DNA of 64,000 bases. Origin: Protaetiibacter larvae. Lineage in GTDB: Bacteria; Actinomycetota; Actinomycetes; Actinomycetales; Microbacteriaceae. The stretch is taken from contig NZ_CP043504.1 in the NCBI RefSeq assembly GCF_008365275.1, forward strand, positions 2,356,001-2,420,000, written 5' to 3'. The translations under genes were made by a program, and so were the position numbers. Below are positions 1 to 64,000 of the stretch, piece after piece; within the stretch, counting starts at the first letter, position 1, and each line of letters opens with the position of its first letter. The notes under the pieces were generated by a model, which saw nothing but the letters and a program-made list of their open reading frames with translations, did not search any database and was not told where the DNA came from.

Positions 1-488
1 TGGCGGACGACGACGTAGCTGCCGAGCTCCGACAGCGGCAGCGCGACGACGACGCCATCCGCGATGGCGGCGACCGGCGCACCGTAGCCGGGCGTGAAGT
101 CCATGCCCGCGTGGAAGGTGGAGCAGCCCGCACACGGCGCGGCGCGCCTGCCGAAGTAGCTCGAGATGTGCGTCGACGGGTCGACGGGCCACTGCACAGG
201 CGTGAACAGGCTCACGCTGAAGTCGTCGCGCGCGGTTGTGAACGGCTCGGTGAAGGGCGAGGCCACCAGTCGGGAGTCGATCGCGAGCGCCTGGCTGCCG
301 ATCGGGGATGCGGGGGCCGCGGCGGGTGCGGCGGCGGCGGGCAGATCGTGCACGACGACGAGCATCATGCTCAGCGCGACGGTCGCGATGACGAGCGCGC
401 GACGACTGATCCGTCGGAAGCCGACGAGCGCGATGGCATGCAGCTGGTGGTCGCGCGCGGAGGAGGGCGCAGACGAGGTGTGGGGCAC
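1..488 (-). CDS. M23 (LytM-type) peptidase, cut by window edge
   Basis: The gene is partial: its 3' end lies before position 1. Reading from a GTG at 488, a basic N-terminus (RRISRRALVIA) is followed by one membrane segment at about residues 31-45, an Ala/Pro linker, and then the start of a peptidase M23 domain with SYFGRR and HAGMDF (first zinc-ligand His near residue 126, Asp four residues on). M23 enzymes cut peptidoglycan cross-links outside the membrane, and the second motif (HxH) would be beyond the edge. The start is uncertain because the frame stays open further upstream and no clear ribosome site was found. A LacI-type palindrome lies about 100 bases upstream. Confidence 0.8.
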   Translation of the reverse strand, partial: MPHTSSAPSSARDHQLHAIALVGFRRISRRALVIATVALSMMLVVVHDLPAAAAPAAAPASPIGSQALAIDSRLVASPFTEPFTTARDDFSVSLFTPVQWPVDPSTHISSYFGRRAAPCAGCSTFHAGMDFTPGYGAPVAAIADGVVVALPLSELGSYVVVR

Positions 489-586
489 GAGAACGGGGCT
501 TTCGGATGAGGTCCCGCTGTGGTCCGGGCTTCCTCCACGGTGCCCGACGGCCCTGGGAGAAGCCTGGCATCCGCCTCCGCAACCCG

Positions 587-600
587 TGGGAGCGCTCCCG
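587..600. promoter_or_regulatory. LacI-family operator-like palindrome
   Basis: TGGGAGCGCTCCCG contains a perfect 12-bp palindrome (588-599). It matches 13 of 14 positions of the TGGGAGCGCTCCCA site known for CebR-type LacI-family sugar regulators in actinobacteria. It sits between the divergent M23 peptidase (minus) and the small gene starting at 723 (plus), so it could control either. That a LacI regulator binds here is inference; no lacI gene is present in the window. Confidence 0.55.
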
Positions 601-722
601 CAGACGTCGGGCCGCGTCACATTCGGCGAACTCCCGACTTCCTCCCTTGCCGTGCGCAGACTGACGTCGTGTAATGGGAGTTGTCCCCCGAACGCGGGAG
701 AATTCGAGAAGGGACGAAACGC

Positions 723-944
723 ATGCACCTCACGATCGAATCGCCGACGACGATCGCCGTGCTGGACGTCGAACGAGTGCTCGACGACGTGCACCGGGTG
801 CGTACCGGGAAGCGGGTGCTCGGGTACGTGCTCGAGACCGGGGCGGTCTACGTGACGCTCCGGGGCGACATCTTCAACACCTCCGTCGAGATCGCGCAGT
901 CGCAGGATCTCGACTCGGCCGTCCGCATCCTCGCCGCCGACTGA
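723..944 (+). CDS. Conserved-looking small protein, function unknown
   Basis: This 73-residue protein starts at ATG 723, chosen because GAGAAGGGA lies 9-16 bases upstream; an in-frame ATG at 681 has no such site. It has no membrane segment, Cys or recognisable motif. The composition is balanced, with alternating hydrophobic residues suggesting a small beta/alpha domain (for example RVLGYVLETGAVYVTLRG). It lies downstream of the LacI-type palindrome and is followed by the acyltransferase gene. I do not recognise the family. Confidence 0.6.
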   Translation: MHLTIESPTTIAVLDVERVLDDVHRVRTGKRVLGYVLETGAVYVTLRGDIFNTSVEIAQSQDLDSAVRILAAD

Positions 945-982
945 GCACCGCCCCGGGCGCCGCGCGCGTCCGGGGCATGCTC

Positions 983-2407
983 ATGTCGGGGCGCCGTTAC
1001 AGTGTGCAGGTGACGACGGCGCACCCAGGCGATCAGGCGACTCCCTGCGTCGACCTCGCACGCCGCGACCTGACCCTCGACCTCGCACGGGTGTTCTGCG
1101 TGCTGCTCGTGGTGCTCGTCCACCTGCTGTTCGTGGGGGTCGGTCCGGATGGTGCGGGCGGCATCGCGATCGCGCGGCCGCTCGAAGAGCAGCCGTGGTT
1201 CGCGGCGGCCACCTGGGCGGGTCAGATCATGCCGCTGTTCTTCGTGGTGGGCGGCTTCGCCACCCTCACGGCCCTCCGCAGCAGGCGACGGCGCTACGCG
1301 GATGCCACCGCCGCGGCGCGGGCCTTCGCCCAGGAGCGCGTGCTGCGGCTCGCCCGGCCGGCGGTCGCCCTCTTCGCAGTGCTCGCCACCGCGTTGCTGG
1401 GAGCGACGGCGCTGGGGATCGACGCGGGGCTGCTCGACGCCGTCGCGGTGGGCATCGGCAGTCCGCTGTGGTTCCTGTGCGCATACCTCATCTGCCAGCT
1501 GCTCGCCCCGGCCCTCGTCGCACTGCACGAGCGCGCACCCCGCAGCACCCTCGTCGCGCTCGTCGCGGGCGCCATCGCGGTGGACGTGGTGCAGTTCGGC
1601 ACGGGCATCGAACTGCTCGGCTACCTCAACCTGCTGTTCGTGTGGCCTCTCGTGCAGCAATTCGGCTTCTGGTACGCCGACGGCTGGTTCGCGCGGCGCC
1701 GCTGGTGGCAGCTCCTCGCGATCGCGGCGGTGTGCTGGGCGAGTCTCGTGCCGCTGACGGTGTGGGGACCGTACTCCGACGACATGCTCACCAACCTCAA
1801 CCCGCCGACGCTCCCCCTCGTGGCCCTCGGACTCGGGCAGGCCGCCGTGCTGCAGCTGCTGAAGCGGCCGCTCGACGCGCTCATGCGCACACGCGCCGCC
1901 CGCGGGGTGGTCGTCACGATCGGATCGCGATTGATGACCGTGTACCTCTGGCATCTGCCGATCATCGTCGCGCTCGGCGGCCTCGGGCTGCTCGTCCCGG
2001 GCGCCGCCCCCGCCCCCGGCGGTGCGGTCTGGTGGGCCACCCGCCCGCTCGTCTACCTGCTGGTGCTGGGGATCGTGCTCGCGCTCTCGCTGCTGCTGGG
2101 CAGGCTCGAGGCGACGCGCCCGATCGGGCGGCCTGCGGCCCTCCCGGCGCTCGCGGCCGCGGCGGTGCTCACGATCGTGCCGACCTTCCTCATCACGGCC
2201 GAGGGGCTCGACGCACCCCTCGCCGTCGCCGCGGCGCTCGGTTTCGGCATCGCGCTCGCGCTCATGTCGGCGGGTCAGAACCCGAAGTCGCCGCCGAACT
2301 CGCCGCCGCCGAACTCGATCGCGTCGAAGCCGCCCGCCGCGTCGACGGAGCCCGCCGCATCCGCGGAGTCGGTCGCACCGGCGTCGCCCGAGTCGGCGGT
2401 GTCGTAG
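983..2407 (+). CDS. Acyltransferase 3 family membrane protein
   Basis: The protein has about 474 residues with some ten hydrophobic segments. The first carries the family signature with Arg and His (LDLARVFCVLLVVLVHLL, near residues 32-49). Members of acyltransferase family 3 (PF01757, OafA-like) move acyl groups onto cell-surface polysaccharides or lipids across the membrane. The start is uncertain: ATG 977, ATG 983 and GTG 1010 are all in frame. The last ~45 residues are a Ser/Pro/Ala-rich tail after the final membrane helix. That tail is encoded on the reverse strand of the 3' end of the convergent gene at 2275-2865, with which it overlaps by about 130 bases. Confidence 0.82.
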   Translation: MSGRRYSVQVTTAHPGDQATPCVDLARRDLTLDLARVFCVLLVVLVHLLFVGVGPDGAGGIAIARPLEEQPWFAAATWAGQIMPLFFVVGGFATLTALRSRRRRYADATAAARAFAQERVLRLARPAVALFAVLATALLGATALGIDAGLLDAVAVGIGSPLWFLCAYLICQLLAPALVALHERAPRSTLVALVAGAIAVDVVQFGTGIELLGYLNLLFVWPLVQQFGFWYADGWFARRRWWQLLAIAAVCWASLVPLTVWGPYSDDMLTNLNPPTLPLVALGLGQAAVLQLLKRPLDALMRTRAARGVVVTIGSRLMTVYLWHLPIIVALGGLGLLVPGAAPAPGGAVWWATRPLVYLLVLGIVLALSLLLGRLEATRPIGRPAALPALAAAAVLTIVPTFLITAEGLDAPLAVAAALGFGIALALMSAGQNPKSPPNSPPPNSIASKPPAASTEPAASAESVAPASPESAVS

Positions 2408-2865
2408 GCCGCATCCCAGGGCAGGAATGCGCTCATGAGCGCCGAGCCCACGACGTACCCCGCGACCGTGCCGAGCATCGAGCTCGCGAGCAGGGAGCCG
2501 AAGCTCGGACCGCCGGGGGTGAGACCTGCGGTGCCGCCGGAGAGCGAACGCTCGAGGGACCCGGGGGCGCGCAGCTCGGCGCGCGTCGCCGCGCGCGCGA
2601 GGGTGCTGGGCTCACTCGACAGCGGGCGCTCGCCCGTTCCGGCGCCGCGACTGAGGTCTTCGTAGATGAGGGCGCGCTGGCTGTCGGTCAGCCGCGCGAA
2701 CGCCTCGGCATGCACCTGCTCGATCGTCTCGGGCGGTGCCGTGCGCAGCAGGTAGCGGTAGCGCTCGAGCGCCCGCGCATCGTCACCACGCGATCCCGAC
2801 TCCGCCGACATCGCAGGACGTCGCTGCGGCTCCTGGGTGCCGAACAGCCGATCGAGAAAACCCAT
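2275..2865 (-). CDS. Conserved hypothetical protein with one hydrophobic segment
   Basis: The 196-residue protein begins MGFLDRLFG. A helical, charged region at about residues 25-75 (YRYLLRTAPPETIEQVHAEAF) resembles proteins seen next to housekeeping genes in Microbacteriaceae, often labelled as hypothetical or as cation-transporting ATPase without good support. A Gly/Ser/Ala-rich hydrophobic stretch (GTVAGYVVGSALMSAF) is near residues 130-150, and the tail is Asp/Ala then Gly/Phe rich (GGGEFGGDFGF). Its 3' end overlaps the end of the convergent acyltransferase gene by 133 bases. No function can be assigned. Confidence 0.7.
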   Translation of the reverse strand: MGFLDRLFGTQEPQRRPAMSAESGSRGDDARALERYRYLLRTAPPETIEQVHAEAFARLTDSQRALIYEDLSRGAGTGERPLSSEPSTLARAATRAELRAPGSLERSLSGGTAGLTPGGPSFGSLLASSMLGTVAGYVVGSALMSAFLPWDAAYDTADSGDAGATDSADAAGSVDAAGGFDAIEFGGGEFGGDFGF

Positions 2866-2954
2866 GCCTGCCTCCGGACGTCACGCTACGGGCGCGGGCT
2901 GGACGACGCCTGTGATGCCGCTGGCAGCGACCTCAGCGCCGTCCCCGCGCCGCG

Positions 2955-4460
2955 TCAGCCGACGGGCGCGAGGATGCCGTCGATGACGAGCTCCCGCACC
3001 TCGGCGACGAGCGCGATGCGCAGGGCTTCGGCATCCGTGTCCAGCAGTTGCGCCACCGCATCGAGGATGACACCGAGCGGCAGCTCACCGTCGCAGGCGC
3101 CGACGACGGCCGCCAGAGCAGGATCCACGCGCAGCTCACGGCGCAGTCCGCCCCCCTGACGCAGCACGATGACCGAGGGGTCCGCCTCGCCGGGCCAGTG
3201 CGAGCGCTCCTCGGTGACGTCCCCGGCGACCCGCAGCCGCACCGCGAGCAACCGGGCGTCGTCGAGTGCCGCGACCGCGTCGTGCGCCGCGAGCGCCGCC
3301 GCCAGGTGCGCCCCGATGCCGCTCACGCCGTCGAGCGGGGCATCCGCCCGCTCCGCGCGCCGGAAGCCCGGAGCCCCGTGCGGGCGGCGCAGCACGAGAT
3401 AGCCGAACCCGACCTCCTCGACCCCGCGGCGTGCGAAGTCGTCGAGCCAGGCACCGCACAGCCGCTCGAACTCGGGCGTGCCCGGGCGGGTGCCGCCGTC
3501 GCGGATCCAGGTCTCGGCGTAGCGCGGCGCATCGAGCCGATCGCGCTCGATGATCCAGGCCTCGAGCCCCGCCGCATCCGCCCAGCGAGCCGAGCCTTCG
3601 AGACCATCGGCGCCCGCCGCGTACTCCCAGTTGCCGAGCAGTTGCGCCGTGCCCCCGGGGACGAGGTGCTCGGCCGCGCCTGCGACGACGGCCGCGACGA
3701 GCGCATCCCCCTCGCGCCCGCCGTCCCGGTACTCGTAGGCGGGCACCTCGGGGGTGCGTGGGGTGATGACGAAAGGCGGGTTCGACACGATGCGGTCGAA
3801 GCGCTCGCCCGCGACGGGCTCGTAGAGGTCGCCACGGCGGAACTCGATGCCGTCGACCCCGTTGAGGGCGGCGTTGAGGCGCGCGTACCGGAGCGCGCGC
3901 TCCGAGATGTCGGTGGCGACGACCCGCTCGGCGAAGCGACGGGCATGCAGCGCCTGGATGCCGCAGCCCGTGCCGAGGTCGAGAACCGACGCCACGGGCT
4001 CGGGGAACTGGAGGCCCGCGAGCGTCGTCGAGGCGCCCCCGACGCCCAGCACGTGATCGGTGCGCAGGGCGCCGCCGGTGGCGAGCTCGCCGAGGTCGGA
4101 GGCGACCCACCACTCCCCCGCACCGTGCAGGTCGACGAAGGCGTACGGCCGCAGATCCACGAGCGGACGGATGCGGCCCGCGGTCTCGGCGAGCAGCCCC
4201 AGCTCGGCGGCGCCCGCGAGACCGAGCCTCGGCAGCGCGGCCGCGGCGGCATCCGGTTCGACGAGCTCGCCGAGCACGAACAGTCGCGCGAGCGCCGCGG
4301 CCGGAGCGTCGGACGCGGCGAGCGCCCGGGCGGCGGGCACCCGGTTGCCGCGGCGCAGCGCGGCCTCGGCGGCCGCGCCCCAGAGCGCGTCGAGGTGGTC
4401 GACGCGGAAGCGCGCGGCCGTCAGGTCCGCACGCAGGCGCGCGGCGAGTTCGAGATCCAC
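2955..4460 (-). CDS. Class I SAM-dependent methyltransferase (HemK-like fold)
   Basis: The protein has about 501 residues. An N-terminal helical region (DUF7059-like) precedes a Rossmann methyltransferase core with motif I VLDLGTGCGIQALHA and the catalytic NPPF motif typical of enzymes that methylate planar amide or amino nitrogens (HemK/PrmC, RsmC, N6-adenine). A C-terminal ~110-residue extension follows. GTG 4460 was chosen because it opens the conserved region; TTG 4472 is an alternative. It is divergent from the FBP-domain gene, with only 32 bases between starts. The substrate cannot be read from the sequence; rRNA or a protein glutamine are both possible. Confidence 0.82.
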   Translation of the reverse strand: MDLELAARLRADLTAARFRVDHLDALWGAAAEAALRRGNRVPAARALAASDAPAAALARLFVLGELVEPDAAAAALPRLGLAGAAELGLLAETAGRIRPLVDLRPYAFVDLHGAGEWWVASDLGELATGGALRTDHVLGVGGASTTLAGLQFPEPVASVLDLGTGCGIQALHARRFAERVVATDISERALRYARLNAALNGVDGIEFRRGDLYEPVAGERFDRIVSNPPFVITPRTPEVPAYEYRDGGREGDALVAAVVAGAAEHLVPGGTAQLLGNWEYAAGADGLEGSARWADAAGLEAWIIERDRLDAPRYAETWIRDGGTRPGTPEFERLCGAWLDDFARRGVEEVGFGYLVLRRPHGAPGFRRAERADAPLDGVSGIGAHLAAALAAHDAVAALDDARLLAVRLRVAGDVTEERSHWPGEADPSVIVLRQGGGLRRELRVDPALAAVVGACDGELPLGVILDAVAQLLDTDAEALRIALVAEVRELVIDGILAPVG

Positions 4461-4492
4461 CCGCCCATTCAACCGGACTACCCTGGCACGAG

Positions 4493-4987
4493 ATGCTTCC
4501 TCTGACCGCCGCCGAGATCCGCGAGAGCTTCGTGAACGCGGGTTCGATCGATCCCGGGCGCATCCCGCTGCCCGGACTGCACGAGGTGGTGTGGGAGGAT
4601 CGCGAGTTCCTCGGCTGGCGGGACGGTTCGACCGCGCACCGCGGCTACCTCGTGTACTGGCGCGACGACGCACCCCTCGGCATCGTGCTGCGGGCGGCCG
4701 AGACGCGGCTCGCCGGCGGCTCGGCGATGTGCTCGCTGTGCCAGATCGCGCAGCCGGCCGGTCAGGTGCGGTTGTTCACCGCCCTGCGGGCGGGCGGCGC
4801 CGGCGACGCGGGCGACAGCGTCGGCACCTACATCTGCTCGGATCTCGGGTGCCCGCACCTCATCCGCATCGCACCGCACGGCAGCCCGTGGGACCCGAAC
4901 CCGGAGTCGGTCATCGCGACCCGCGCCGGCGGCTTGGTGCGCCGGCTCGACGCGTTCACGGCGAAGGTGCTAGCGCCGCGCGAATGA
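4493..4987 (+). CDS. FBP-domain (treble-clef zinc finger) protein
   Basis: The 164-residue protein starts MLPLTAAEIRESFVNAG and resembles the C-terminal domain of the elongation factor G-binding/FBP family (PF16571). Cysteines are arranged as CSLCQ near residue 79 and CSDLGCPH near residue 118, consistent with a zinc site. Family members are reported to bind EF-G and are thought to protect ribosomes; that role here is inference. It is divergently transcribed from the methyltransferase gene. Confidence 0.8.
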   Translation: MLPLTAAEIRESFVNAGSIDPGRIPLPGLHEVVWEDREFLGWRDGSTAHRGYLVYWRDDAPLGIVLRAAETRLAGGSAMCSLCQIAQPAGQVRLFTALRAGGAGDAGDSVGTYICSDLGCPHLIRIAPHGSPWDPNPESVIATRAGGLVRRLDAFTAKVLAPRE

Positions 4988-5000
4988 CGCGCGGCGAGGT

Positions 5001-5174
5001 TCAGTCGAACTTCTCGAGCAGGTGGAACGGGATCACGAAGGCGATCGAGGCGAGCAGGATGCCGCCGAAGAACACGGCCGCCGCCGTGAGGCCCTCGAAG
5101 GTGGACGCGTAGCCGAACGCCAGGAACGAGGCGAGGAAGAGCACGAGCGACACGAGGAAGATGACGACCTTCAT
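5001..5174 (-). CDS. Small two-helix membrane protein
   Basis: This short gene encodes 57 residues starting MKVVIFLVSLVLFLASF and ending HLLEKFD. Two membrane segments are clear: residues 2-20 and about 30-50 (AAAVFFGGILLASIAFVIPF). The start ATG is at 5174 and the stop TGA at 5001-5003. It is convergent with the FBP gene, whose stop is 14 bases away. The function is unknown. The uninterrupted hydrophobic pattern and charged ends make a real gene likely. Confidence 0.65.
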   Translation of the reverse strand: MKVVIFLVSLVLFLASFLAFGYASTFEGLTAAAVFFGGILLASIAFVIPFHLLEKFD

Positions 5175-5242
5175 GCCGCCACCCTACCGGTGCGGCCGCG
5201 GGTCGTGACATCGGGGCGCGGCATCCGCGCGGAGCATCCGGC

Positions 5243-5599
5243 TCACCGCGCACCGAGGGCGAGCACGACCACGAGCGCCGCGCCCGCGAATCCCACGAGC
5301 ACCGCGGATGCCGCGACGAGCGCGAGCGCCGCGCCGGCCGCGGGAAGCGGCGCGCGCCGGGCGTCCGCCGCCGCGAACCCCGCCGTCACGCGACGATAGC
5401 GCCGTTGCGCGGCCACGAGCGCGAACACCGCGGCGAGCACGCCGACGGCGCTCAGCACCCCCGCGAACGGCCCGAGCTCGACCGCGAGCCACCGGGTCGC
5501 GACCGCCGACGCCGCGACCAGGGCGAGCGCCGTGCGCCGCCAGGCCAGCAGCGTCCGCTCGGGCTGCAGCCCGGGATCACGCGCCACCGAGCCGCTCAC
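5243..5599 (-). CDS. DUF202 membrane protein
   Basis: The protein has about 118 residues and starts with GTG 5599, which overlaps the TGA of the upstream DUF202 gene (GTGA), indicating translational coupling. The N-terminal motif QPERTLLAWRRTALAL is the DUF202 (PF02656, YidH-like) signature. Three hydrophobic segments follow. It forms a two-gene unit with the paralogue at 5596-5946, a common arrangement. The biochemical role of DUF202 proteins is not established. Confidence 0.83.
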   Translation of the reverse strand: MSGSVARDPGLQPERTLLAWRRTALALVAASAVATRWLAVELGPFAGVLSAVGVLAAVFALVAAQRRYRRVTAGFAAADARRAPLPAAGAALALVAASAVLVGFAGAALVVVLALGAR

Positions 5600-5946
5600 A
5601 CCGCGACGCCCACCACGATGAGCGCGACCGCGACCACGATGCCCACCACGAGCACGAGCCCGATCGCCGGGCTCGGAAGCGCCTCGTCGCGCCGCAACGC
5701 GCGCTCGGTGCCGGTCCACCCCACCCAGCCCCGCACCGCCGCGAGCACGCCGAGCGCCGCGAAGACGAGGGCCGCCGCGAGCCGCCATCCCGGCTGCCCC
5801 ACCTGCAGCACCTCGAGCGCGACCCCCGCCGCCACGAGCGCGAGCGAGGTGCGGATCCAGGCGAGGAAGGTGCGCTCATTGGCGAGACTGAACCGGGGAT
5901 CCGGCTCCTCGCCGAGCTCGTACACGGACCGCGGGAACCTCGACAT
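5596..5946 (-). CDS. DUF202 (YidH-like) membrane protein
   Basis: This 116-residue protein carries LANERTFLAWIRTSLAL, the DUF202 signature, followed by three predicted membrane helices (about residues 30-50, 56-75 and 92-115). It is the first gene of the DUF202 pair and ends with a 4-base overlap into the second. The family is widespread in bacteria, often as tandem copies as here, and its function is unknown. Confidence 0.87.
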   Translation of the reverse strand: MSRFPRSVYELGEEPDPRFSLANERTFLAWIRTSLALVAAGVALEVLQVGQPGWRLAAALVFAALGVLAAVRGWVGWTGTERALRRDEALPSPAIGLVLVVGIVVAVALIVVGVAV

Positions 5947-5982
5947 GGCGGGAGGATACCGTGGGCGGGGAAACGGCCGGGG

Positions 5983-6840
5983 TCAGCCCGCGGCCACCGC
6001 CCGCCCGCGCAGCTCCTCCAGGAGGCTCGGGCGACGCGGCTCCCAGCCGAGCACCTCGCGAGCCTTCGCGCCGCGCGCCTGCTGATCCAGCAGCAGGGCG
6101 TCCGCGAATCCCTCCCCGAGTCGGGCGCGGGAGGCGTCGACCGTCTCGGCCCGCACCGTGCCGTCCGGTCCGGCGACGGCCTCCGCGAGCTCGCGCACCG
6201 TCGGGTTCACCCCGGACACCCCGATGAACTCGCCCGCGGCGCGCTGCTCGAGGGCGAGCACATACAGCTCGGCGAGGTCGTCGACGTGCACCGTCGTCCA
6301 GTGCTGGCTGCCGTCGCCCACGAGCGGCACGACGCCGTCGCTGTCGCGGGCATCCGCGATGACGCCCACCGGGATGCCGCGGCCGTGCCCGTACACGATG
6401 CCGGGCGAGATCACCGCGGCGGCCACGGGCGCGCTCAGCACGCGCTCATGCCGCGCCAGCCGCCATGCGGTGAGGGCGGGCGGATCGCCCGGATCGTCCT
6501 CCCGGATGTCGTCGCCCGCACCCCAGGTCCAGACACCGCCGGTGTGCAGGTAGGGGCGATCGGTGCCCGAGAACGCGGCGATCACGGCGTCGAGGACGGC
6601 GTCGTCGCCCTCGGGACCGAGATCGGCGAGATGGATGGCGGCATCCGCATCCACGAGCAGCGCACCGAGCCACTCGCGATCCGTGAGCTCCCCCGCCGCC
6701 GGCTCGGCACCGGCCGCGCGAACCGCCTCCGCGGCGGCGTCACTGCGCACCACCGCGACCACCTCGTGGCCGCGCGCGACGAGACGCCGCAGCACCGCCG
6801 ATCCGATGTATCCCGTGCCGCCGGTCAGCACCACGCTCAT
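5983..6840 (-). CDS. Extended SDR / NAD-dependent epimerase-like protein
   Basis: This 285-residue Rossmann protein begins MSVVLTGGTGYIGSAVLRRL, with the GxxGxxG dinucleotide motif at residues 7-13. In place of the usual YxxxK it has TAWRLARHERV, so classical short-chain dehydrogenase catalysis is doubtful. Later motifs (SPGIVYGHGRG, WTTVHVDDLAELY) are typical of extended SDR and NmrA-like proteins. ATG 6840 was chosen over an upstream start because GGAGGG precedes it. It sits beside a second NAD(P)-binding protein on the same strand; the substrate is unknown. Confidence 0.82.
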   Translation of the reverse strand: MSVVLTGGTGYIGSAVLRRLVARGHEVVAVVRSDAAAEAVRAAGAEPAAGELTDREWLGALLVDADAAIHLADLGPEGDDAVLDAVIAAFSGTDRPYLHTGGVWTWGAGDDIREDDPGDPPALTAWRLARHERVLSAPVAAAVISPGIVYGHGRGIPVGVIADARDSDGVVPLVGDGSQHWTTVHVDDLAELYVLALEQRAAGEFIGVSGVNPTVRELAEAVAGPDGTVRAETVDASRARLGEGFADALLLDQQARGAKAREVLGWEPRRPSLLEELRGRAVAAG

Positions 6841-6946
6841 GTCGCCCTCCGATCGATGCGCCCGGACGGTCCAGCGCCGAGCGCGCAACCGTTATTCCTC
6901 AGCACAGACGCCCGGCGACCGGCTGCCGACGGTCCAGAGGGTGAGG

Positions 6947-7588
6947 TCAGTACCCGACCGTGAACCGCGTCGCGTGATGGGTGGGCGTCTCCAACTCGTC
7001 GAGGAACGCGATCGCGTAGTCCTCGCCGCCGATCGTGGAGGTGCCGTCGGCGCCCACCACGAGCTCGTCGCCGCCCACACGGTAGCTCCCGCGACGCTCG
7101 CCGGGCAGGTACGAGCCGTAGTGCTCGGGCGGGCTGAGGAAGAACCAGTCGACCGTGCCGTCCGTCTCGCGCAGGGCCACCAGCACGTCGATGAGCGCCT
7201 GCGCGGCGGGCTTCCACTCCTCCGGGAAGTCGCCGTCGATGAGTCGCGGGCCACCCGGCTCCCGGCTCAGCGAGCTCGCTCCGCCGACCACGCCGAGCCG
7301 CGCGCCGTTGGCCTCCGCGGCATCCAGCAGCGCGGGCACGGCATCGACGATGCGGTTGCCGTCCGAGTCGATCGGCTGCACAGCGACCACGATCGCGTCG
7401 ACACCGTCGGCGAGGGCCGCCACGGTGTCCGCGTCGTGGATGTTGCCCGCGACCGCGACGGCACCCTCCGGGATCGCCGCGTCGCCGAGGCTGCGGGAGA
7501 CGCCGAGCACCTCATGCCCGCGGGCGAGCGCCTCGCGCGCCAGATGGGTGCCGGTGTAGCCCGTGATGCCGAAGAGGAGGATGCGCAT
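6947..7588 (-). CDS. NAD(P)H-binding (NmrA/atypical SDR) protein
   Basis: The 213-residue protein begins MRILLFGITGYTGTHLAREAL, with GxTGYTG as the dinucleotide-binding loop. It is short for the SDR group and matches the NAD(P)-binding PF13460 type, as in YwnB or BLVRB-like proteins, which include flavin or quinone reductases and redox sensors. The motif SREPGGPRLIDGDFPEEW is typical of this subgroup. It lies upstream of, and is co-oriented with, the SDR gene at 5983-6840, about 107 bases apart. Confidence 0.83.
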   Translation of the reverse strand: MRILLFGITGYTGTHLAREALARGHEVLGVSRSLGDAAIPEGAVAVAGNIHDADTVAALADGVDAIVVAVQPIDSDGNRIVDAVPALLDAAEANGARLGVVGGASSLSREPGGPRLIDGDFPEEWKPAAQALIDVLVALRETDGTVDWFFLSPPEHYGSYLPGERRGSYRVGGDELVVGADGTSTIGGEDYAIAFLDELETPTHHATRFTVGY

Positions 7589-7628
7589 GCATCAACGATA
7601 GGCGGGCGGCGGCCTGTCGCGCCGGGTG

Positions 7629-7820
7629 CTACTCGGACGGGACGACGACCCAGAGCACCAGATAGACGATGAGCGCGGCGCCCGTGAGCAGCGCCGCGAC
7701 GACCGTCAGCACGCGCACGAGCGCGACATCCCAGCCGAAGCGGCGCGCGACCGCCGCGCACACCCCGCCGAAGACGCGGTTCGAACGGGGGCGGATCAGG
7801 GGTCCGGGCGTTGCGCTCAT
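7629..7820 (-). CDS. PspC-domain membrane protein
   Basis: This 63-residue protein has the PspC (PF04024) pattern: a basic start with RPRSNRVFGGVCAAVARRFGWD, then one membrane helix ending LVLWVVVPSE. PspC domains are linked to envelope-stress sensing. ATG 7820 is preferred over an upstream ATG at 7856 because the domain begins immediately after it. It is divergent from the NYN gene (start 7931). Confidence 0.88.
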   Translation of the reverse strand: MSATPGPLIRPRSNRVFGGVCAAVARRFGWDVALVRVLTVVAALLTGAALIVYLVLWVVVPSE

Positions 7821-7930
7821 GCCCCCATCCTCCTCCCGCCCGACGCGCCACGGCATCCGGGAAACCCCCGAATCCCGCCGGACGCGACCTCGCCGACGAT
7901 AGGGTCGAGGCGAACCCAGGGAGGCCCCGC

Positions 7931-8959
7931 ATGCCGGAGCTCACGGACACCGACCGCGTCGCCGTCTACATCGACTTCGACAACATCGTCATCTCGCGCT
8001 ACGACCAGTTGCACGGCGACGGCGCCTGGCGCAAAGACAACGCGCGGGACGCCCGCAACGAGATCGCCCCCAAGCTCACCGCGGCCCGGATCGACGTGGG
8101 TGCGATCCTCGATTTCGCCTCGTCGTTCGGCACGGTGGCCATCACACGCGCCTACGCCGACTGGTCGGTTCCGGCGAACGCCTCCTACAAGGGGCAGCTG
8201 GTCGACCGCGCGATCGACCTCACCCAGCTGTTCCCGGCGTCCGGCACCAAGAACGGCGCCGACATCCGGCTCTCGGTCGACGTGCTCGAGGACCTCTTCC
8301 GCCTGCCCGACATCACGCACGTCGTCATCGTCGCGGGCGACTCGGACTACATCGCCCTCGCCCAGCGCTGCAAGCGCCTCGGGCGCGTGGTCGTGGGCAT
8401 CGGGGTGGCGGGCGGCACCGCCAAGGCGCTCATCTCCGCGTGCGACGAGTTCGAGAGCTACGACGGGCTGCCCGGCGTCGAGGCCGCGCCCTCGCGCCCG
8501 ACGCGTGGCGGCGCGAAAGCGGCCGCCGCCGCCCCGCCGGCGGAGGTCGCTCCCGTGGATGCCGCGCCCGTGGATGCCGCGCCCGCCGCGAAGCGCGCAC
8601 CCGCGACCAAGAGGCCGGCCGTCGCCGCGAAGCCCACGATCGTCGCGCCGCTCGCGACCGATCCGTTCATCTCGCCCACCGACGGCGCCGACGGCACGGT
8701 GAGCGACCGCGAGGCCACCCGGCTGCTCGTGCGGGCCCTCGAGTTCGCCCACGCCAAGAACGAGGACGCCGAATGGCTCAACGCCTCCGGCGTGAAGTCG
8801 CAGATCAAACGGCTCAACCCCTCGTTCAACGAGAAGACGCTCGGGTTCTCGAGCTTCACCGACTTCGTGCGCTCGCGCGGCAACCTCGCCGAGGTGCAGG
8901 TCGACGGGCAGCACCGCCGCATCCGGCTGCGCGATCGCGCAGCGAAGACGGGCGAGTAG
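7931..8959 (+). CDS. NYN-domain nuclease with C-terminal OST-HTH/LOTUS domain
   Basis: The 342-residue protein has an N-terminal PIN-like NYN domain (LabA/DUF88): VAVYIDFDNIVIS near residues 10-22, KNGADIRLSVDVLED and VIVAGDSDYIALA supply the conserved acidic residues. A low-complexity Ala/Pro linker (about residues 180-240) leads to a C-terminal OST-HTH domain (EWLNASGVKSQIKRLNPSF). NYN plus LOTUS proteins are thought to be RNases that bind RNA. ATG 7931 is chosen because the domain begins within ten residues; the frame upstream is not conserved-looking. Confidence 0.88.
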   Translation: MPELTDTDRVAVYIDFDNIVISRYDQLHGDGAWRKDNARDARNEIAPKLTAARIDVGAILDFASSFGTVAITRAYADWSVPANASYKGQLVDRAIDLTQLFPASGTKNGADIRLSVDVLEDLFRLPDITHVVIVAGDSDYIALAQRCKRLGRVVVGIGVAGGTAKALISACDEFESYDGLPGVEAAPSRPTRGGAKAAAAAPPAEVAPVDAAPVDAAPAAKRAPATKRPAVAAKPTIVAPLATDPFISPTDGADGTVSDREATRLLVRALEFAHAKNEDAEWLNASGVKSQIKRLNPSFNEKTLGFSSFTDFVRSRGNLAEVQVDGQHRRIRLRDRAAKTGE

Positions 8960-9017
8960 CGAGCGCGACGAGGCCCACCGGGGGAATGCTCCGGCGCGCG
9001 ACGACGTTGCGCTGAGC

Positions 9018-9674
9018 ATGACGACGATCGGGATCATCGGGGCAGGGAACATCGGATCGCAGCTCGCGCGCGCGTTCACCGGGATCGGATACGAGGTGGT
9101 GATCGCGAACTCCCGCGGTCCCGAAACGCTCGCCGAGCTGGTGGCCGAGCTCGGGCCGTCGGCGCGGGCGGCGACGCCCGTCGAGGCCGCGCAGCTGGCG
9201 GACGTCGCGGTCGTGACGGTGCCCTTGCGCGCGTACCCCGACGTCCCCGTCGAACCGCTCGACGGCAAGATCGTGCTCGACACGAACAACTACTACTGGG
9301 AGCGCGACGGTCACATCCCGCGCCTCGACGCCGGTGAGGCGACCGTGTCGGGCCTGCTGCAGGAGCACCTGCCGGGCTCGAAGGTCGTGAAGGCCTTCAA
9401 CCACATCATGGCCGCCGAGATCACCACCACCGGGCTTCCCGCCGGCACGCCCGGCCGACGGGCGCTCGCCGTCTCGAGCGACTTCCCCGAGGCCGCGGCG
9501 TTCGTCACCGAGCTGTACGACCGGCTCGGCTTCGACGCCGTCGATGTCTCGCCGTTGTCCGAGTCGTGGCGGGTCGAGCGCGATCGGCCCGCCTACGTGG
9601 TGCGGCAGGATCGCGAGCAGCTGATCGCCAACCTCGCCGCCGGGTTCCGCGTGCGGCCCGGCGACCAGGTCTAG
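9018..9674 (+). CDS. NADP-dependent F420 reductase-like oxidoreductase
   Basis: This 218-residue protein begins MTTIGIIGAGNIGSQLARAF with the dinucleotide-binding GxGxxG near residues 8-13. VVIANSRGPETLAEL has the Ser-Arg pair after strand beta2 that favours NADP, and VVKAFNHI is characteristic of the F420_oxidored family (PF03807). The likely role is hydride transfer between NADP and an F420-like or other cofactor, but many family members have unknown substrates. It starts 59 bases after the NYN gene. Confidence 0.8.
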   Translation: MTTIGIIGAGNIGSQLARAFTGIGYEVVIANSRGPETLAELVAELGPSARAATPVEAAQLADVAVVTVPLRAYPDVPVEPLDGKIVLDTNNYYWERDGHIPRLDAGEATVSGLLQEHLPGSKVVKAFNHIMAAEITTTGLPAGTPGRRALAVSSDFPEAAAFVTELYDRLGFDAVDVSPLSESWRVERDRPAYVVRQDREQLIANLAAGFRVRPGDQV

Positions 9675-9690
9675 TCCCGCCGCAGCATCC

Positions 9691-9882
9691 GGGCGGCCGC
9701 CTGGCTGCGCGGGCAACCGGGTGTGTGTCTGCCGCGAGCACGGCGTGCCCTACACCCAGACCGGGCTGTTCGCGTCGTACGCGATCGTCATCCGCTACAT
9801 CAACCGCGTCGGCCTCGGAGAGCGCGACGTGTTCACCTGCCCGCTCGTCGAGCAGCGGGCGATGCTCACCGCGGCGCGCTGA
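9691..9882 (+). pseudogene. Remnant of a fatty-acid desaturase C-terminus
   Basis: From about 9721 to a TGA at 9880-9882 this frame encodes a ~53-residue peptide beginning VCVCREHGVPYTQTGLF and ending EQRAMLTAAR. The segment REHGVPYTQTGLFASY, then RYINRVGLG and FTCPL, looks like the extreme C-terminus of an acyl-CoA/fatty-acid desaturase. The membrane helices and His boxes of such enzymes (usually over 300 residues) are absent upstream, where the F420-reductase-like gene lies instead. I read this as the leftover of a deleted desaturase gene; the family match is from memory and not certain. Confidence 0.5.
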
Positions 9883-10507
9883 GCGGCCGCACCGGCTGGC
9901 GCAGGATGGTGCGGAGCTTCTCGGGGGCCGTCTTGCGCGGGTCGCTCAGGTAGATCTCGTGGTGCCGGCCGGTCGGCGTAAGGCCGTTCGCGGGCAGGAA
10001 CTCGTGGTGCAGTCGCTCGAGCACCCCGGCCTCGTCGTCGAAGGACCCGAGGTGCAGGGTCTGCACGCAGCGGCCCTCCTCGAGGGTGTCGATCCGCACG
10101 TCGGCGAGGCGCGCGGGCGCCGCGGCCTTCGCGGCGACCTGGCCGATGGCGGCCTCGACGAGGTCGCCGTCGATCCACTCGGGCGTGAGGACGAGCAGCG
10201 TCCACTGCCAGCGCGACTTGTCCCGCCGGCTCGTGAAGGCATCCAGCTCGTCCGACCACCACAGGCCCTCGAGCGGCATGACCACGTAGTCGCGCCCGAG
10301 CTGCCTCTTGCTCGCGAACTTGAGCGCGTAGGCGACGGGAAACAGCGCCTCGACCGCCTCGCCGAACACGGCGGTGTTCGGGTCGCCCGCGCCGTCGATG
10401 GCGAGGTAGCGCTGCGGCGGCACGTCGAGGATGCGGAACTCACCCTGTTTCGCGCGGTAGGCATCGAGCTGCTTCTTGAGGTCGATCTTCTCGCTCACGG
10501 GCGGCAC
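9866..10507 (-). CDS. GyrI-like small-molecule-binding protein
   Basis: The 213-residue protein matches the GyrI-like (PF06445) fold: an N-terminal DLKKQLDAYRAKQGEF, then ILDVPPQRYLAIDGAGDPNT, and later LEGLWWSDELDAF and RHHEIYLSDPRKTAPEKLRT, which is typical of the stand-alone family. Such domains bind hydrophobic or drug-like ligands. No DNA-binding domain is fused. Its 3' end overlaps the desaturase remnant by about 17 bases on the opposite strand. The start could also be a few codons in from 10507. Confidence 0.83.
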   Translation of the reverse strand: MPPVSEKIDLKKQLDAYRAKQGEFRILDVPPQRYLAIDGAGDPNTAVFGEAVEALFPVAYALKFASKRQLGRDYVVMPLEGLWWSDELDAFTSRRDKSRWQWTLLVLTPEWIDGDLVEAAIGQVAAKAAAPARLADVRIDTLEEGRCVQTLHLGSFDDEAGVLERLHHEFLPANGLTPTGRHHEIYLSDPRKTAPEKLRTILRQPVRPLSAPR

Positions 10508-10508
10508 G

Positions 10509-11267
10509 CTACTCCGTGCCCGTGGGGGATTCGTCGCCGTCCATGGGCCACAGGGGGCGCAGCTCGATGGCGCCCATGCGCGTCATCGGGTGGTGCGAGG
10601 CATAGCCGATCGTCTGCTCGAAGGAGTCGCAGGCGAGCACGTCGAAGCCGCCCACGAGCTCGCGGGACTCGGCGAACGGCCCGTCGGAGACGAGCAGCTC
10701 GCCGCCGCGGCGCCGGATGAGGGTGGCGTCCTCGATCGGACGCAGCCGGCCGCCCGCGATCACGTAGCGGTCGCGCAGGTTCTCGGCATGCCACTCCTCG
10801 AACTCGGAGTCGGCGCTCGCATCCCACGGCTCACCGTCGGGGGTGTCGACCACGAACTGGAAGAACGTGGGCCGCCCCTGCGCGAACGCCACCTCGTCGA
10901 CCACCGGATCGCCCTCGGCGGGCCCGTCGTCGAACGGCCACACCGGGCGCAGCTCGATGCGGCCGCCCTTGGCCATCGGATGCCGCGAGGCGTACTCGAT
11001 GGCCTCGTCGAGATCCGAGACCCGCAGGATGTCGAAGCCCGCGATCCACTCGCGCGACTCGGCGAACGGCCCGTCGGAGACGATCACCTCGCCGCCGCGG
11101 CGCTTGACGACCTTCGCGGCCTCCGGCGGGCGGAAGCGCTCGCCGAGCAGCCGGATGCCGCGACGGTCGCCCTCTGCCACCCACTCCTCGATGGGCGTCA
11201 CCGAGGTGTCGGCGGGGTCGTCGGGTTCGCCCTGGGGGTCGATCGCGACGAGCATCAGGTATTCCAT
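10509..11267 (-). CDS. Tandem YCII-domain protein
   Basis: This 252-residue protein consists of two copies of the YCII/DGPF (PF03795) domain. The first begins MEYLMLVAIDPQGEP with VSDGPFAESREWIAGF, and the second repeats LVSDGPFAESRELVGGF. Each ends in a similar IELRPxWP motif. AGGAGG lies just upstream of ATG 11267, deciding the start. In actinobacteria these proteins often neighbour ECF sigma factors, but none is here. They may have an enzymatic or sensor role; the function is unknown. Confidence 0.87.
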   Translation of the reverse strand: MEYLMLVAIDPQGEPDDPADTSVTPIEEWVAEGDRRGIRLLGERFRPPEAAKVVKRRGGEVIVSDGPFAESREWIAGFDILRVSDLDEAIEYASRHPMAKGGRIELRPVWPFDDGPAEGDPVVDEVAFAQGRPTFFQFVVDTPDGEPWDASADSEFEEWHAENLRDRYVIAGGRLRPIEDATLIRRRGGELLVSDGPFAESRELVGGFDVLACDSFEQTIGYASHHPMTRMGAIELRPLWPMDGDESPTGTE

Positions 11268-11395
11268 GGTGTCCTCCTGTCGGAACGGTACGTGCAGGCG
11301 ACGAACGGCGGAAGGGGAATCCGACACTCTCGCGTGCGCGCCGCGATCGGGGATCGGTACGCGTTCCGGCATCTCGGGTTGAGGTTGTGTACATA

Positions 11396-11436
11396 AGGAC
11401 AAATATCGACATTTGTCGTATTATCGACACATGTCG
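11396..11436 (+). promoter_or_regulatory. Promoter and twin palindromic operator of the phd/relE pair
   Basis: Two 12-bp palindromes, CGACATTTGTCG (11407-11418) and CGACACATGTCG (11425-11436), flank a TATTAT -10 box (11419-11424). Their centres are 18 bp apart. AGGACA at 11396-11401 is a plausible -35 box with a 17-bp spacer. The start site expected 6-7 bases after the -10 box falls on ATG 11431, so the transcript is probably leaderless. Binding of the antitoxin to these palindromes as autorepressor is inference from how Phd/YefM antitoxins work. Confidence 0.65.
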
Positions 11437-11694
11437 ACCCTCAATCGCTCCGTGACGACTCGCGCGCTGCGCGAGGACCTCGCCGATGTCGTCGGACGCG
11501 TGGTCTATGCGCGCGAGCGGATCGGGGTGACGCGGCACGGCAAGCTGGCGGCCGTCGTCATCGGCGTCGAAGACCTCGAACTGCTCGAATCGCTGGAAGA
11601 CGCGCGCGACGCCGCCGAGTTCCGGGCAGCGCGCGAAGCCGACGACGGCGTCCGCGTCTCGCTCGACGAGTTGCGTGGTGAACTCGACGCGTGA
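11431..11694 (+). CDS. Phd/YefM-type antitoxin
   Basis: The 87-residue protein has the Phd/YefM (PF02604) N-terminal DNA-binding pattern (VTTRALREDLADVVGRV, then VTRHGKLAAVVIGVEDLELLESLED). Its acidic C-terminal tail should bind and block the toxin. No ribosome site precedes ATG 11431 and a promoter fits a leaderless mRNA; an ATG at 11413 lies inside the operator and is disfavoured. Its TGA overlaps the GTG start of the RelE toxin gene (GTGA), giving coupled translation. Confidence 0.9.
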   Translation: MSTLNRSVTTRALREDLADVVGRVVYARERIGVTRHGKLAAVVIGVEDLELLESLEDARDAAEFRAAREADDGVRVSLDELRGELDA

Positions 11695-11957
11695 CCGTCT
11701 ACACGGTCGAGTTCACCTCCGCCGCGGCGCGCGAACTGCGGAAACTCGATCCGCTCATCCGGCGGCGGGTGCTCGACGGCATCGCGGCCCTGCAGGGCGA
11801 TCCGCGACCGCCGAACTCGACGAAACTCGTCGGCGCCGACAACGCCTGGCGCATCCGCGTCGGCGACTACCGCGTGCTCTACGAGGTCGCCGACGCACTC
11901 GTCCTCGTGACCGTCTTCAAGGTCGGCCACCGCCGCGAGGTGTACGAGGCGCGATGA
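11691..11957 (+). CDS. RelE/ParE-superfamily toxin
   Basis: This 88-residue protein begins with GTG 11691, overlapping the antitoxin stop by four bases. RRVLDGIAALQGDPRPP, the AWRIRVGDYRVLYEV strand pair and FKVGHRREVYEAR are the standard RelE pattern (PF05016). RelE toxins cut mRNA on the ribosome, while ParE members poison gyrase. The WRIRVGDYR and C-terminal RxxVY residues favour the RelE group. It is the second gene of the toxin-antitoxin operon. Confidence 0.9.
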   Translation: MTVYTVEFTSAAARELRKLDPLIRRRVLDGIAALQGDPRPPNSTKLVGADNAWRIRVGDYRVLYEVADALVLVTVFKVGHRREVYEAR

Positions 11958-11991
11958 ACCTGATCCGTAGGATTCCGGCGCGAACCGCATC

Positions 11992-12537
11992 GTGGTGCGC
12001 CCGCCGACCCCCGACGACGTCGGGGCGATGGCGGACGTGCACGTGCGCTCGTGGCGCGAGACCTACCGCGGGATCATGCGCGACGCGGTGCTCGACGACC
12101 CCGAGCTGCTGCCCCGGCGCGAGCGGATGTGGCACGCCGCTCTGACGGATGAGCGGTATGCCGCGAACCGGATCGCGGTCGCCGAACTCGACGGCGCGCT
12201 CGTCGGAATCGCGATGTCCGGGCCGCCCGAGAAGGACGGTTCACCCTGGTCGCGACACCTCTACGTGCTCTACCTGCTCGCCGAGCACCACGGATCGGGC
12301 GCCGCCTCGCGCCTGCTCGACGCCGTCATCGAGCCCACCGCATCCGCGTCGCTGTGGGTCGCCGACCCGAACCCGCGGGCGCAGGCGTTCTACACGAAGC
12401 ACGGATTCCGCGCGGATGGCGTCGTGCAGGTCGACGACGGCGTGCGCGAGATCCGGATGGTGCGGACGCCCGGCGACGGCGCGAGCTTCGTCGAGCGACT
12501 TCGCTCCGGCAGCCGGTTGGACGAGATCGCGCGGTGA
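11992..12537 (+). CDS. GNAT family N-acetyltransferase
   Basis: The 181-residue protein begins at GTG 11992 (or the adjacent GTG 11995). VRPPTPDDVGAMADVHVRSWRETYRG is a typical GNAT N-terminus, and the acetyl-CoA loop appears as HHGSGAASRLLDAV, followed by LWVADPNPRAQAFYTKHGF. GNAT enzymes acetylate amines on drugs, peptides or metabolites; the substrate is unknown. It follows the RelE gene after 34 bases and is convergent with gatB, nine bases away. Confidence 0.87.
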   Translation: MVRPPTPDDVGAMADVHVRSWRETYRGIMRDAVLDDPELLPRRERMWHAALTDERYAANRIAVAELDGALVGIAMSGPPEKDGSPWSRHLYVLYLLAEHHGSGAASRLLDAVIEPTASASLWVADPNPRAQAFYTKHGFRADGVVQVDDGVREIRMVRTPGDGASFVERLRSGSRLDEIAR

Positions 12538-12546
12538 CGGCGGGTA

Positions 12547-14064
12547 CTACCCCTGCGTCGCCCGCTCCAGCACGAGCTCGCGCACGCGGGCCGCATCCGC
12601 GGAGCCCTTCATCGCCTTCATGACCGCGCCGATCACAGCGCCGGCGGCCTGCACCTTGCCGTCGCGGATCTTCTCGAGCACGTCGGGCTGCGCGGCGAGC
12701 GCCTCATCGATCGCGGCGATGAGGGCGCCGTCATCCGACACCACCTTCAGCCCGCGGGCCTCGACGACCTGCGACGGCCGCCCCTCGCCCTCGATGACGC
12801 CCTCGAGCACCTGACGGGCGAGGCGGTCGGTGAGGTCGCCCGACTCGACGAGCGCGATGAGTTCCGACACGTCGAGCGGCGACACGAGCGACGCCGGCTC
12901 GGCCTCGCGGAGGTTGGCGATGCGGGCGATCTCGCCCGTCCACCACTTGCGGGCCTGGGCGGGTGCGGCGCCCGCGGCGACCGTGTCCTCGATCTCGACG
13001 AGCAGCCCGGCGTTCTTCACGTCTCGGAACTCGAGATCGGTGAAGCCCCACGCCTCCTGCAGCCGGCGGCGGCGCACGGCCGGCGCCTCGGGCAGGGCGG
13101 CGCGCAGCTGCTCGATGAGCTCCGGGCTCGGCTCGATCGGCAGCAGGTCGGGCTCCGGGAAGTAGCGGTAGTCGTCGGCATCCGACTTGGGGCGGCCCGG
13201 GGAGGTGGTGCCGGTGTCCTCGTGCCAGTGGCGGGTCTCCTGCGTGATCGTGCCGCCCGCGGCCAGGATCGCGGCCTGGCGCTGGATCTCGTAGCGCACC
13301 GCGCGCTCCACGGCGCGGAACGAGTTCACGTTCTTCGTCTCGGTGCGGGTACCGAGCTTCGTCTCGCCGCGCGGCCGCAGCGACACGTTCGCGTCGCAGC
13401 GCAGGTTGCCGCGCTCCATCCGGGCCTCCGAGATGCCGAGGGCGCGCACGATGTCGCGGATCGTCGACACGTACGCCTTCGCGACCTCGGGCGCGCGGTG
13501 CTCGGTGCCGTAGATCGGCTTCGTGACGATCTCGACGAGCGGCACGCCTGCCCGGTTGTAGTCGACGAGCGAGTATTCGGCGCCCTGGATGCGGCCCGTC
13601 GAGCCGCCCACGTGGGTGAGCTTGCCGGCGTCCTCCTCCATGTGGGCGCGCTCGATCGGCACCGTCACGAGGGTGCCGTCCTCGAGCTCCACCTCGACGG
13701 AGCCCTCGAAGGCGATCGGCTCGTCGTACTGGCTGATCTGGTAGTTCTTCGCGAGGTCGGGGTAGAAGTAGTTCTTCCGAGCGAAGCGGCTCGAGGGGGC
13801 GATCTGGCAGCCGAGCGCCAGCCCGAGCGAGATCGAGTACTCGATGGCCTTCTCGTTCACCACCGGGAGGCTGCCGGGCAGCCCCAGACACAGCGGGGTG
13901 ATCTGCGTGTTCGGGCCTGCCCCGAAGCCGCCGGGAGCGGCCGGATTGGGGGCGTCGCTGAACATCTTGGTGGCGGTCGAGAGTTCGACGTGCACCTCGA
14001 ATCCGAGCACCGGCTCGAACAGCTCGAGCGCCTTGTCGAAGTCCATGAGGTCGGGCTTGGCCAT
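12547..14064 (-). CDS. gatB: Aspartyl/glutamyl-tRNA(Asn/Gln) amidotransferase subunit B
   Basis: The protein has 505 residues, normal for Gat[21 protein letters not shown] opens the GatB/PET112 catalytic domain, followed by [20 protein letters not shown] and the [10 protein letters not shown] motif; the C-terminal YqeY-like domain ends in [16 protein letters not shown]. GatB activates Glu-tRNA(Gln)/Asp-tRNA(Asn) and receives ammonia from GatA. It is the last gene of gatC-gatA-gatB, starting 14 bases after gatA ends. Confidence 0.97.
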
Positions 14065-14077
14065 GTCGCGATCGTTT

Positions 14078-15589
14078 CTAGGAGAGGCGGAGGTCGGGGG
14101 CCTGGGCGAGCAGCGGGCCACCCCACTGCGCCTCGAGGAGTTGCTCGAGGGCCGCACCCACGGTGTACAGGCGCGCATCCTCGCGGGCGGGCGCCATGAA
14201 CTGGATGCCGACCGGCAGGCCGTCCTCCTCGGCGAGCCCCGACGGCAGCGAGATGCCGGGCACGCCTGCGAGGTTCGCGGGGATCGTCGTCAAATCGTTG
14301 AGGTACATCGCGAGCGGGTCGTCGACCTTCGAGCCGAGCGGGAACGCCGTGGTGGGCGCCGACGGCGTCGCCAGCACATCCACCCGCTCGAAGGCGGCCG
14401 AGAAGTCGCGCTGGATGAGGGTGCGCACCTTCTGCGCCGAGCCGTAGTACGCGTCGTAGTAGCCGGCCGAGAGGGCGTAGGTGCCGAGGATGATGCGGCG
14501 CTTCACCTCGTCGCCGAAGCCCGCCTCCCGGGTCGCCGACATGACGTCCTCGACGGTGGCCTGGCCATCCGGGGTGACGCGCAGCCCGAACCGCACCGAG
14601 TCGAACTTGGCCAGGTTGCTGGAGGCCTCGGCCGGGAGGATCAGGTAGTACGCGGCGATCGCGTACTGGAAGCTCGGCGCCGACACCTCGACGAGCTCCG
14701 CGCCCTGCGCCTCAAGCAGCGCGAGCGACTCCTGGAACCGCGCCACGACGCCCGGCTGGAAGCCCTCGCCACCCGCCAGCTCCGAGACGACGCCGACGCG
14801 CAGCCCCTTCACGGCGCCCTCGCGCCGGCCCGCGCGCGCGGCGTCCGCGAACGACGGCCACGCATCCGGGATCGACGTGGAGTCGCGCGGGTCGTGGCCG
14901 CCGATCACGTCGTGCAGCAGGCCCGCGTCGAGCACCGTACGCGTCACGGGACCGACCTGGTCGAGCGAGGAGGCGAGCGCGATCGCGCCGTAGCGCGAGA
15001 CCCCGCCGTAGGTGGGCTTCACCCCCACCGAACCGGTCACGGCCGCCGGCTGGCGGATCGAGCCGCCCGTGTCGGAGCCGAGCGCGAGCGGCGCCTCGAA
15101 GGCCGCGACGGCCGCGGCCGAGCCGCCGCCGGATCCGCCGGGGATGCGCGACAGATCCCACGGGTTGTGGGTGTTGCCGTAGGCGGAGTGCTCGGTGGAG
15201 GAGCCCATCGCGAACTCGTCCATGTTGGTCTTGCCGAGCGGCACGAGACCCGCAGCCCGCAGCCGCGCGACCACCGTCGCGTCGTACGGCGGGATCCAGC
15301 CCTCGAGTATCTTGGAGCCCGAGGTGGACGGCATGTCGAGCGTGCAGAGCACGTCCTTGATGGCGACCGGCACGCCTGCCAGGCCGGAGGCGGTGCCCGC
15401 CGCGCGGGCGGCATCCACGGCGGCCGCGGTGTCGAGTGCCGCCGCATTGAGGTGCAGGAATGCGTGCACCTCGCCGTCGACGGCGGCGATGCGGTCGAGG
15501 TGCGCCTTCGTCACCTCGACGCTCGACACCTCGCGGGCGTCCAGCAGTCCGGAGAGTTCGGCGGCGGAGAGCCGCGTGAGGTCGCTCAC
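14078..15589 (-). CDS. gatA: Glu/Asp-tRNA amidotransferase subunit A
   Basis: The 503-residue amidase-signature protein has the catalytic Lys in [10 protein letters not shown], the Gly/Ser-rich signature around [15 protein letters not shown], and the cis-Ser/nucleophile Ser pair in [13 protein letters not shown]. It releases ammonia from glutamine for GatB. GTG 15589 overlaps the gatC stop by four bases (GTGA). The family length and motifs are complete. Confidence 0.97.
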
Positions 15590-15885
15590 TGCTCCTCCCC
15601 CAGGATCGAGGTCACCTTGAAGAAGTCGCCGTCGCGCTCCGGGGCACCCGCGAGCGCCTGGTCGGGGGTGAGCGTCTCGCCCACGACATCCGGACGGGTC
15701 ACGGTGCCGAGCGCGATCGGGTGGCTCGTGGCCGGCACCTCCGGGGTGGCGACGGCCCGCACGGTCGCGACCGCGTCGACGATCTGGCTCAGCTCCCCGG
15801 TCAGACGCTGCACCTCGTCATCGGTGAGCCCGATGCGCGCGAGGTGCGCGAGGTGGCGCACGACTTCCGGAGTGATCTCAGACAC
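15586..15885 (-). CDS. gatC: Glu/Asp-tRNA amidotransferase subunit C
   Basis: The 99-residue protein begins [19 protein letters not shown], the classic GatC start, and ends in a belt-forming tail ([13 protein letters not shown]). GatC wraps around GatA and stabilises the complex. The start is GTG 15885; an in-frame ATG at 15894 is an alternative. The gene is translationally coupled to gatA. Confidence 0.96.
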
Positions 15886-15914
15886 GACCTCCATCCTAGA
15901 AGCCGTCGCGGGGG

Positions 15915-17309
15915 TCACCGGGCGAGTCGCCGCCCGCTGGACGGCGCATCGCCCGAGGCGAGGCCCGTCACCTGGGTGCCCTCGCCGATGCCGATGAGGG
16001 CGAGGTTGCGCAGCGAAGTCGAGCCCGGCGCGAAGTAGTCGTTGTGGGTGACGGCGCCGCCGAGGCGCGCGCCCGTCAGCGGATCCCGACCGGCGGCGAC
16101 CGAGAAGCGGTGCGCGCCGTAGCTCGTGGATGCCGGCTGGCTGCCGAACACCCCCGACGCGGGGATCGGATCCCAGTCGGCGGCCCCCACCCAGACGTTG
16201 CCGTCGACCACATGCAGCTCGCTCACGTTGCGCGCCGGGCTGCCGGGCGAGCCGACGAGCGCGAGCGCATCCACGCTCACCTCGTTCTCCTCCAGCGCGA
16301 GCAGCGCGGCGGTCGACCCGTAGGAGTGGGCGACGACACTGAGGTACGGCTGAGCGGACCCGCGGCTCGCGCGAAGCCCCTCGAGGGTCGCCGTGAGCGC
16401 GTCGCGACCTTCGCGCGCGAGCTCCATCGAGGCGACGTTCACGAGGCTCGGGGTGCGGTACCCGATCCAGGCGACCGCTGCGACGGTGGCGTGCTCCTCG
16501 GGCTTGAGGCGATCGAGCCACTCCTCCTGACCGTCCACGAAGGCCTCCGCGGTGTCGGCCCAGGCCACGATCTGCGCGTCGACTCCGAAGAACATCCCCG
16601 GCACGAGGAAGCTCACGTAGTCGGCGCGCGCGAGGTCGCCGATCGCGATGACGGCGCGGCCCTCGCCGTCGGCGTCGAGACCGATCAGCCGGCGCACGTG
16701 CCCGTCGCGGGAGGACAGCGCCGCACGCACCTGGTCGAGCATGTGACGGCGCGTCTCCAGCTCGTCGCGCTCGGCGCGCCCCACGTGTCCGGCGAGCGTG
16801 TCGTCGAGCGCGGCGACGGCCCCGCGAAGAGCGGTACGGTTCGCGGAGTCGCGGACCGCGAACGGCACGCCCTCCAGGTTGCCGAGGAGCTTCGGGGAGA
16901 GCTCGGCGAGTGCCGTACGGCTGCCGGCCGGGGTCGCGGCCCACCAGTCGGCCACCTCGCGCGCCGACGGGGGCGACGCGAGCAGCTCGGCGACGGCCGT
17001 CGGATGGGAGGCGAGGAAGCGACGCACCTCGGAGCGCGGCAGCTCGCCGAAGCGGTCGAGGAGGGCGATGCCGTGCAGTTGGTCGATGGGTGTCGACGGC
17101 CCGGCGACCGCCGAGGCACCACGGCCTGCGGGGGCGAGGATCGGGTCCGGTGCGGCGGCGGGCGCCTGCCCGACCGCGGCCACGAGATCCACGGAGGCGA
17201 TGGGACCTGCGGGCATGACGAAAGCCCCGGTGAGGAGCACCGGGGTCACCAGCAGTGCGGCGATCTCGATCAGCTGATTGCCTTCCCAGTGACTCTCAGC
17301 AGCGGACAA
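15915..17309 (-). CDS. DUF1023 alpha/beta-hydrolase with N-terminal membrane segment
   Basis: This 464-residue protein has a hydrophobic segment at about residues 14-40 and a long N-terminal helical region. The C-terminal alpha/beta-hydrolase domain (DUF1023, PF06259) carries the nucleophile elbow AHSYGS, with GTDWDPI-like and THNDYF segments supplying the likely Asp and His. Family members are common in actinobacteria and are predicted secreted or membrane-anchored hydrolases of unknown substrate. It lies between ligA and gatC on the same strand. Confidence 0.85.
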   Translation of the reverse strand: MSAAESHWEGNQLIEIAALLVTPVLLTGAFVMPAGPIASVDLVAAVGQAPAAAPDPILAPAGRGASAVAGPSTPIDQLHGIALLDRFGELPRSEVRRFLASHPTAVAELLASPPSAREVADWWAATPAGSRTALAELSPKLLGNLEGVPFAVRDSANRTALRGAVAALDDTLAGHVGRAERDELETRRHMLDQVRAALSSRDGHVRRLIGLDADGEGRAVIAIGDLARADYVSFLVPGMFFGVDAQIVAWADTAEAFVDGQEEWLDRLKPEEHATVAAVAWIGYRTPSLVNVASMELAREGRDALTATLEGLRASRGSAQPYLSVVAHSYGSTAALLALEENEVSVDALALVGSPGSPARNVSELHVVDGNVWVGAADWDPIPASGVFGSQPASTSYGAHRFSVAAGRDPLTGARLGGAVTHNDYFAPGSTSLRNLALIGIGEGTQVTGLASGDAPSSGRRLAR

Positions 17310-17372
17310 CTTATTCTACCGCCGGAATGGGGGCGGCTCGCGATCCGGAAATACAGGCGTTACCTGAACCGT

Positions 17373-19688
<2,316 letters not shown>

Positions 19689-19720
19689 CTATTGCGGACC
19701 CCCGACGCGCGATCGGGTCC

Positions 19721-19798
19721 ATGGCGCGGCTGGAGCTGCGACCGCACGGCGGGGGGCGTTTCCCCCGCCGTCGTGGCGCGGCTCCAGCCGCGCCACGA
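19721..19798. repeat. Long imperfect hairpin between ligA and mnmA
   Basis: The 78-bp stretch is built from nested inverted repeats. An inner perfect 10-bp stem (19746-19755 with 19762-19771, loop 6) is extended by arms 19721-19745 and 19772-19796 that pair with few mismatches. The right arm is itself a perfect 13-bp inverted repeat (19771-19783 with 19786-19798, 2-base spacer). The element fills the 119-bp mnmA-ligA gap. It could act as a transcription terminator or be a small dispersed repeat. Confidence 0.7.
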
Positions 19799-20902
19799 TC
19801 ACGCGCGGGCGGGCACGGCGGAGACGGTGCGGTCGATCGTGGTCTGGCCGACGACGCGCGTGCCGACGTAGACCACCGCGGTCTGCCCCGGGGCGACCCC
19901 CTCGAGCGGGGCGTCGACGCGGACGACGAGCTCGCCGCCCTCCACCCGTGCCGTCGCGGCGACCGGCTCGGCGTGGGCGCGCACCTGCACCTCGCACGCG
20001 AAACCGTCCACCGCATCCGCGGGCGCGATGCCGGCCCAGCTGAACCGGGATCCGGCGAGCTCGGAGATCGCGAGCGCCTCCTTCGGGCCGACGATCACCT
20101 CGTTCGTCTTCGGACGCACCTCGAGCACGAAACGCGGGCGGCCATCCGCCGAGGGGTAGCCGATGTTCAACCCCTTGCGCTGGCCGACCGTGAAGGCGGC
20201 CGCGCCGGGATGGGTGCCGAGCCGCGTGCCGTCACGGTCGAGGATCGGACCCTCCTCGGCGCCGACCCGCTCGGCGAGCCAGCCGCGGGTGTCGCCGTCG
20301 GGGATGAAGCAGATGTCGTGGCTGTCAGGCTTCGCCGCCACCGAGAGCCCGCGCGCCTCGGCCTCCGCCCGCACCTCCGCCTTCGACGGGGTCGCGCCCA
20401 GCGGGAACCACGCGTGCTCCAGCTGCTCGGTCGTGAGCACGCCGAGCACGTACGACTGATCCTTCGCCCACGCGGCGGCGCGGTGCAGCTCGACGCCGTC
20501 CGGACCCCGCCGCACCTCGGCGTAGTGCCCGGTGACGACCGCGTCGAAGCCGAGCGCGAGCGCCTTCTCGAGCAGGGCCGCGAACTTGATGCGCTCGTTG
20601 CAGCGCATGCAGGGGTTGGGGGTGCGGCCGGCGGCGTACTCGGCCACGAAGTCGTCGATCACGTCGTCGCGGAAGCGCTCCGAGAAGTCCCAGACATAGA
20701 AGGGGATGCCGAGCTTCGCGGCGGCGCGGCGGGCATCCATCGAGTCCTCGATCGTGCAGCAGCCGCGGGATCCGGTGCGCAGCGTTCCCGGGGCGCGGCT
20801 GAGGGCGAGGTGCACGCCCACCACCTCGTGGCCGGCCTCGACGGCGCGCGCCGCCGCGACGGCGCTGTCGACGCCGCCGCTCATCGCCGCCAGGATCCGC
20901 AT
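19799..20902 (-). CDS. mnmA: tRNA-specific 2-thiouridylase
   Basis: This 367-residue protein begins [20 protein letters not shown], the PP-loop SGGVDS motif. The catalytic cysteines are in [12 protein letters not shown] and DICFIPDGD. It thiolates U34 of tRNAs for Lys, Glu and Gln, using sulfur supplied by the upstream cysteine desulfurase on the same strand. ATG 20902 is decided by the conserved start, although the frame is open further upstream. Confidence 0.97.
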
Positions 20903-20962
20903 GCCTCCAGGGTACGCGGGGTTGCCCCCGCGGCGGTCCTCTCCCGGGTCGGAGGCCTGGCG

Positions 20963-21112
20963 TCCCATCTCACGGAGTCCGGCAACCGGAATCAAGGAGC
21001 AGACTCGGAAACGGGGCATCTTCCGCCACACTGCTCGACTCGCGTCACCCCGGCTCCTTGAGATGGGATGCGCCGCTCCTTGAGATGGGAGGGCGGGCTC
21101 CTTGAGATGGGA
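20963..21112. repeat. 22-bp-spaced repeat array upstream of mnmA
   Basis: The 15-mer CTCCTTGAGATGGGA occurs three times in direct orientation at 21054-21068, 21076-21090 and 21098-21112, exactly 22 bp apart. An inverted copy with one mismatch is at 20963-20977. The array fills most of the 240-bp gap between the cysteine desulfurase stop (21143) and mnmA (20902). Neither gene family is known to carry such repeats. Confidence 0.85.
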
Positions 21113-21142
21113 GGGCGGGAGGCGATACCCCGGCGGCGGCGG

Positions 21143-22291
21143 TCAGCCCGCCACCAGCCGGGCCCGGGCGACCGCGGCGGGGAGCGCCGCGAGCAGGACG
21201 TCGACGTCGGCATCCGTCGAGTCGTGGCCGAGGGTGACCCGGATGGCGCCTCGCGCTTCGCGCTCCGACACCCCCATCGCGAGCAGCACATGCGACAGCT
21301 CCGGGACGCCCGCCTGGCAGGCCGACCCGGTCGAGACGGCGACCCCGGCCGCGTCGAGCAGATACAGCAGGGCGTCACCATCGGCGCCCGCGAAGGTGAA
21401 GTGGGCGTTCCCGGGCAGGCGGCCGGCCGCCTCGGGATCCCCGCGGAGCGTGGCCCCCTCGACCGAGCCGAGCACGCCCGCGACGAGCCGGTCGCGCAGC
21501 GCCGCGACCCCATCGAGAGGCAGCGCCGCCTGCGCCCGCGCGGCCGCCACCCCGAACGCCACCGCACCGGCCGCATCCTGCGTGCCGGACCGTCCGCGCT
21601 GCTGGTCCCCACCGTGCAGCAGCGCCTCCACCTTCGCCGTGCGGGCCAGCGCGAGCGCCCCGATGCCCACTGGCCCGCCGATCTTGTGCGCCGACACCGA
21701 GACGGCATCCGCGCCCACCGCGTGCACGTCGATCGGCAGCTGTCCATACGCGGCGATCGCGTCCAGGTGCACGGGCACGCCCCGGGCATGCGCCGCCGCC
21801 ACGATCTCGGCGACCGGCTGCACCGTGCCCACCTCGTTGTTGGCCCACAACGCCGTCACGAGCGCCACGTCGTCGCCGGCCGCCGCGAGCGCCGCCCCCA
21901 GCTGGTCGAGGCGGACGCGCCCCAGAGCGTCGAGCTCGATCCACTCGACCACCGCGCCCTCGTGCCGCACGAGCCACTCGACGGCGTCGATCGTGGCGTG
22001 GTGCTCGCCGCGGGGGGCGATGATCGTGCGGCGTCCCGGCTGCGCCCAGAAGATCCCCTTGATGCCGAGGTTCACCGACTCGGTGCCGCCACCGGTCAGC
22101 ACCACCTCGACCGGGTCGACGCCGAGCGAACGGGCAACGGCCTCCCGACCCGACTCGAGCAGCTCACGGGCCGCTTGACCGGGACCATGGATGGACGCCG
22201 GGTTCCCCACCAGCCGCAGCGCGTCGCTGTAGGCCGCGAGCACCTCCTCCGGCATCGGCGAGGTCGCGGCGTGGTCGAGGTAGACCGCCAT
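21143..22291 (-). CDS. Cysteine desulfurase (NifS/IscS class V aminotransferase)
   Basis: This 382-residue protein begins MAVYLDHAATSPM. The PLP-binding Lys is in SAHKIGGPVGIG, and the active-site Cys is in STGSACQAG. It moves sulfur from cysteine onto itself for tRNA thiolation by MnmA, encoded next, and possibly for Fe-S clusters. The short spacing of the Cys loop suggests the group linked with MnmA. It is divergent from glgX with 77 bases between starts. Confidence 0.94.
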   Translation of the reverse strand: MAVYLDHAATSPMPEEVLAAYSDALRLVGNPASIHGPGQAARELLESGREAVARSLGVDPVEVVLTGGGTESVNLGIKGIFWAQPGRRTIIAPRGEHHATIDAVEWLVRHEGAVVEWIELDALGRVRLDQLGAALAAAGDDVALVTALWANNEVGTVQPVAEIVAAAHARGVPVHLDAIAAYGQLPIDVHAVGADAVSVSAHKIGGPVGIGALALARTAKVEALLHGGDQQRGRSGTQDAAGAVAFGVAAARAQAALPLDGVAALRDRLVAGVLGSVEGATLRGDPEAAGRLPGNAHFTFAGADGDALLYLLDAAGVAVSTGSACQAGVPELSHVLLAMGVSEREARGAIRVTLGHDSTDADVDVLLAALPAAVARARLVAG

Positions 22292-22368
22292 CCCCGCCTC
22301 CTTCCGGCACCGCCCGCACCGTCGGCCGCGTTACAAAGCCGACATGCGCACGTCCTAACCTAGAGGGC

Positions 22369-24413
<2,045 letters not shown>

Positions 24414-24414
<1 letters not shown>

Positions 24415-24893
24415 TGGCGGGCGGCACCCCCGCGACGGTCGCGCTCACCGCGGCGGGCATCGCGTTCAGCGAGCACGCCTACCATCACGATCCGGCGAAT
24501 CGGGATTTCGGGCTGGAGGCCGCGACGGCGCTCGGCGTGGACGCGGACCAGGTGTTCAAGACGCTGCTCGCCGAGGTCGACGGGCGGCTCGTGGTGGGGA
24601 TCGTGCCGGTGACGGGCAAGCTCGATCTGAAGGCGCTTGCGGCTGCGGTCGGCGGGAGGAAGGCCGCGATGGCGGACCCCGCGCTGGCCGAACGCCGCAC
24701 CGGGTATGTTGTGGGCGGCATCAGCCCGATCGGGCAGAAGACCCGCCACGAGACGGTGCTCGACGAGACGGCGGAGCTCTGGGATGTGGTCTACGTCTCG
24801 GGCGGACGCCGCGGCTTCGACATCGGCCTCGCCCCGGCGGACCTCGTGTGGGTCACCGGCGCGGTGCTCGCCGACATCGCGACCGCCCGCTGA
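24414..24893 (+). CDS. YbaK/EbsC-type aminoacyl-tRNA deacylase
   Basis: This 159-residue protein begins at ATG 24414, sharing one base with the glgX stop. It carries the conserved Lys in DQVFKTLLAEVDG and the GYVVGGISPIGQK motif of YbaK (PF04073), which hydrolyses Cys-tRNA(Pro) formed by prolyl-tRNA synthetase. Coupling to glgX is likely translational convenience rather than a pathway link. Confidence 0.93.
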
Positions 24894-24930
24894 CGTCAGG
24901 CGCCGGCCGCGCCGGCTGCGCGCGCCGCGC

Positions 24931-25075
24931 GCTGCGCGTGCCGCGTGCTGCGCGTGCCGCGTGCTGCGCGTGCCGCGACTCAGGACATCCGCATCCTTCG
25001 GCGCCATCTGCCCGCGGATCCCTGCGATCTCCTGAGTTGCGAAATCGCCGGCCCGCGGCTCCTGAGTGGCGGAAA
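24931..25075. repeat. Tandem 16-bp repeat plus CTCCTGAGT-type repeats
   Basis: GCTGCGCGTGCCGCGT occurs three times head to tail at 24931-24946, 24947-24962 and 24963-24978 (last base differs). Just downstream GCGACTCAGGA (24975-24985) is a near-inverted copy of CTCCTGAGTTGCGAAA (25029-25044), and the related CTCCTGAGTGGCGGAAA follows at 25059-25075. The 208-bp gap holding them lies between the deacylase gene and the convergent small membrane protein. No gene was recognised in it. Confidence 0.8.
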
Positions 25076-25101
25076 CGGCGCGGCAGGGCCGACGGATGCC
25101 G

Positions 25102-25281
25102 TCAGGCGGTCTTGCGACCCGCGATCGCGAGCACGAGCGAGGCGATCGGGGCGAAGAACAGCGAGAACAGGAAGTAGCCCAGCCGGGAACGATCGAGCGC
25201 CGCCGCGAGCGCCGTGTTCACGAACACGATCGAGAACCAGACGCCGCCCAGGCTGGCGCCGAGCGCCGAGTAGTCAGTCAT
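25102..25281 (-). CDS. Small membrane protein
   Basis: The 59-residue protein begins MTDYSALGASLGGVWFSIVF and ends AIAGRKTA. It has two hydrophobic segments (about residues 8-27 and 35-53) with charged residues between them (LDRSRLG). It is similar in size and style to the 57-residue protein at 5001-5174 but not the same family. A stop at 25102-25104 is followed by the intergenic repeats. The function is unknown; a gene call is supported by the clean membrane topology. Confidence 0.6.
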   Translation of the reverse strand: MTDYSALGASLGGVWFSIVFVNTALAAALDRSRLGYFLFSLFFAPIASLVLAIAGRKTA

Positions 25282-25333
25282 GGGGTCAGGCTAGCGGCGC
25301 ATCCACGCGCGTCACGACCCGCCCATCCGTGCG

Positions 25334-25413
25334 AGAAATGCAGGAGAAATGCGGATGCGGTCGGGTCGCGGCCCGCGCCAACAGGTGCGGGCTCGCAGAA
25401 CTCCTGCATTTCT
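25334..25413. repeat. Intergenic inverted repeat AGAAATGCAGGAG
   Basis: AGAAATGCAGGAG at 25334-25346 is matched by its exact reverse complement CTCCTGCATTTCT at 25401-25413, 54 bases apart. The pair lies in the 179-bp gap between the small membrane protein (upstream, start 25281) and the 3' end of glgP (25461). The loop is too long for a simple terminator. It belongs to a recurring pattern of inverted words in this window. Confidence 0.8.
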
Positions 25414-25460
25414 GAGGGGGCGGACGCGTTTCGAGATCCGCCGGATCGAGCCCGTCGAGA

Positions 25461-28028
25461 TCACCCCGCGAGCGCGACGAGCCCGAGCTCGGCGTCGGAG
25501 GCGAGCAGGGCGTTGCGCGGCACGACGCGCACCGTGTACCCGAAGCCGCCGGCACGCTCGAAGGTCACCGAGCCGGTGTACACCGCGGGCTTGCCGAGGT
25601 CGTAGCTCTCGAGCTCGAGCGGCACGACGTGCACCTCGGTGAGCTCCTCGCTCGACCGCGGCCGGCCGTGCACGAGCTCGACCACGACATCCGTCGGGGC
25701 GAGATCGCCGAGCTCCACGAAAGCGCGCACCCGCAGCTCCTCCCCCACGTGCGGTGAGGCGTCGACGCCGCCCGACTCGACGTGCGCCACGTGCACCTCA
25801 GGCCAGGAGGCGCGCACGTGGGCGATCCACGCGGCGAGCGCACGCGCGGGCGCGGCGTCGTCGGCGGTGACGGTGTGCTCGGCGGCGGCGGCCGGCAGGT
25901 ACAGCCGCTCGACGTACTCGCGCACCATGCGGTCCGCCGAGAGCGCGGGCGACAGGGTGGCGAGGGTGTGGCGGATGTCGGCCACCCAGGCGGTCGGCAC
26001 GCCGTCGGCGCCGCGGTCGTAGAAGCGCGGCGCGATCTGGTGCTCGATGAGGTCGTACATGGCGGCGGCCTCGAGCGCGTCGCGCTCGGCGGCGTCGCCC
26101 GCGGAGTCGGCGGACGGGATCGCCCAGCCGTTGTGCTCGTCCTGGAACTCGGCCCACCAGCCGTCGAGGATCGACAGGTTGAGCGAGCCGTTGAGGGCGG
26201 CCTTCATGCCCGAGGTGCCGCACGCCTCGAGCGGGCGCAGCGGGTTGTTGAGCCACACGTCGCAGCCCGGGTAGAGCTTCTGCGCCATGCCGATGTCGTA
26301 GTCGGGCAGGAACACGATCCGGCCGCGCACCTCGGGATCCTGCGAGAACTCGATGAGCTGCTGGATGAGGCGCTTGCCGCCGTCGTCGGCGGGATGCGAC
26401 TTGCCGGCGACGACGAGCTGCACGGGACGCTCGGGGTCGGTGAGCAGCGCGCGGAGCCGGCCGGGGTCCTGCAGCATGAGGGTGAGGCGCTTGTAGGTGG
26501 GCACCCGGCGCGCGAAGCCGATCGTGAGCACCTCGGGCGACAGCAGCTCGCGGTACCAGATCGGCGCGGCGACGCCGGGGTTCTGCTCGGCCCAGGCGGT
26601 TGTCATCCGGCGGCGGGCGTCGTGCACGAGCTGCTCGCGGAGCCGGCCGCGCAGCTCCCAGATCTCGGCATCGCTGACGGCATCCGAGGTCCAGTCGCAG
26701 CTCGTGGCGTCGGCGCTGCCGAGCCGCGACTCGGCGAGCTCGCGCAGTTGAGGGTCGGTCCAGGTGGCGGGATGCACGCCGTTGGTGATGGAGGTGATGG
26801 GCACGTCGGCGGCGTCGAATCCGGGCCAGAGGAAGCCGAACATGTGGCGGCTGACGCGACCGTGCAGCTGCGACACGCCGTTGGCGCGCTGGGCGAGCCG
26901 CAGACCCATGACGGCCATGTTGAAGGTGCCCGGGGTGCCGCCGGGATAGTCCTCGGCGCCGAGCGCGAGCACGTCGACGACGTCCACGCCCGGCAGCAGG
27001 TCGGTGGAGAAGTACCGCTGCACGAGCGGCGCCTCGAAGCGGTCGATGCCGGCCGGCACCGGGGTGTGGGTGGTGAAGACGGTGCCCGCCCGTACCACCT
27101 CGATCGCCTCCGCGAAGGAGAGCCCGTCGCCGACGAGCTCGCGGGCGCGCTCGAGGCCGAGGAAGCCCGCGTGGCCTTCGTTGAGGTGGAACACCTCGGG
27201 GGCCGGGATGCCGGCGAGTCGCGTGTAGATGCCCACGGCTCGCGCGCCGCCGATGCCGAGCAGCAGCTCCTGCAGCAGGCGGTGCTCGCCTCCGCCGCCG
27301 TAGAGGCGATCGGTGACGGTGCGCAGCTCCTCCGAGTTCTCGGGGATGTCGGTGTCGAGCAGCAGCAGCGTCACTCGCCCCACCGCGAGGCGCCAGATGC
27401 GCGCCGTGAGAGCCTTGCCGTCGGGCAGGGCGAGCACCACCTGGGCGGCGGCGCCGTCCGGTCCGCGCAGCACGCTCATCGGCAGGCCGTCGGGGTCGAG
27501 CACGGGGTAGCTCTCGAGCTGCCATCCCTCCCGCGAGATCGACTGGTGGAAGTAGCCCGAACGGTAGAAGAGGCCCACGCCGACGATGGGCACGCCGAGG
27601 TCGGAGGCCGACTTGAGGTGGTCGCCGGCCAGGATGCCGAGACCCCCCGAGTACTGCGGGAGGGCGTCCGCGATGCCGAACTCGGGCGAGAAGTACGCGA
27701 TCGTGGCGGGCGCGTCGGGGCCGAGGCCCTGGTACCAGCGCGGCTCGCTGAGGTAGGCGCGCAACTCGTCGCGGAGCGCCTCCGCGCGGGCGACGTAGGA
27801 GGTGTCGGCGGCGAGCTCGCCGAGCCGCGCGGGCGGCACCTCGCCGAGGAGTCCGAAGGGGTCCTTGCCGAGTTCGTCCCAGAGCTCAGGGGCGATGTCG
27901 CGGAAGAGTTCGAGCGTCGGCTGGTGCCACGACCAGCGCAGGTTCGCGGCGAGCTCTTCGAGCGGCGCGAGGGCTTCGGGCAGGACGGTGCGGACGGTGA
28001 ACCGACGGATGGCCTTCACCTGAACCAC
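25461..28028 (-). CDS. glgP: Alpha-glucan (glycogen) phosphorylase
   Basis: This 855-residue GT35 phosphorylase has the N-terminal DUF3417 domain typical of actinobacteria (NLRWSWHQPTLELFRDI), the glucan site, and the PLP Lys in CGTSGMKAALNGSLNL. It releases glucose-1-phosphate from glycogen, and GlgX removes the resulting branch stubs. ATG 28028 fits the conserved start. It follows the secreted-protein operon on the same strand, 26 bases after the signal peptidase gene. Confidence 0.95.
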   Translation of the reverse strand: MVQVKAIRRFTVRTVLPEALAPLEELAANLRWSWHQPTLELFRDIAPELWDELGKDPFGLLGEVPPARLGELAADTSYVARAEALRDELRAYLSEPRWYQGLGPDAPATIAYFSPEFGIADALPQYSGGLGILAGDHLKSASDLGVPIVGVGLFYRSGYFHQSISREGWQLESYPVLDPDGLPMSVLRGPDGAAAQVVLALPDGKALTARIWRLAVGRVTLLLLDTDIPENSEELRTVTDRLYGGGGEHRLLQELLLGIGGARAVGIYTRLAGIPAPEVFHLNEGHAGFLGLERARELVGDGLSFAEAIEVVRAGTVFTTHTPVPAGIDRFEAPLVQRYFSTDLLPGVDVVDVLALGAEDYPGGTPGTFNMAVMGLRLAQRANGVSQLHGRVSRHMFGFLWPGFDAADVPITSITNGVHPATWTDPQLRELAESRLGSADATSCDWTSDAVSDAEIWELRGRLREQLVHDARRRMTTAWAEQNPGVAAPIWYRELLSPEVLTIGFARRVPTYKRLTLMLQDPGRLRALLTDPERPVQLVVAGKSHPADDGGKRLIQQLIEFSQDPEVRGRIVFLPDYDIGMAQKLYPGCDVWLNNPLRPLEACGTSGMKAALNGSLNLSILDGWWAEFQDEHNGWAIPSADSAGDAAERDALEAAAMYDLIEHQIAPRFYDRGADGVPTAWVADIRHTLATLSPALSADRMVREYVERLYLPAAAAEHTVTADDAAPARALAAWIAHVRASWPEVHVAHVESGGVDASPHVGEELRVRAFVELGDLAPTDVVVELVHGRPRSSEELTEVHVVPLELESYDLGKPAVYTGSVTFERAGGFGYTVRVVPRNALLASDAELGLVALAG

Positions 28029-28054
28029 CCTAGGGGTGGCCGGTTACCGAGGGA

Positions 28055-28738
28055 TTACGCAGGATCGTCGCCCGGGGGCGACGCGGGCGGCGCCGCGGCG
28101 GCGCGCTTCGTGCGGCGGCGATCGCGCACGCCCGCCGCGAACATCCAGGCGGCGTACGCGAACAGCACCCCCGCGAGCAGCGGCACGAGCCAGGCGCGCG
28201 ACTCGCCGTTCAGCACGTTGTTGACCCAGCCGATGTACGGCACGGCGTACCAGAGCACACCCCGCACCTGGACGGCGGTGACGGGCTTGGGGTCGGGGGT
28301 GTTGTTGGCGTCGCCCTGGGTGGTGAAGGTGAGCTCGCCGGTGGCGCCGTCGATCGTGCGGGCGATGACCCGGTGGGTGACGACGGCGGGCTTGCCGGAT
28401 TCGAGCTGGTAGGTGATGACGTCGCCGATGCGGATGTCCTCGGCGGGCGTCGGGCGGACCACGATGAAGGTGCCGGGCGGCAGGTGCGGCTGCATGGACC
28501 CGGTGAGCACCGTGAAGGTCGAGGATCCGGTGGCGATCGGCACGATCACGACGATGACCGCGAGGCCCAGCATGAACAGCAGGAGGCCCGCGCTCAGCCC
28601 GACACCGATGGCGCGGAACACGCTCGCGACGGGCCCGCGCTGGGCGGTCTCCTTCGGCGCCTTCGCGGCCCTCGGCGAGCCGCCCGTCTCGGCGGCGCGC
28701 GCCTCGCGGCGGGTCGGGAGCGGTTCCATGACTGTCAT
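28055..28738 (-). CDS. SipW-type signal peptidase I
   Basis: The 227-residue protein has an N-terminal cytoplasmic stretch, a membrane helix at about residues 45-70, then TVLTGSMQPHLPPGTFIVV with the catalytic Ser. DVITYQ is followed by VVTHRVI, where the His replaces the usual Lys, as in SipW and the archaeal/ER-type enzymes. A second helix is near the C-terminus. SipW enzymes process the secreted fibre-type proteins encoded upstream. Its start (ATG 28738) overlaps the upstream stop (ATGA), and it is the last gene of the operon. Confidence 0.9.
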   Translation of the reverse strand: MTVMEPLPTRREARAAETGGSPRAAKAPKETAQRGPVASVFRAIGVGLSAGLLLFMLGLAVIVVIVPIATGSSTFTVLTGSMQPHLPPGTFIVVRPTPAEDIRIGDVITYQLESGKPAVVTHRVIARTIDGATGELTFTTQGDANNTPDPKPVTAVQVRGVLWYAVPYIGWVNNVLNGESRAWLVPLLAGVLFAYAAWMFAAGVRDRRRTKRAAAAPPASPPGDDPA

Positions 28739-29577
28739 GATGTCAGGCGTTCGGCGAGGGCTTCGTCCATGACGGGCGCGACGGGTTCGTCCTGCTCTTC
28801 GTCCGTCCGGCGGCGGCGGGCGATGACGACGAACGCACTGCCGATGGCCGCGGCGACGATCGACACGATGAGCGTCGGCACGAGGGCGCGGCCCACGCCG
28901 GTTGCCCCGAGGGCATCGCCTCGCTGCGGGCTCGACGTCGCGGGGACGGACGGCGGGGTCGGTCCCGACGGGATGACCACGACGACGCCCGGATCCGGCG
29001 GGATGACCCCGCCGCCGGCTGCGCACGAGGGTGCGATGGCGGGCGCCGCGGCCTCGCTGAAGGCGAGCGCGTACACGAACTGCACGCTGCCGTTCTGCGC
29101 GGCGGGTCCCGTCGCGGCGGGGCTCAGCCGCACGGTGCTCGTGACGACGAGCTCCTCGCCCGGGAAGAGGATGCGGGTGGGCACGATGGGCGTGCACAAG
29201 GGGATGGAGCTGAAAGGCGTCGAGGAGAGTCCGAGCCCGTTCTGGTCGGCACCCCGGAGCGTGAAGCTGCCGCCGGTGGCGGAGTTCGACCAGCCCGCGT
29301 TGCTCAGCACGACCGCGACCCGGATGCCGGTGGTCTGCGCGTTGCGGATGCGGAACGTCGCCGAGCGCGAGTCACCCGGCACGAACACGAATCCGTCGTC
29401 GAAGAGGCCCGAGGGCACGGTCGAGGTCCAGGAGAGCCCGTCGTGGGAGAACTGCACCCCGGTGACCGTCGCGGCCTGGGCGGGGGCCGCCGCGCCCGCG
29501 AGCACGCCGACGGCGGCCATCGCCACGAGGAGTCCCATCCTCGCGCGAGGACCGCGGCGGCTGGATCCGGTGCGCAC
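28735..29577 (-). CDS. Secreted protein with LxxTG-type C-terminal anchor
   Basis: This ~280-residue protein begins with a Tat/Sec-like basic N-terminus and signal peptide (LVAMAAVGVLAGAAAPAQA). A beta-rich Ser/Thr domain and a Pro-rich stretch (VIPSGPTPPSVPATS) follow. The C-terminus has LGATG, then a hydrophobic helix and RRRR, a plausible sortase sorting signal of the LxxTG type, so it may be fixed to the wall. It has two Cys (CTPIVP and PSCAAGG) that may pair. The GTG 29577 start is two bases after the upstream stop; an ATG about 14 codons in is the alternative. Confidence 0.75.
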   Translation of the reverse strand: MRTGSSRRGPRARMGLLVAMAAVGVLAGAAAPAQAATVTGVQFSHDGLSWTSTVPSGLFDDGFVFVPGDSRSATFRIRNAQTTGIRVAVVLSNAGWSNSATGGSFTLRGADQNGLGLSSTPFSSIPLCTPIVPTRILFPGEELVVTSTVRLSPAATGPAAQNGSVQFVYALAFSEAAAPAIAPSCAAGGGVIPPDPGVVVVIPSGPTPPSVPATSSPQRGDALGATGVGRALVPTLIVSIVAAAIGSAFVVIARRRRTDEEQDEPVAPVMDEALAERLTS

Positions 29578-29579
29578 GG

Positions 29580-30974
29580 CTACCCGCACGAGATGTAGTT
29601 GGTGCCTGCGGCGATGATGATGGTGGCGGTACCGGTGAGGGTCGGAGTCGCCCCGCCGACCGACTGGTAGATCTCGAGCGTCTTCGGACCCGCCCCGAGC
29701 GTGCCCACCGGGATGGCGAGGGCACCGCCGCCCGGAGTGTAGAGGTTGACCTTGGTGTCCCAGCCGTTGGTGTGGTCGCCGATGAAGATCCCGCCCACAT
29801 AGACCTTGTAGCTGACCTCGGCCTGGTACCCGGTGAGCACGGACCAGCTGTACTGCACCCAGTTCGACCCGTTCTGGGCGCTGCAGGTGAGGGTCACGGG
29901 TGCCGGCGCCGCGTTGGCGACGAGGGTGAAGCTGAAGCCCTGGCTCGCGAGCGCGTTGTCGCAGGTGGCGAGCGCGAGACGGTTGTTGGCCTGCACCTGG
30001 AGGCATTGGGTGCCGGGGGCGAAGCCGCTCACGAAGCGGTAGAGGCCGTCGGGTCGCTGCGTGATCGTCCAGCGCTGGGCGGCCACGTCGGAGGCGGTCG
30101 TGAGGTTGATGTTGGTCCCCGACACGACGTTCCAGCGCGCACCCGGGTTCGCGCCGGTGTTGTAGGCGCGGGCGATGTACTTGGTGTCGGCGTGGCCTGC
30201 GACGTCGAAGAGGCGCCACTGGCTGGTCTGCTCGTTGTTGCAGTCGCCGGCGATGGCGCCGCGCGAGAGGTCGTCGTACTGGTTCCAGCGGGTGCCGATG
30301 CACTGCCCCTGGTTGAAGATCTGGTAGCGGTTCGCCTCGTGCGAGACGAAGCCGGTGGCGGCCGCCACGGACTGGGCGAAGGCGAGGTTGGTGGCGGCGT
30401 TGCTCGTCCAGGTGCCGACGGTGACGCCGGTCTGCACGGTCGCCGCGAGTGAGGCTCCCGCGTTGGCGGTGACGTTCGCGGCCGTCATGGTCGTGCGCAC
30501 GCAGAAGGTGAGAACCTGACCGGCCGTGATGGTGCCGCTCTTGGTGATGGGCGCGGCGAAGGTGCCGGTGGTCGAGTTGGTGAGCGTCGCGCCTGTCGTG
30601 CAGCTGGCGGCGGTGCCGATCTCGACGGCGACCGCGCCGCGAAGGGTGGCGGACGCGGAGGTCGCGCTGAGGACGAGGCTGTAGCTGCCGGTGCGGCTGC
30701 TCGTGTTGGTGACGGTGACCGTGCCGACCGCGACGGTGGTCGTCGCGTTGTACGTGACGGGAAGCGTCGGGGTGGTCGCGAAGGCGTGGGTGACCCCGAC
30801 GGTCGCGGCGGTGGCGGTGGATCCCGCGGAGTCGTTCGCGGTCCACGCCGCCCAGGCGGCACCGGAGCCGATCACGGAGATGAGCGCGACGGCGCCCGCG
30901 ACGGCCGAGAGCCGGAGGCGGGTGCGGAGCCTCCGGCGTTCGCGCGGGGTGCGGCGCTTGACTGCCCGGGACAT
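29580..30974 (-). CDS. Secreted fibre-type protein with ricin-like lectin domain
   Basis: This 464-residue protein has an N-terminal basic region and signal/membrane segment (LSAVAGAVALISVIGSGAAWA) like the SipW-dependent proteins. A beta-rich domain of about 180 residues follows, then a ricin-type lectin-like region at about residues 220-345 with QCIGTRWNQYDD, SQWRLFDVAG, QRWTITQRPDGLYRF and TQCLQVQANNRLALATCDN. The C-terminal ~110 residues form a further beta domain. Ricin-fold domains bind glycans; here it may tie fibres to wall or host sugars. The start overlaps the preceding stop by one base (TGATG). Confidence 0.78.
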   Translation of the reverse strand: MSRAVKRRTPRERRRLRTRLRLSAVAGAVALISVIGSGAAWAAWTANDSAGSTATAATVGVTHAFATTPTLPVTYNATTTVAVGTVTVTNTSSRTGSYSLVLSATSASATLRGAVAVEIGTAASCTTGATLTNSTTGTFAAPITKSGTITAGQVLTFCVRTTMTAANVTANAGASLAATVQTGVTVGTWTSNAATNLAFAQSVAAATGFVSHEANRYQIFNQGQCIGTRWNQYDDLSRGAIAGDCNNEQTSQWRLFDVAGHADTKYIARAYNTGANPGARWNVVSGTNINLTTASDVAAQRWTITQRPDGLYRFVSGFAPGTQCLQVQANNRLALATCDNALASQGFSFTLVANAAPAPVTLTCSAQNGSNWVQYSWSVLTGYQAEVSYKVYVGGIFIGDHTNGWDTKVNLYTPGGGALAIPVGTLGAGPKTLEIYQSVGGATPTLTGTATIIIAAGTNYISCG

Positions 30975-31516
30975 CACGGCACCTGGGTTCCGGTGACGGT
31001 CACGTTGACGGCGGAGGTGCTTCCCGCTGCGGCACCCGCCACGAGGCGCACCTCGAGGCAGGCGGTCGTCGTGGCGCCGGCGGCGAGGGTGCCGAGCGAG
31101 GCGGCGGTCGTCGTGATCGACGCACCGCCCAGCGCGGTGCCGGGGCAGGCGCCCGGCGCGGTGCGCAGCTCGTAGCCGGCGGCCGTCGAGGTGCCCGTGG
31201 CGGAGAGGGTGAAGGGGACGTCGCCGAGGTTGGTGACGGTGAAGCTCTGACGGACGCTCTCGCCGACGAGCAGGTTGCTCCAGTTGGCGGCGGTGAAGCT
31301 CGCGGTGACGTCGAGCTCGGCCGAGCCGGTGGAGACGACGCCCGGGGTGACGGTGGCCGAGTCGACCCAGCTCGCGAGGCTTCCGCTCGAGAGGGCGACG
31401 ACGGTGATGGTGGTTCCCGCGACGGCGGCGGCGGTGCCGAGCAGTCCGCGGGCGGTGTCCAGGGGACGCCGGGGTGCGCGGTGGCGAGCGCGTCGCTGCG
31501 GTTCGCGAGCGGACAT
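30974..31516 (-). CDS. SipW-dependent secreted protein, second subunit
   Basis: The ~180-residue protein has a basic, Arg-rich N-terminus and a hydrophobic segment (LLGTAAAVAGTTITVVALSSGSLASW) resembling the alternate signal peptide seen in TasA/camelysin-type proteins. A beta-sandwich-like domain follows (ATVTPGVVSTGSAELDV, VTNLGDVPFTLSATG). It has a pair of Cys (GACPGTAL and TTACLEVR). ATG 31516 is preferred over GTG 31528 for its spacing from GGTGG. It lies after a strong hairpin downstream of the first subunit gene. Confidence 0.75.
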   Translation of the reverse strand: MSAREPQRRARHRAPRRPLDTARGLLGTAAAVAGTTITVVALSSGSLASWVDSATVTPGVVSTGSAELDVTASFTAANWSNLLVGESVRQSFTVTNLGDVPFTLSATGTSTAAGYELRTAPGACPGTALGGASITTTAASLGTLAAGATTTACLEVRLVAGAAAGSTSAVNVTVTGTQVP

Positions 31517-31555
31517 GCGGATCACCACCTTTCGGATGTTGCGTGGAACGTAGGT

Positions 31556-31588
31556 GCGGGCCGGGAGCGCCGTGCGCTCCCGGCCCGC
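31556..31588 (-). terminator. Perfect 15-bp hairpin after the first subunit gene
   Basis: GCGGGCCGGGAGCGC (31556-31570) and GCGCTCCCGGCCCGC (31574-31588) form a perfect 15-bp stem with a 3-base loop. On the minus strand it begins five bases after the stop codon of the gene at 31594-32067. It may act as an attenuator, letting only part of transcription continue into the downstream genes. Confidence 0.75.
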
Positions 31589-31593
31589 CAGGA

Positions 31594-32067
31594 TCAGACC
31601 TGGGTCGCGGTGATGACCACGTCGCCGAGGTTGACGGTCTCGTCCTCGTGGGTCGTGGAGCTCGAGGCGAAGGCCACGACGACGGTGACGACGACGGCGT
31701 AGTCGCCCTCGTCCAGCGAGACGACGTCACCCGAGGCGTGGGCGGTTCCGTCGATGGTGTAGCTGTAGCTGACGCTCAGGTCGATGCCGCTCGCGGCCGG
31801 GAGGGTCGCGGAGAGGTCGACGTCGATGTTGTCGCCCAGCGCGGAGAGCGTGTACGCGGCGGTGTAGGTCGCGGTGTCACCGGGGACGATGTGGGAGATG
31901 CTGTCTGCCCAGCCCGCGGAGCCGGCGGTCAGCTCGAGGTGACCGGTCTGAACTGTCCCCGCGGCGACCGTGGCCGACTCGTTCCAGTACGCGAGGGTGC
32001 CGGCGCCACCCATGAGGAGGGCGATGCCCGCGGCGGTGGCGATGCCCGCCTTGGTGAGCTTGTTCAT
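31594..32067 (-). CDS. SipW-dependent-type secreted protein (TasA/camelysin-like)
   Basis: This 157-residue protein begins MNKLTKAGIATAAGIALLMGGAGTLAYWNES, the alternate-type signal peptide pattern of SipW substrates, ending at a Tyr-Trp junction. The remainder is a beta-rich domain (VQTGHLELTAGSAGW, VPGDTATYTAAYTL) as in camelysin and TasA fibre proteins. AGGAAGCC precedes the ATG. It is the first gene of the five-gene operon and may be the major subunit. The start ATG is well supported; alternative upstream frames lack the signal peptide. Confidence 0.85.
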   Translation of the reverse strand: MNKLTKAGIATAAGIALLMGGAGTLAYWNESATVAAGTVQTGHLELTAGSAGWADSISHIVPGDTATYTAAYTLSALGDNIDVDLSATLPAASGIDLSVSYSYTIDGTAHASGDVVSLDEGDYAVVVTVVVAFASSSTTHEDETVNLGDVVITATQV

Positions 32068-32203
32068 TTCAGGCTTCCTTTCGGTGATGCCGTTCTGTTT
32101 CCCGGCGCGCCGAATGGCGCGCGAGCGCGCGGCATCGATGCGTTCGGGTGTTGTGAGCCGGTTTGCGGGCTTCGCACGTCGGCTGAGGTCTGAGATATCC
32201 CCC

Positions 32204-32238
32204 ACTAGCAACCGTAGAGTCCGCATTAGGGAGGACAA
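32204..32238 (-). promoter_or_regulatory. Probable promoter of the SipW/lectin operon
   Basis: On the minus strand TTGTCC (32233-32238) and TACGGT (32211-32216) are separated by 16 bases, a plausible sigma-A-type promoter with a TAnnnT -10 box. Transcription would start near 32204, leaving a leader of about 135 bases before ATG 32067. Within that leader GATGCCG (32086-32092) pairs with CGGCATC (32130-32136). The assignment is by eye and not strong. Confidence 0.4.
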
Positions 32239-32486
32239 AGGGGACGCGGCCGCCCCATTGCGGGGGTCACCATTCTGCCGCGACGACAAATTGTTATATG
32301 CCTCTGACCAGGGAAAACATCGAACGCGCAGGTGCCTCAGGGGACATTCTCAGCCTCATTTTCGGGGTACAGAGGTCTCCCCGGGGGACGAATCGGACAG
32401 ACAAGAGGGTCTACCAGGCACCCTGTACCCCGACCGTCGGATCGTCGCTGCCCGGCGGGCCCGCTCCGAGGCGCTACGGTCAAGGG
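32239..32486. other. Non-coding stretch before glgE with inverted repeat
   Basis: This 248-bp part of the divergent region between the SipW operon and glgE holds no gene I can support. CGGGGTACAG (32363-32372) is matched by CTGTACCCCG (32423-32432), 50 bases apart. A TTGTTATATG stretch at 32291-32300 is a possible weak -10 region for glgE. An upstream in-frame extension of glgE is open from 32298 but looks non-coding. Confidence 0.5.
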
Positions 32487-34496
32487 GTGAGCACCGCGCA
32501 CTCCCAGCCGACCCCGACGGTGCGGTCGGCGCGGATCGGACGCATCCCGATCCGCGACCTCGCGCCTCAGCAGCCCGAGAACCGCTGGCCGGCGAAGTCG
32601 TACCTCGGCGAGGTCGTGCCGTTCGAGGCGACCGTCTTCCGTGAGGGCCACGGCATCATCGGCGCCGAGCTGCTGCTCACCGACCCGAGCGGCGGCGAGA
32701 CCGTTCACCCGATGCGCCTCACCGGCGCCGGCACCGATCGCTGGCGCGCCGAGCTGCGCGCCGAGACGACCGGCCGCCATCGCTACCGGGTGCGCGCCTA
32801 CAGCGACGACTGGGCCAGCTGGCTGCACGCCGCCACCATCAAGCTCGGCGCGGGTGACGAACCCGAGCTGATCTTCGCCATGGGGGCCGAACTGCTCGAG
32901 CGGGTCAGCGGCAAGATCGCATCCGATGCGCGTGCCGCGCTGCTCGACGCCACCGCCACCCCCGCCGAGCGGCTCAAGGTCGCCACCGACCGCCGTGTGG
33001 TCGCCGCGATCGCGCGCCACCCCATCCGCTCGCTCGTCACCGAGTCCGAGACGATCGAGTTGCAGGTCGAGCGCGCTCGAGCCGCCGTCGGATCCTGGTA
33101 CGAGTTCTTCCCGCGCTCCGAGGGCGCCAAGCGCCAGCGCGACGGCAGCTGGAAGAGCGGCACCTTCCGCACGGCCGCGAAGCGCCTGCCCGGGGTGGCC
33201 GCCATGGGATTCGACGTCGTGTACCTGCCGCCCATCCATCCCATCGGCCGCACCTTCCGCAAGGGTCCCAACAACTCGACGGTCGCCGGCCCCCTCGACC
33301 CGGGCAGCCCGTGGGCGATCGGGGCCGCAGAGGGCGGGCACGACGCCATCCATCCCGACCTCGGCACCCTCACCGACTTCCGGTACTTCCTCAAGCAGGC
33401 GGCCGCGAACGGCATCGAGATCGCCCTCGACCTCGCCCTGCAGTGCTCACCCGACCACCCCTGGGTCGCCGAGCACCCCGAGTGGTTCACCCAGCGCCCG
33501 GACGGCTCGATCGCCTACGCCGAGAACCCGCCGAAGAAGTACCAGGACATCTACCCCCTCAACTTCGATCGCGACCCCGTGGGGCTCCGCGCCGAGGTGC
33601 TGCGCCTCGTGGAGCTCTGGATCGAGCGCGGCATCCGCATCTTCCGCGTCGACAACCCGCACACCAAACCGCTCGACTTCTGGGAGTGGCTGCTCGGCGA
33701 GGTCGCCGCGCGCCACCCCGATGTGGTGTTCCTCGCCGAGGCCTTCACCCGGCCACCCATGCTGCACTCGCTCGCCGGGGCCGGCTTCCACCAGTCCTAC
33801 AGCTACTTCACCTGGCGCAACACCAAGACGGAGCTCGAGGAGTTCCTCGGCGAGATCTCGGGGCGGTCCGCCGACTACCTGCGGCCGAACCTCTTCGTCA
33901 ACACCCCCGACATCCTCACCGAGTACCTGCAGTTCGGGGGGAAGGCCGCCTACAAGGTGCGCGCGGCGATCGCCGCCACCGCCTCCCCCAGCTGGGGCGT
34001 CTACGCCGGCTACGAGCTCTTCGAGGATGTCGCGCGCCCGGGCTCGGAAGAGAACATCGACAACGAGAAGTACGAGTACAAGCAGCGCGACTGGGAGAAG
34101 GCGTCCGCCGCCGGCCACAGCCTCGCGCCCTACCTGACGCTGCTCAACCAGGCGCGCGCCGAGCATCCCGCGCTCGGGCAGCTGCGGGGACTCTCCCTGC
34201 ACTGGAGCGACGACGACGCCGTGCTCGTCTACTCGAAGAGCCTCGACGGCGCGTTCACCCCGACGGGGCGCCGCGACACCGTGATCGTCGTCGCCAACGT
34301 CGACCCGCACTCGGTGCGCGAGACGATGGTCTACCTCGACCTCGCGGCCCTGGGGCTCTCCCCCGGCGACAGCTTCGTCGTGCGCGACCTCGTCACGGGC
34401 GCCCGATGGACGTGGGGCGAGGCCAACTACGTGCGTCTCGACGCCTTCACCGAACCGGTGCACATCCTCGCGGTCGAACCGCAGAAGGGACGCTGA
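32487..34496 (+). CDS. glgE: Alpha-1,4-glucan:maltose-1-phosphate maltosyltransferase
   Basis: This ~669-residue GH13 protein has an N-terminal beta domain (RIPIRDLAPQQPENRWPAKS), LTDFRYFLKQAAANGIEIALD, the nucleophile region IRIFRVDNPHTKP and VVFLAEAFTRP. GlgE adds maltose from maltose-1-phosphate to glucans. GTG 32487 was chosen where the family begins. It is followed after one base by glgB, and the two are probably co-transcribed. No treS or pep2 for the upstream steps is in the window. Confidence 0.95.
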   Translation: MSTAHSQPTPTVRSARIGRIPIRDLAPQQPENRWPAKSYLGEVVPFEATVFREGHGIIGAELLLTDPSGGETVHPMRLTGAGTDRWRAELRAETTGRHRYRVRAYSDDWASWLHAATIKLGAGDEPELIFAMGAELLERVSGKIASDARAALLDATATPAERLKVATDRRVVAAIARHPIRSLVTESETIELQVERARAAVGSWYEFFPRSEGAKRQRDGSWKSGTFRTAAKRLPGVAAMGFDVVYLPPIHPIGRTFRKGPNNSTVAGPLDPGSPWAIGAAEGGHDAIHPDLGTLTDFRYFLKQAAANGIEIALDLALQCSPDHPWVAEHPEWFTQRPDGSIAYAENPPKKYQDIYPLNFDRDPVGLRAEVLRLVELWIERGIRIFRVDNPHTKPLDFWEWLLGEVAARHPDVVFLAEAFTRPPMLHSLAGAGFHQSYSYFTWRNTKTELEEFLGEISGRSADYLRPNLFVNTPDILTEYLQFGGKAAYKVRAAIAATASPSWGVYAGYELFEDVARPGSEENIDNEKYEYKQRDWEKASAAGHSLAPYLTLLNQARAEHPALGQLRGLSLHWSDDDAVLVYSKSLDGAFTPTGRRDTVIVVANVDPHSVRETMVYLDLAALGLSPGDSFVVRDLVTGARWTWGEANYVRLDAFTEPVHILAVEPQKGR

Positions 34497-34497
34497 C

Positions 34498-36651
34498 ATG
34501 CTGCCTGCCCTCGACCCCGGTCTCGTCGCGAGCCTCGTCGAGGGGCGGCATCCGCGCCCGCACGACTGGCTGGGGGCGCACCCGGTCGCGGGCGGCTGGG
34601 TGATCCGGGCGCTGCGTCCGCTCGCGAAGACCGTCACGGCAGTGCGCGCCGACGGCACGAAGGTGACGCTCGCCCACCTCGACCGCGGGCTCTGGCAGGG
34701 CTTCGCGCCGGACCCGGGGCAGGCCTACGAGCTGCTCACGAGCTACCCCGAGGGGCCCGAGTGGCGCAGCGACGACCCGTACCGCTTCGTGCCGTCGATC
34801 GGCGAGATCGACCTGTTCCTGTGGGGCGAAGGTCGCCACGAGCAGCTCTGGCACGTCTTCGGCGCGCACGTGAAGACCCACGAGGGCGTCGCCGGCACCG
34901 GTTTCGTGGTGTGGGCGCCGCACGCCCAGGCGGTCCGTGTGGTCGGCGACTTCAACTCCTGGGACGGTGTCGGCCACACCCTGCGCCGACTCGACGACAA
35001 CGGCGTGTGGGAGCTCTTCGTGCCGGGCGTCGGCGCGGGCGGCGTCTACAAGTTCCAGCTGCTCACCCGATCCGGCGAGTGGGTCACGCGGGCCGACCCG
35101 ATGGCGCGCTACACCGAGGTGCCGCCCTCGACGGGATCCGTCATCGGGCACAGCGCGTACCACTGGGGCGACGGCGACTGGCTCGCCCGACGCGGCGCCG
35201 GCGACCCCCACCACGGCCCGATGAGCGTCTACGAGCTGCACCTCGGCTCCTGGCGACCCGGGCTCGGCTACCGGGCGGCCGCGGATGAGCTCATCGAGTA
35301 TGTGACGGAGCTCGGCTTCACGCACGTCGAGTTCCTGCCGCTCGCCGAGCACCCCTTCGGCGGATCCTGGGGCTACCAGGTGACCGGCTACTACGCGCCG
35401 ACCAGCCGCTTCGGCCACCCCGACGACTTCCGCTTCCTCGTCGACCGCCTGCATCAGGCGGGCATCGGCGTGATCATGGACTGGGTGCCCGCGCATTTCC
35501 CCAAGGACGAGTGGGCGCTCGCCCGCTTCGACGGCGAGCCGCTCTACGAGCACTCCGACCCCCGCGTGGGCGAGCATCCCGACTGGGGCACCCTGGTGTT
35601 CGACTTCGGCCACTCCCAGGTGCGCAACTTCCTCGTCGCGAACGCCCTGTACTGGCTCGAGGAGTTCCACATCGACGGGCTGCGCGTGGATGCCGTCGCG
35701 AGCATGCTATACCGCGACTACTCCCGCAAGGAGGGCGAGTGGTTCCCCAACATCCACGGGGGCCGCGAGAACCTCGAGGCGATCTCCTTCCTGCAGGAGG
35801 TGAACGCGACCGCCTACAAGCGCAACCCGGGCATCGTGATGATCGCCGAGGAGTCCACCTCCTGGGGCGGGGTGACGCACCCCACCACCTCGGGCGGGCT
35901 CGGCTTCGGGCTCAAGTGGAACATGGGCTGGATGCACGACTCGCTGCAGTACATCCACGAGGACCCGATGTGGCGCGGCGATCACCACAACGACATCACC
36001 TTCAGCTTCCTGTACGCCTTCAGCGAGGCGTTCCTGCTGCCCATCAGCCACGACGAGGTCGTGCACGGCAAGGGCTCGCTGCTGTCGAAGATGCCGGGCG
36101 ACCAGTGGCAGAAGCTCGCCAACGTGCGCGCCTACCTCGCCTTCATGTGGGCGCACCCCGGCAAGCAGCTGCTGTTCATGGGGTCCGAGTTCGGCCAGCC
36201 GTCCGAGTGGTCGGAGCAGCGCGGACTCGACTGGTGGATCCTCGAGCAGCCCGCGCACCAGGCGCTGTCCCGACTCGTGGCGCAGCTCAACCGCGTCTAC
36301 CGCGATACCCCGGCACTGTGGGAGCTCGACGCGAGCCCCGACGGCTTCGCATGGATCACGAGCGACCCGGGATCGAACGTCGTCGCCTTCCTGCGCCGCT
36401 CGCGCTCGGGCGAACAGCTCGCCTGCATCGTCAACTTCGGCGGCAACCCGGTGGGCCCGTACCGCGTGGGGCTGCCGACCGCGGGCGACTGGGTCGAGGT
36501 GCTCAACTCGGACGCTGGCGACTTCGGCGGATCCGGGGTCGGCAACCTCGGTCGCGTGACGGCCGAGGCGCACCCCTGGCACGGTCAGCCCGCCTCGGTC
36601 GAGCTCACCCTGCCGCCGCTCGGCGCGCTCTACCTCGTCCGGGCCGCCTGA
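34498..36651 (+). CDS. glgB: 1,4-alpha-glucan branching enzyme
   Basis: This 717-residue GH13 enzyme has the N-terminal beta domain seen in actinobacterial GlgB, a CBM48 domain (GTGFVVWAPHAQAVRVVGDF), and the catalytic residues in IDGLRVDAVASMLYRDYSR, IVMIAEEST and ISHDEVVHGKGSL. It makes alpha-1,6 branches on the chains elongated by GlgE. It starts one base after glgE ends. Its stop is 13 bases from the convergent ybbN-like gene. Confidence 0.96.
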   Translation: MLPALDPGLVASLVEGRHPRPHDWLGAHPVAGGWVIRALRPLAKTVTAVRADGTKVTLAHLDRGLWQGFAPDPGQAYELLTSYPEGPEWRSDDPYRFVPSIGEIDLFLWGEGRHEQLWHVFGAHVKTHEGVAGTGFVVWAPHAQAVRVVGDFNSWDGVGHTLRRLDDNGVWELFVPGVGAGGVYKFQLLTRSGEWVTRADPMARYTEVPPSTGSVIGHSAYHWGDGDWLARRGAGDPHHGPMSVYELHLGSWRPGLGYRAAADELIEYVTELGFTHVEFLPLAEHPFGGSWGYQVTGYYAPTSRFGHPDDFRFLVDRLHQAGIGVIMDWVPAHFPKDEWALARFDGEPLYEHSDPRVGEHPDWGTLVFDFGHSQVRNFLVANALYWLEEFHIDGLRVDAVASMLYRDYSRKEGEWFPNIHGGRENLEAISFLQEVNATAYKRNPGIVMIAEESTSWGGVTHPTTSGGLGFGLKWNMGWMHDSLQYIHEDPMWRGDHHNDITFSFLYAFSEAFLLPISHDEVVHGKGSLLSKMPGDQWQKLANVRAYLAFMWAHPGKQLLFMGSEFGQPSEWSEQRGLDWWILEQPAHQALSRLVAQLNRVYRDTPALWELDASPDGFAWITSDPGSNVVAFLRRSRSGEQLACIVNFGGNPVGPYRVGLPTAGDWVEVLNSDAGDFGGSGVGNLGRVTAEAHPWHGQPASVELTLPPLGALYLVRAA

Positions 36652-36664
36652 CGCCGCAGGCGAC

Positions 36665-37576
36665 TCAGTACAGGAGCGCGGCGAGGGCGCGACGCGCAGC
36701 CACGACCCGCGGGTCCTCGCCGCCGGCGATCTCGAAGTAGTCGAGCAGGCGGGTGCGGATGCGGTCGCGATCCGCGGGGCCTGCGGAGGGGAAGAGCTCG
36801 AGGAGTCGTCCGAAGGCGTCCTCGAGATGCCCGCCGCTGACGTCGAGGTCGGCGACGGCGAGCTGGGCGTCGAGATCGTCGCGCCGGGCGGCGGCGGCAT
36901 CCCGGATCTCGCCGGCCGACACGCCCGTCAGGCGGTCGAGCAGCGACACCTGCGCGAGGCCGGCAACCGCGAGCTGGTCGCGGGGGTTCTCGACGAGCGC
37001 CTTGCGGTACGCGGCGATGGCCGTCGGGTAGTCGCCGGCCTCGATCGCGTCGTAGGCCTCCTGGTGGTGGGGCGGCAGCGGCTCCTCCACGGGTTCGGCC
37101 GCATCGTCGGCGCCCTCCGCGGGGACGGTCCCGGTGACGCCGTTCTCGGCGGCGAGCTGCAGGAGTTCGTCGAGCACCTGCCGCACCTCGGCATCCGAGG
37201 GGATGCCGACGAAGAGGCTCACGGGCCGACCGCCGATGACCGCGGCCACCGTGGGCACCTCGCGCACCTGGAAGGCCTGCGCGAGCTGCGGGTTGACGCT
37301 CGCGTCGACGACGACGAGCACGAGGCGCCCGCCGTACGACTCGACGACCGCTCCCAGAGCGGGAGCGAGTCCCGGGGCGATGAGCTCCACCACCACGGGG
37401 ACGCGCTGGGAGAGCTCGAGCACGCTCGAGAACTCCGCATCGGAGGTCTCGATGACGAGCGGCGACGCCGCCCGCTCCCCCGCGGCTGCGGGTGCGGGTG
37501 CGGGTGCGGCGGAACGCCTCACGAGTGCGGACAGGTCGACGGCACCGCGAAGGCTCGCGGGGGGCAGATCGCTCAC
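36665..37576 (-). CDS. Thioredoxin-fold/TPR protein (YbbN-like) without CxxC
   Basis: This 303-residue protein combines a thioredoxin-fold domain (about residues 40-145) with C-terminal TPR-like helices (EAYDAIEAGDYPTAIAAYRKAL). It matches the co-chaperone YbbN/CnoX type found next to glgB in many actinobacteria. The active-site position reads ELIAPGLAPALG with no Cys, so it cannot act as a disulfide reductase. It lies five bases after the gene at 37582-39321. Confidence 0.85.
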   Translation of the reverse strand: MSDLPPASLRGAVDLSALVRRSAAPAPAPAAAGERAASPLVIETSDAEFSSVLELSQRVPVVVELIAPGLAPALGAVVESYGGRLVLVVVDASVNPQLAQAFQVREVPTVAAVIGGRPVSLFVGIPSDAEVRQVLDELLQLAAENGVTGTVPAEGADDAAEPVEEPLPPHHQEAYDAIEAGDYPTAIAAYRKALVENPRDQLAVAGLAQVSLLDRLTGVSAGEIRDAAAARRDDLDAQLAVADLDVSGGHLEDAFGRLLELFPSAGPADRDRIRTRLLDYFEIAGGEDPRVVAARRALAALLY

Positions 37577-37581
37577 GTGCT

Positions 37582-39321
37582 CTACGGTACTTCGCTCGCC
37601 GCCACGAGACCCTGTGTGAAGCCGAGAACACGGATCTTCTGGTCGCTCGCGGTGAGCGCGGGCACGTAGAAGAGCACCTGCATGCCGTACTCGGCCGCGA
37701 TGCCCTTCGTCGTCGTCTGCTTCCCCGAGAGCGCCTTGACGGCACCCGTCGGGCTGACCGCGGCGCCCGCCTCGGCCGGCCTGACCGTCTCGGTCTCGCG
37801 CAGATCCACCGCGACGATGGCCCCCGTGTCGTTGGTGGCGAAGGCGTACGGCTCCTCGCCGCCGACGGCACTCGTGAAGTCGATCACCGCATTCGGGAGC
37901 GCGCCGCGACGCTGCGTCTTGTAGTCGGCGCCGAAGGTCTCGCGCAGCAGGTCGTTCTCCGCGTCGAAGTGCTCCGTGTACGCGGAGGCGTCGCCGTTGA
38001 TGAGGATGTCGCCGTACTCGCTCGCGAGCTGGTCGGGGGTGTACGCCAGGAGCTTGTTGTCGGGGCCGAGCCGCGCAGCTCCCAGGTCGACGGGGGCCAC
38101 CTCGGGAACAGACTGCGTGAGCCGCACCAGATAGTGCACCTTGTACGTGTCGCGCGGGGTCTCCTGCACGAACATGAGGCCGTACTCGGCGTCGCTGTCG
38201 TCACCGACGCCCGACACCGCGGCGAAGACCACGCGAGGCCACTCGTGGCGCTGCTGAGGCAGGATCACGCTCACCGATCCGGTCGGGAAGGCCGGCGTCG
38301 CCGTGATCGCGCCGTCGGCGCCGCGCGCGGCGTAGTTGGCGGTGCGCAGCTCGAGCGCGGGGCCCGCGAGGCGCTCGGCGGCGAGGGTCGCGTCACGCGC
38401 CTCGTCGGCACCCGCAACCGACTCCGCCGCCGCGGAGACGATCCGGGTGAACTGGCCCTTCGTGACGACGGGCGGATCGACCGCGGCGACCGCGGCGTCC
38501 GTCGCACTCGGCGAGGCGGTCGGCACGGCGGAGCCGTCGGCCGTGCAGGCGCTCAATGCGAGCGCGCCGACGAGCAGCAGCGGGACCGCGACGAAGGCGC
38601 GACGGCGACCGTGGGCGGTCGGCTCCGGACCTCCCGCGGTGATCGCGGGGCGACGCGGTGCCGGGCGCAGCTGCGCCGGGCGCGGCGGCTTCGGCATCTT
38701 GGGGGTCTTGCGGCGGGGTCCGCGGCGCCGACGCGCGTGCACGAGCGCCCAGATGAGCACGATGAGCCCCGCGAGCAGCACGGCCACGCCGCCGATCACG
38801 AGCGGGCCCGACCACGGCGTGGCATTCTTGAGCGGCCAGGTGATGGAGATGTCGGCGGGCGCGGCGGCCTCGCCGTCCGAGGCGATCAGCAGCGACACGT
38901 CCGCGGGCACGTTGATCGAGTGCGCGACCGTGCCGGTGCCCGTGAACTCCTGGATCCACAGGTCGCTTCCGACGGGCGACACGGCGTCGCTCGCGAGGCC
39001 GGGGTGGGCGCTCGCGACGAGGTCGGCGCCCTGCTCGTCGATGGCGACGCTCGTCGAGGGCGCGTCGCCGATCCAGGCGGTGATGTCGTCGGTACGAGCG
39101 ATCGCGATGAAGACGTCGCCGGAACCCGAGACCTCGATGCGCTGCGTGCCCGGGTGGGCGTTGAGCGCTGCGCCGTCGAGCACGGTGAACGGCGCGTCGC
39201 CGTCGACCGCCACCGACGCGGTGACGTGGTCAGGACCCAGGAAGATGGTGCGCTGCGCGATGCCGAGGCCGATGGCCACGAACGACACCACGAAGAGCAC
39301 GATCGCGAGTACGAATCGCAC
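37582..39321 (-). CDS. Membrane protein with internal lipobox-like segment
   Basis: The ~579-residue protein starts at GTG 39321 with AGGAG seven bases before. It has an N-terminal membrane helix, an extracytoplasmic beta domain (about residues 25-165), a second helix (LVIGGVAVLLAGLIVLIWALV) and a basic linker (HARRRRGPRRK). It then has a third hydrophobic stretch ending LALSACTADG, which looks like a lipoprotein lipobox placed inside the chain. The last ~300 residues form a soluble domain of unknown function. Two ancestral genes fused in frame would explain this. It sits upstream of the thioredoxin/TPR gene in an operon. Confidence 0.72.
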   Translation of the reverse strand: MRFVLAIVLFVVSFVAIGLGIAQRTIFLGPDHVTASVAVDGDAPFTVLDGAALNAHPGTQRIEVSGSGDVFIAIARTDDITAWIGDAPSTSVAIDEQGADLVASAHPGLASDAVSPVGSDLWIQEFTGTGTVAHSINVPADVSLLIASDGEAAAPADISITWPLKNATPWSGPLVIGGVAVLLAGLIVLIWALVHARRRRGPRRKTPKMPKPPRPAQLRPAPRRPAITAGGPEPTAHGRRRAFVAVPLLLVGALALSACTADGSAVPTASPSATDAAVAAVDPPVVTKGQFTRIVSAAAESVAGADEARDATLAAERLAGPALELRTANYAARGADGAITATPAFPTGSVSVILPQQRHEWPRVVFAAVSGVGDDSDAEYGLMFVQETPRDTYKVHYLVRLTQSVPEVAPVDLGAARLGPDNKLLAYTPDQLASEYGDILINGDASAYTEHFDAENDLLRETFGADYKTQRRGALPNAVIDFTSAVGGEEPYAFATNDTGAIVAVDLRETETVRPAEAGAAVSPTGAVKALSGKQTTTKGIAAEYGMQVLFYVPALTASDQKIRVLGFTQGLVAASEVP

Positions 39322-39623
39322 GGATGAACTCCTCTCGAGCTGCCACACGGACGTGTCCGCGCGATCCGCCGGACGACTCTCGGGGCGGATCCCCACCCTC
39401 GGGTGTGCGGCAGGGCAGCAGGCAAAGACACCCCAGATTAGCGGAAGACCGCCCCTTCTCCCCGGACAGCGCCCGGGAGCACCCTGGGAGTCCGCTGACC
39501 TGCGCCCCGCCGACCCCCGATTCTCGGGGCGGCAGCGTTCATGGGTGCCGATTACACTCGGGAGGGTTCCCCGCCTCCCGTGGCGGGCCAGGACCTCCAG
39601 GTTTCCCCGAGCGAGGAGCACAC
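39322..39623. other. Divergent non-coding region
   Basis: This 302-bp gap lies between two divergent genes. It contains no recognisable gene. A TACACT stretch near 39551 may be part of a promoter for the plus-strand gene, and GAGGAG at 39612-39617 is its ribosome site. Nothing else was seen. Confidence 0.5.
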
Positions 39624-41834
39624 GTGGCGGCAGACGACGCTGGTTTCAGCACAGAGCTTCGCGGCTACAAGAAGGACGAGGTCGATCAGTCGGTCGCCGC
39701 CCTGCGCCGCGATCTCATCAAGGCCAACGCGGATCGCAGCGACGCCCTCAAGGAGGTCAAGCGCCTGCAGGCGCTCGCCGAGGATCTCCAGGCGGAGCTC
39801 GACGAGGTCGGGAGCCCCACCTACTCGGGCCTCGGAACCAAGCTCGAGAACACCCTCCGCGTCGCCGAGGAGCAGTCGACGCGCCTCATCGCCCAAGCTG
39901 ACATCGACGCGGAGCGGCTGCGGCTCTCCGTGCAGCAGGAGGTCGACGCCCTGCGCGCGGACGCCGCCGAGACCGCGACCCGGCTCGTCGCCGATGCGCA
40001 GGCTCAGGCGGACCTGATCCTGACCGGCGCACACGACGAGGCCGAGGCGATCGTCACCCGCGCCGCGAACGACAGCGAGGCGACCACGCAGGAGGCGCTG
40101 CGCGAGGCTGCCGCCATCCGCGGCGCCGTGGCGACCGAGGTCGCCGAGACGCGCGCGGCGGGACGCCGCGAGGTGTCCGCCCTGCGCGCGGAGGCCGAGC
40201 GCGAGGTCGCCGAACTGCGCGTCGTGGCGCAGCGCGAGGTCGCCGAGGCGCGCGAGGCGGCTGCCCAGCTGGCTCGCGACACCGAGCGCGGACGCGTCGA
40301 GTTCGACGCGGAGAACGCCCGCAGCCGTGCCGAACTCGCCCGCGACCTCGAGCAGGGGCGCACGGAGCTCGAGCGCGACATCGCGGATCAGCGCGAGGCG
40401 CTGCGCATCGACACCGAGGCCGCGAACGCGGCCCTCGCCGCCGAGACCCAGCGCGCCCGCGCCGAGCTCGACGCCGCGACCGCCGCCGACCGGGCAGCGC
40501 TCGCGCAGGAGACGGCAGCGGCGCGCGCGGCCCTCGAGACGGAGATCGCCCAGCGCCGTGCCGCCCTCGAGACCGAGGCGGCGAATGCGCGTGCGGCGCT
40601 CGAGTCGGAGCTCGCCCGCGCCCGCGCCGACTGGCAGACGGAGCTCGCGACCGCGCGCGGTGCCCTCGCCGCCGAGATCGAGACCGCGCGCGCCGAGCTC
40701 GACGCCGAGCAGAGCGCCGCCCGCTCCGCGCTCGAGGCGGAGCAGGCCATCGCGCGGAACGCTCTCGAGAACGAGCTCAGCACCGCGAAGGCGACCCTCG
40801 CCGCCGAGCTCGCCGCGGCCCGCGAGGCGCACGACGCCGAGCTGTCCGGGGCGCGCGCCGTGTTCACGACGGAGACGACGACCGCGCGCAGCGCGCTCGA
40901 GACGGAGCTCACCCAGGCCCGCGGCGCACAGGAGACCGAGCTCGCCGCCGCGAAGGCGGCCTGGGAGGCGGAGGAGACCGCTGCTCGCGAGTCGTGGGCG
41001 GCGGAACTGCAGAGCGCGCGCGAGAGCCTCGCCGCCGAGCTCGCCGCCGCGCGCGCCGAGTCCGAGCAGCAGATCGCGCAGGCCCGCGCCACGCTCGCCT
41101 CCGACGTCGAACGCGAACGCACCGATGTCGCGCGCGAGGCGGCCCGCATCCGCGCCGAGCTCGCCGCGGAGCAGCAGACGACCGCCGCCCGCCTCGCCCA
41201 CGAGAAGTCCGAGCAGGCGTCCCGCCTGCTCGCCGAGGCCGAGCAGGCCCGCGCCGACCTCGACACCGAGCTCGCCGCGCGCCGCGATGAGGCCGAGAAG
41301 GACTACCTGACCAAGCATCAGGAGGCCGCGGCGAGCACCCAGAAGTACCTCGACGAGGCGACCGCCCAGCTGCAGGAGGCGAGCGCGCGCGCCGCCGAGA
41401 AGCGCGCCGAAGTGGAGAAGCTGCAGACCGTCGGCATCGCCGAGGCGAAGCGGATCTCCGAAGACGCGCGCACCGAGGCCCAGAAGGCCGTTCGCGACGC
41501 CGAGGCGTCGGCCAAGCGGATCGTCTCGGAAGCCCAGGAGCAGGCGCGCGCGCTCATCGCGGAGGCCGAAGACCGGCTCGCGAAGATCCGGGTGGAGCGC
41601 GAAGCCGTCGCCGGGTACTTCGAGGGCTTGCGCGGGCTGCTCGCGGGCGCCGACAAGCTCGCCCCGGTGCACGACGACTTCCCGGTGCCCGCCGACGAGG
41701 CGGCGCCCGAGGCGGAGGCGGAGGCGGACGCCGAGGCGGAGGAGCTGCCCGCAGCGCCCGCGGCGGACGACACGGACGAGGCCGACGAGACCGAGAACAC
41801 GCGCCAGACCGCGCACGCCGCCACCGAGGCCTGA
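39624..41834 (+). CDS. Long DivIVA-domain coiled-coil protein
   Basis: This 736-residue protein begins VAADDAGFSTELRGYKKDEVDQSV, a DivIVA-like N-terminal motif. Almost all the rest is an Ala/Glu/Arg-rich coiled coil with imperfect repeats of the ETxxARxALExEL type (about residues 150-500). A C-terminal coil ends in a Glu/Ala-rich tail. The size and form are like Scy/FilP-type cytoskeletal polarity proteins. Polar growth or cell-shape organisation is likely, by inference. GTG 39624 follows GAGGAG. Confidence 0.82.
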   Translation: MAADDAGFSTELRGYKKDEVDQSVAALRRDLIKANADRSDALKEVKRLQALAEDLQAELDEVGSPTYSGLGTKLENTLRVAEEQSTRLIAQADIDAERLRLSVQQEVDALRADAAETATRLVADAQAQADLILTGAHDEAEAIVTRAANDSEATTQEALREAAAIRGAVATEVAETRAAGRREVSALRAEAEREVAELRVVAQREVAEAREAAAQLARDTERGRVEFDAENARSRAELARDLEQGRTELERDIADQREALRIDTEAANAALAAETQRARAELDAATAADRAALAQETAAARAALETEIAQRRAALETEAANARAALESELARARADWQTELATARGALAAEIETARAELDAEQSAARSALEAEQAIARNALENELSTAKATLAAELAAAREAHDAELSGARAVFTTETTTARSALETELTQARGAQETELAAAKAAWEAEETAARESWAAELQSARESLAAELAAARAESEQQIAQARATLASDVERERTDVAREAARIRAELAAEQQTTAARLAHEKSEQASRLLAEAEQARADLDTELAARRDEAEKDYLTKHQEAAASTQKYLDEATAQLQEASARAAEKRAEVEKLQTVGIAEAKRISEDARTEAQKAVRDAEASAKRIVSEAQEQARALIAEAEDRLAKIRVEREAVAGYFEGLRGLLAGADKLAPVHDDFPVPADEAAPEAEAEADAEAEELPAAPAADDTDEADETENTRQTAHAATEA

Positions 41835-41883
41835 CGCTAGCCTGTCCCTACATCCCGCGGGAAGCGGGTGGGAAGGGCAGGCG

Positions 41884-42945
41884 ATGAAGATCCAGAACGC
41901 ATTCCGCCTCGGTCTGTTCGGCGGTCTCGGCGTGCTCGTCGCCGTCGTCATCGGCGCCGGGATCGGCAACCTCGCCACGATCCTCACCTACGTGGGCGCC
42001 GCGCTGTTCCTCGCACTCGGCGTCGACCCGGCCGTGTCCTTCCTCGCCCGCCACAAGGTGCCCCGCTCGCTCGCCATCGTGATCGTGCTCGCGGTGATCC
42101 TGGGCGTGTTCGCCGGCTTCATCTTCGCGATCATCCCGGTGATCGCCGACCAGGTGGGCGCCCTCATCCAGCAGGTGCCGGACCTGGTGGCGACGCTCAC
42201 CGACCAGACCGCCGTGCAGCAGTGGTGGAACTCCACCATCCCGTGGCTCGACTACGAGAAGGTCGTGCAGGGCATCGAGGACTTCTTCACCGACAACCTG
42301 CAGGCGATCACGACAGGCGTGCTGTCGACGGCGCTGACGATCGCGAGCGGCGTCTTCGGGGGCCTCATCGTGCTCATCCTCATGCTGTACTTCGTGGCCT
42401 CGCTCGGCAGCATCAAGCGCGCGCTGTACCAGCTGGTCCCCGCCTCGAAGCGCGAGAAGTTCATCGACATCTCGGAGCAGATCTCCACCTCGGTCGGGCG
42501 CTACGTCATCGGTCAGGTCGCGCTCGGGCTCTGCAACGGCGTGCTCACCTTCCTGTTCCTCACCGTGCTCGGCTGGATCCTGCAGAACCAGATCGAGTAC
42601 AGCGCCCTGCTGGCGTTCATCGCCTTCCTGTTCTCGCTCGTGCCGCTCGTGGGCACCATCACGGGGTCGATCATCATCACCCTGCTCGTGTGGGTGTTCG
42701 ACGGCCCGCCCGCCGTGTTCGTCGTCGGCATCTGGTACCTCGTCTACATGCAGATCGAGGCGTACGTGCTGAGCCCCAACATCATGAATCGCGCCGTCAA
42801 GGTGCCCGGCGTCGTGGTCGTGATCGCGGCGCTCGCCGGCGGCACCCTGCTCGGCATCCTCGGCGCGCTCGTGGCGATCCCCGTCGCGGCGTCGATCCTG
42901 CTCATCGTGAAGCAGGTCATCATCCCGCGCCAGAACGAGCTCTGA
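41884..42945 (+). CDS. AI-2E family transporter
   Basis: This 353-residue protein has seven to eight membrane segments and the family (PF01594) pattern: GNLATILTYVGAALFLALGVDPAVSFLARHK near the start and PGVVVVIAALAGGTLLGILGALVAIPVAA near the end. Members export small molecules or peptides, or act as Na+/H+ carriers; the autoinducer role is not general. It is 49 bases after the coiled-coil gene. Confidence 0.92.
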   Translation: MKIQNAFRLGLFGGLGVLVAVVIGAGIGNLATILTYVGAALFLALGVDPAVSFLARHKVPRSLAIVIVLAVILGVFAGFIFAIIPVIADQVGALIQQVPDLVATLTDQTAVQQWWNSTIPWLDYEKVVQGIEDFFTDNLQAITTGVLSTALTIASGVFGGLIVLILMLYFVASLGSIKRALYQLVPASKREKFIDISEQISTSVGRYVIGQVALGLCNGVLTFLFLTVLGWILQNQIEYSALLAFIAFLFSLVPLVGTITGSIIITLLVWVFDGPPAVFVVGIWYLVYMQIEAYVLSPNIMNRAVKVPGVVVVIAALAGGTLLGILGALVAIPVAASILLIVKQVIIPRQNEL

Positions 42946-42951
42946 GCCCGG

Positions 42952-43668
42952 TCAGCTCCCCCACGTCGTCGGCAGCGGCAGCGCCGCGGGGTTCAGCTGC
43001 CGCACGATCTCGCTCAGCACGCGCGAGGTCTGCTTCTCCCCCACCCAGAGGTGCTTGCCGCCCTCGACGGGCACGAGCTCGGCCTCCGGCACCGCGGCGA
43101 AACGCTCGGCGGCCTCCGCGGGCCGCAGATAATCGTCGAGCTCGGGCACGACCGCGACGAGCCGCCTGCCGCTTCCCGCCCAGGCGGCCACCTCGTCGGC
43201 GCTCGTGCGGTGCAGCGGCGGCGACAGCAGGATGGCGCCCTCGATGGGATGCTCGAGCCCGTACTTGAGCGCCACCTCGGTGCCAAACGACCACCCCAGC
43301 AGCCACGGCGCGGGGAGTCCGCGGCCGGTCACGAAGGCCATCGCCGCCGCGAGGTCGAGGCGCTCGTCGACACCCCCGCCGAACGAACCCTCGCTCGTGC
43401 CGCGCGGCGAGGTGACGCCCCGGAAGTTGAAGCGCAGCACGGCGAGCTCGGCCAGCGCGGGAAGCCGCGCGGCGGCCTTGCGGATGATGTGCGAATCCAT
43501 GAAGCCGCCGTGCGTGGGCAGCGGGTGCAGGCACACGAGGGTCGCCACCGGGTCGGCCGTCTCCGGCAGCGCGAGCTCGCCGACGAGGGTGAGCCCGTCC
43601 GCCGTGCGCAACTCGACGTCCTCCCGGAACGCGGGCAGCTCGACGCCGCCGGTGATCTCGATGCTCAC
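42952..43668 (-). CDS. Alpha/beta-hydrolase (KANL3/Tex30-like)
   Basis: The 238-residue protein has LVCLHPLPTHGGFMDSH, the nucleophile elbow LLGWSFGTEVA, a likely acidic residue in PELDDYLRP and the His in EGGKHLWVG. The short size and HPLPTHGG motif match the dienelactone hydrolase-like KANL3/Tex30 group. GTG 43668 overlaps the stop of the upstream gene by four bases. The substrate is unknown. Its 3' end is 6 bases from the AI-2E transporter stop. Confidence 0.85.
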   Translation of the reverse strand: MSIEITGGVELPAFREDVELRTADGLTLVGELALPETADPVATLVCLHPLPTHGGFMDSHIIRKAAARLPALAELAVLRFNFRGVTSPRGTSEGSFGGGVDERLDLAAAMAFVTGRGLPAPWLLGWSFGTEVALKYGLEHPIEGAILLSPPLHRTSADEVAAWAGSGRRLVAVVPELDDYLRPAEAAERFAAVPEAELVPVEGGKHLWVGEKQTSRVLSEIVRQLNPAALPLPTTWGS

Positions 43669-43964
43669 GCGCGGATCCTCCAGCAATGCGTGTGCCAGTG
43701 GCGCCGATCGGCGAGATCGGCGTCCTCCCCGAACAGGCCGTCGGCACGCCACGCCACGAGGTGGGGCGTGCCGGGCGCGATGACGAGCCCGCATCCGGGG
43801 CAGCTGTACTCCTTGGCGGCGGCCGCCGCGCTCTGCGGTTGCACATTCCACACGCCGTCCCGCCGGCTCTCGGTGTGACGCGCCCCGCCGAGGATCCGTT
43901 CCAGGTCGAGCGGCTCGGGCTCCTCGTCCCGGCGGCCCTTGCGCGGGTGCGAGGAACGAGGCAT
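43665..43964 (-). CDS. Small zinc-ribbon-like protein
   Basis: This 99-residue protein has a charged N-terminus, then YSCPGCGLVIAPGTPHLVAW and a C-terminal RRHWHTHCW. The Cys/His pattern suggests a bound zinc. Members of this actinobacterial family are often labelled ATP/GTP-binding, but I see no P-loop. It is coupled to the downstream hydrolase gene by a GTGA overlap. Confidence 0.72.
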   Translation of the reverse strand: MPRSSHPRKGRRDEEPEPLDLERILGGARHTESRRDGVWNVQPQSAAAAAKEYSCPGCGLVIAPGTPHLVAWRADGLFGEDADLADRRHWHTHCWRIRA

Positions 43965-44007
43965 GCCTCGAGTCTACGAAACCGATTCGCCGGGACGCCC
44001 GCGGCGG

Positions 44008-45762
44008 CTAATCGCGCCCGCCGTTGTCGATCTGCTCGAGCCGCGCCTCCTCGAGGTCCAGCAGGGACTGCGCCCGCTGCAGGATGCGCGAGGGGTAGGT
44101 TCCGCGCGAGCGCGCCTCGATCAGCACGTCCCGCTCCGCCGCCAGCACCTCGCGCCGCAGCGAGCGGTACTGCTGGTGCGGGGAGTGCACGATGCCGTCG
44201 ACCTCATCAGCATGCTGTGCCCGCTCCCACGCCGACGCCGAGGCGAGGAGGGTGTCCGAACGCACGCGATCGATCACCTCGGGATCCACCAGATGCCCCT
44301 CCACCGTGACCTCGCCCTGGTCCAGCACGGCGACCCCCGCGGTCGACATCTCCTCGAGGAGCGCGGCCAGCTCGCGCCGATCCGCCGCGCGATCGGTGCC
44401 GCGGATGCGCGTCAGCCGGATCACGAGCGGCAAGGTGCCGCCCTGCACGAGCAAGGTGGCGATCGCGACCGTGAACGCGATCAGCACGAGCTGCTCGTAG
44501 TAGGGCGTGTTCCGCGGCAACGACTGGGCGGCGGCGAGCGTGACGACGCCGCGCATGCCCGCCCAGCCGAGCACGATCCCGCCCCGCCATCCGAGGCCTT
44601 CGGCCTTCAGCTCGGCGAGGTCGTTGCGCCGCCGATCGATGCGACGCACCACCTGCTCGCGGCGGCGCTCGATCCGCTGATTGCCCATCCCCGTCATCGA
44701 CTGGACGCGATCGAGCGTGCGTTGCAGCATGCCCTGGCGCTCGTCGATGCGCTGCTCGCGGCGTCGCATGAGGAACACGAGCGGCCAGACGAAGACGTAG
44801 CGCGTGAGGATGAGCAACCCCGTCATCAGCAGTCCCAGAGCCACCGCCTCGACGCTCGAGAGCTTCTCCTGATGGACGTCGGAGATGATCGTCGAGATCT
44901 GCGCCCCCATGACCAGGAACACGCCGTTCTCGAGCACGAACTGGACGGTGCTCCAGTTGAAACGCTCCGAGATCCGCGACGACGCCGTCAGAGCCGTCGC
45001 GCTGCGATGGCCGCTGTAGAGACCCGCGGCGACGACCGAGATGACGCCCGAGCCGTGCAGCTCCTCCGCGGGGATGAAGGCGATGAACGGCACCGCGAAC
45101 GAGATCGCGGTGTCGAGCATCGGATTGTCGAGCTTGCGGCGCACCCAGACCGCGATGATGCCCACGAAGACGCCGATCGCGATCGCCACCACGACGGCGT
45201 AGAAGAAGTCGCCGATCGCGTTCCACGCCACGAACTCGGCCCCCTGGGCGGTGAGCGCGGTCGCCGCGATCGCCGAGCGCAGCAGCACGAGCGCGGTCGC
45301 GTCGTTGACGAGCCCCTCGCCCTCGAGGATCGAGAGGAGGCGAGCGGGCAGCCCGATCCGCCGGGCGATCGAGGTGGCAGCCACGACATCCGTCGGCGAG
45401 ATGACCGCCCCGATCGCGATCGCGGCGGCCAGATCGAGATCCGGGAGGATCATGTACAGCACGAAACCCGTGACGAAGGCGCTCGCCACCACGAGCCCCA
45501 CCGAGAGCACCGTGATCGTGGACAGGTTGCGCCGGAAATCCAGGAACGGAACCTTGATCGCCGCCGCGTAGAGCAGCGGCGGCAGCACGCCGAACAGGAT
45601 GAGGTCGGGCTCGATGTCGATCGGTGGCACCCCCGGGATGAGGCTGTACCCGACGCCGATCACCACGAGGATCAGCGGAGCCGCGACCCCGAGCCGTGGC
45701 GCCCAGGCCGCCGCCGACACGACGGCGACGATGCCGGCGATCGCGACGAGGGCGTACTCCAT
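44008..45762 (-). CDS. CPA1-type Na+/H+ antiporter
   Basis: The 584-residue protein has about twelve membrane helices with GAVISPTDVVAATSIARRIG, which includes the conserved Asp of the cation/proton antiporter family, and GLVNDATALVLLR. A C-terminal cytoplasmic helical domain of about 200 residues follows (rich in RRREQxxRRI). It exchanges Na+ or K+ for H+ across the membrane. The length and topology are typical. Confidence 0.92.
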   Translation of the reverse strand: MEYALVAIAGIVAVVSAAAWAPRLGVAAPLILVVIGVGYSLIPGVPPIDIEPDLILFGVLPPLLYAAAIKVPFLDFRRNLSTITVLSVGLVVASAFVTGFVLYMILPDLDLAAAIAIGAVISPTDVVAATSIARRIGLPARLLSILEGEGLVNDATALVLLRSAIAATALTAQGAEFVAWNAIGDFFYAVVVAIAIGVFVGIIAVWVRRKLDNPMLDTAISFAVPFIAFIPAEELHGSGVISVVAAGLYSGHRSATALTASSRISERFNWSTVQFVLENGVFLVMGAQISTIISDVHQEKLSSVEAVALGLLMTGLLILTRYVFVWPLVFLMRRREQRIDERQGMLQRTLDRVQSMTGMGNQRIERRREQVVRRIDRRRNDLAELKAEGLGWRGGIVLGWAGMRGVVTLAAAQSLPRNTPYYEQLVLIAFTVAIATLLVQGGTLPLVIRLTRIRGTDRAADRRELAALLEEMSTAGVAVLDQGEVTVEGHLVDPEVIDRVRSDTLLASASAWERAQHADEVDGIVHSPHQQYRSLRREVLAAERDVLIEARSRGTYPSRILQRAQSLLDLEEARLEQIDNGGRD

Positions 45763-45811
45763 ACTCGATGCTACCGAGCCGAGCGCCCCCGCTCAGCCGC
45801 ACGGGCGAGGA

Positions 45812-46471
45812 TCAGTACCAGCCGCGCGACTGCGACTTCCCCCAGGCCCCGCACGGCGTGCTGTAGCGGCCCGCGATGTAGCCGAGGCCCCAGGTGATCT
45901 GGGTGGCGGGGTTGGTGGCCCAGTCGGCACCCGCGCTCGCCATCTTCTCGCCCGGGAGCGCCTGCGGGATCCCGTAGGCGCCGGAGCTCTTGTTGTGCGC
46001 GTAGACGTTCCAGTGGGATTCCTTGTTCCACAGCGCGACCAGGCAGTCGTACTCGGCCTGATCCCAGCCCCGCGCGAGCACGAGCTCGTGGGCGATCGCC
46101 TGAGCGGACCCCGGATCCGGCGTCCCCGCGGCGGGCGCGGACGGTCGGGGCGGGGCGAGCTTCACGATCGTGAACGCGTCGCGAGAGTGGCCGAGCTCCG
46201 CCACATCCGCGATCCGAAGCGTCTGGCCGTCGGCCGGTCCGCCCGCCGCGGCGAGCCTGCCGGCCGCGAGGGTGGATGCCGAGCTGAGCCCCGTCGGCTC
46301 CACCAGGAGCACCGCGACGAGGCCGATCGACGCGAGGTAGGCGAACAGCCCGAGCGCCCAGCGGGGGCGCCCGACGAGGGTGCGCGAGCCGGCCTGCGGG
46401 CGGGCGCGCGCGACCGCATCCGCCTGCACGGGCGGTGCGAGGAGGGCCCCCCGGCGCCTGAATCCGCTCAC
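45812..46471 (-). CDS. SLT-domain lytic transglycosylase
   Basis: This 219-residue protein has an N-terminal membrane segment (WALGLFAYLASIGLVAVLLV) and a C-terminal transglycosylase domain with the catalytic Glu in LWNKESHWN, SSGAYGIPQALPG, and a final CGAWGKSQSRGWY. It cuts the glycan strand of peptidoglycan without hydrolysis. A short stem (46487-46493 with 46507-46513) lies upstream of its start. Confidence 0.9.
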   Translation of the reverse strand: MSGFRRRGALLAPPVQADAVARARPQAGSRTLVGRPRWALGLFAYLASIGLVAVLLVEPTGLSSASTLAAGRLAAAGGPADGQTLRIADVAELGHSRDAFTIVKLAPPRPSAPAAGTPDPGSAQAIAHELVLARGWDQAEYDCLVALWNKESHWNVYAHNKSSGAYGIPQALPGEKMASAGADWATNPATQITWGLGYIAGRYSTPCGAWGKSQSRGWY

Positions 46472-46551
46472 AGTCGCACAAGTGTACCCACGGAAACGGA
46501 GAAGGTCGTGGGTGCGGGAGCGCGAAGCCCCCCGAAGACGGGCCGCCGGGC

Positions 46552-47103
46552 TCAGCGCACGGCGAGCATCACGCGGGTCACGGTGTCGAGCAGGTAGTCC
46601 ACCTGCGACTCCCGGTAGCCGCCGCGCTGCGGCCGGAAGGCGACCGTGCGCACATCCTCGGGGGTGAGCGCGGTGCCGCTCTGGAAGTATCCGGCGATCC
46701 GGTCCGCGAAGGCGTCGACGTCGCGCACCGAGTACCCGAGCGTGAACACGCTCACGCGCGCGAAGCGCTTCCCGGCCGGGCGGACGCTGCGGTCCAGGAT
46801 CGCCTGAGCCGTTGCCCGCGCCTCCGCGTACCAGGCCTCATCGCCCTGCTCGGCGATCCGCCGCTCGCGCTCACGCGCCGCGAACGCGTCCTCCAGGCGC
46901 TCGAGCGCGGCATCCACGTGCGTCGTCGAGTAGCCGCCCTTGCGCATCGAGAACGCGGTCGTGCGGATGCTGTCCGCGTCGATGCCGCCCGCGCCCGACG
47001 GGTCCGCGGTGTACGCGCGGCGCGCATCCTCGAGGAAGTCCTCGACCTCGTCGATGTCGTAGCCGGGGCGCCCCTTGCGGGCGCGCGGGAAGGTCATGCT
47101 CAC
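46552..47103 (-). CDS. DivIVA-motif repeat protein
   Basis: This 183-residue protein holds repeated DivIVA-like segments: FPRARKGRPGYDIDEVEDFLEDARRAY, RKGGYSTTHVDAALERLEDAF and LGYSVRDVDAFADRIAGYF, then RGGYRESQVDYLLDTVTRVML. Each has a Gly-Tyr followed by a coil. It lies next to cdsA, where DivIVA-domain proteins are often found in actinobacteria. It may scaffold septum or pole components. GTG 47103 is used; ATG 47097 is an alternative. Confidence 0.85.
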   Translation of the reverse strand: MSMTFPRARKGRPGYDIDEVEDFLEDARRAYTADPSGAGGIDADSIRTTAFSMRKGGYSTTHVDAALERLEDAFAARERERRIAEQGDEAWYAEARATAQAILDRSVRPAGKRFARVSVFTLGYSVRDVDAFADRIAGYFQSGTALTPEDVRTVAFRPQRGGYRESQVDYLLDTVTRVMLAVR

Positions 47104-47137
47104 CGCTCCAGTCTACCGACCGGGCGCGGAGGACTCC

Positions 47138-48112
47138 TCAATGGAAGATGAGGAAGAAGGCGTACGCGACGGCCGCCGACGGCAGAATCGAGTCGAGCCG
47201 GTCGAGGAAGCCGCCGTGCCCGGGAAGCCAGCCCGAGATGTCCTTGATGCCGAGCTCGCGCTTGATGAGCGACTCGATGAGGTCGCCCATCGTGCCGACC
47301 AGCATGAGCACGAGGCCCATGATGGTGCCCTCCCACCACGGCTGACCGAGCATGAGCCAGGCGAGCAGCGAGCCCGCGATCATGGCCGCGAGGGCTGCCC
47401 CCGCGAAACCCTCCCAGGTCTTCTTGGGGCTGATCCTGGGTGCCATCGGGTGCTTGCCGAAGGTGAGCCCCGATGCGTACGCGCCGACATCCGTCGTCAC
47501 CACGATGATGAGCGCGGCGAGCACCCACCAGCGGCCGCCGTCCTCCCCCGCGAGCACCACGTAGAAGCCCGCCATGAAGCTGACGTACAGCTGCACGAGC
47601 ACGCCCGCGCCGATGTCGCCGAGCACCGAGAGCGCACCCGTGCGGTGGCTCGGTCGCGCGAGCTCCGCCAGGCGCCACAGCGTGATCACGAGGATCGCGG
47701 CGAGGATCGCCAGCCACAACCCCGGCACATGGAAGAAGAAGGCGACCGGAAGCACGCCGATGCCGACCACCACGGATGCCACCCGCGGCACGTCGCGCCC
47801 GACGGCGCGCAGCGCGCTCGAGAGCTCGAACACCGTGAAGCCGACGAGGGCCGCCGCGAACGGGATGAACAGCCACGGGGTGATCAGCAGGCTCGCGAGC
47901 AGGATCCCGCCGAGTCCCACCCCGATCGCGATCGCGGCGAGCAGATTGCGCCCCGTCCGCGCCTTGATCTTCTCCTGCGTGGCGTCGAACTGGTCGCGGG
48001 CCGCCTTGACCTGAGCCTCGAACTCGTCGCGCGCGTGCTGCGCGTGCAGCTCGAAATCCTCGCGGGCGCTGCGTTTCCGGGATGCGCCGTCGTCGTCGGG
48101 TTCGGCGTGCAT
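47138..48112 (-). CDS. cdsA: Phosphatidate cytidylyltransferase
   Basis: This 324-residue protein has a charged N-terminal coil of about 60 residues and then eight membrane helices. The signature KDISGWLPGHGGFLDRLDSIL is present near the C-terminus. It makes CDP-diacylglycerol for phospholipid synthesis. The start shares one base with the frr stop (TGATG), so the two are coupled. The N-terminal coiled extension is unusual for the family. Confidence 0.94.
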   Translation of the reverse strand: MHAEPDDDGASRKRSAREDFELHAQHARDEFEAQVKAARDQFDATQEKIKARTGRNLLAAIAIGVGLGGILLASLLITPWLFIPFAAALVGFTVFELSSALRAVGRDVPRVASVVVGIGVLPVAFFFHVPGLWLAILAAILVITLWRLAELARPSHRTGALSVLGDIGAGVLVQLYVSFMAGFYVVLAGEDGGRWWVLAALIIVVTTDVGAYASGLTFGKHPMAPRISPKKTWEGFAGAALAAMIAGSLLAWLMLGQPWWEGTIMGLVLMLVGTMGDLIESLIKRELGIKDISGWLPGHGGFLDRLDSILPSAAVAYAFFLIFH

Positions 48113-48663
48113 CAGACCTCGAGGAGCTCGGCTTCCTTGCGCTTGAGCGCCTCGTCGATCGCCTCGACGTGGGTCTTGGTGAGCGCGTCGAGCTCCTTCT
48201 CGGCGCGGGCCACCTCGTCCTCGCCGACCTCCTTGGTGGCGTCGAGGTCGTCCTTCGCCTTGCGACGAACGTTGCGGATGGCGACCTTGGCGTCCTCGCC
48301 CTTGGCCCGCACGATCTTGACGTACTCCTTGCGGCGGTCCTCGGTGAGCTCGGGCATCGTCACCCGGATGATCGTGCCGTCGTTGCTCGGGGTCGCGCCG
48401 AGGTTCGGGAAGTTGACGATGGCCTTCTCGATCTCCTTGAGCGCGGCCTTGTCGTAGGGGGTGATGACGAGGGTGCGCGCCTCGGGATTCTGCAGGCCGG
48501 CGAGCTGACCGAGCGGGGTGGGGGTGCCGTAGTAGTCGACGAGGATCTTCTGGAACAGGGCGGGGTTCGCGCGCCCCGTGCGCACCGTGGCGAAGTCGTC
48601 GCGGGCCACCTCGACGGCCCGGTTCATCTTGTCCTTGGCCTCGGCGAGAACGTCACTGATCAC
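48112..48663 (-). CDS. frr: Ribosome recycling factor
   Basis: This 183-residue protein has [19 protein letters not shown] and [15 protein letters not shown], standard for RRF. It splits post-termination ribosomes with EF-G. It is normal in length and is followed directly by cdsA. Confidence 0.97.
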
Positions 48664-48711
48664 GGCGGCTCCTTACATCCCAGCAGACTCCCCCCAGCTT
48701 AGTGATCCCCG

Positions 48712-48767
48712 CGAGATGTCAGTTGTTGCGGGATCCGGGGCCGAATTCTGCAGCTTCTGACATCTCG
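48712..48767. repeat. Inverted repeat at the 3' end of the DUF3097 gene
   Basis: CGAGATGTCAG (48712-48722) and CTGACATCTCG (48757-48767) are exact inverted copies 34 bases apart. They overlap the last codons and stop of the DUF3097 gene, so its C-terminal residues ([13 protein letters not shown]) are partly encoded by the repeat. It fits the same pattern of paired inverted words seen elsewhere in the window. Confidence 0.75.
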
Positions 48768-49582
48768 GCGGATGTGACGTGGTCGATGAGGCGCTCGACG
48801 GGGCCGAGGAAGGCGGGGTCGAGGTCGGTGTAGGTGCGGACTGTCGCGAGGATGCGCTGCCAGGCGTGCGCGATGTCCGCTTGGGTGTCGTGGGGCCAGC
48901 CGAAGGCGGCGCAGATGCCGTGCTTCCAGTCGGTGCCGCGCGGGATCACGGGCCAGGCGCGGATGCCGAGACGCTCGGGGCGGATGGCCTGCCAGACGTC
49001 GATGAAGGGGTGGCCGACGATCAGCGTGTGCTCCCCCGCGAGCTGCTGCGCGATCCGGGACTCCTTCGAGCCGGGCACGAGGTGATCCACAAGCACGCCG
49101 ATGCGACGGGCGGGTCCCGGCCGGAACTCGGCGAGCGCGGCGGGTAGGTGATCCACGCCCTCCAGATACTCGACAACGACACCCTCCACGCGCAGGTCGG
49201 CGCCCCACACCTTCTCCACGAGCTCGGCGTCGTGCCTGCCCTCCACGTAGATGCGGCTCGCCCGGGCGACCCGGGCCCGCTGACCCGCGACGGCGCGCGA
49301 GCCGGATGCCGTGAGCAGCCGCCCCTGCGGTCCGGCAATCGGCGGGCTGAGGATCACGGCCGCGCCCTCCACGAGGAACCCGCCGCCGAGCGGGAACCAG
49401 CGCACGCGACCGTGGCGATCCTCGAGCCCGACGTTGCCCTTCTCCACGCGCACCACGGCGCCCACGAAGCCGTCGACGAGCTCGACCACGAGGCCCGGCT
49501 GCGCCTCGACGCGTGGCACCTGCGTCCGCCCGCGGGCACGCCAGTCGCCGGCGAGCACGTCGCCGTCGTAGCGGTCGGTCAC
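48719..49582 (-). CDS. DUF3097 (Toprim-like) protein
   Basis: This ~287-residue protein matches DUF3097: [20 protein letters not shown] near the start, [17 protein letters not shown] (Glu of a Toprim-like core), [27 protein letters not shown]. Toprim-like domains cut or join DNA/RNA phosphodiesters or bind nucleotides; the role of this family is unknown. GTG 49582 overlaps the pyrH stop by four bases. Its presence between pyrH and frr departs from the usual order. Confidence 0.82.
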
Positions 49583-50307
49583 GCCGTGACCAGCGTGCCG
49601 ATGTGCTCGCCCTGTAGCGCCTTGGTGATGTTGCCGGCGGGCTCCATACCGAACACGAGCATCGGCATCCCGTTGTCCATGCACAGGCTGAACGCGGTCG
49701 AGTCGACCACCTTGAGGCCCTGCACGAGCGCCTCCTGGTAGCTGATGCGGTCGAGCTTGGTGGCGTTCGGATCCTTGCGGGGGTCGGCCGTGTAGACGCC
49801 GTCGACGCCGTTCTTGGCGACCAGCACGGCGTCCGCGCCGATCTCGAGGGCGCGCTGGGCGCTCACGGTGTCGGTCGAGAAGTACGGCAGGCCGGCGCCC
49901 GCGCCGAAGATGACGACGCGGCCCTTCTCGAGGTGCCGCTCGGCGCGCAGCGGGATGTAGGGCTCGGCCACCTGAGTCATCGAGATCGCCGACTGCACGC
50001 GCACCTGGGCGCCGGCCTGCTCGAGGAAGTCCTGCAGGGCGAGGGCGTTCATGACGGTGCCGAGCATGCCCATGTAGTCGGCGCGGCCGCGGTCCATGCC
50101 GCGCTGGCTGAGCTCGGCGCCGCGGAAGAAGTTGCCACCGCCCACGACCACCGCGACCTCCACCCCGCCCGCGTCGTCGGGGCTCTTCGGGGTGGCCGCC
50201 GCGATCTCGCGTGCGATGCCGCTCACCACATCCGGGTTCACGCCGAGGGATCCGGCGCCGAACGCCTCACCCGAGAGCTTGAGCAGGACGCGGCGGCGCT
50301 TCGACAT
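49579..50307 (-). CDS. pyrH: UMP kinase
   Basis: This 242-residue protein has [27 protein letters not shown], and [15 protein letters not shown], the amino-acid-kinase pattern of PyrH. It phosphorylates UMP for pyrimidine nucleotide synthesis. It is coupled to the DUF3097 gene. Upstream the expected tsf gene is separated by two plus-strand genes. Confidence 0.96.
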
Positions 50308-50393
50308 GGGTGTCCTTCCGGGGGGATGCGGGCCGGTGGGCCGGATCCAGAGTACCCGAGGGCGGCGTCGGAGCCGGGAGCTAGAGTGCCGCC

Positions 50394-50822
50394 ATGAGCG
50401 ACTACCAGGTGCTGCAGATCGGCGGGCTCGACGAGTGGCGCGGCCACTACGGCGGATTCCGGCCGTCGACGTCTCGCGACGGCCGGCGGGTGGTCGATCA
50501 CGAGCTCTCGATGCAGTACATCGGGCTCACCGCGAACGCACTCGAGCCCGGCGAGGAGGCCGGCTATTGGCACGTGCACTCACGGATCGAGGAGCTGTAC
50601 GTCTTCCTGGAGGGACTGGGACAGATGGGCCTGGACGACGACGTCGTCGACGTCGGGCCGGGCACCGTGATCCGGGTGGGCCAGGGCGTGTGGCGCAGCT
50701 GGCGCTGCGATGCCGCGAGCCCCGGCGAGTTGCGCTGGCTCTGCATCCGCGCGGGCGGCTCCGAGCTGCCCGAGTTCCCCGACGACAGCACCCGCGACGT
50801 CGAGCGTCCCTGGCCGTGGTGA
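50394..50822 (+). CDS. Cupin-domain protein
   Basis: The 142-residue protein has [18 protein letters not shown] (HxH plus Glu) and a later [17 protein letters not shown], a cupin fold. Cupins bind metals and sugars, amino acids or other small molecules; the function here is unknown. It is divergent from pyrH with 86 bases between starts. Confidence 0.85.
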
Positions 50823-50912
50823 GCGTCGCGCCCACTGCGGGTGCCGCCATCCCGTCAACGGGGGGTGCCCGTTTGCCGAGAGGCGCTCATCGGCGCGGAT
50901 AACGTGGCGCGT

Positions 50913-52256
50913 ATGCATCTCATCCGTCGCCGAGGGCTCCGTCCCGCGTACCTGGTGTTGTCAGCCCTCGTCCTCGGCGCCACGCTCACCGCTCTCACCT
51001 CACCCGCGTCCGCGCAGGCGGACCCGGGTGACGGCACCACGATCACGATCCCGGGGCACACCGGGGCGCGTGCTCTCGCCACGGGCCCCGACGGTGCGAT
51101 CTGGGCGGTCGGCGGCCTCTCGGCGGGGGACTCCTGGGTGGTGCGACTGTCGCTCGACGGCACGATCCTGTCCGACATGCCGCTGGCGTCGGGCGCGATC
51201 CCCATCTCGATCGCTGAAGGCGCGGACGGACGGATGTGGATCGCATACGGCAACATCTCGACCGTCATCGCCATCGCCGCGGATGGAACGGTGAGCAGCT
51301 ACGCAACCCCGAATCCCGCGAACGAGGTGATCATGGCCGGGCCGGACGACCGGATGTGGGTGCTCGGCATCAACCAGGTTGCGGTGATGACGCTCGACGG
51401 CGGCGTCGAGGCGACCATCCCGACAGGCAGCCAGCCGAGCGATCTCGTCGTCGGTTCGGACGGCTACATCTGGGTCAACAGCTTCGGTGACTCCACCCTC
51501 TTGCGGATCGACCCGGTGACCCGGGCTGTGAGCACGTTCGCCACGGTGGGACGCCCTGGCAACGGCCTCGCGGTGGGCCCCGACGGTGACATCTGGTACC
51601 CCAAGCTCATCGCCAGCACCATCGGCCACATGCCGGCTGCCGGCGGTGCCGAGACCACCATCCCTGCACCCGCGGCGAATCCCAACTATCTGCTCTTCGA
51701 CTCCACCGGAACGCTCTGGGCGAGCTATCAGGGGTCCCTCGACCACGTCACCGCCACCACCGGTGCGACCACCATCGACTACCCGGTGGGAGACACGTCC
51801 TTCACCGCGCGCATGCTCGAGACCTCGGATGGGCGCATCTGGGTGGTCATGCTCGACGCCGCCGCGGCCTCCATCCGCATCATCGACCCTGTTCGGGCAC
51901 CGACCTTGCGCGCGGATGCTCCCGCCGCGACCCTCGGCACCAGCTACGACGTGACGATCGGCCGCGGCGGGCAAGCGACGTTCTCGATCGACGAGGGCGC
52001 CCTTCCCGCCGGGCTCTCGCTTGATCCGGCGACGGGCCGCATCACGGGCGCACCGACCGCGCTCGCCTCCTCGAGCTTCCGCGTCACGGTCACGAACCCG
52101 CTCGGAACAGCGACGCGGACCTTCACCCTGACCGTCCTGCCTCCCACGGAGCTCGCGGAGACCGGTCCGACCGACGCCCTCGCCCCACTCGCGTTCGCGG
52201 TCGCGGCCCTGCTGGCGGGCACGGTGCTCGTCCGCGTGCGGCGCCGACACCCCTGA
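50913..52256 (+). CDS. Secreted beta-propeller protein with LAETG wall anchor
   Basis: This ~447-residue protein has a signal peptide (AYLVLSALVLGATLTALTSPASAQA) and a Vgb/SMP-30-like propeller with repeats of the type GPDGAIWAVGG, GADGRMWIAYG and GSDGYIWVNSFG. A putative Ig-like domain (LPAGLSLDPATGRITGAPT) precedes the C-terminal LAETGPTD, a hydrophobic helix and RVRRRHP. LAxTG is the type used by class E sortases in high-GC actinobacteria. The GTG at 50904 is an alternative start. It is convergent with tsf, with a terminator between them. Confidence 0.82.
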   Translation: MHLIRRRGLRPAYLVLSALVLGATLTALTSPASAQADPGDGTTITIPGHTGARALATGPDGAIWAVGGLSAGDSWVVRLSLDGTILSDMPLASGAIPISIAEGADGRMWIAYGNISTVIAIAADGTVSSYATPNPANEVIMAGPDDRMWVLGINQVAVMTLDGGVEATIPTGSQPSDLVVGSDGYIWVNSFGDSTLLRIDPVTRAVSTFATVGRPGNGLAVGPDGDIWYPKLIASTIGHMPAAGGAETTIPAPAANPNYLLFDSTGTLWASYQGSLDHVTATTGATTIDYPVGDTSFTARMLETSDGRIWVVMLDAAAASIRIIDPVRAPTLRADAPAATLGTSYDVTIGRGGQATFSIDEGALPAGLSLDPATGRITGAPTALASSSFRVTVTNPLGTATRTFTLTVLPPTELAETGPTDALAPLAFAVAALLAGTVLVRVRRRHP

Positions 52257-52276
52257 GGCTTCCGAGCCGATGGTCC

Positions 52277-52324
52277 GGTTTCGGCCGGATGGCACCCGCG
52301 AAAGCGCGCCATCCGGACGAAACC
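52277..52324. repeat. Inverted repeat between propeller gene and tsf terminator
   Basis: GGTTTCGGCCGGATGG (52277-52292) and CCATCCGGACGAAACC (52309-52324) are inverted copies with one mismatch and a 16-base spacer. They lie 20 bases after the propeller gene stop. This is one of six such pairs in the window. Confidence 0.75.
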
Positions 52325-52340
52325 GCACCCGGAACGCGGC

Positions 52341-52375
52341 GAGGGGCCCCGGATCGCGCGGATCCGGGGCCCCTC
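52341..52375 (-). terminator. Strong bidirectional hairpin terminator of tsf
   Basis: GAGGGGCCCCGGATC (52341-52355) and GATCCGGGGCCCCTC (52361-52375) form a perfect 15-bp stem with a 5-base loop. It lies 26 bases downstream of the tsf stop on the minus strand and also after the plus-strand propeller gene. It probably ends both transcripts. No T-run is present, as is common in high-GC actinobacteria. Confidence 0.85.
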
Positions 52376-52401
52376 GGGCGTGCGCGTGAGCGCGGTGCTG
52401 C

Positions 52402-53229
52402 CTAGGCGCCGACCTTGAACCGGGCGAAGCCCGTCACGGTCAGGCCGGCGTCGGCGAGGACCTTGCCGACGGTCAGCTTGTTGTCGCGGGCGTAGTCCTG
52501 CTCGAGCAGGGCCACCTGCTTGAAGAAGGCACCGAGGCGACCCTCGACGATCTTCGGCAGGGCGGCCTCCGGCTTGCCCTCCTCGCGGCTGATCTGCTCC
52601 ACGATGCGACGCTCGTTGTCGACGTCGGCCGGGGGCACATCCTCCTTGCCGAGGTAGGTCGGGTCGGCGAAGGAGATGTGCTGCGCGATCGAGCGGGCGG
52701 TCTCCACGTCGTCACCGGTGTACGCGACCACGACGCCGATCTGCGGCGGCAGGTCCTTCGAGGTGCGGTGCAGGTAGACCGCGAACTTCTCGCCGGCGAT
52801 CCGGGCCACGCGACGCAGCTCGATCTTCTCGCCGATGGTCGCAGCCTGGTCCTCGATGAGCGCGCCCACCGTGGTGCCGTCGACCGCGACCGCGAGGGCC
52901 GCATCCACCGTCTCGGCGCCCGAGTCGGCGAGGGCGGCGACGATCTTGTCGGCGAGGGCGATGAACTTCTCGTTCTTCGCCACGAAGTCGGTCTCGCAGG
53001 CGAGCTCGATGAGCGTCACCGCGGTGGCCGACTCGACGACGGCGACGAGGCCCTCGCTCGTGGAGCGGTCGGCACGCTTCGCGTTGCCCTTCGCTCCCTT
53101 GAGGCGCAGGATCTCGACGGCCTTCTCGATGTCGCCATCGGCCTCGACGAGAGCGTTCTTGGTGTCGACCATGCCGGTGCCGAGGCGCTCGCGCAGGGCC
53201 TTCACGTCTTCCAGGCTGAAGTTGGCCAT
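52402..53229 (-). CDS. tsf: Elongation factor Ts
   Basis: This 275-residue protein begins MANFSLEDVKALRERLGTGMVDTKNAL and has ETDFVAKNEKF, the EF-Ts core that recycles EF-Tu-GDP. It is typical in length for actinobacteria. It follows rpsB after 25 bases. Confidence 0.97.
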   Translation of the reverse strand: MANFSLEDVKALRERLGTGMVDTKNALVEADGDIEKAVEILRLKGAKGNAKRADRSTSEGLVAVVESATAVTLIELACETDFVAKNEKFIALADKIVAALADSGAETVDAALAVAVDGTTVGALIEDQAATIGEKIELRRVARIAGEKFAVYLHRTSKDLPPQIGVVVAYTGDDVETARSIAQHISFADPTYLGKEDVPPADVDNERRIVEQISREEGKPEAALPKIVEGRLGAFFKQVALLEQDYARDNKLTVGKVLADAGLTVTGFARFKVGA

Positions 53230-53254
53230 GGATGTTGTCCTTACTGGTTCGGGA

Positions 53255-54253
53255 TTACTGGGCGGCGGGCTTCTTGGCGGCAGGCTTCTTGGCAGGCTTC
53301 TCGGCCTCGACCTCAGCCTCGGCCTCGGCGGCGGGAGCCTCCTCGGCAGCGGCCTCCTCGGCGGCGACCTCCTCCACGGCGGCCTCGGCCTCGGCGACCA
53401 CCACGGCGACCTCCTCGGCCGCAGCCTCGGCATCACCCTCGACACGCTCGTCGACGGCCTCGATCTGCTCGGCGACCGACGGGGTCTCCGAGGCCTCGAG
53501 GAGCTCGCGCTCCCACTCGGCGAGCGGCTCGACGGCCGAGACGTTGCCCTCGGCCTCCGGCTTCTGGTGACGCTGGATGAGACCCTCGGCCGCGGCGTCG
53601 GCGATGATGCGGGTGAGCAGGCCCACCGAACGGATCGCGTCGTCGTTGCCCGGGATCGGGTACTGCAGCTCGTCGGGGTCGGCGTTGGTGTCGAGGATGC
53701 CGATCACCGGGATGCCGAGCTTGGTGGCCTCGTTGACTGCGAGGTGCTCACGCTTCGAGTCGACGACCCAGATGGCCGACGGGGTCTTGGTGAGGTTGCG
53801 GATGCCGCCGAGGGTCTTGTGCAGCTTGTCGAGCTCGCGCTTCTTGATGAGGAGCTCCTTCTTGGTGAAGCCCTTCGTCGTGTCGTCGAAGTCGATCTCC
53901 TCGAGCTCCTTCATGCGCGCGAGGCGCTTGGAGACCGTCTGGAAGTTGGTGAGCAGTCCGCCGAGCCAGCGCTGGTTGACGTAGGGCTGGCCGACGCGGG
54001 TCGCCTGCTCGGCGATGGCCTCCTGGGCCTGCTTCTTGGTGCCGACGAAGAGGATGGTGCCGCCGTGGGCGACCGTCTCCTTGACGTAGTCGTAGGCCTG
54101 ATCGATGTAGGCCAGCGACTTCTGCAGGTCGATGATGTGGATGCCGCTGCGCTCGGTGAGGATGAAGCGCTTGACCTTCGGGTTCCACCGGCGGGTCTGG
54201 TGTCCGAAGTGCACGCCGCTGTCGAGCAGCTGGCGGATGGTGACGACGGCCAT
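53255..54253 (-). CDS. rpsB: Ribosomal protein S2
   Basis: The 332-residue protein begins [25 protein letters not shown] and has the S2 core to about residue 245. A C-terminal tail of about 80 residues follows, rich in Glu and Ala then Lys/Ala-Pro ([12 protein letters not shown]). The tail is much longer than in E. coli but similar tails occur in actinobacteria. GGAAAGGAA precedes the start. A long leader lies upstream. Confidence 0.97.
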
Positions 54254-54442
54254 GGCCGTTCCTTTCCGGCAGGCACGGCGAAGCCGGGCCCGCATGTTCT
54301 CAGTTGTCTGCCGCGACCGGTCGGTCGCGATCCCTGGTGCCCGGACGCGATCCCGCACACCGTCTCCGGTGGGACTGAAGGGATTGCTGCCACGAGTGGG
54401 CACGCGAAGTCACCCGCCGAAACGGGTGCTACGGGGAGTCTA
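54254..54442 (-). promoter_or_regulatory. rpsB promoter and long leader
   Basis: On the minus strand TGCTAGACT gives an extended -10 (TAGACT, plus-strand 54437-54442), about 185 bases upstream of rpsB. The leader that follows holds a stem CACCCG/CGGGTG (54411-54416 with 54423-54428) just after the expected start site, and GC-rich segments nearer the gene. No -35 box was clear. An S2-binding autoregulatory leader is possible but unproven. Confidence 0.4.
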
Positions 54443-54534
54443 GCACCGCTCGTCCCCCGCGGGGAGCGGGCCGATCCCTCCCCCGCCACCGCGCGGGCCC
54501 TGTGGGGGCCCAGGGTGCAGGCGAGGATGGGCGG

Positions 54535-55002
54535 ATGCGCCGCCTCCTCCGCCTCCGCCCGCTCGCCGCGGCGCTCGTCGCCGCCGCGCTGTGGAGCTGG
54601 CCGGTGGCGGCCCCGCATCCGATCGTGCGCGGCTTCGTCGCGCCCGCGACGCCGTACGCGGCCGGTCATCGCGGGATCGACGTGCGTGCGCCCGAGGGTG
54701 CCGAGGTGAGGGCGCCCGCGGGGGGTGTCGTGCGGTTCGCCGGATGGGTGGTGGACCGCCCGGTGCTGTCGATCGACCACGGAGGCGGCGTCGTCTCGAG
54801 CTACGAGCCGGTCGCCACCACGCTCCAGGCGGGCGACCGGGTGCGCCGCGGCGACGTCATCGGCACCGTGCTCGCCGGGCACTGCGCATCCCCGTGCCTG
54901 CACCTCGGGGTGCGTGTCGACGGCGCCTACCTCTCGCCGCTGCTGTTCCTCGGCGGCCAGCCGCGCGCCGTGCTGTTGCCGCTGGGTCCCGATGGGCGAT
55001 GA
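54535..55002 (+). CDS. M23 (LytM) peptidase
   Basis: This 155-residue protein has a signal peptide (LAAALVAAALWSWPVAA) and a short M23 domain with GHRGIDVRAPEGAEV and a final CLHLGVRVDG (HxxxD and HxG, where the second His of the HxH motif is replaced). The missing second His may lower or change zinc binding. Close M23 genes beside xerC/rpsB are common in actinobacteria. ATG 54535 fits the signal peptide. Confidence 0.83.
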   Translation: MRRLLRLRPLAAALVAAALWSWPVAAPHPIVRGFVAPATPYAAGHRGIDVRAPEGAEVRAPAGGVVRFAGWVVDRPVLSIDHGGGVVSSYEPVATTLQAGDRVRRGDVIGTVLAGHCASPCLHLGVRVDGAYLSPLLFLGGQPRAVLLPLGPDGR

Positions 55003-55009
55003 TGCCTGC

Positions 55010-55345
55010 ATGGGTCCCGATGATCTCGGTTTCGGTTTCGACGCGTTCGGCGCCTTCGGCGTGGTGTTCGTGGTGCTGCTCGTGCTCGGCCTGCTGTTCA
55101 TCGCGGCCGTCATCACCTTCATGGTCATCGCGATCACGAGGAACGTGCGCAAGGCGAAGGAGCTCGGGCACGATCCGCTCACGATGGAGACCGAGCTGAC
55201 CGCGCGCGCGATCGACTCGAAGCTGCTGGCGCCCGAGGTCTCCACCGAGGCGCGGCTCGCCGAGCTCGACGACTTGCACGCCCGCGGTGTCATCACGGCG
55301 ACCGAGTACGCCACGGCGCGTGCCGAGGTGATCTCGAGCCTCTGA
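55010..55345 (+). CDS. SHOCT-domain membrane protein
   Basis: This ~111-residue protein has an N-terminal hydrophobic segment (VVFVVLLVLGLLFIAAVITFMVIA) and a C-terminal SHOCT domain (RLAELDDLHARGVITATEYATARAEVI). It is 7 bases after the M23 gene. SHOCT domains are short helical modules often found at the ends of membrane proteins. The function is unknown. Confidence 0.82.
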   Translation: MGPDDLGFGFDAFGAFGVVFVVLLVLGLLFIAAVITFMVIAITRNVRKAKELGHDPLTMETELTARAIDSKLLAPEVSTEARLAELDDLHARGVITATEYATARAEVISSL

Positions 55346-55361
55346 GCCGGAAGCCCGCCGC

Positions 55362-56267
55362 TCAGGCGCGGGGATGCGCGAGCCGGTAGCTCTCGCGCAG
55401 CCGTTCGATCGACACATGCGTGTACAGCTGCGTCGTGGCGAGGCTCGCGTGACCGAGCAGCTCCTGCACGATCCGCAGATCGGCGCCGCCGTCGAGCAGG
55501 TGGGTGGCGGCGGTGTGCCGCAAGGTGTGCGGCCCGGCCGGCCCGCTCCCCGGGAACTCGGCCAGCTCGCGGGCGATGAGCTCGTAGACGCTGCGGGTGT
55601 TGAGACGCCCGCCACGGGTCCCGAGAAGCACGGCGTCGCCGGATGCCGAGGTCGCCAGGCGCGGCCGAGCCGACTCGAGGTAGGCGTCGAGGGCGCGCGC
55701 CGCGGGTGCCCCGAACGGCACCACGCGCTCTCTCGCCCCTTTGCCGAGCACCCGTAGGGTGCGCGCCTCGCGATCGATGTCCGCACGGTCGAGGCCGACG
55801 AGCTCGCTCACGCGCAGGGCGGAGGCGTAGAGCAGTTCGACAACGGCGAGGTCGCGCCGGGCGATCGGGTCGTCGTCGTCCGCGCGGCGCTGCAGTCGCT
55901 CCAGGATGGTGTCGAGTTGGGGGCGGGTGAGCACCCGCGGCAGGCGGCGCCCGCTGCGGGGGGTGCGCAGCCGCAGCCCCGGATCGCTCGCCAGCTCGCC
56001 GGTGCGGGTGAGCCAGGCGGTGAAGGTGCGAGCCGAGGAGGTGCGCCGCGCGAGGGTTGTCGGGGCGAGGCCCGCCTCGGACCCCTTCCACACCCAGTCG
56101 CGCAGGGTCTCCAGGTCGAGCTGCGCCGCATCCGCCTGCCCGAGGCCTTCGCTGAAGGCCGCCAGATCCGCGAGGTCGGCCCGGTATGAGCGCACCGTGT
56201 GCGAGGAGTAGCCGCGTTCGAGCGTCAACTCGGCGAGGTACCGCTCGATCGCCGCGCGCAGCTCCAT
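55362..56267 (-). CDS. xerC: Tyrosine recombinase XerC
   Basis: This 301-residue protein has the catalytic residues in [13 protein letters not shown] (Arg), [13 protein letters not shown] (His-Arg) and [15 protein letters not shown] (His, Tyr nucleophile). The N-terminal SAM-like domain is present. With XerD it resolves chromosome dimers at dif. Its place between dprA and rpsB in the actinobacterial order supports the chromosomal XerC. Confidence 0.94.
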
Positions 56268-56286
56268 GCGCTCATGGTGCCACCGC

Positions 56287-57222
56287 TCAGCCGCGCCCGG
56301 AGCGCTCCACCTCGGCGAGGCTGAAGGTCGAGGTCTTCGAGGAGAACGCCTCCCGGCGCTCCTCGGCGCTCATGCGGGCGAGCGCCTCGAGGAAGGCGCC
56401 CGAGAACCCGGACACCCGGGGGGCGTCGCTGATGGGCACGATCGCATGCACCACCTGGTCGGCGTAGACGTTCACGAGGTTGAAGGTCTGTCCGCGATCG
56501 ATGCCGGCGAGAGTGCCCGGTTCGGCGCTCGCGTCGATCGTGTAGCAGGTGGCCGCCGCGACCGAGACGGGGACCCCCGCGAAGGTGCCGCTCGTGGAGT
56601 AGTGCAGGTGCCCGGCGAGCACACCGCGCACATCGCTGCCGCGCACAACCTCGGCGAGCTCCGCCTGATGGTCGAGCTCGATGATCGCCATGAGTTCGAC
56701 GGGCGACGGGATGGGCGGATGATGCAGCGCCAGCAGGGTGCCGTGCGGCGCCGGGGTGGCGAGTTCGGCGCGCAGCCAGTCGAGCTGTTCGGGCACGAGG
56801 TCGCCGTGGTGGTAGCCGGGCACGGTCGAGTCGAGGGCGATGATGCGGAGACCGCCCACGTCGTAGACCCGATCCTGCGGCGCGCCGCTCGCCTCCTCAC
56901 CCAGCAGGATCGAGGCGAACGGACCGCGCTCGTCGTGGTTGCCCATGACCCAGATCACCTGGGATCCCATGCGTGCGGCGGCCGGCTCGACGAGCGCCTT
57001 GAGTCGCTCGTAGGCGTCGGGTTCGCCGAGGTCGGCGAGGTCGCCCGTGATGACGATCGCCTCGGGGCGCACCCCGGAGCGCTCGAGCTGGGCAAAGGCC
57101 CGCGCGACGTGGGCATCGGTGTCGACGGCACCGTAGAGCGGACGACCGCCGCCGAGCAGGTGCGTGTCGCTCACATGGGCGATGACGTGGACGGGCGGCG
57201 CATGCTGGCCGAGCTGGACCAT
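56287..57222 (-). CDS. Calcineurin-like phosphodiesterase (CpdA-type)
   Basis: This 311-residue metallophosphoesterase has [31 protein letters not shown] and [11 protein letters not shown], the metal-binding motifs of the calcineurin-like fold. It is close to the cAMP phosphodiesterase CpdA. The real substrate is unknown. It is between xerC and the 3-hydroxyacyl-CoA dehydrogenase on the same strand. Confidence 0.9.
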
Positions 57223-57264
57223 GGTGCCGAGCGTAGCGTCAGCGGCTGACGCCGGGGGGTGGCC

Positions 57265-58128
57265 TCAGGATGTCGCGCCGTAGTCGTAGAACCCCTTGCC
57301 GGTGGCCACGCCGAGGCGCCCCTGGTCGATGTAGTTCTCCTTGAGCCAGGCGGCGATCTTCTGCGACTTCTCGTCGCCGTGAACCATGATGTTGTAGGGC
57401 GTGTTGAGGCCGATGACGTCGAAGATCTGGAACGGTCCGAGCGGGGCGCCCGTGCCGATCCGCCAGACCTTGTCGACGTCGGCCGGCTCGGAGTAGCCGA
57501 AGGCGGCGAGCTCGGCGGCGGAGTGCAGCAAGGGCACGAGCAGCGAGTTCAGCACGTATCCGGCCTTCTCCTTGCGGATCGGGATCGGGACCATGCCGAT
57601 CCTCGCGGCGAAGTCGACGACCGTGTCGAAGACGGCCGGATCGGTGTCGGGGGTGCCCATGATCTCCGCGGTGTTGAACACCCACACGCGGTTTGCGAAA
57701 TGCAGGGCGAGGAAGCGGTCCGGGCGGCCGGTGGCGTCCTTGATGGCGCTCGGCAGGAGCGTCGAGGAGTTGGTGGCGAAGATCGTCTTCTCGGGGGCGA
57801 GGGCGGCGAGCTTCTCGTAGGTGGAGCGTTTGAGCTCGAGCACCTCGGGGACCGCCTCGATCACGAGGTCGGCGTCGGCGACCGCGTCGGCGAGGTCGGT
57901 GGTGGTGCGGATGCGAGCGAGCGCGGCGTCCGCCGCGCCGTCGGCGGCGCCGGGGACTTCGGCCGCGTAGGTGGCGGCGAGGCCCGCGAAACGCTGCCGG
58001 GCGGCGGCGAGCGCCTCGTCGGTGATGTCGTAGGCGGTCACCTCGATGCCGTGGAAGGCGGTCTGGAAGGCGATCTGCGAACCGAGCACTCCGGTTCCGA
58101 GCACGGTGACCTTGGCGATGTCGTTCAT
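57265..58128 (-). CDS. 3-Hydroxyacyl-CoA dehydrogenase
   Basis: This 287-residue protein has VTVLGTGVLGSQIAFQTAF (NAD-binding), IFATNSSTLLPS, HFANRVW and the C-terminal helical domain with KEKAGYVLNSLLVPLL. It oxidises 3-hydroxyacyl-CoA. It lies between dprA and the phosphodiesterase gene on the same strand; this lipid gene is not part of the usual dprA neighbourhood. Confidence 0.93.
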   Translation of the reverse strand: MNDIAKVTVLGTGVLGSQIAFQTAFHGIEVTAYDITDEALAAARQRFAGLAATYAAEVPGAADGAADAALARIRTTTDLADAVADADLVIEAVPEVLELKRSTYEKLAALAPEKTIFATNSSTLLPSAIKDATGRPDRFLALHFANRVWVFNTAEIMGTPDTDPAVFDTVVDFAARIGMVPIPIRKEKAGYVLNSLLVPLLHSAAELAAFGYSEPADVDKVWRIGTGAPLGPFQIFDVIGLNTPYNIMVHGDEKSQKIAAWLKENYIDQGRLGVATGKGFYDYGATS

Positions 58129-58159
58129 GTGCCGAGCGTATCCGCGCCGCCCCGCGGAA

Positions 58160-59428
58160 TCACCCCGTCTTCTCGTGAACGCGCACCCAACCGCCGCCGC
58201 GTTCGGCGACGGCCCCCTCGAGTGCCAGCACCCCGAGTTCGGCCCGCACCCGGTCGAGGGCGAGCCCCGAGAGCAGCGCGATCCGGTCGACGGATCGCGC
58301 GCTGCGGAGGGAGAGGGCGTCGAGCAGGCGGATGCGGGTGCCGCCCGGGTCGGCGGGCCGGCGCCGACCGGAGGCCTCCACCTGCTCGACGGCCGCTCCC
58401 TCCGCGTTCGCCGTCGCCGGCTCGACCTCGAGGGGCACGAGTTCGGCGACCTCGTCGGCGGTCGTCACGCAGACGGCGTCGTACTCGCGCAGCAGCCGGT
58501 GGCACCCCGCCGATGCGGAACTCGTCACGGGACCCGGCACCGCGCCGAGCGGTCGTCCGAGCGCCGCCGCATGCCCGGCCGTGTTGAGCGAGCCCGAGCG
58601 CGCCCCGGCCTCGACGACCACCGTCGCGATGCTGCTCGCCGCGATGAGCCGGTTGCGCATGAGGAAACGCCATTTCGTGGGTGCGACCCCGCAGGGCACT
58701 TCGGAGACGACCGCGCCGCTCGCCACGATCCGGGCGAGCAGCGCCTCATGCCCGGCCGGGTAGAAGCGGTCGAGGCCGCCCGCGAGGAAGGCGACGGTGG
58801 TGCCCCGGCTGGCGAGCGCGGCGCGGTGCGCGGCGCCGTCGATGCCGTAGGCGGCGCCCGACACGATCGCGTAGCCGCGATCCACGAGCCCGGCGGACAG
58901 CTCGACGGCGACGTGCTCCCCGTAGCCGGTCGCGGCGCGCGCACCGACGATGGCGATGGCCCGATCCAGCTCCCCGAGCGCCTCGCGGTTCCCCCGCGTC
59001 CACAGCGCATTCGGCGCGTGCGGTCCGAGGTCCGCGAGACCACGCGGCCACTCGGGGTCGCCGGGCACGATGAGGCTCGCGCCGAAGCGCGCCGCCTGCC
59101 GGAACGCGAGCAGGGCCGCCGCCTTCGAGATGCGCGGCGTCCAGCGGGCGACGGCCTCCGCGAGCTCGGTGTCGTCGACCTCGACACCCCGCTCGACGAT
59201 CGCGGCGCGCAGGAGGCCACCGGAATGATCGTCGATGAGGCGTGCGAGGGAGGTCTCGGCCCCGAGCGCCTCGATCACGGCCGTCGCGTGCCGGTCGCCC
59301 GGCTCGGCGATGCCGCTCCAGGTGCCGCGCGCGAACCGCTCCGCGACCGCATCGCGGTCGTGGTCCGGTGCCGTCACCGCACGAACGAGGGTCGCGACCG
59401 TCGAGGTCGCGATGCCGAGGATCGTCAT
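58160..59428 (-). CDS. dprA: DNA processing protein DprA
   Basis: This 422-residue protein has the Rossmann DprA core with LIVPGDPEWP, AIVGARAATGYGEHVA, YAIVSGAAYGIDGAAH and GPVTSSASAGCHRLLRE. A C-terminal winged-helix-like region follows. It loads RecA on incoming single-stranded DNA. ATG 59428 overlaps the comM stop (ATGA), so translation is coupled even though comM is interrupted. Confidence 0.94.
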   Translation of the reverse strand: MTILGIATSTVATLVRAVTAPDHDRDAVAERFARGTWSGIAEPGDRHATAVIEALGAETSLARLIDDHSGGLLRAAIVERGVEVDDTELAEAVARWTPRISKAAALLAFRQAARFGASLIVPGDPEWPRGLADLGPHAPNALWTRGNREALGELDRAIAIVGARAATGYGEHVAVELSAGLVDRGYAIVSGAAYGIDGAAHRAALASRGTTVAFLAGGLDRFYPAGHEALLARIVASGAVVSEVPCGVAPTKWRFLMRNRLIAASSIATVVVEAGARSGSLNTAGHAAALGRPLGAVPGPVTSSASAGCHRLLREYDAVCVTTADEVAELVPLEVEPATANAEGAAVEQVEASGRRRPADPGGTRIRLLDALSLRSARSVDRIALLSGLALDRVRAELGVLALEGAVAERGGGWVRVHEKTG

Positions 59429-60066
59429 ACCGCCGCCTTCCGCAGGTACAGAGCCCGACCGAGCTGGTCGAGGCCGGGTCGTTCGACCCCGTCGAGGTCG
59501 GCGAGGGTCCACGCGAGCCTCAGCACCCGGTCGTAGCCGCGCATCGTGAGGGCCCCGCGCTCGAGCGCCCGGTCGAGAGCGGAGGTCGATCCGGACGCGG
59601 GCGCGCCGTCCCGGCGAAGCCAGCCGCCGGGCGCGTGGGCGTTGAGTCGCCACGGCTGGTCCGCGAGCCGCCGCGCGGCGCGGTCCCGCGCCTCGACCAC
59701 CCGCGCCCGCGCCGCCGCGCTCGTCGTGACGGGCGCCTGGGTCGAGAGCCGCAACTGCGCGGCCGTGACCCGGGGGACGTCGAGCTGGATGTCGACGCGG
59801 TCGAGCAGGGGCCCCGACATCCGCCCGAGATACCGGCGGCGGGCGAAGGGGCTGCAACTGCACTCGGCGTCGCGCACGCCCGCATTGCCGCATGGGCACG
59901 GGTTCGCGGCGAGCACGAGCTGGAATCGGGCGGGGAAGCTCGCGGTGGCCGCCGCGCGGGAGATCGTGATGACCCCCGACTCGAGCGGTTGACGCAGCGC
60001 ATCCAGAGCGGACGGCGCGAACTCGGGTGCCTCACCGAGGAACACCAAAAAGCGCCTTTGCCTGTC
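59425..60066 (-). pseudogene. comM: comM (yifB) 3' fragment, interrupted by the mobile element
   Basis: The frame is the C-terminal ~210 residues of ComM, a Mg-chelatase-like AAA protein usually about 510 residues. It begins in the Walker B region: VFLGEAPEF stands where FLDEAPEF is normal, so the Asp is lost. The rest is normal: DALRQPLESG, LVLAANPCPCGN, LDRVDIQLDVP. Upstream the frame ends at a TGA at 60067-60069. The 5' part of the gene is absent from this side. The foreign element starts here, so insertion into comM is the natural reading. Confidence 0.85.
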
Positions 60067-60302
60067 TCAGGGCCGCGACGCTCTCGCGACGCTTCCGCGA
60101 CGCTGGTGCGACGCTGAGGCTATACTGAGCGTCGCGGCCAAAAGCCAATGATTACTTGCCCTCCGGGCTCGTTGCGACGCTGCGACGCTCCCATGGACAC
60201 CTTTGCAGTATGGACACCAGTTTTGGCTCCCACCAAGACGCCGGCCACCTCGGCCTGCTGATCCACCCCGTTGCGCATCTCCGCGCAGATCGGAACCCAT
60301 CA
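60046..60302. mobile_element. Left end of phage/satellite element with 8-bp repeat array
   Basis: The leftmost non-coding part of the foreign element lies just past the comM break. It contains GCGACGCT four times at 60075, 60086, 60097 and 60108 (11-bp period), an inverted copy at 60128-60135, and two more direct copies at 60174 and 60182. TATACT at 60121-60126 lies among them, and a less GC-rich stretch at 60136-60160 follows. The array may be an origin bound by the encoded replication ATPase, or operators of a promoter. Confidence 0.75.
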
Positions 60303-60799
60303 TGGCAACACCCCTGGAGCCCCGCCCCTACCTCGCCATCCACCTCGTGACCGTGGCGCCTGACGGCCTCCGCGACCTGCACGTGCGGGTCGCCACCCGT
60401 ACCTCTGGCGTCGTCGTCAAGCGTCTGAACGCTGGCGAGTCACACCAGCCCCTCCTCCCCTGGCTCGAGTCGGCTCAGCTGCAGCTGCCCCACTCGTTCC
60501 AGTCCTACCGGCTCGCCTGGGGCGTCGGTGCTGGCGAGCACGCCACCGCGCTCGTCTTCGGCCACGACCCTCTTGCCGACGGCGGCTCGTTCGATGATGA
60601 GCACGGCTACTCCGGTCCGGTCGGCGGCGTCCGCGATGACGTCCTCCTCGGCGCTGACTATGAGACCCTGTGGGGCTCGGACGGCGGCCCCGACTTCATC
60701 GACCACGCCGGCCAGCCTGTTCCCCGCGACCAGGTCAACCTCGTCGGCGTCTATCCGAACCTCCTGACCGCTGAGAACCGCGGGAAGGTGGTCAAGTGA
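60302..60799 (+). CDS. Element-encoded protein of unknown function
   Basis: This 165-residue protein begins MATPLEPRPYLAIHLVTVAPDGLRD. Its middle carries SYRLAWGVGAGEH and GHDPLADGGSFDDEHG, and its end NLLTAENRGKVVK. I do not recognise a family. It is the first gene after the repeat array and overlaps the replication ATPase gene by four bases (GTGA), so it is likely to be co-expressed and perhaps involved in replication. Confidence 0.7.
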   Translation: MATPLEPRPYLAIHLVTVAPDGLRDLHVRVATRTSGVVVKRLNAGESHQPLLPWLESAQLQLPHSFQSYRLAWGVGAGEHATALVFGHDPLADGGSFDDEHGYSGPVGGVRDDVLLGADYETLWGSDGGPDFIDHAGQPVPRDQVNLVGVYPNLLTAENRGKVVK

Positions 60800-62436
60800 G
60801 TGCCACGACCGACGCGCTGGACGCCTTGATCGCTGACTACGTCCTGATGGTGAACTCCGCGGGCGAGGGCTTCACGGTCCCGCGCGATCCCTCGGCTCCT
60901 CGGGTCGCGATGGCCGCCGACGCGCTCGTGAGCGACTTCCTCTACCGGCTCGATCGCGAGCACGGCATCGACGCCTACAGCCGCACGGACGCCGTTCGCT
61001 CGTGGCTCGACACCCGGCTCACGATCAGCACGGCGGGTCGCCTCCGCGTCCCGGTCGCCCTCCGCGCCCACCAGGTGGTGGATGACGACACCGGCGCTCC
61101 GCGTCTGCTCATCGACCTCGGGGACCCTGAGGTCGGGTTCTTCATCGACGTGCGCGCTGGTGGCTGGACCCTGTTCGACCCGCGGGTGCCCGGCGCCGAC
61201 GAGCGCTACCCGGTGGACGAGCGCCCGGTGTTCACGCGCCCCTCGACCGACTTCCGAGCCCTCCCGATCCCCCGCCGTGGCGAGGTCCGCGGCGAGGGGC
61301 GCGACTGGCTCCGTGGCGCGCTGAACCTGAGCGAGCGTGACTGGCGGCTCGTCTGGGGCTGGATGCTCACGGCCTACTTCTCGCAGTGGGACCGCCAGGG
61401 CCTCCTGTTCGTCGCGCCCACGAAGGTCGGCAAGACCCTCCGCGCCGGCATGGTCCTCCGCTTCATCCAGCCCTCGGACCCTCACGCCGACGGCATCGGG
61501 GCGGACTTCCCCGAGAGCCAGCGCGAGTGGGGCAGCCTGATCGCCGGCAACGCGGTCCTCGCGTTCGACGACGTGGAGCGGATCAGCGACAAGGCCCACG
61601 GCAACCTCAAGCGCATCGTCACGGGCGTCGCGTTCAAGACGCAGACCCTCTACAAGACGAGCGGCCTCACGGTCACCCGCGGCAAGCGCCCCCTTGTGCT
61701 CACCGCGTCGGGCACCCCGTCTGGGCTGCGCGACGACCTGCGCAACCGGCTCTGGCTGGTCGAGCCCACGGCCCCGCCTGTGGGCGACCGGCTGCGCTCG
61801 ACGTTCGAGCACATGGCCCCGGCGATCTTCGCGGACCTGCTGGACGACCTCGCTGACGCCCTGGCCCTCTACCTCCCCGCGGAGGGCGAGTTGGCTCGGC
61901 AGATCAGCGAGACCGGCGTGGGGGTCCGGCCCCTGGAGGTCACGGCCTTGTTCCGCGCGCTCGACCGCGCCCAGGGGCTCGACCCCTCGGCCGGCTTCGA
62001 GCAGGCTGCGCGTGACGCGCTCCAGGACTCGCTCATGGAGGCCGCGTCGGGCGATCGCTTCGCCTACACGGTGCGGGTGTTCCTCAGCGGCCACCCGGAC
62101 GGCGGCGTGCTGTCGAGCCAGGACCTCCTGGCTGGGCTGGCCGAGACCGCGCGCGAGCTCTTCCCTGACTCGCACCCCGAGCGCGAGGACTGGTTCCCGA
62201 AGGACGCGACTCGCATGGGCACGTTCTTCACGAAGAAGGCCGACAGCCTCAACGAAGCCGGCGTCTACCTCGCGAAGAGGATGCCCGACCGCAACACCCG
62301 CGGCTGGGCGTGGGAGCCGATCCCCGAGGACCTGCGCGTCTACGCGCCGACCGCGCCCGCGCCCGTCCGGCTGCCTGTTCGGACCTCGGACAGCGACCTC
62401 AGCGGCCCGGCCTTCCCCGACGAGCCCAAGGGCTAG
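60796..62436 (+). CDS. Replication ATPase / primase-helicase-like protein
   Basis: This 546-residue protein has an N-terminal region of about 190 residues and a central ATPase with Walker A LLFVAPTKVGKTLR, Walker B AVLAFDDVERI, and the segment GNLKRIVTGVAFKTQTLYKTSG with a following RGKRPLVLTASG, as in the primase-helicase ATPases of phages and satellites. The C-terminal helical region includes FPDSHPEREDWFP-like residues (LFPDSHPERED). It probably starts replication at the upstream repeats. GTG 60796 overlaps the preceding stop. Confidence 0.78.
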   Translation: MSATTDALDALIADYVLMVNSAGEGFTVPRDPSAPRVAMAADALVSDFLYRLDREHGIDAYSRTDAVRSWLDTRLTISTAGRLRVPVALRAHQVVDDDTGAPRLLIDLGDPEVGFFIDVRAGGWTLFDPRVPGADERYPVDERPVFTRPSTDFRALPIPRRGEVRGEGRDWLRGALNLSERDWRLVWGWMLTAYFSQWDRQGLLFVAPTKVGKTLRAGMVLRFIQPSDPHADGIGADFPESQREWGSLIAGNAVLAFDDVERISDKAHGNLKRIVTGVAFKTQTLYKTSGLTVTRGKRPLVLTASGTPSGLRDDLRNRLWLVEPTAPPVGDRLRSTFEHMAPAIFADLLDDLADALALYLPAEGELARQISETGVGVRPLEVTALFRALDRAQGLDPSAGFEQAARDALQDSLMEAASGDRFAYTVRVFLSGHPDGGVLSSQDLLAGLAETARELFPDSHPEREDWFPKDATRMGTFFTKKADSLNEAGVYLAKRMPDRNTRGWAWEPIPEDLRVYAPTAPAPVRLPVRTSDSDLSGPAFPDEPKG

Positions 62437-62621
62437 CCCCGCGCAACGTTTGCGCAACAGATGGTCCCGCGAGGCTCCCCGCGGCGCCGTCTGGCCCCGT
62501 AGTACCCGCCCCAGATGCGGTATATACCGGTGGGGAGAGAAAACGGCTCTCCCGCCTCACTGACGCCTCGGCCCTCGCTGGCCGGGGCGTTACTGTTTGC
62601 CTGCGCTACCTGAGGAGCCTC
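62437..62621. promoter_or_regulatory. Palindromic operator and hairpin before the late genes
   Basis: This non-coding stretch carries GCGCAA/TTGCGC (62441-62446 and 62450-62455), a perfect 12-bp palindrome CGGTATATACCG (62518-62529), and a hairpin GGGAGAG/CTCTCCC (62533-62539 with 62547-62553). The TATATA core is markedly AT-rich for this genome. The palindrome could bind a repressor or activator controlling the genes that follow; the hairpin may end transcription from upstream. Confidence 0.6.
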
Positions 62622-62885
62622 GTGCCTCGTCGCAACCGCCGCCGCCCCGCCGCCGATCCGGTCCAGTACACTCGCCTGCTCGCTGAACTCCGCGACGCCT
62701 GGGCCGTCCGCATGGGCGCGACCTGGCATGAGGTCCGCGCGGCCCGCCGGGCTGGCATCGAGCCCGGCACCCCTGCCTTCGGCAGGTTCCAGAGGGAGCA
62801 CCGGCGCACGCGCCAGGAGCGGGAGGCCTCGCGCCCCGTCTCGGTGGACGACGCTCGCTCCGTCCTCGCGGCGTACATCTCATGA
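62622..62885 (+). CDS. Small basic protein of unknown function
   Basis: This 87-residue protein starts at GTG 62622 with GAGGAG four bases before. It begins PRRNRRRPAADP and is rich in Arg; ELRDAWAVRMGATWHEVRAARRAG is a predicted helical region. It overlaps the HNH gene by four bases (ATGA). It may bind DNA, but no domain was recognised. Small terminase or regulator remain possible. Confidence 0.65.
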   Translation: MPRRNRRRPAADPVQYTRLLAELRDAWAVRMGATWHEVRAARRAGIEPGTPAFGRFQREHRRTRQEREASRPVSVDDARSVLAAYIS

Positions 62886-63253
62886 CAGCTGACTGGTGCC
62901 CCGTGGCGGGGTTCCCCGGCTACGAGGTCAACAGCCAGGGTCAAGTGCGCTCGCTCGATCGCATCGACAATCTGGGTCGCCCTCGCCGTGGGCGCTTGCT
63001 GAAGCCCCGGGACGCCAATCAGAAGGGCCACCTGTCTGTGGTGCTCTCACACGATGGGTTGCGCCAGACGGCTCGCGTCCATCGCCTCGTTGCTAGCGCG
63101 TTCATCCCGAACCCTCTGGGTTACCCGCTCGTCAGGCACCTCAACGGGAACCCCGCCGACAATCGCGCCGCCAACCTCGCTTGGGGTGACGTCGCGATGA
63201 ACTGGGCCGACGCGCGCCGACACGGGACGGCGCGCCGAGCCGCCGGCCATTAG
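62882..63253 (+). CDS. HNH endonuclease with NUMOD4 motif
   Basis: This 123-residue protein begins with WCPVAGFPGYEVNSQGQVRSL, the NUMOD4 motif, and has the HNH pattern VHRLVASAFIPNP and VRHLNGNPADNRAANLAW. HNH enzymes in phages and satellites take part in DNA packaging or are homing nucleases. It is directly upstream of the capsid gene (223 bases). Confidence 0.85.
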   Translation: MTADWCPVAGFPGYEVNSQGQVRSLDRIDNLGRPRRGRLLKPRDANQKGHLSVVLSHDGLRQTARVHRLVASAFIPNPLGYPLVRHLNGNPADNRAANLAWGDVAMNWADARRHGTARRAAGH

Positions 63254-63476
63254 ACCACCCGCGCCAGTCGCGGGTACATAGCGCTCGACCTCGGTCGGGT
63301 GCGCTCCGCCGCGTCCGCGGTGCCGAGGCCCAGGAGGGCAGAGCGCCGAGCACGGACACCGGTCGCTGCCAGCCAGTCCACCCGCAGGAGCGGGACCGGG
63401 CCGCTAGGCCGCAGTCGGGCAGGCACTTCCGGCGTCAGTCGACGCCACAAAGTGACCCTACCCATTGGAGTCAACC

Positions 63477-64000
63477 ATGGACACCAAGTCCACCCTTCGG
63501 GCGGAACTCTCCGCCCTCCAGATCAAGCTCTCCGCCGCGGTCGAGGCCGCGAAGTCGAGCGGTCGCGACCTCACTCCCAGCGAGGCGGATGCGATCGAGC
63601 GCGGCTCGGAGCGCGCGGTCGAAATCAAGGCCCAGCTGAACGCGATCGAGCGTGGCGAGAAGAACGCCGCTCTCATGGCGGGTGCGGGTGCCGGTGACTA
63701 CGGCTTCGACGCCGGCATCAACGGTCGCCAGCACGCTGAGCAGAGCCCGGCCGGCGCGAAGGGCTTCATCACCCCCGCGTCGATCAAGTCGATGACCTCG
63801 GCTGTCGCGGCTCGGGGCATCAAGGCGCTCGTCGCGGGTGGCTCGTCCACCACGGCGGTCGCTCTGGCAACCGACCCCATCCCGCTCGGTCAGCCGAACC
63901 TGGGCCTGCTCTCCCTCATCCCGACCAAGGTGCGGGAGACGCCCAACTACAAGTACCTGCGCCAGACGGTGCGGACCAACAACGCGGCCGTCGTGGCTGC
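63477..64000 (+). CDS. HK97-type major capsid protein, cut by window edge
   Basis: The 5' part (174 residues) begins MDTKSTLRAELSALQIKLSAAV with a helical delta-like scaffold region up to about residue 65. The capsid domain then begins with AGDYGFDAG, KGFITPASIKSM and STTAVALATDPIPL, and runs out of the window. TTGGAG is 7 bases before the ATG. No terminase, portal or protease gene lies between the HNH gene and this one. The chain's 3' end is missing. Confidence 0.82.
   Translation, partial: MDTKSTLRAELSALQIKLSAAVEAAKSSGRDLTPSEADAIERGSERAVEIKAQLNAIERGEKNAALMAGAGAGDYGFDAGINGRQHAEQSPAGAKGFITPASIKSMTSAVAARGIKALVAGGSSTTAVALATDPIPLGQPNLGLLSLIPTKVRETPNYKYLRQTVRTNNAAVVA

What the first reader, a model, noticed from the sequence alone, without database searches (positions are those of the whole stretch)
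60046..64000. Capsid-encoding element with no terminase or portal before the capsid: candidate phage satellite
Standard HK97 siphophages place terminase, portal and protease genes before the capsid gene. Here the order is repeat array, unknown gene, replication ATPase, small basic protein, HNH, then major capsid directly. That matches the compact plan of capsid-forming phage-inducible islands better than a full prophage. Such satellites would depend on a helper phage for packaging or tail assembly.
Basis: inference. Interest (0 to 1): 0.85.

Follow-up and report, generated by a model that had tools for sequence, protein, structure and literature searches.

The report
Phage satellite carrying only a capsid gene
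A small 8.8-kb mobile element sits in a bacterial gene and carries a virus shell protein but none of the other known parts needed to build or fill a virus, so it probably rides on an infecting phage; its shell protein looks like a hybrid of a satellite-type coat and a phage-type assembly domain.

Summary
The element is 8,821 bp (window 60034 to genome 2424854) and splits comM. In order: a GCGACGCT iteron array, an unknown gene, a helicase-like ATPase, a small basic protein, HNH, an HK97-type capsid protein (MCP) with scaffold (delta) domain, five small genes, one reverse small gene, and a serine integrase. No portal, terminase, protease, tail or lysis gene was detected. Two relatives share its plan: Protaetiibacter mangrovi (same comM codon) and Microcella alkalica.

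Portal-less MCPs of such elements nearly all form one lineage apart from phage MCPs (14 of 15; 16 of 17 with plasmids added, plus one long-branch prophage). Yet the delta domain of this MCP and its two sisters is 63-69% identical to phage BAjuniper's (Dismasvirus), against 29-34% for the coat. Another small gene, gpE, is about 49% identical to one near DNA polymerase I in Dismasvirus phages. Best reading: a helper-dependent satellite whose chimeric capsid protein enters a helper's shell, as SaPIbov5 Ccm does. It does not fit cfPICI. Induction, particles, capsid size and helper identity are inferred.

The parts
60034..64000 (.). Integrated element, left part; it runs on past the window to genome 2424854 (8,821 bp in all)
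   Evidence: Halves of comM on both sides; comM frame open across the site in 7 of 9 genomes of the genus, the uninterrupted site itself read in 5 of them; size
60031..60033 (.). attL crossover triplet CTC (GAG in comM direction), inside the comM codons for LFLDE|APEF
   Evidence: Same break point in a second genome, G299 = L051. The outer arms of attL and attR pair as TTCCTCG/CGAGGAA (read by eye)
59425..60048 (-). comM C-terminal half (host), interrupted; host sequence up to 60033
60075..60189 (.). Iteron-like array: seven GCGACGCT (four at 11-bp pitch, one inverted, two at 8 bp); likely replication origin or control site
   Evidence: function inferred
60302..60799 (+). gp1, 165 aa, unknown
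   Evidence: No Pfam, PHROG or NCBIfam match
60796..62436 (+). gp2, 546 aa, replication ATPase/helicase-like
   Evidence: No significant family match of its own; 27% identical over 366 aa to the part after the Prim-Pol domain of a replication protein in L044 and 30% over residues 104-332 to a protein annotated primase or helicase in phage Zeta1847, E 9e-13
62622..62885 (+). gp3, 87 aa, small basic protein
   Evidence: no family
62882..63253 (+). HNH endonuclease with NUMOD4 (homing type)
   Evidence: PF07463 E 1.8e-7, phrog_1492 E 3.3e-37; PADLOC homing endonuclease E 5.5e-10
63477..64000 (+). Major capsid protein, first 174 of 382 aa (gene ends at genome 2420625, outside the window): delta domain residues 1-116, presumed cleavage after K116, then HK97 coat
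   Evidence: the cleavage point is inferred

Best explanation
This is a helper-dependent phage satellite. A serine integrase places it in comM. On infection by a siphophage of the Dismasvirus/Edenvirus kind it would excise, replicate from the iteron array with gp2, and make an MCP whose scaffold (delta) domain matches the helper's. Through that domain the MCP would enter the helper's assembly pathway, be cleaved by the helper's protease after K116, and use the helper's portal, terminase and tail. It would either take part of the lattice, as Ccm does, making small capsids and starving the helper, or form a full shell on the helper's portal. Shown here: the element, its ends, what was not found in it, the satellite capsid lineage, the chimeric MCP and the shared gpE gene. 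Inferred: excision, induction, packaging, capsid size and helper identity.
For: Size, ends and integrase. Two sister elements: L051 in the same comM codon, integrase 64%, MCP 51-53%, gpC-gpF kept; L072 at another site, MCP 58%, gpB-gpF kept. PF04860 portal starts within 3.4 kb of the MCP start in 10 of 10 prophage loci and near none of 15 satellite-type loci (labels). MCP tree: 14 of 15 portal-less MCPs on one side of a branch, 92/89, the exception being L038; with 9 more rows, 16 of 17 together with one long-branch prophage at 95/90. 15 of 16 viral contigs fetched with a satellite MCP were placed: 15 of 15 fell outside and 13 of 15 have a portal by tblastn. Delta domain: L002, L051 and L072 group with five phages (BAjuniper, Eden, CroZenni, Burritobowl, Teagster), 99/99. 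21 of 256 pairs between satellites and that side of the phage tree have delta identity at least 0.15 above coat identity, against 0 of 605 pairs in five other lineage combinations. DNA matches to BAjuniper's MCP gene lie mainly at nt 24-201 and 835-911. gpE about 49%. The junction Lys is aligned in 16 of 16 satellites and 24 of 27 phages. Ccm precedent.
Against: No helper, particle or excised circle of this element was seen. The one resident prophage found has an unrelated MCP and shares no more short words with the element than host DNA does. In 398 family genomes the delta domain found, besides the three elements, only weak matches (4 genomes, 37-43%, E 4.5e-4 or worse), so the close match is to phage isolates, not to prophages of relatives. 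Only BAjuniper reaches 63-69%; Eden has 54-61% and the other three phages 44-51%. 14 of the 21 outlying pairs belong to the three sisters and are not independent. No small terminase or cos site was recognised; gpA's match to a small terminase is not significant (E 0.45). The shorter N-terminal half in satellites (median 173 against 191 residues to P180, p 0.0003) ignores relatedness. The delta tree rests on 59 columns. The model of a sister MCP is poor, pLDDT 57.
Confidence: 0.82

Rival explanations
1. Defence-only island: the capsid protein poisons the assembly of an infecting phage and the element gains nothing by packaging.
For: Ccm expressed alone cuts phi12 titre 10^3 to 10^4-fold. A sister element carries a methylase/HNH pair that matches restriction-modification models.
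Against: Integrase, replication ATPase and iterons point to a mobile life cycle; relatives occur at different sites and in different genera.
Confidence: 0.1
2. Remnant of a decayed prophage that lost its packaging and tail genes.
For: A capsid gene alone is odd. An MCP scrap of 45 aa at 71% identity does exist in G388 (L080).
Against: The called reading frames are intact; the same gene set recurs in L051 and L072; the MCP lineage has diversified apart from portal-bearing phages.
Confidence: 0.06
3. Full satellite shell (a variant of the best explanation): the MCP builds a complete own capsid and takes only portal, terminase, protease and tail from the helper.
For: The MCP is full length with delta and coat regions; a coat lineage of its own.
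Against: A helper-like delta domain on a satellite coat is more expected if the two proteins mix.
Confidence: 0.3
4. Capsid-forming PICI (cfPICI).
For: Compact, has integrase and capsid.
Against: No portal, terminase or connector gene detected.
Confidence: 0.02

Closest known systems
SaPIbov5 and its capsid homologue Ccm (PMC8569155: abstract and passages seen; PMC5052747: passages seen)
   Same: Satellite with an HK97-type MCP homologue that has a delta domain, in an element in which no protease has been identified; the homologue joins the helper's shell
   Different: Different hosts and genes; Ccm is 24% identical to the helper's CP by that paper, whereas here the delta domain alone is 63-69% identical to one phage's; size redirection untested here
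Mycobacterial candidate PICIs, including phiRv1/phiRv2 (PMC10654092: passages seen)
   Same: Defined there as phage-like regions with integration machinery and an MCP gene; some use serine integrases; some carry replication genes
   Different: That class may include terminase and scaffold genes; their MCPs were not compared with this one
Capsid-forming PICIs (cfPICI; passages of the review PMC11389934 seen, rest recalled)
   Same: Capsid gene in a small integrated element
   Different: cfPICIs bring a packaging set (recalled); none was detected here
Streptomyces satellites MulchRoom and MiniFlayer (PMC10690885: abstract and one section seen)
   Same: Satellites in Actinomycetota with capsid genes
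   Different: They have terminase and portal and lack key replication genes; here the reverse

Membership tests
Phage satellite (general) | Small integrated element with integrase | tested here: met
   8,821 bp; serine integrase PF00239/PF07508/PF13408
Phage satellite (general) | Lacks genes for making an infectious particle alone | tested here: met
   No portal, terminase, protease, tail or lysis match
Phage satellite (general) | Induced and packaged by a helper | not testable with these tools
   Needs infection experiments
cfPICI | Own portal, terminase and head-tail connectors (recalled) | tested here: not met
cos-SaPI of the SaPIbov5 kind | MCP homologue with delta domain and no protease in the element | tested here: met
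cos-SaPI of the SaPIbov5 kind | Helper's cos site carried by the satellite | tested here: inconclusive
   Distant DNA search against phages: the 15 records listed, of 100, match in the MCP gene; the other 85 records and the second places were not opened
cos-SaPI of the SaPIbov5 kind | Shrinks helper capsids | not testable with these tools
   Needs particles
Mycobacterial candidate PICI | Integrase plus MCP gene in one phage-like region | tested here: met
   definition
Mycobacterial candidate PICI | Capsid lineage shared with phiRv-type elements | not tested
   No phiRv capsid was fetched
Complete HK97 siphophage prophage | Terminase, portal and protease before the MCP | tested here: not met

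The most novel reading that the evidence does not exclude
Actinobacterial satellites share an old coat lineage of their own and repeatedly take scaffold (delta) domains from local phages, so the delta domain acts as a helper-specific adaptor on a satellite coat. The three sister elements with Dismas/Eden-type phages are one case; the element in L034 and the prophage in L037, from genomes of one genus (delta identity 0.46, coat 0.21, delta clade 97/97), look like a second.
Probability: 0.35. Interest if true: 0.85.

Novelty: new variant of a known kind. Interest (0 to 1): 0.7.

Why it matters
How a satellite recognises and enters the assembly line of its helper is known for few systems (recalled). 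If the delta domain is a helper-matched adaptor, the helper of an orphan satellite could be predicted from sequence, and here the prediction is specific: Dismasvirus/Edenvirus-type phages, many of which exist as Microbacterium isolates. It would also mean that a capsid gene without portal or terminase marks a class of satellites that surveys built on complete packaging modules could miss.

Tried and rejected
Complete prophage: rejected, no packaging, tail or lysis gene detected up to the integrase and the other half of comM. cfPICI: rejected, see membership. Resident prophage as helper: the host has a small prophage (about 16 kb, genome about 407.7-423.7 kb, ends not determined) with terminase, portal, protease-MCP fusion, an endolysin-like peptidase and an integrase, but blastp finds no meaningful similarity of its MCP to the element's, and shared 13- to 16-mers are no more frequent than with host DNA. 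Viral contigs: no relative found with this MCP, the sister MCP, gp2, the integrase or the L074 MCP. gp2 by Pfam, PHROG and NCBIfam: nothing significant. Terminase by PF03354: weak even in true prophages (a match near the MCP in 5 of 10; two satellite-type genomes, G008 and G077, have one far away), so absence of terminase rests on tblastn with Eden's proteins (9 of 10 prophage loci positive, 0 of 15 satellite-type loci) and on gene sizes. My gene caller is home-made and did not list the terminase and portal genes of L039 among the large genes, so gene sizes alone are weak evidence. Structure: the model of the Microcella MCP has mean pLDDT 57; residues 1-40 or so and about 241-290 are the fairly confident parts; a fold search was not run because the machine was busy.

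Rows dropped: the MCP searches gave 39 places; 25 entered the trees (15 portal-less, 10 prophage). Left out were 14: two in G279, and G196, G273, G020, G069, G160, G031, G482, G413, G346 (weak or short matches), G646 (E 5.9e-19) and G411 (at contig starts, surroundings not fetched), and the G388 scrap. Of the 16 viral contigs, L135 was dropped as too short. L038 (no portal found, but coat in the phage lineage) was kept in the trees but left out of the clade test, and is an exception to the pattern. Two elements, L034 and L078, lie near contig ends. In one search the 85 pairs with HK140 or L085 were not tallied.

Full report
What is there. The window is G000:C1:2356001-2420000 of a 2.56-Mb single-contig genome. 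Its genus is probably Protaetiibacter: the same-genus genome G299 has a contig of 604,662 bases, the length of a Protaetiibacter mangrovi contig that carries the same MCP locus. I read on past the window (L002, window coordinate = L002 coordinate + 57000). comM on the minus strand is cut in two: its C-terminal half ends at 60033 and its N-terminal half resumes at genome 2424855. comM matches in 9 of 9 genomes of the genus; in 7 the frame runs on across the site, and in 5 of these 7 my pattern read the uninterrupted site itself; G000 and G299 are interrupted at the same codon. The inserted piece is 8,821 bp, 70.7% G+C against 71-73% in host DNA. The outer arms of attL and attR read TTCCTCG and CGAGGAA, a dyad around the crossover (read by eye); that this is usual for serine integrase sites is recalled.

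Gene content. After the iterons come gp1 (unknown), gp2 (ATPase), gp3 (basic), NUMOD4-HNH, the MCP, gpA (122 aa), gpB (101 aa), gpC (77 aa, weakly like endonuclease VII), gpD (94 aa, likewise), gpE (111 aa, phrog_21236 E 1.9e-26), gpF on the minus strand (87 aa), and the integrase on the minus strand (508 aa). No portal, terminase, protease, connector, tail, holin or lysin was detected.

Relatives. A search of 297 genomes of the order gave an MCP match in 18, and of 398 of the family in 21 (the sets overlap and both include the own genome). Both carry elements of the same plan with gpC to gpF (G645 also gpB); G299's integrase is 64% identical and sits in the same comM codon, G645's is 34.5% identical and sits elsewhere. 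Neither has gp2 by tblastn. Both have a methylase/HNH pair that the window's element lacks: the pair in L051 was scanned, and the matching DNA in L072 is 81% identical. The G299 element is about 8.9 kb.

What the capsid gene's neighbours say. Tblastn with phage Eden's proteins against the fetched neighbourhoods split the 25 loci used later into 10 prophage-like ones (portal in 10, terminase in 9, protease in 8) and 15 with none of these. As a second check I searched 26 genomes with the Pfam portal model: the portal starts within 3.4 kb of the MCP in 10 of 10 prophage loci and lies near none of the 15 satellite-type loci. Of those 15 genomes, 11 have no PF04860 match at all and 4 have one elsewhere (G000, G008, G215, G285); more divergent portals would be missed. 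In six satellite-type loci (L030, L031, L032, L033, L034, L074) a large gene besides MCP and integrase is a replication protein (AAA_25, Prim-Pol or DUF3987). L033 also has a small terminase (PF05119 E 2.2e-14), and L073 a tape-measure gene (PF10145 E 3.6e-12).

One capsid lineage. A tree of 15 portal-less and 20 phage or prophage MCPs put 14 of the 15 on one side of a branch, 92/89; the exception is L038. I then added seven phages that matched other satellite MCPs well and two MCPs from small plasmids found, one of Streptomyces (pWTY27) and one of Rhodococcus. 16 of 17 portal-less MCPs stayed together with one long-branch prophage, L085, at 95/90; holding them strictly together is not rejected (AU p 0.36). 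A further 15 MCPs from viral contigs, fetched with a satellite MCP as query, all fell outside in a quick tree, and 13 of the 15 contigs have a portal by tblastn. The label is clustered on the tree (0 of 500 shuffles as low), though shuffles ignore relatedness.

A chimeric capsid protein. The first 60 or so residues of the MCPs of L002, L051 and L072 are 63-69% identical to phage BAjuniper (Dismasvirus), 54-61% to Eden (Edenvirus) and 44-51% to the Dismasviruses CroZenni and Burritobowl and the Curtobacterium phage Teagster; they group with these five (99/99, 59 columns). The coat part is 29-34% identical to BAjuniper and belongs to the satellite lineage. Across all 946 pairs of 44 MCPs the delta domain is on average less conserved than the coat (0.30 against 0.35). 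Delta identity exceeds coat identity by 0.15 or more in 21 of 256 pairs between satellites and the phage lineage that holds Dismas and Eden, and in 0 of 605 pairs of the other five combinations tallied. Of the 21, 14 belong to the three sisters; the other 7 involve L030, L031, L034 and L079. Pairs are not independent. At DNA level the MCP gene matches BAjuniper's at nt 24-201 (68%) and nt 835-911 (84%) and in a 15-base word; against Eden's there are five short matches, the longest at nt 824-977 and 40-203. The second patch encodes a motif that recurs in phage coats, so I do not lean on it. A search of 398 family genomes with the delta domain alone found, beyond the three elements, only four weak matches. 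The Lys at the presumed end of the delta domain is aligned in 16 of 16 satellites and 24 of 27 phages; that this is the maturation cut is inferred by analogy with HK97 (recalled) and with Ccm, cut after K87.

A second link to the same phages. gpE matches 187 phage records, 105 of them Microbacterium phages; the best listed include Dismasvirus isolates such as FlameThrower, where the gene lies one short gene after DNA polymerase I, at 48.6% identity. gpB has no phage match. In the two phage stretches compared, the other element proteins tested gave at most short matches (E 0.009 or worse).

Mechanism. The closest tested precedent is SaPIbov5 Ccm: an HK97-type capsid homologue with a delta domain, from an element in which no protease has been identified, which occupies the pentamers of the helper's shell and turns prolate into small isometric heads; Ccm alone makes no capsids. 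I think this element works in the same way with a Dismas/Eden-type helper. The N-terminal part is shorter in satellites than in phages (median 173 against 191 residues to P180, p 0.0003; no difference after that point, p 0.26), in the direction seen for Ccm, but related rows inflate this.

Novelty. Satellites with capsid genes are known, and integrase-plus-MCP elements have been listed in Mycobacterium. What I did not find described is a portal-less capsid lineage across the order sampled here, or a satellite MCP with a phage-matched delta domain on a satellite coat. That statement rests on eight searches of an open-access library only, so it may be in print elsewhere.

Noticed in passing
G000:C1 about 407.7-423.7 kb (L105, L106): A small resident prophage of about 16 kb with integrase, HNH, terminase, portal, protease-MCP fusion, tail genes and an endolysin-like peptidase; its MCP is unrelated to the element's.
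   Followed up: partly
L051:8179-9391 and L072:7519-8767: Both sister elements carry a DNA methylase next to an HNH nuclease; those of L051 match type II restriction-modification models, and the L072 stretch is 81% identical DNA. The slot is empty in the window's element.
   Followed up: partly
L073:9750-13742: A portal-less capsid gene stands beside a 708-aa tape-measure gene (PF10145 E 3.6e-12): an element with a head protein and a tail-length protein but no terminase or portal found.
   Followed up: no
L072, L032, L075, L044: Four such elements sit among genes that look like a Flp/Tad pilus locus (recognised by eye), which seems a recurrent insertion site.
   Followed up: no
L030, L031: MCP elements of other families also lie in or beside comM, with distant serine integrases (25-26% identical): L031 inside the gene, L030 next to it.
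   Followed up: partly
L110 (NZ_CP096036.1, whole): A 13.6-kb Rhodococcus plasmid looks like a head-to-tail dimer of a unit of about 6.8 kb with MCP and integrase, one MCP copy being shorter: perhaps an excised satellite circle or an assembly artefact.
   Followed up: no
L109 (NC_013667.2, pWTY27): A Streptomyces plasmid with traA and traB also carries an MCP gene; its coat falls in the satellite lineage.
   Followed up: partly
L044 (G043:C32): An element with a serine integrase (34%) and a Prim-Pol replication protein related to gp2, plus a weak small-terminase match (PF05119 E 0.034); no MCP match on the 12-kb contig.
   Followed up: no
L038 (G162): MCP of phage lineage beside a 1,174-aa gene (identity not checked) but with no PF04860 portal in the genome: a partial prophage or a divergent portal.
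   Followed up: no
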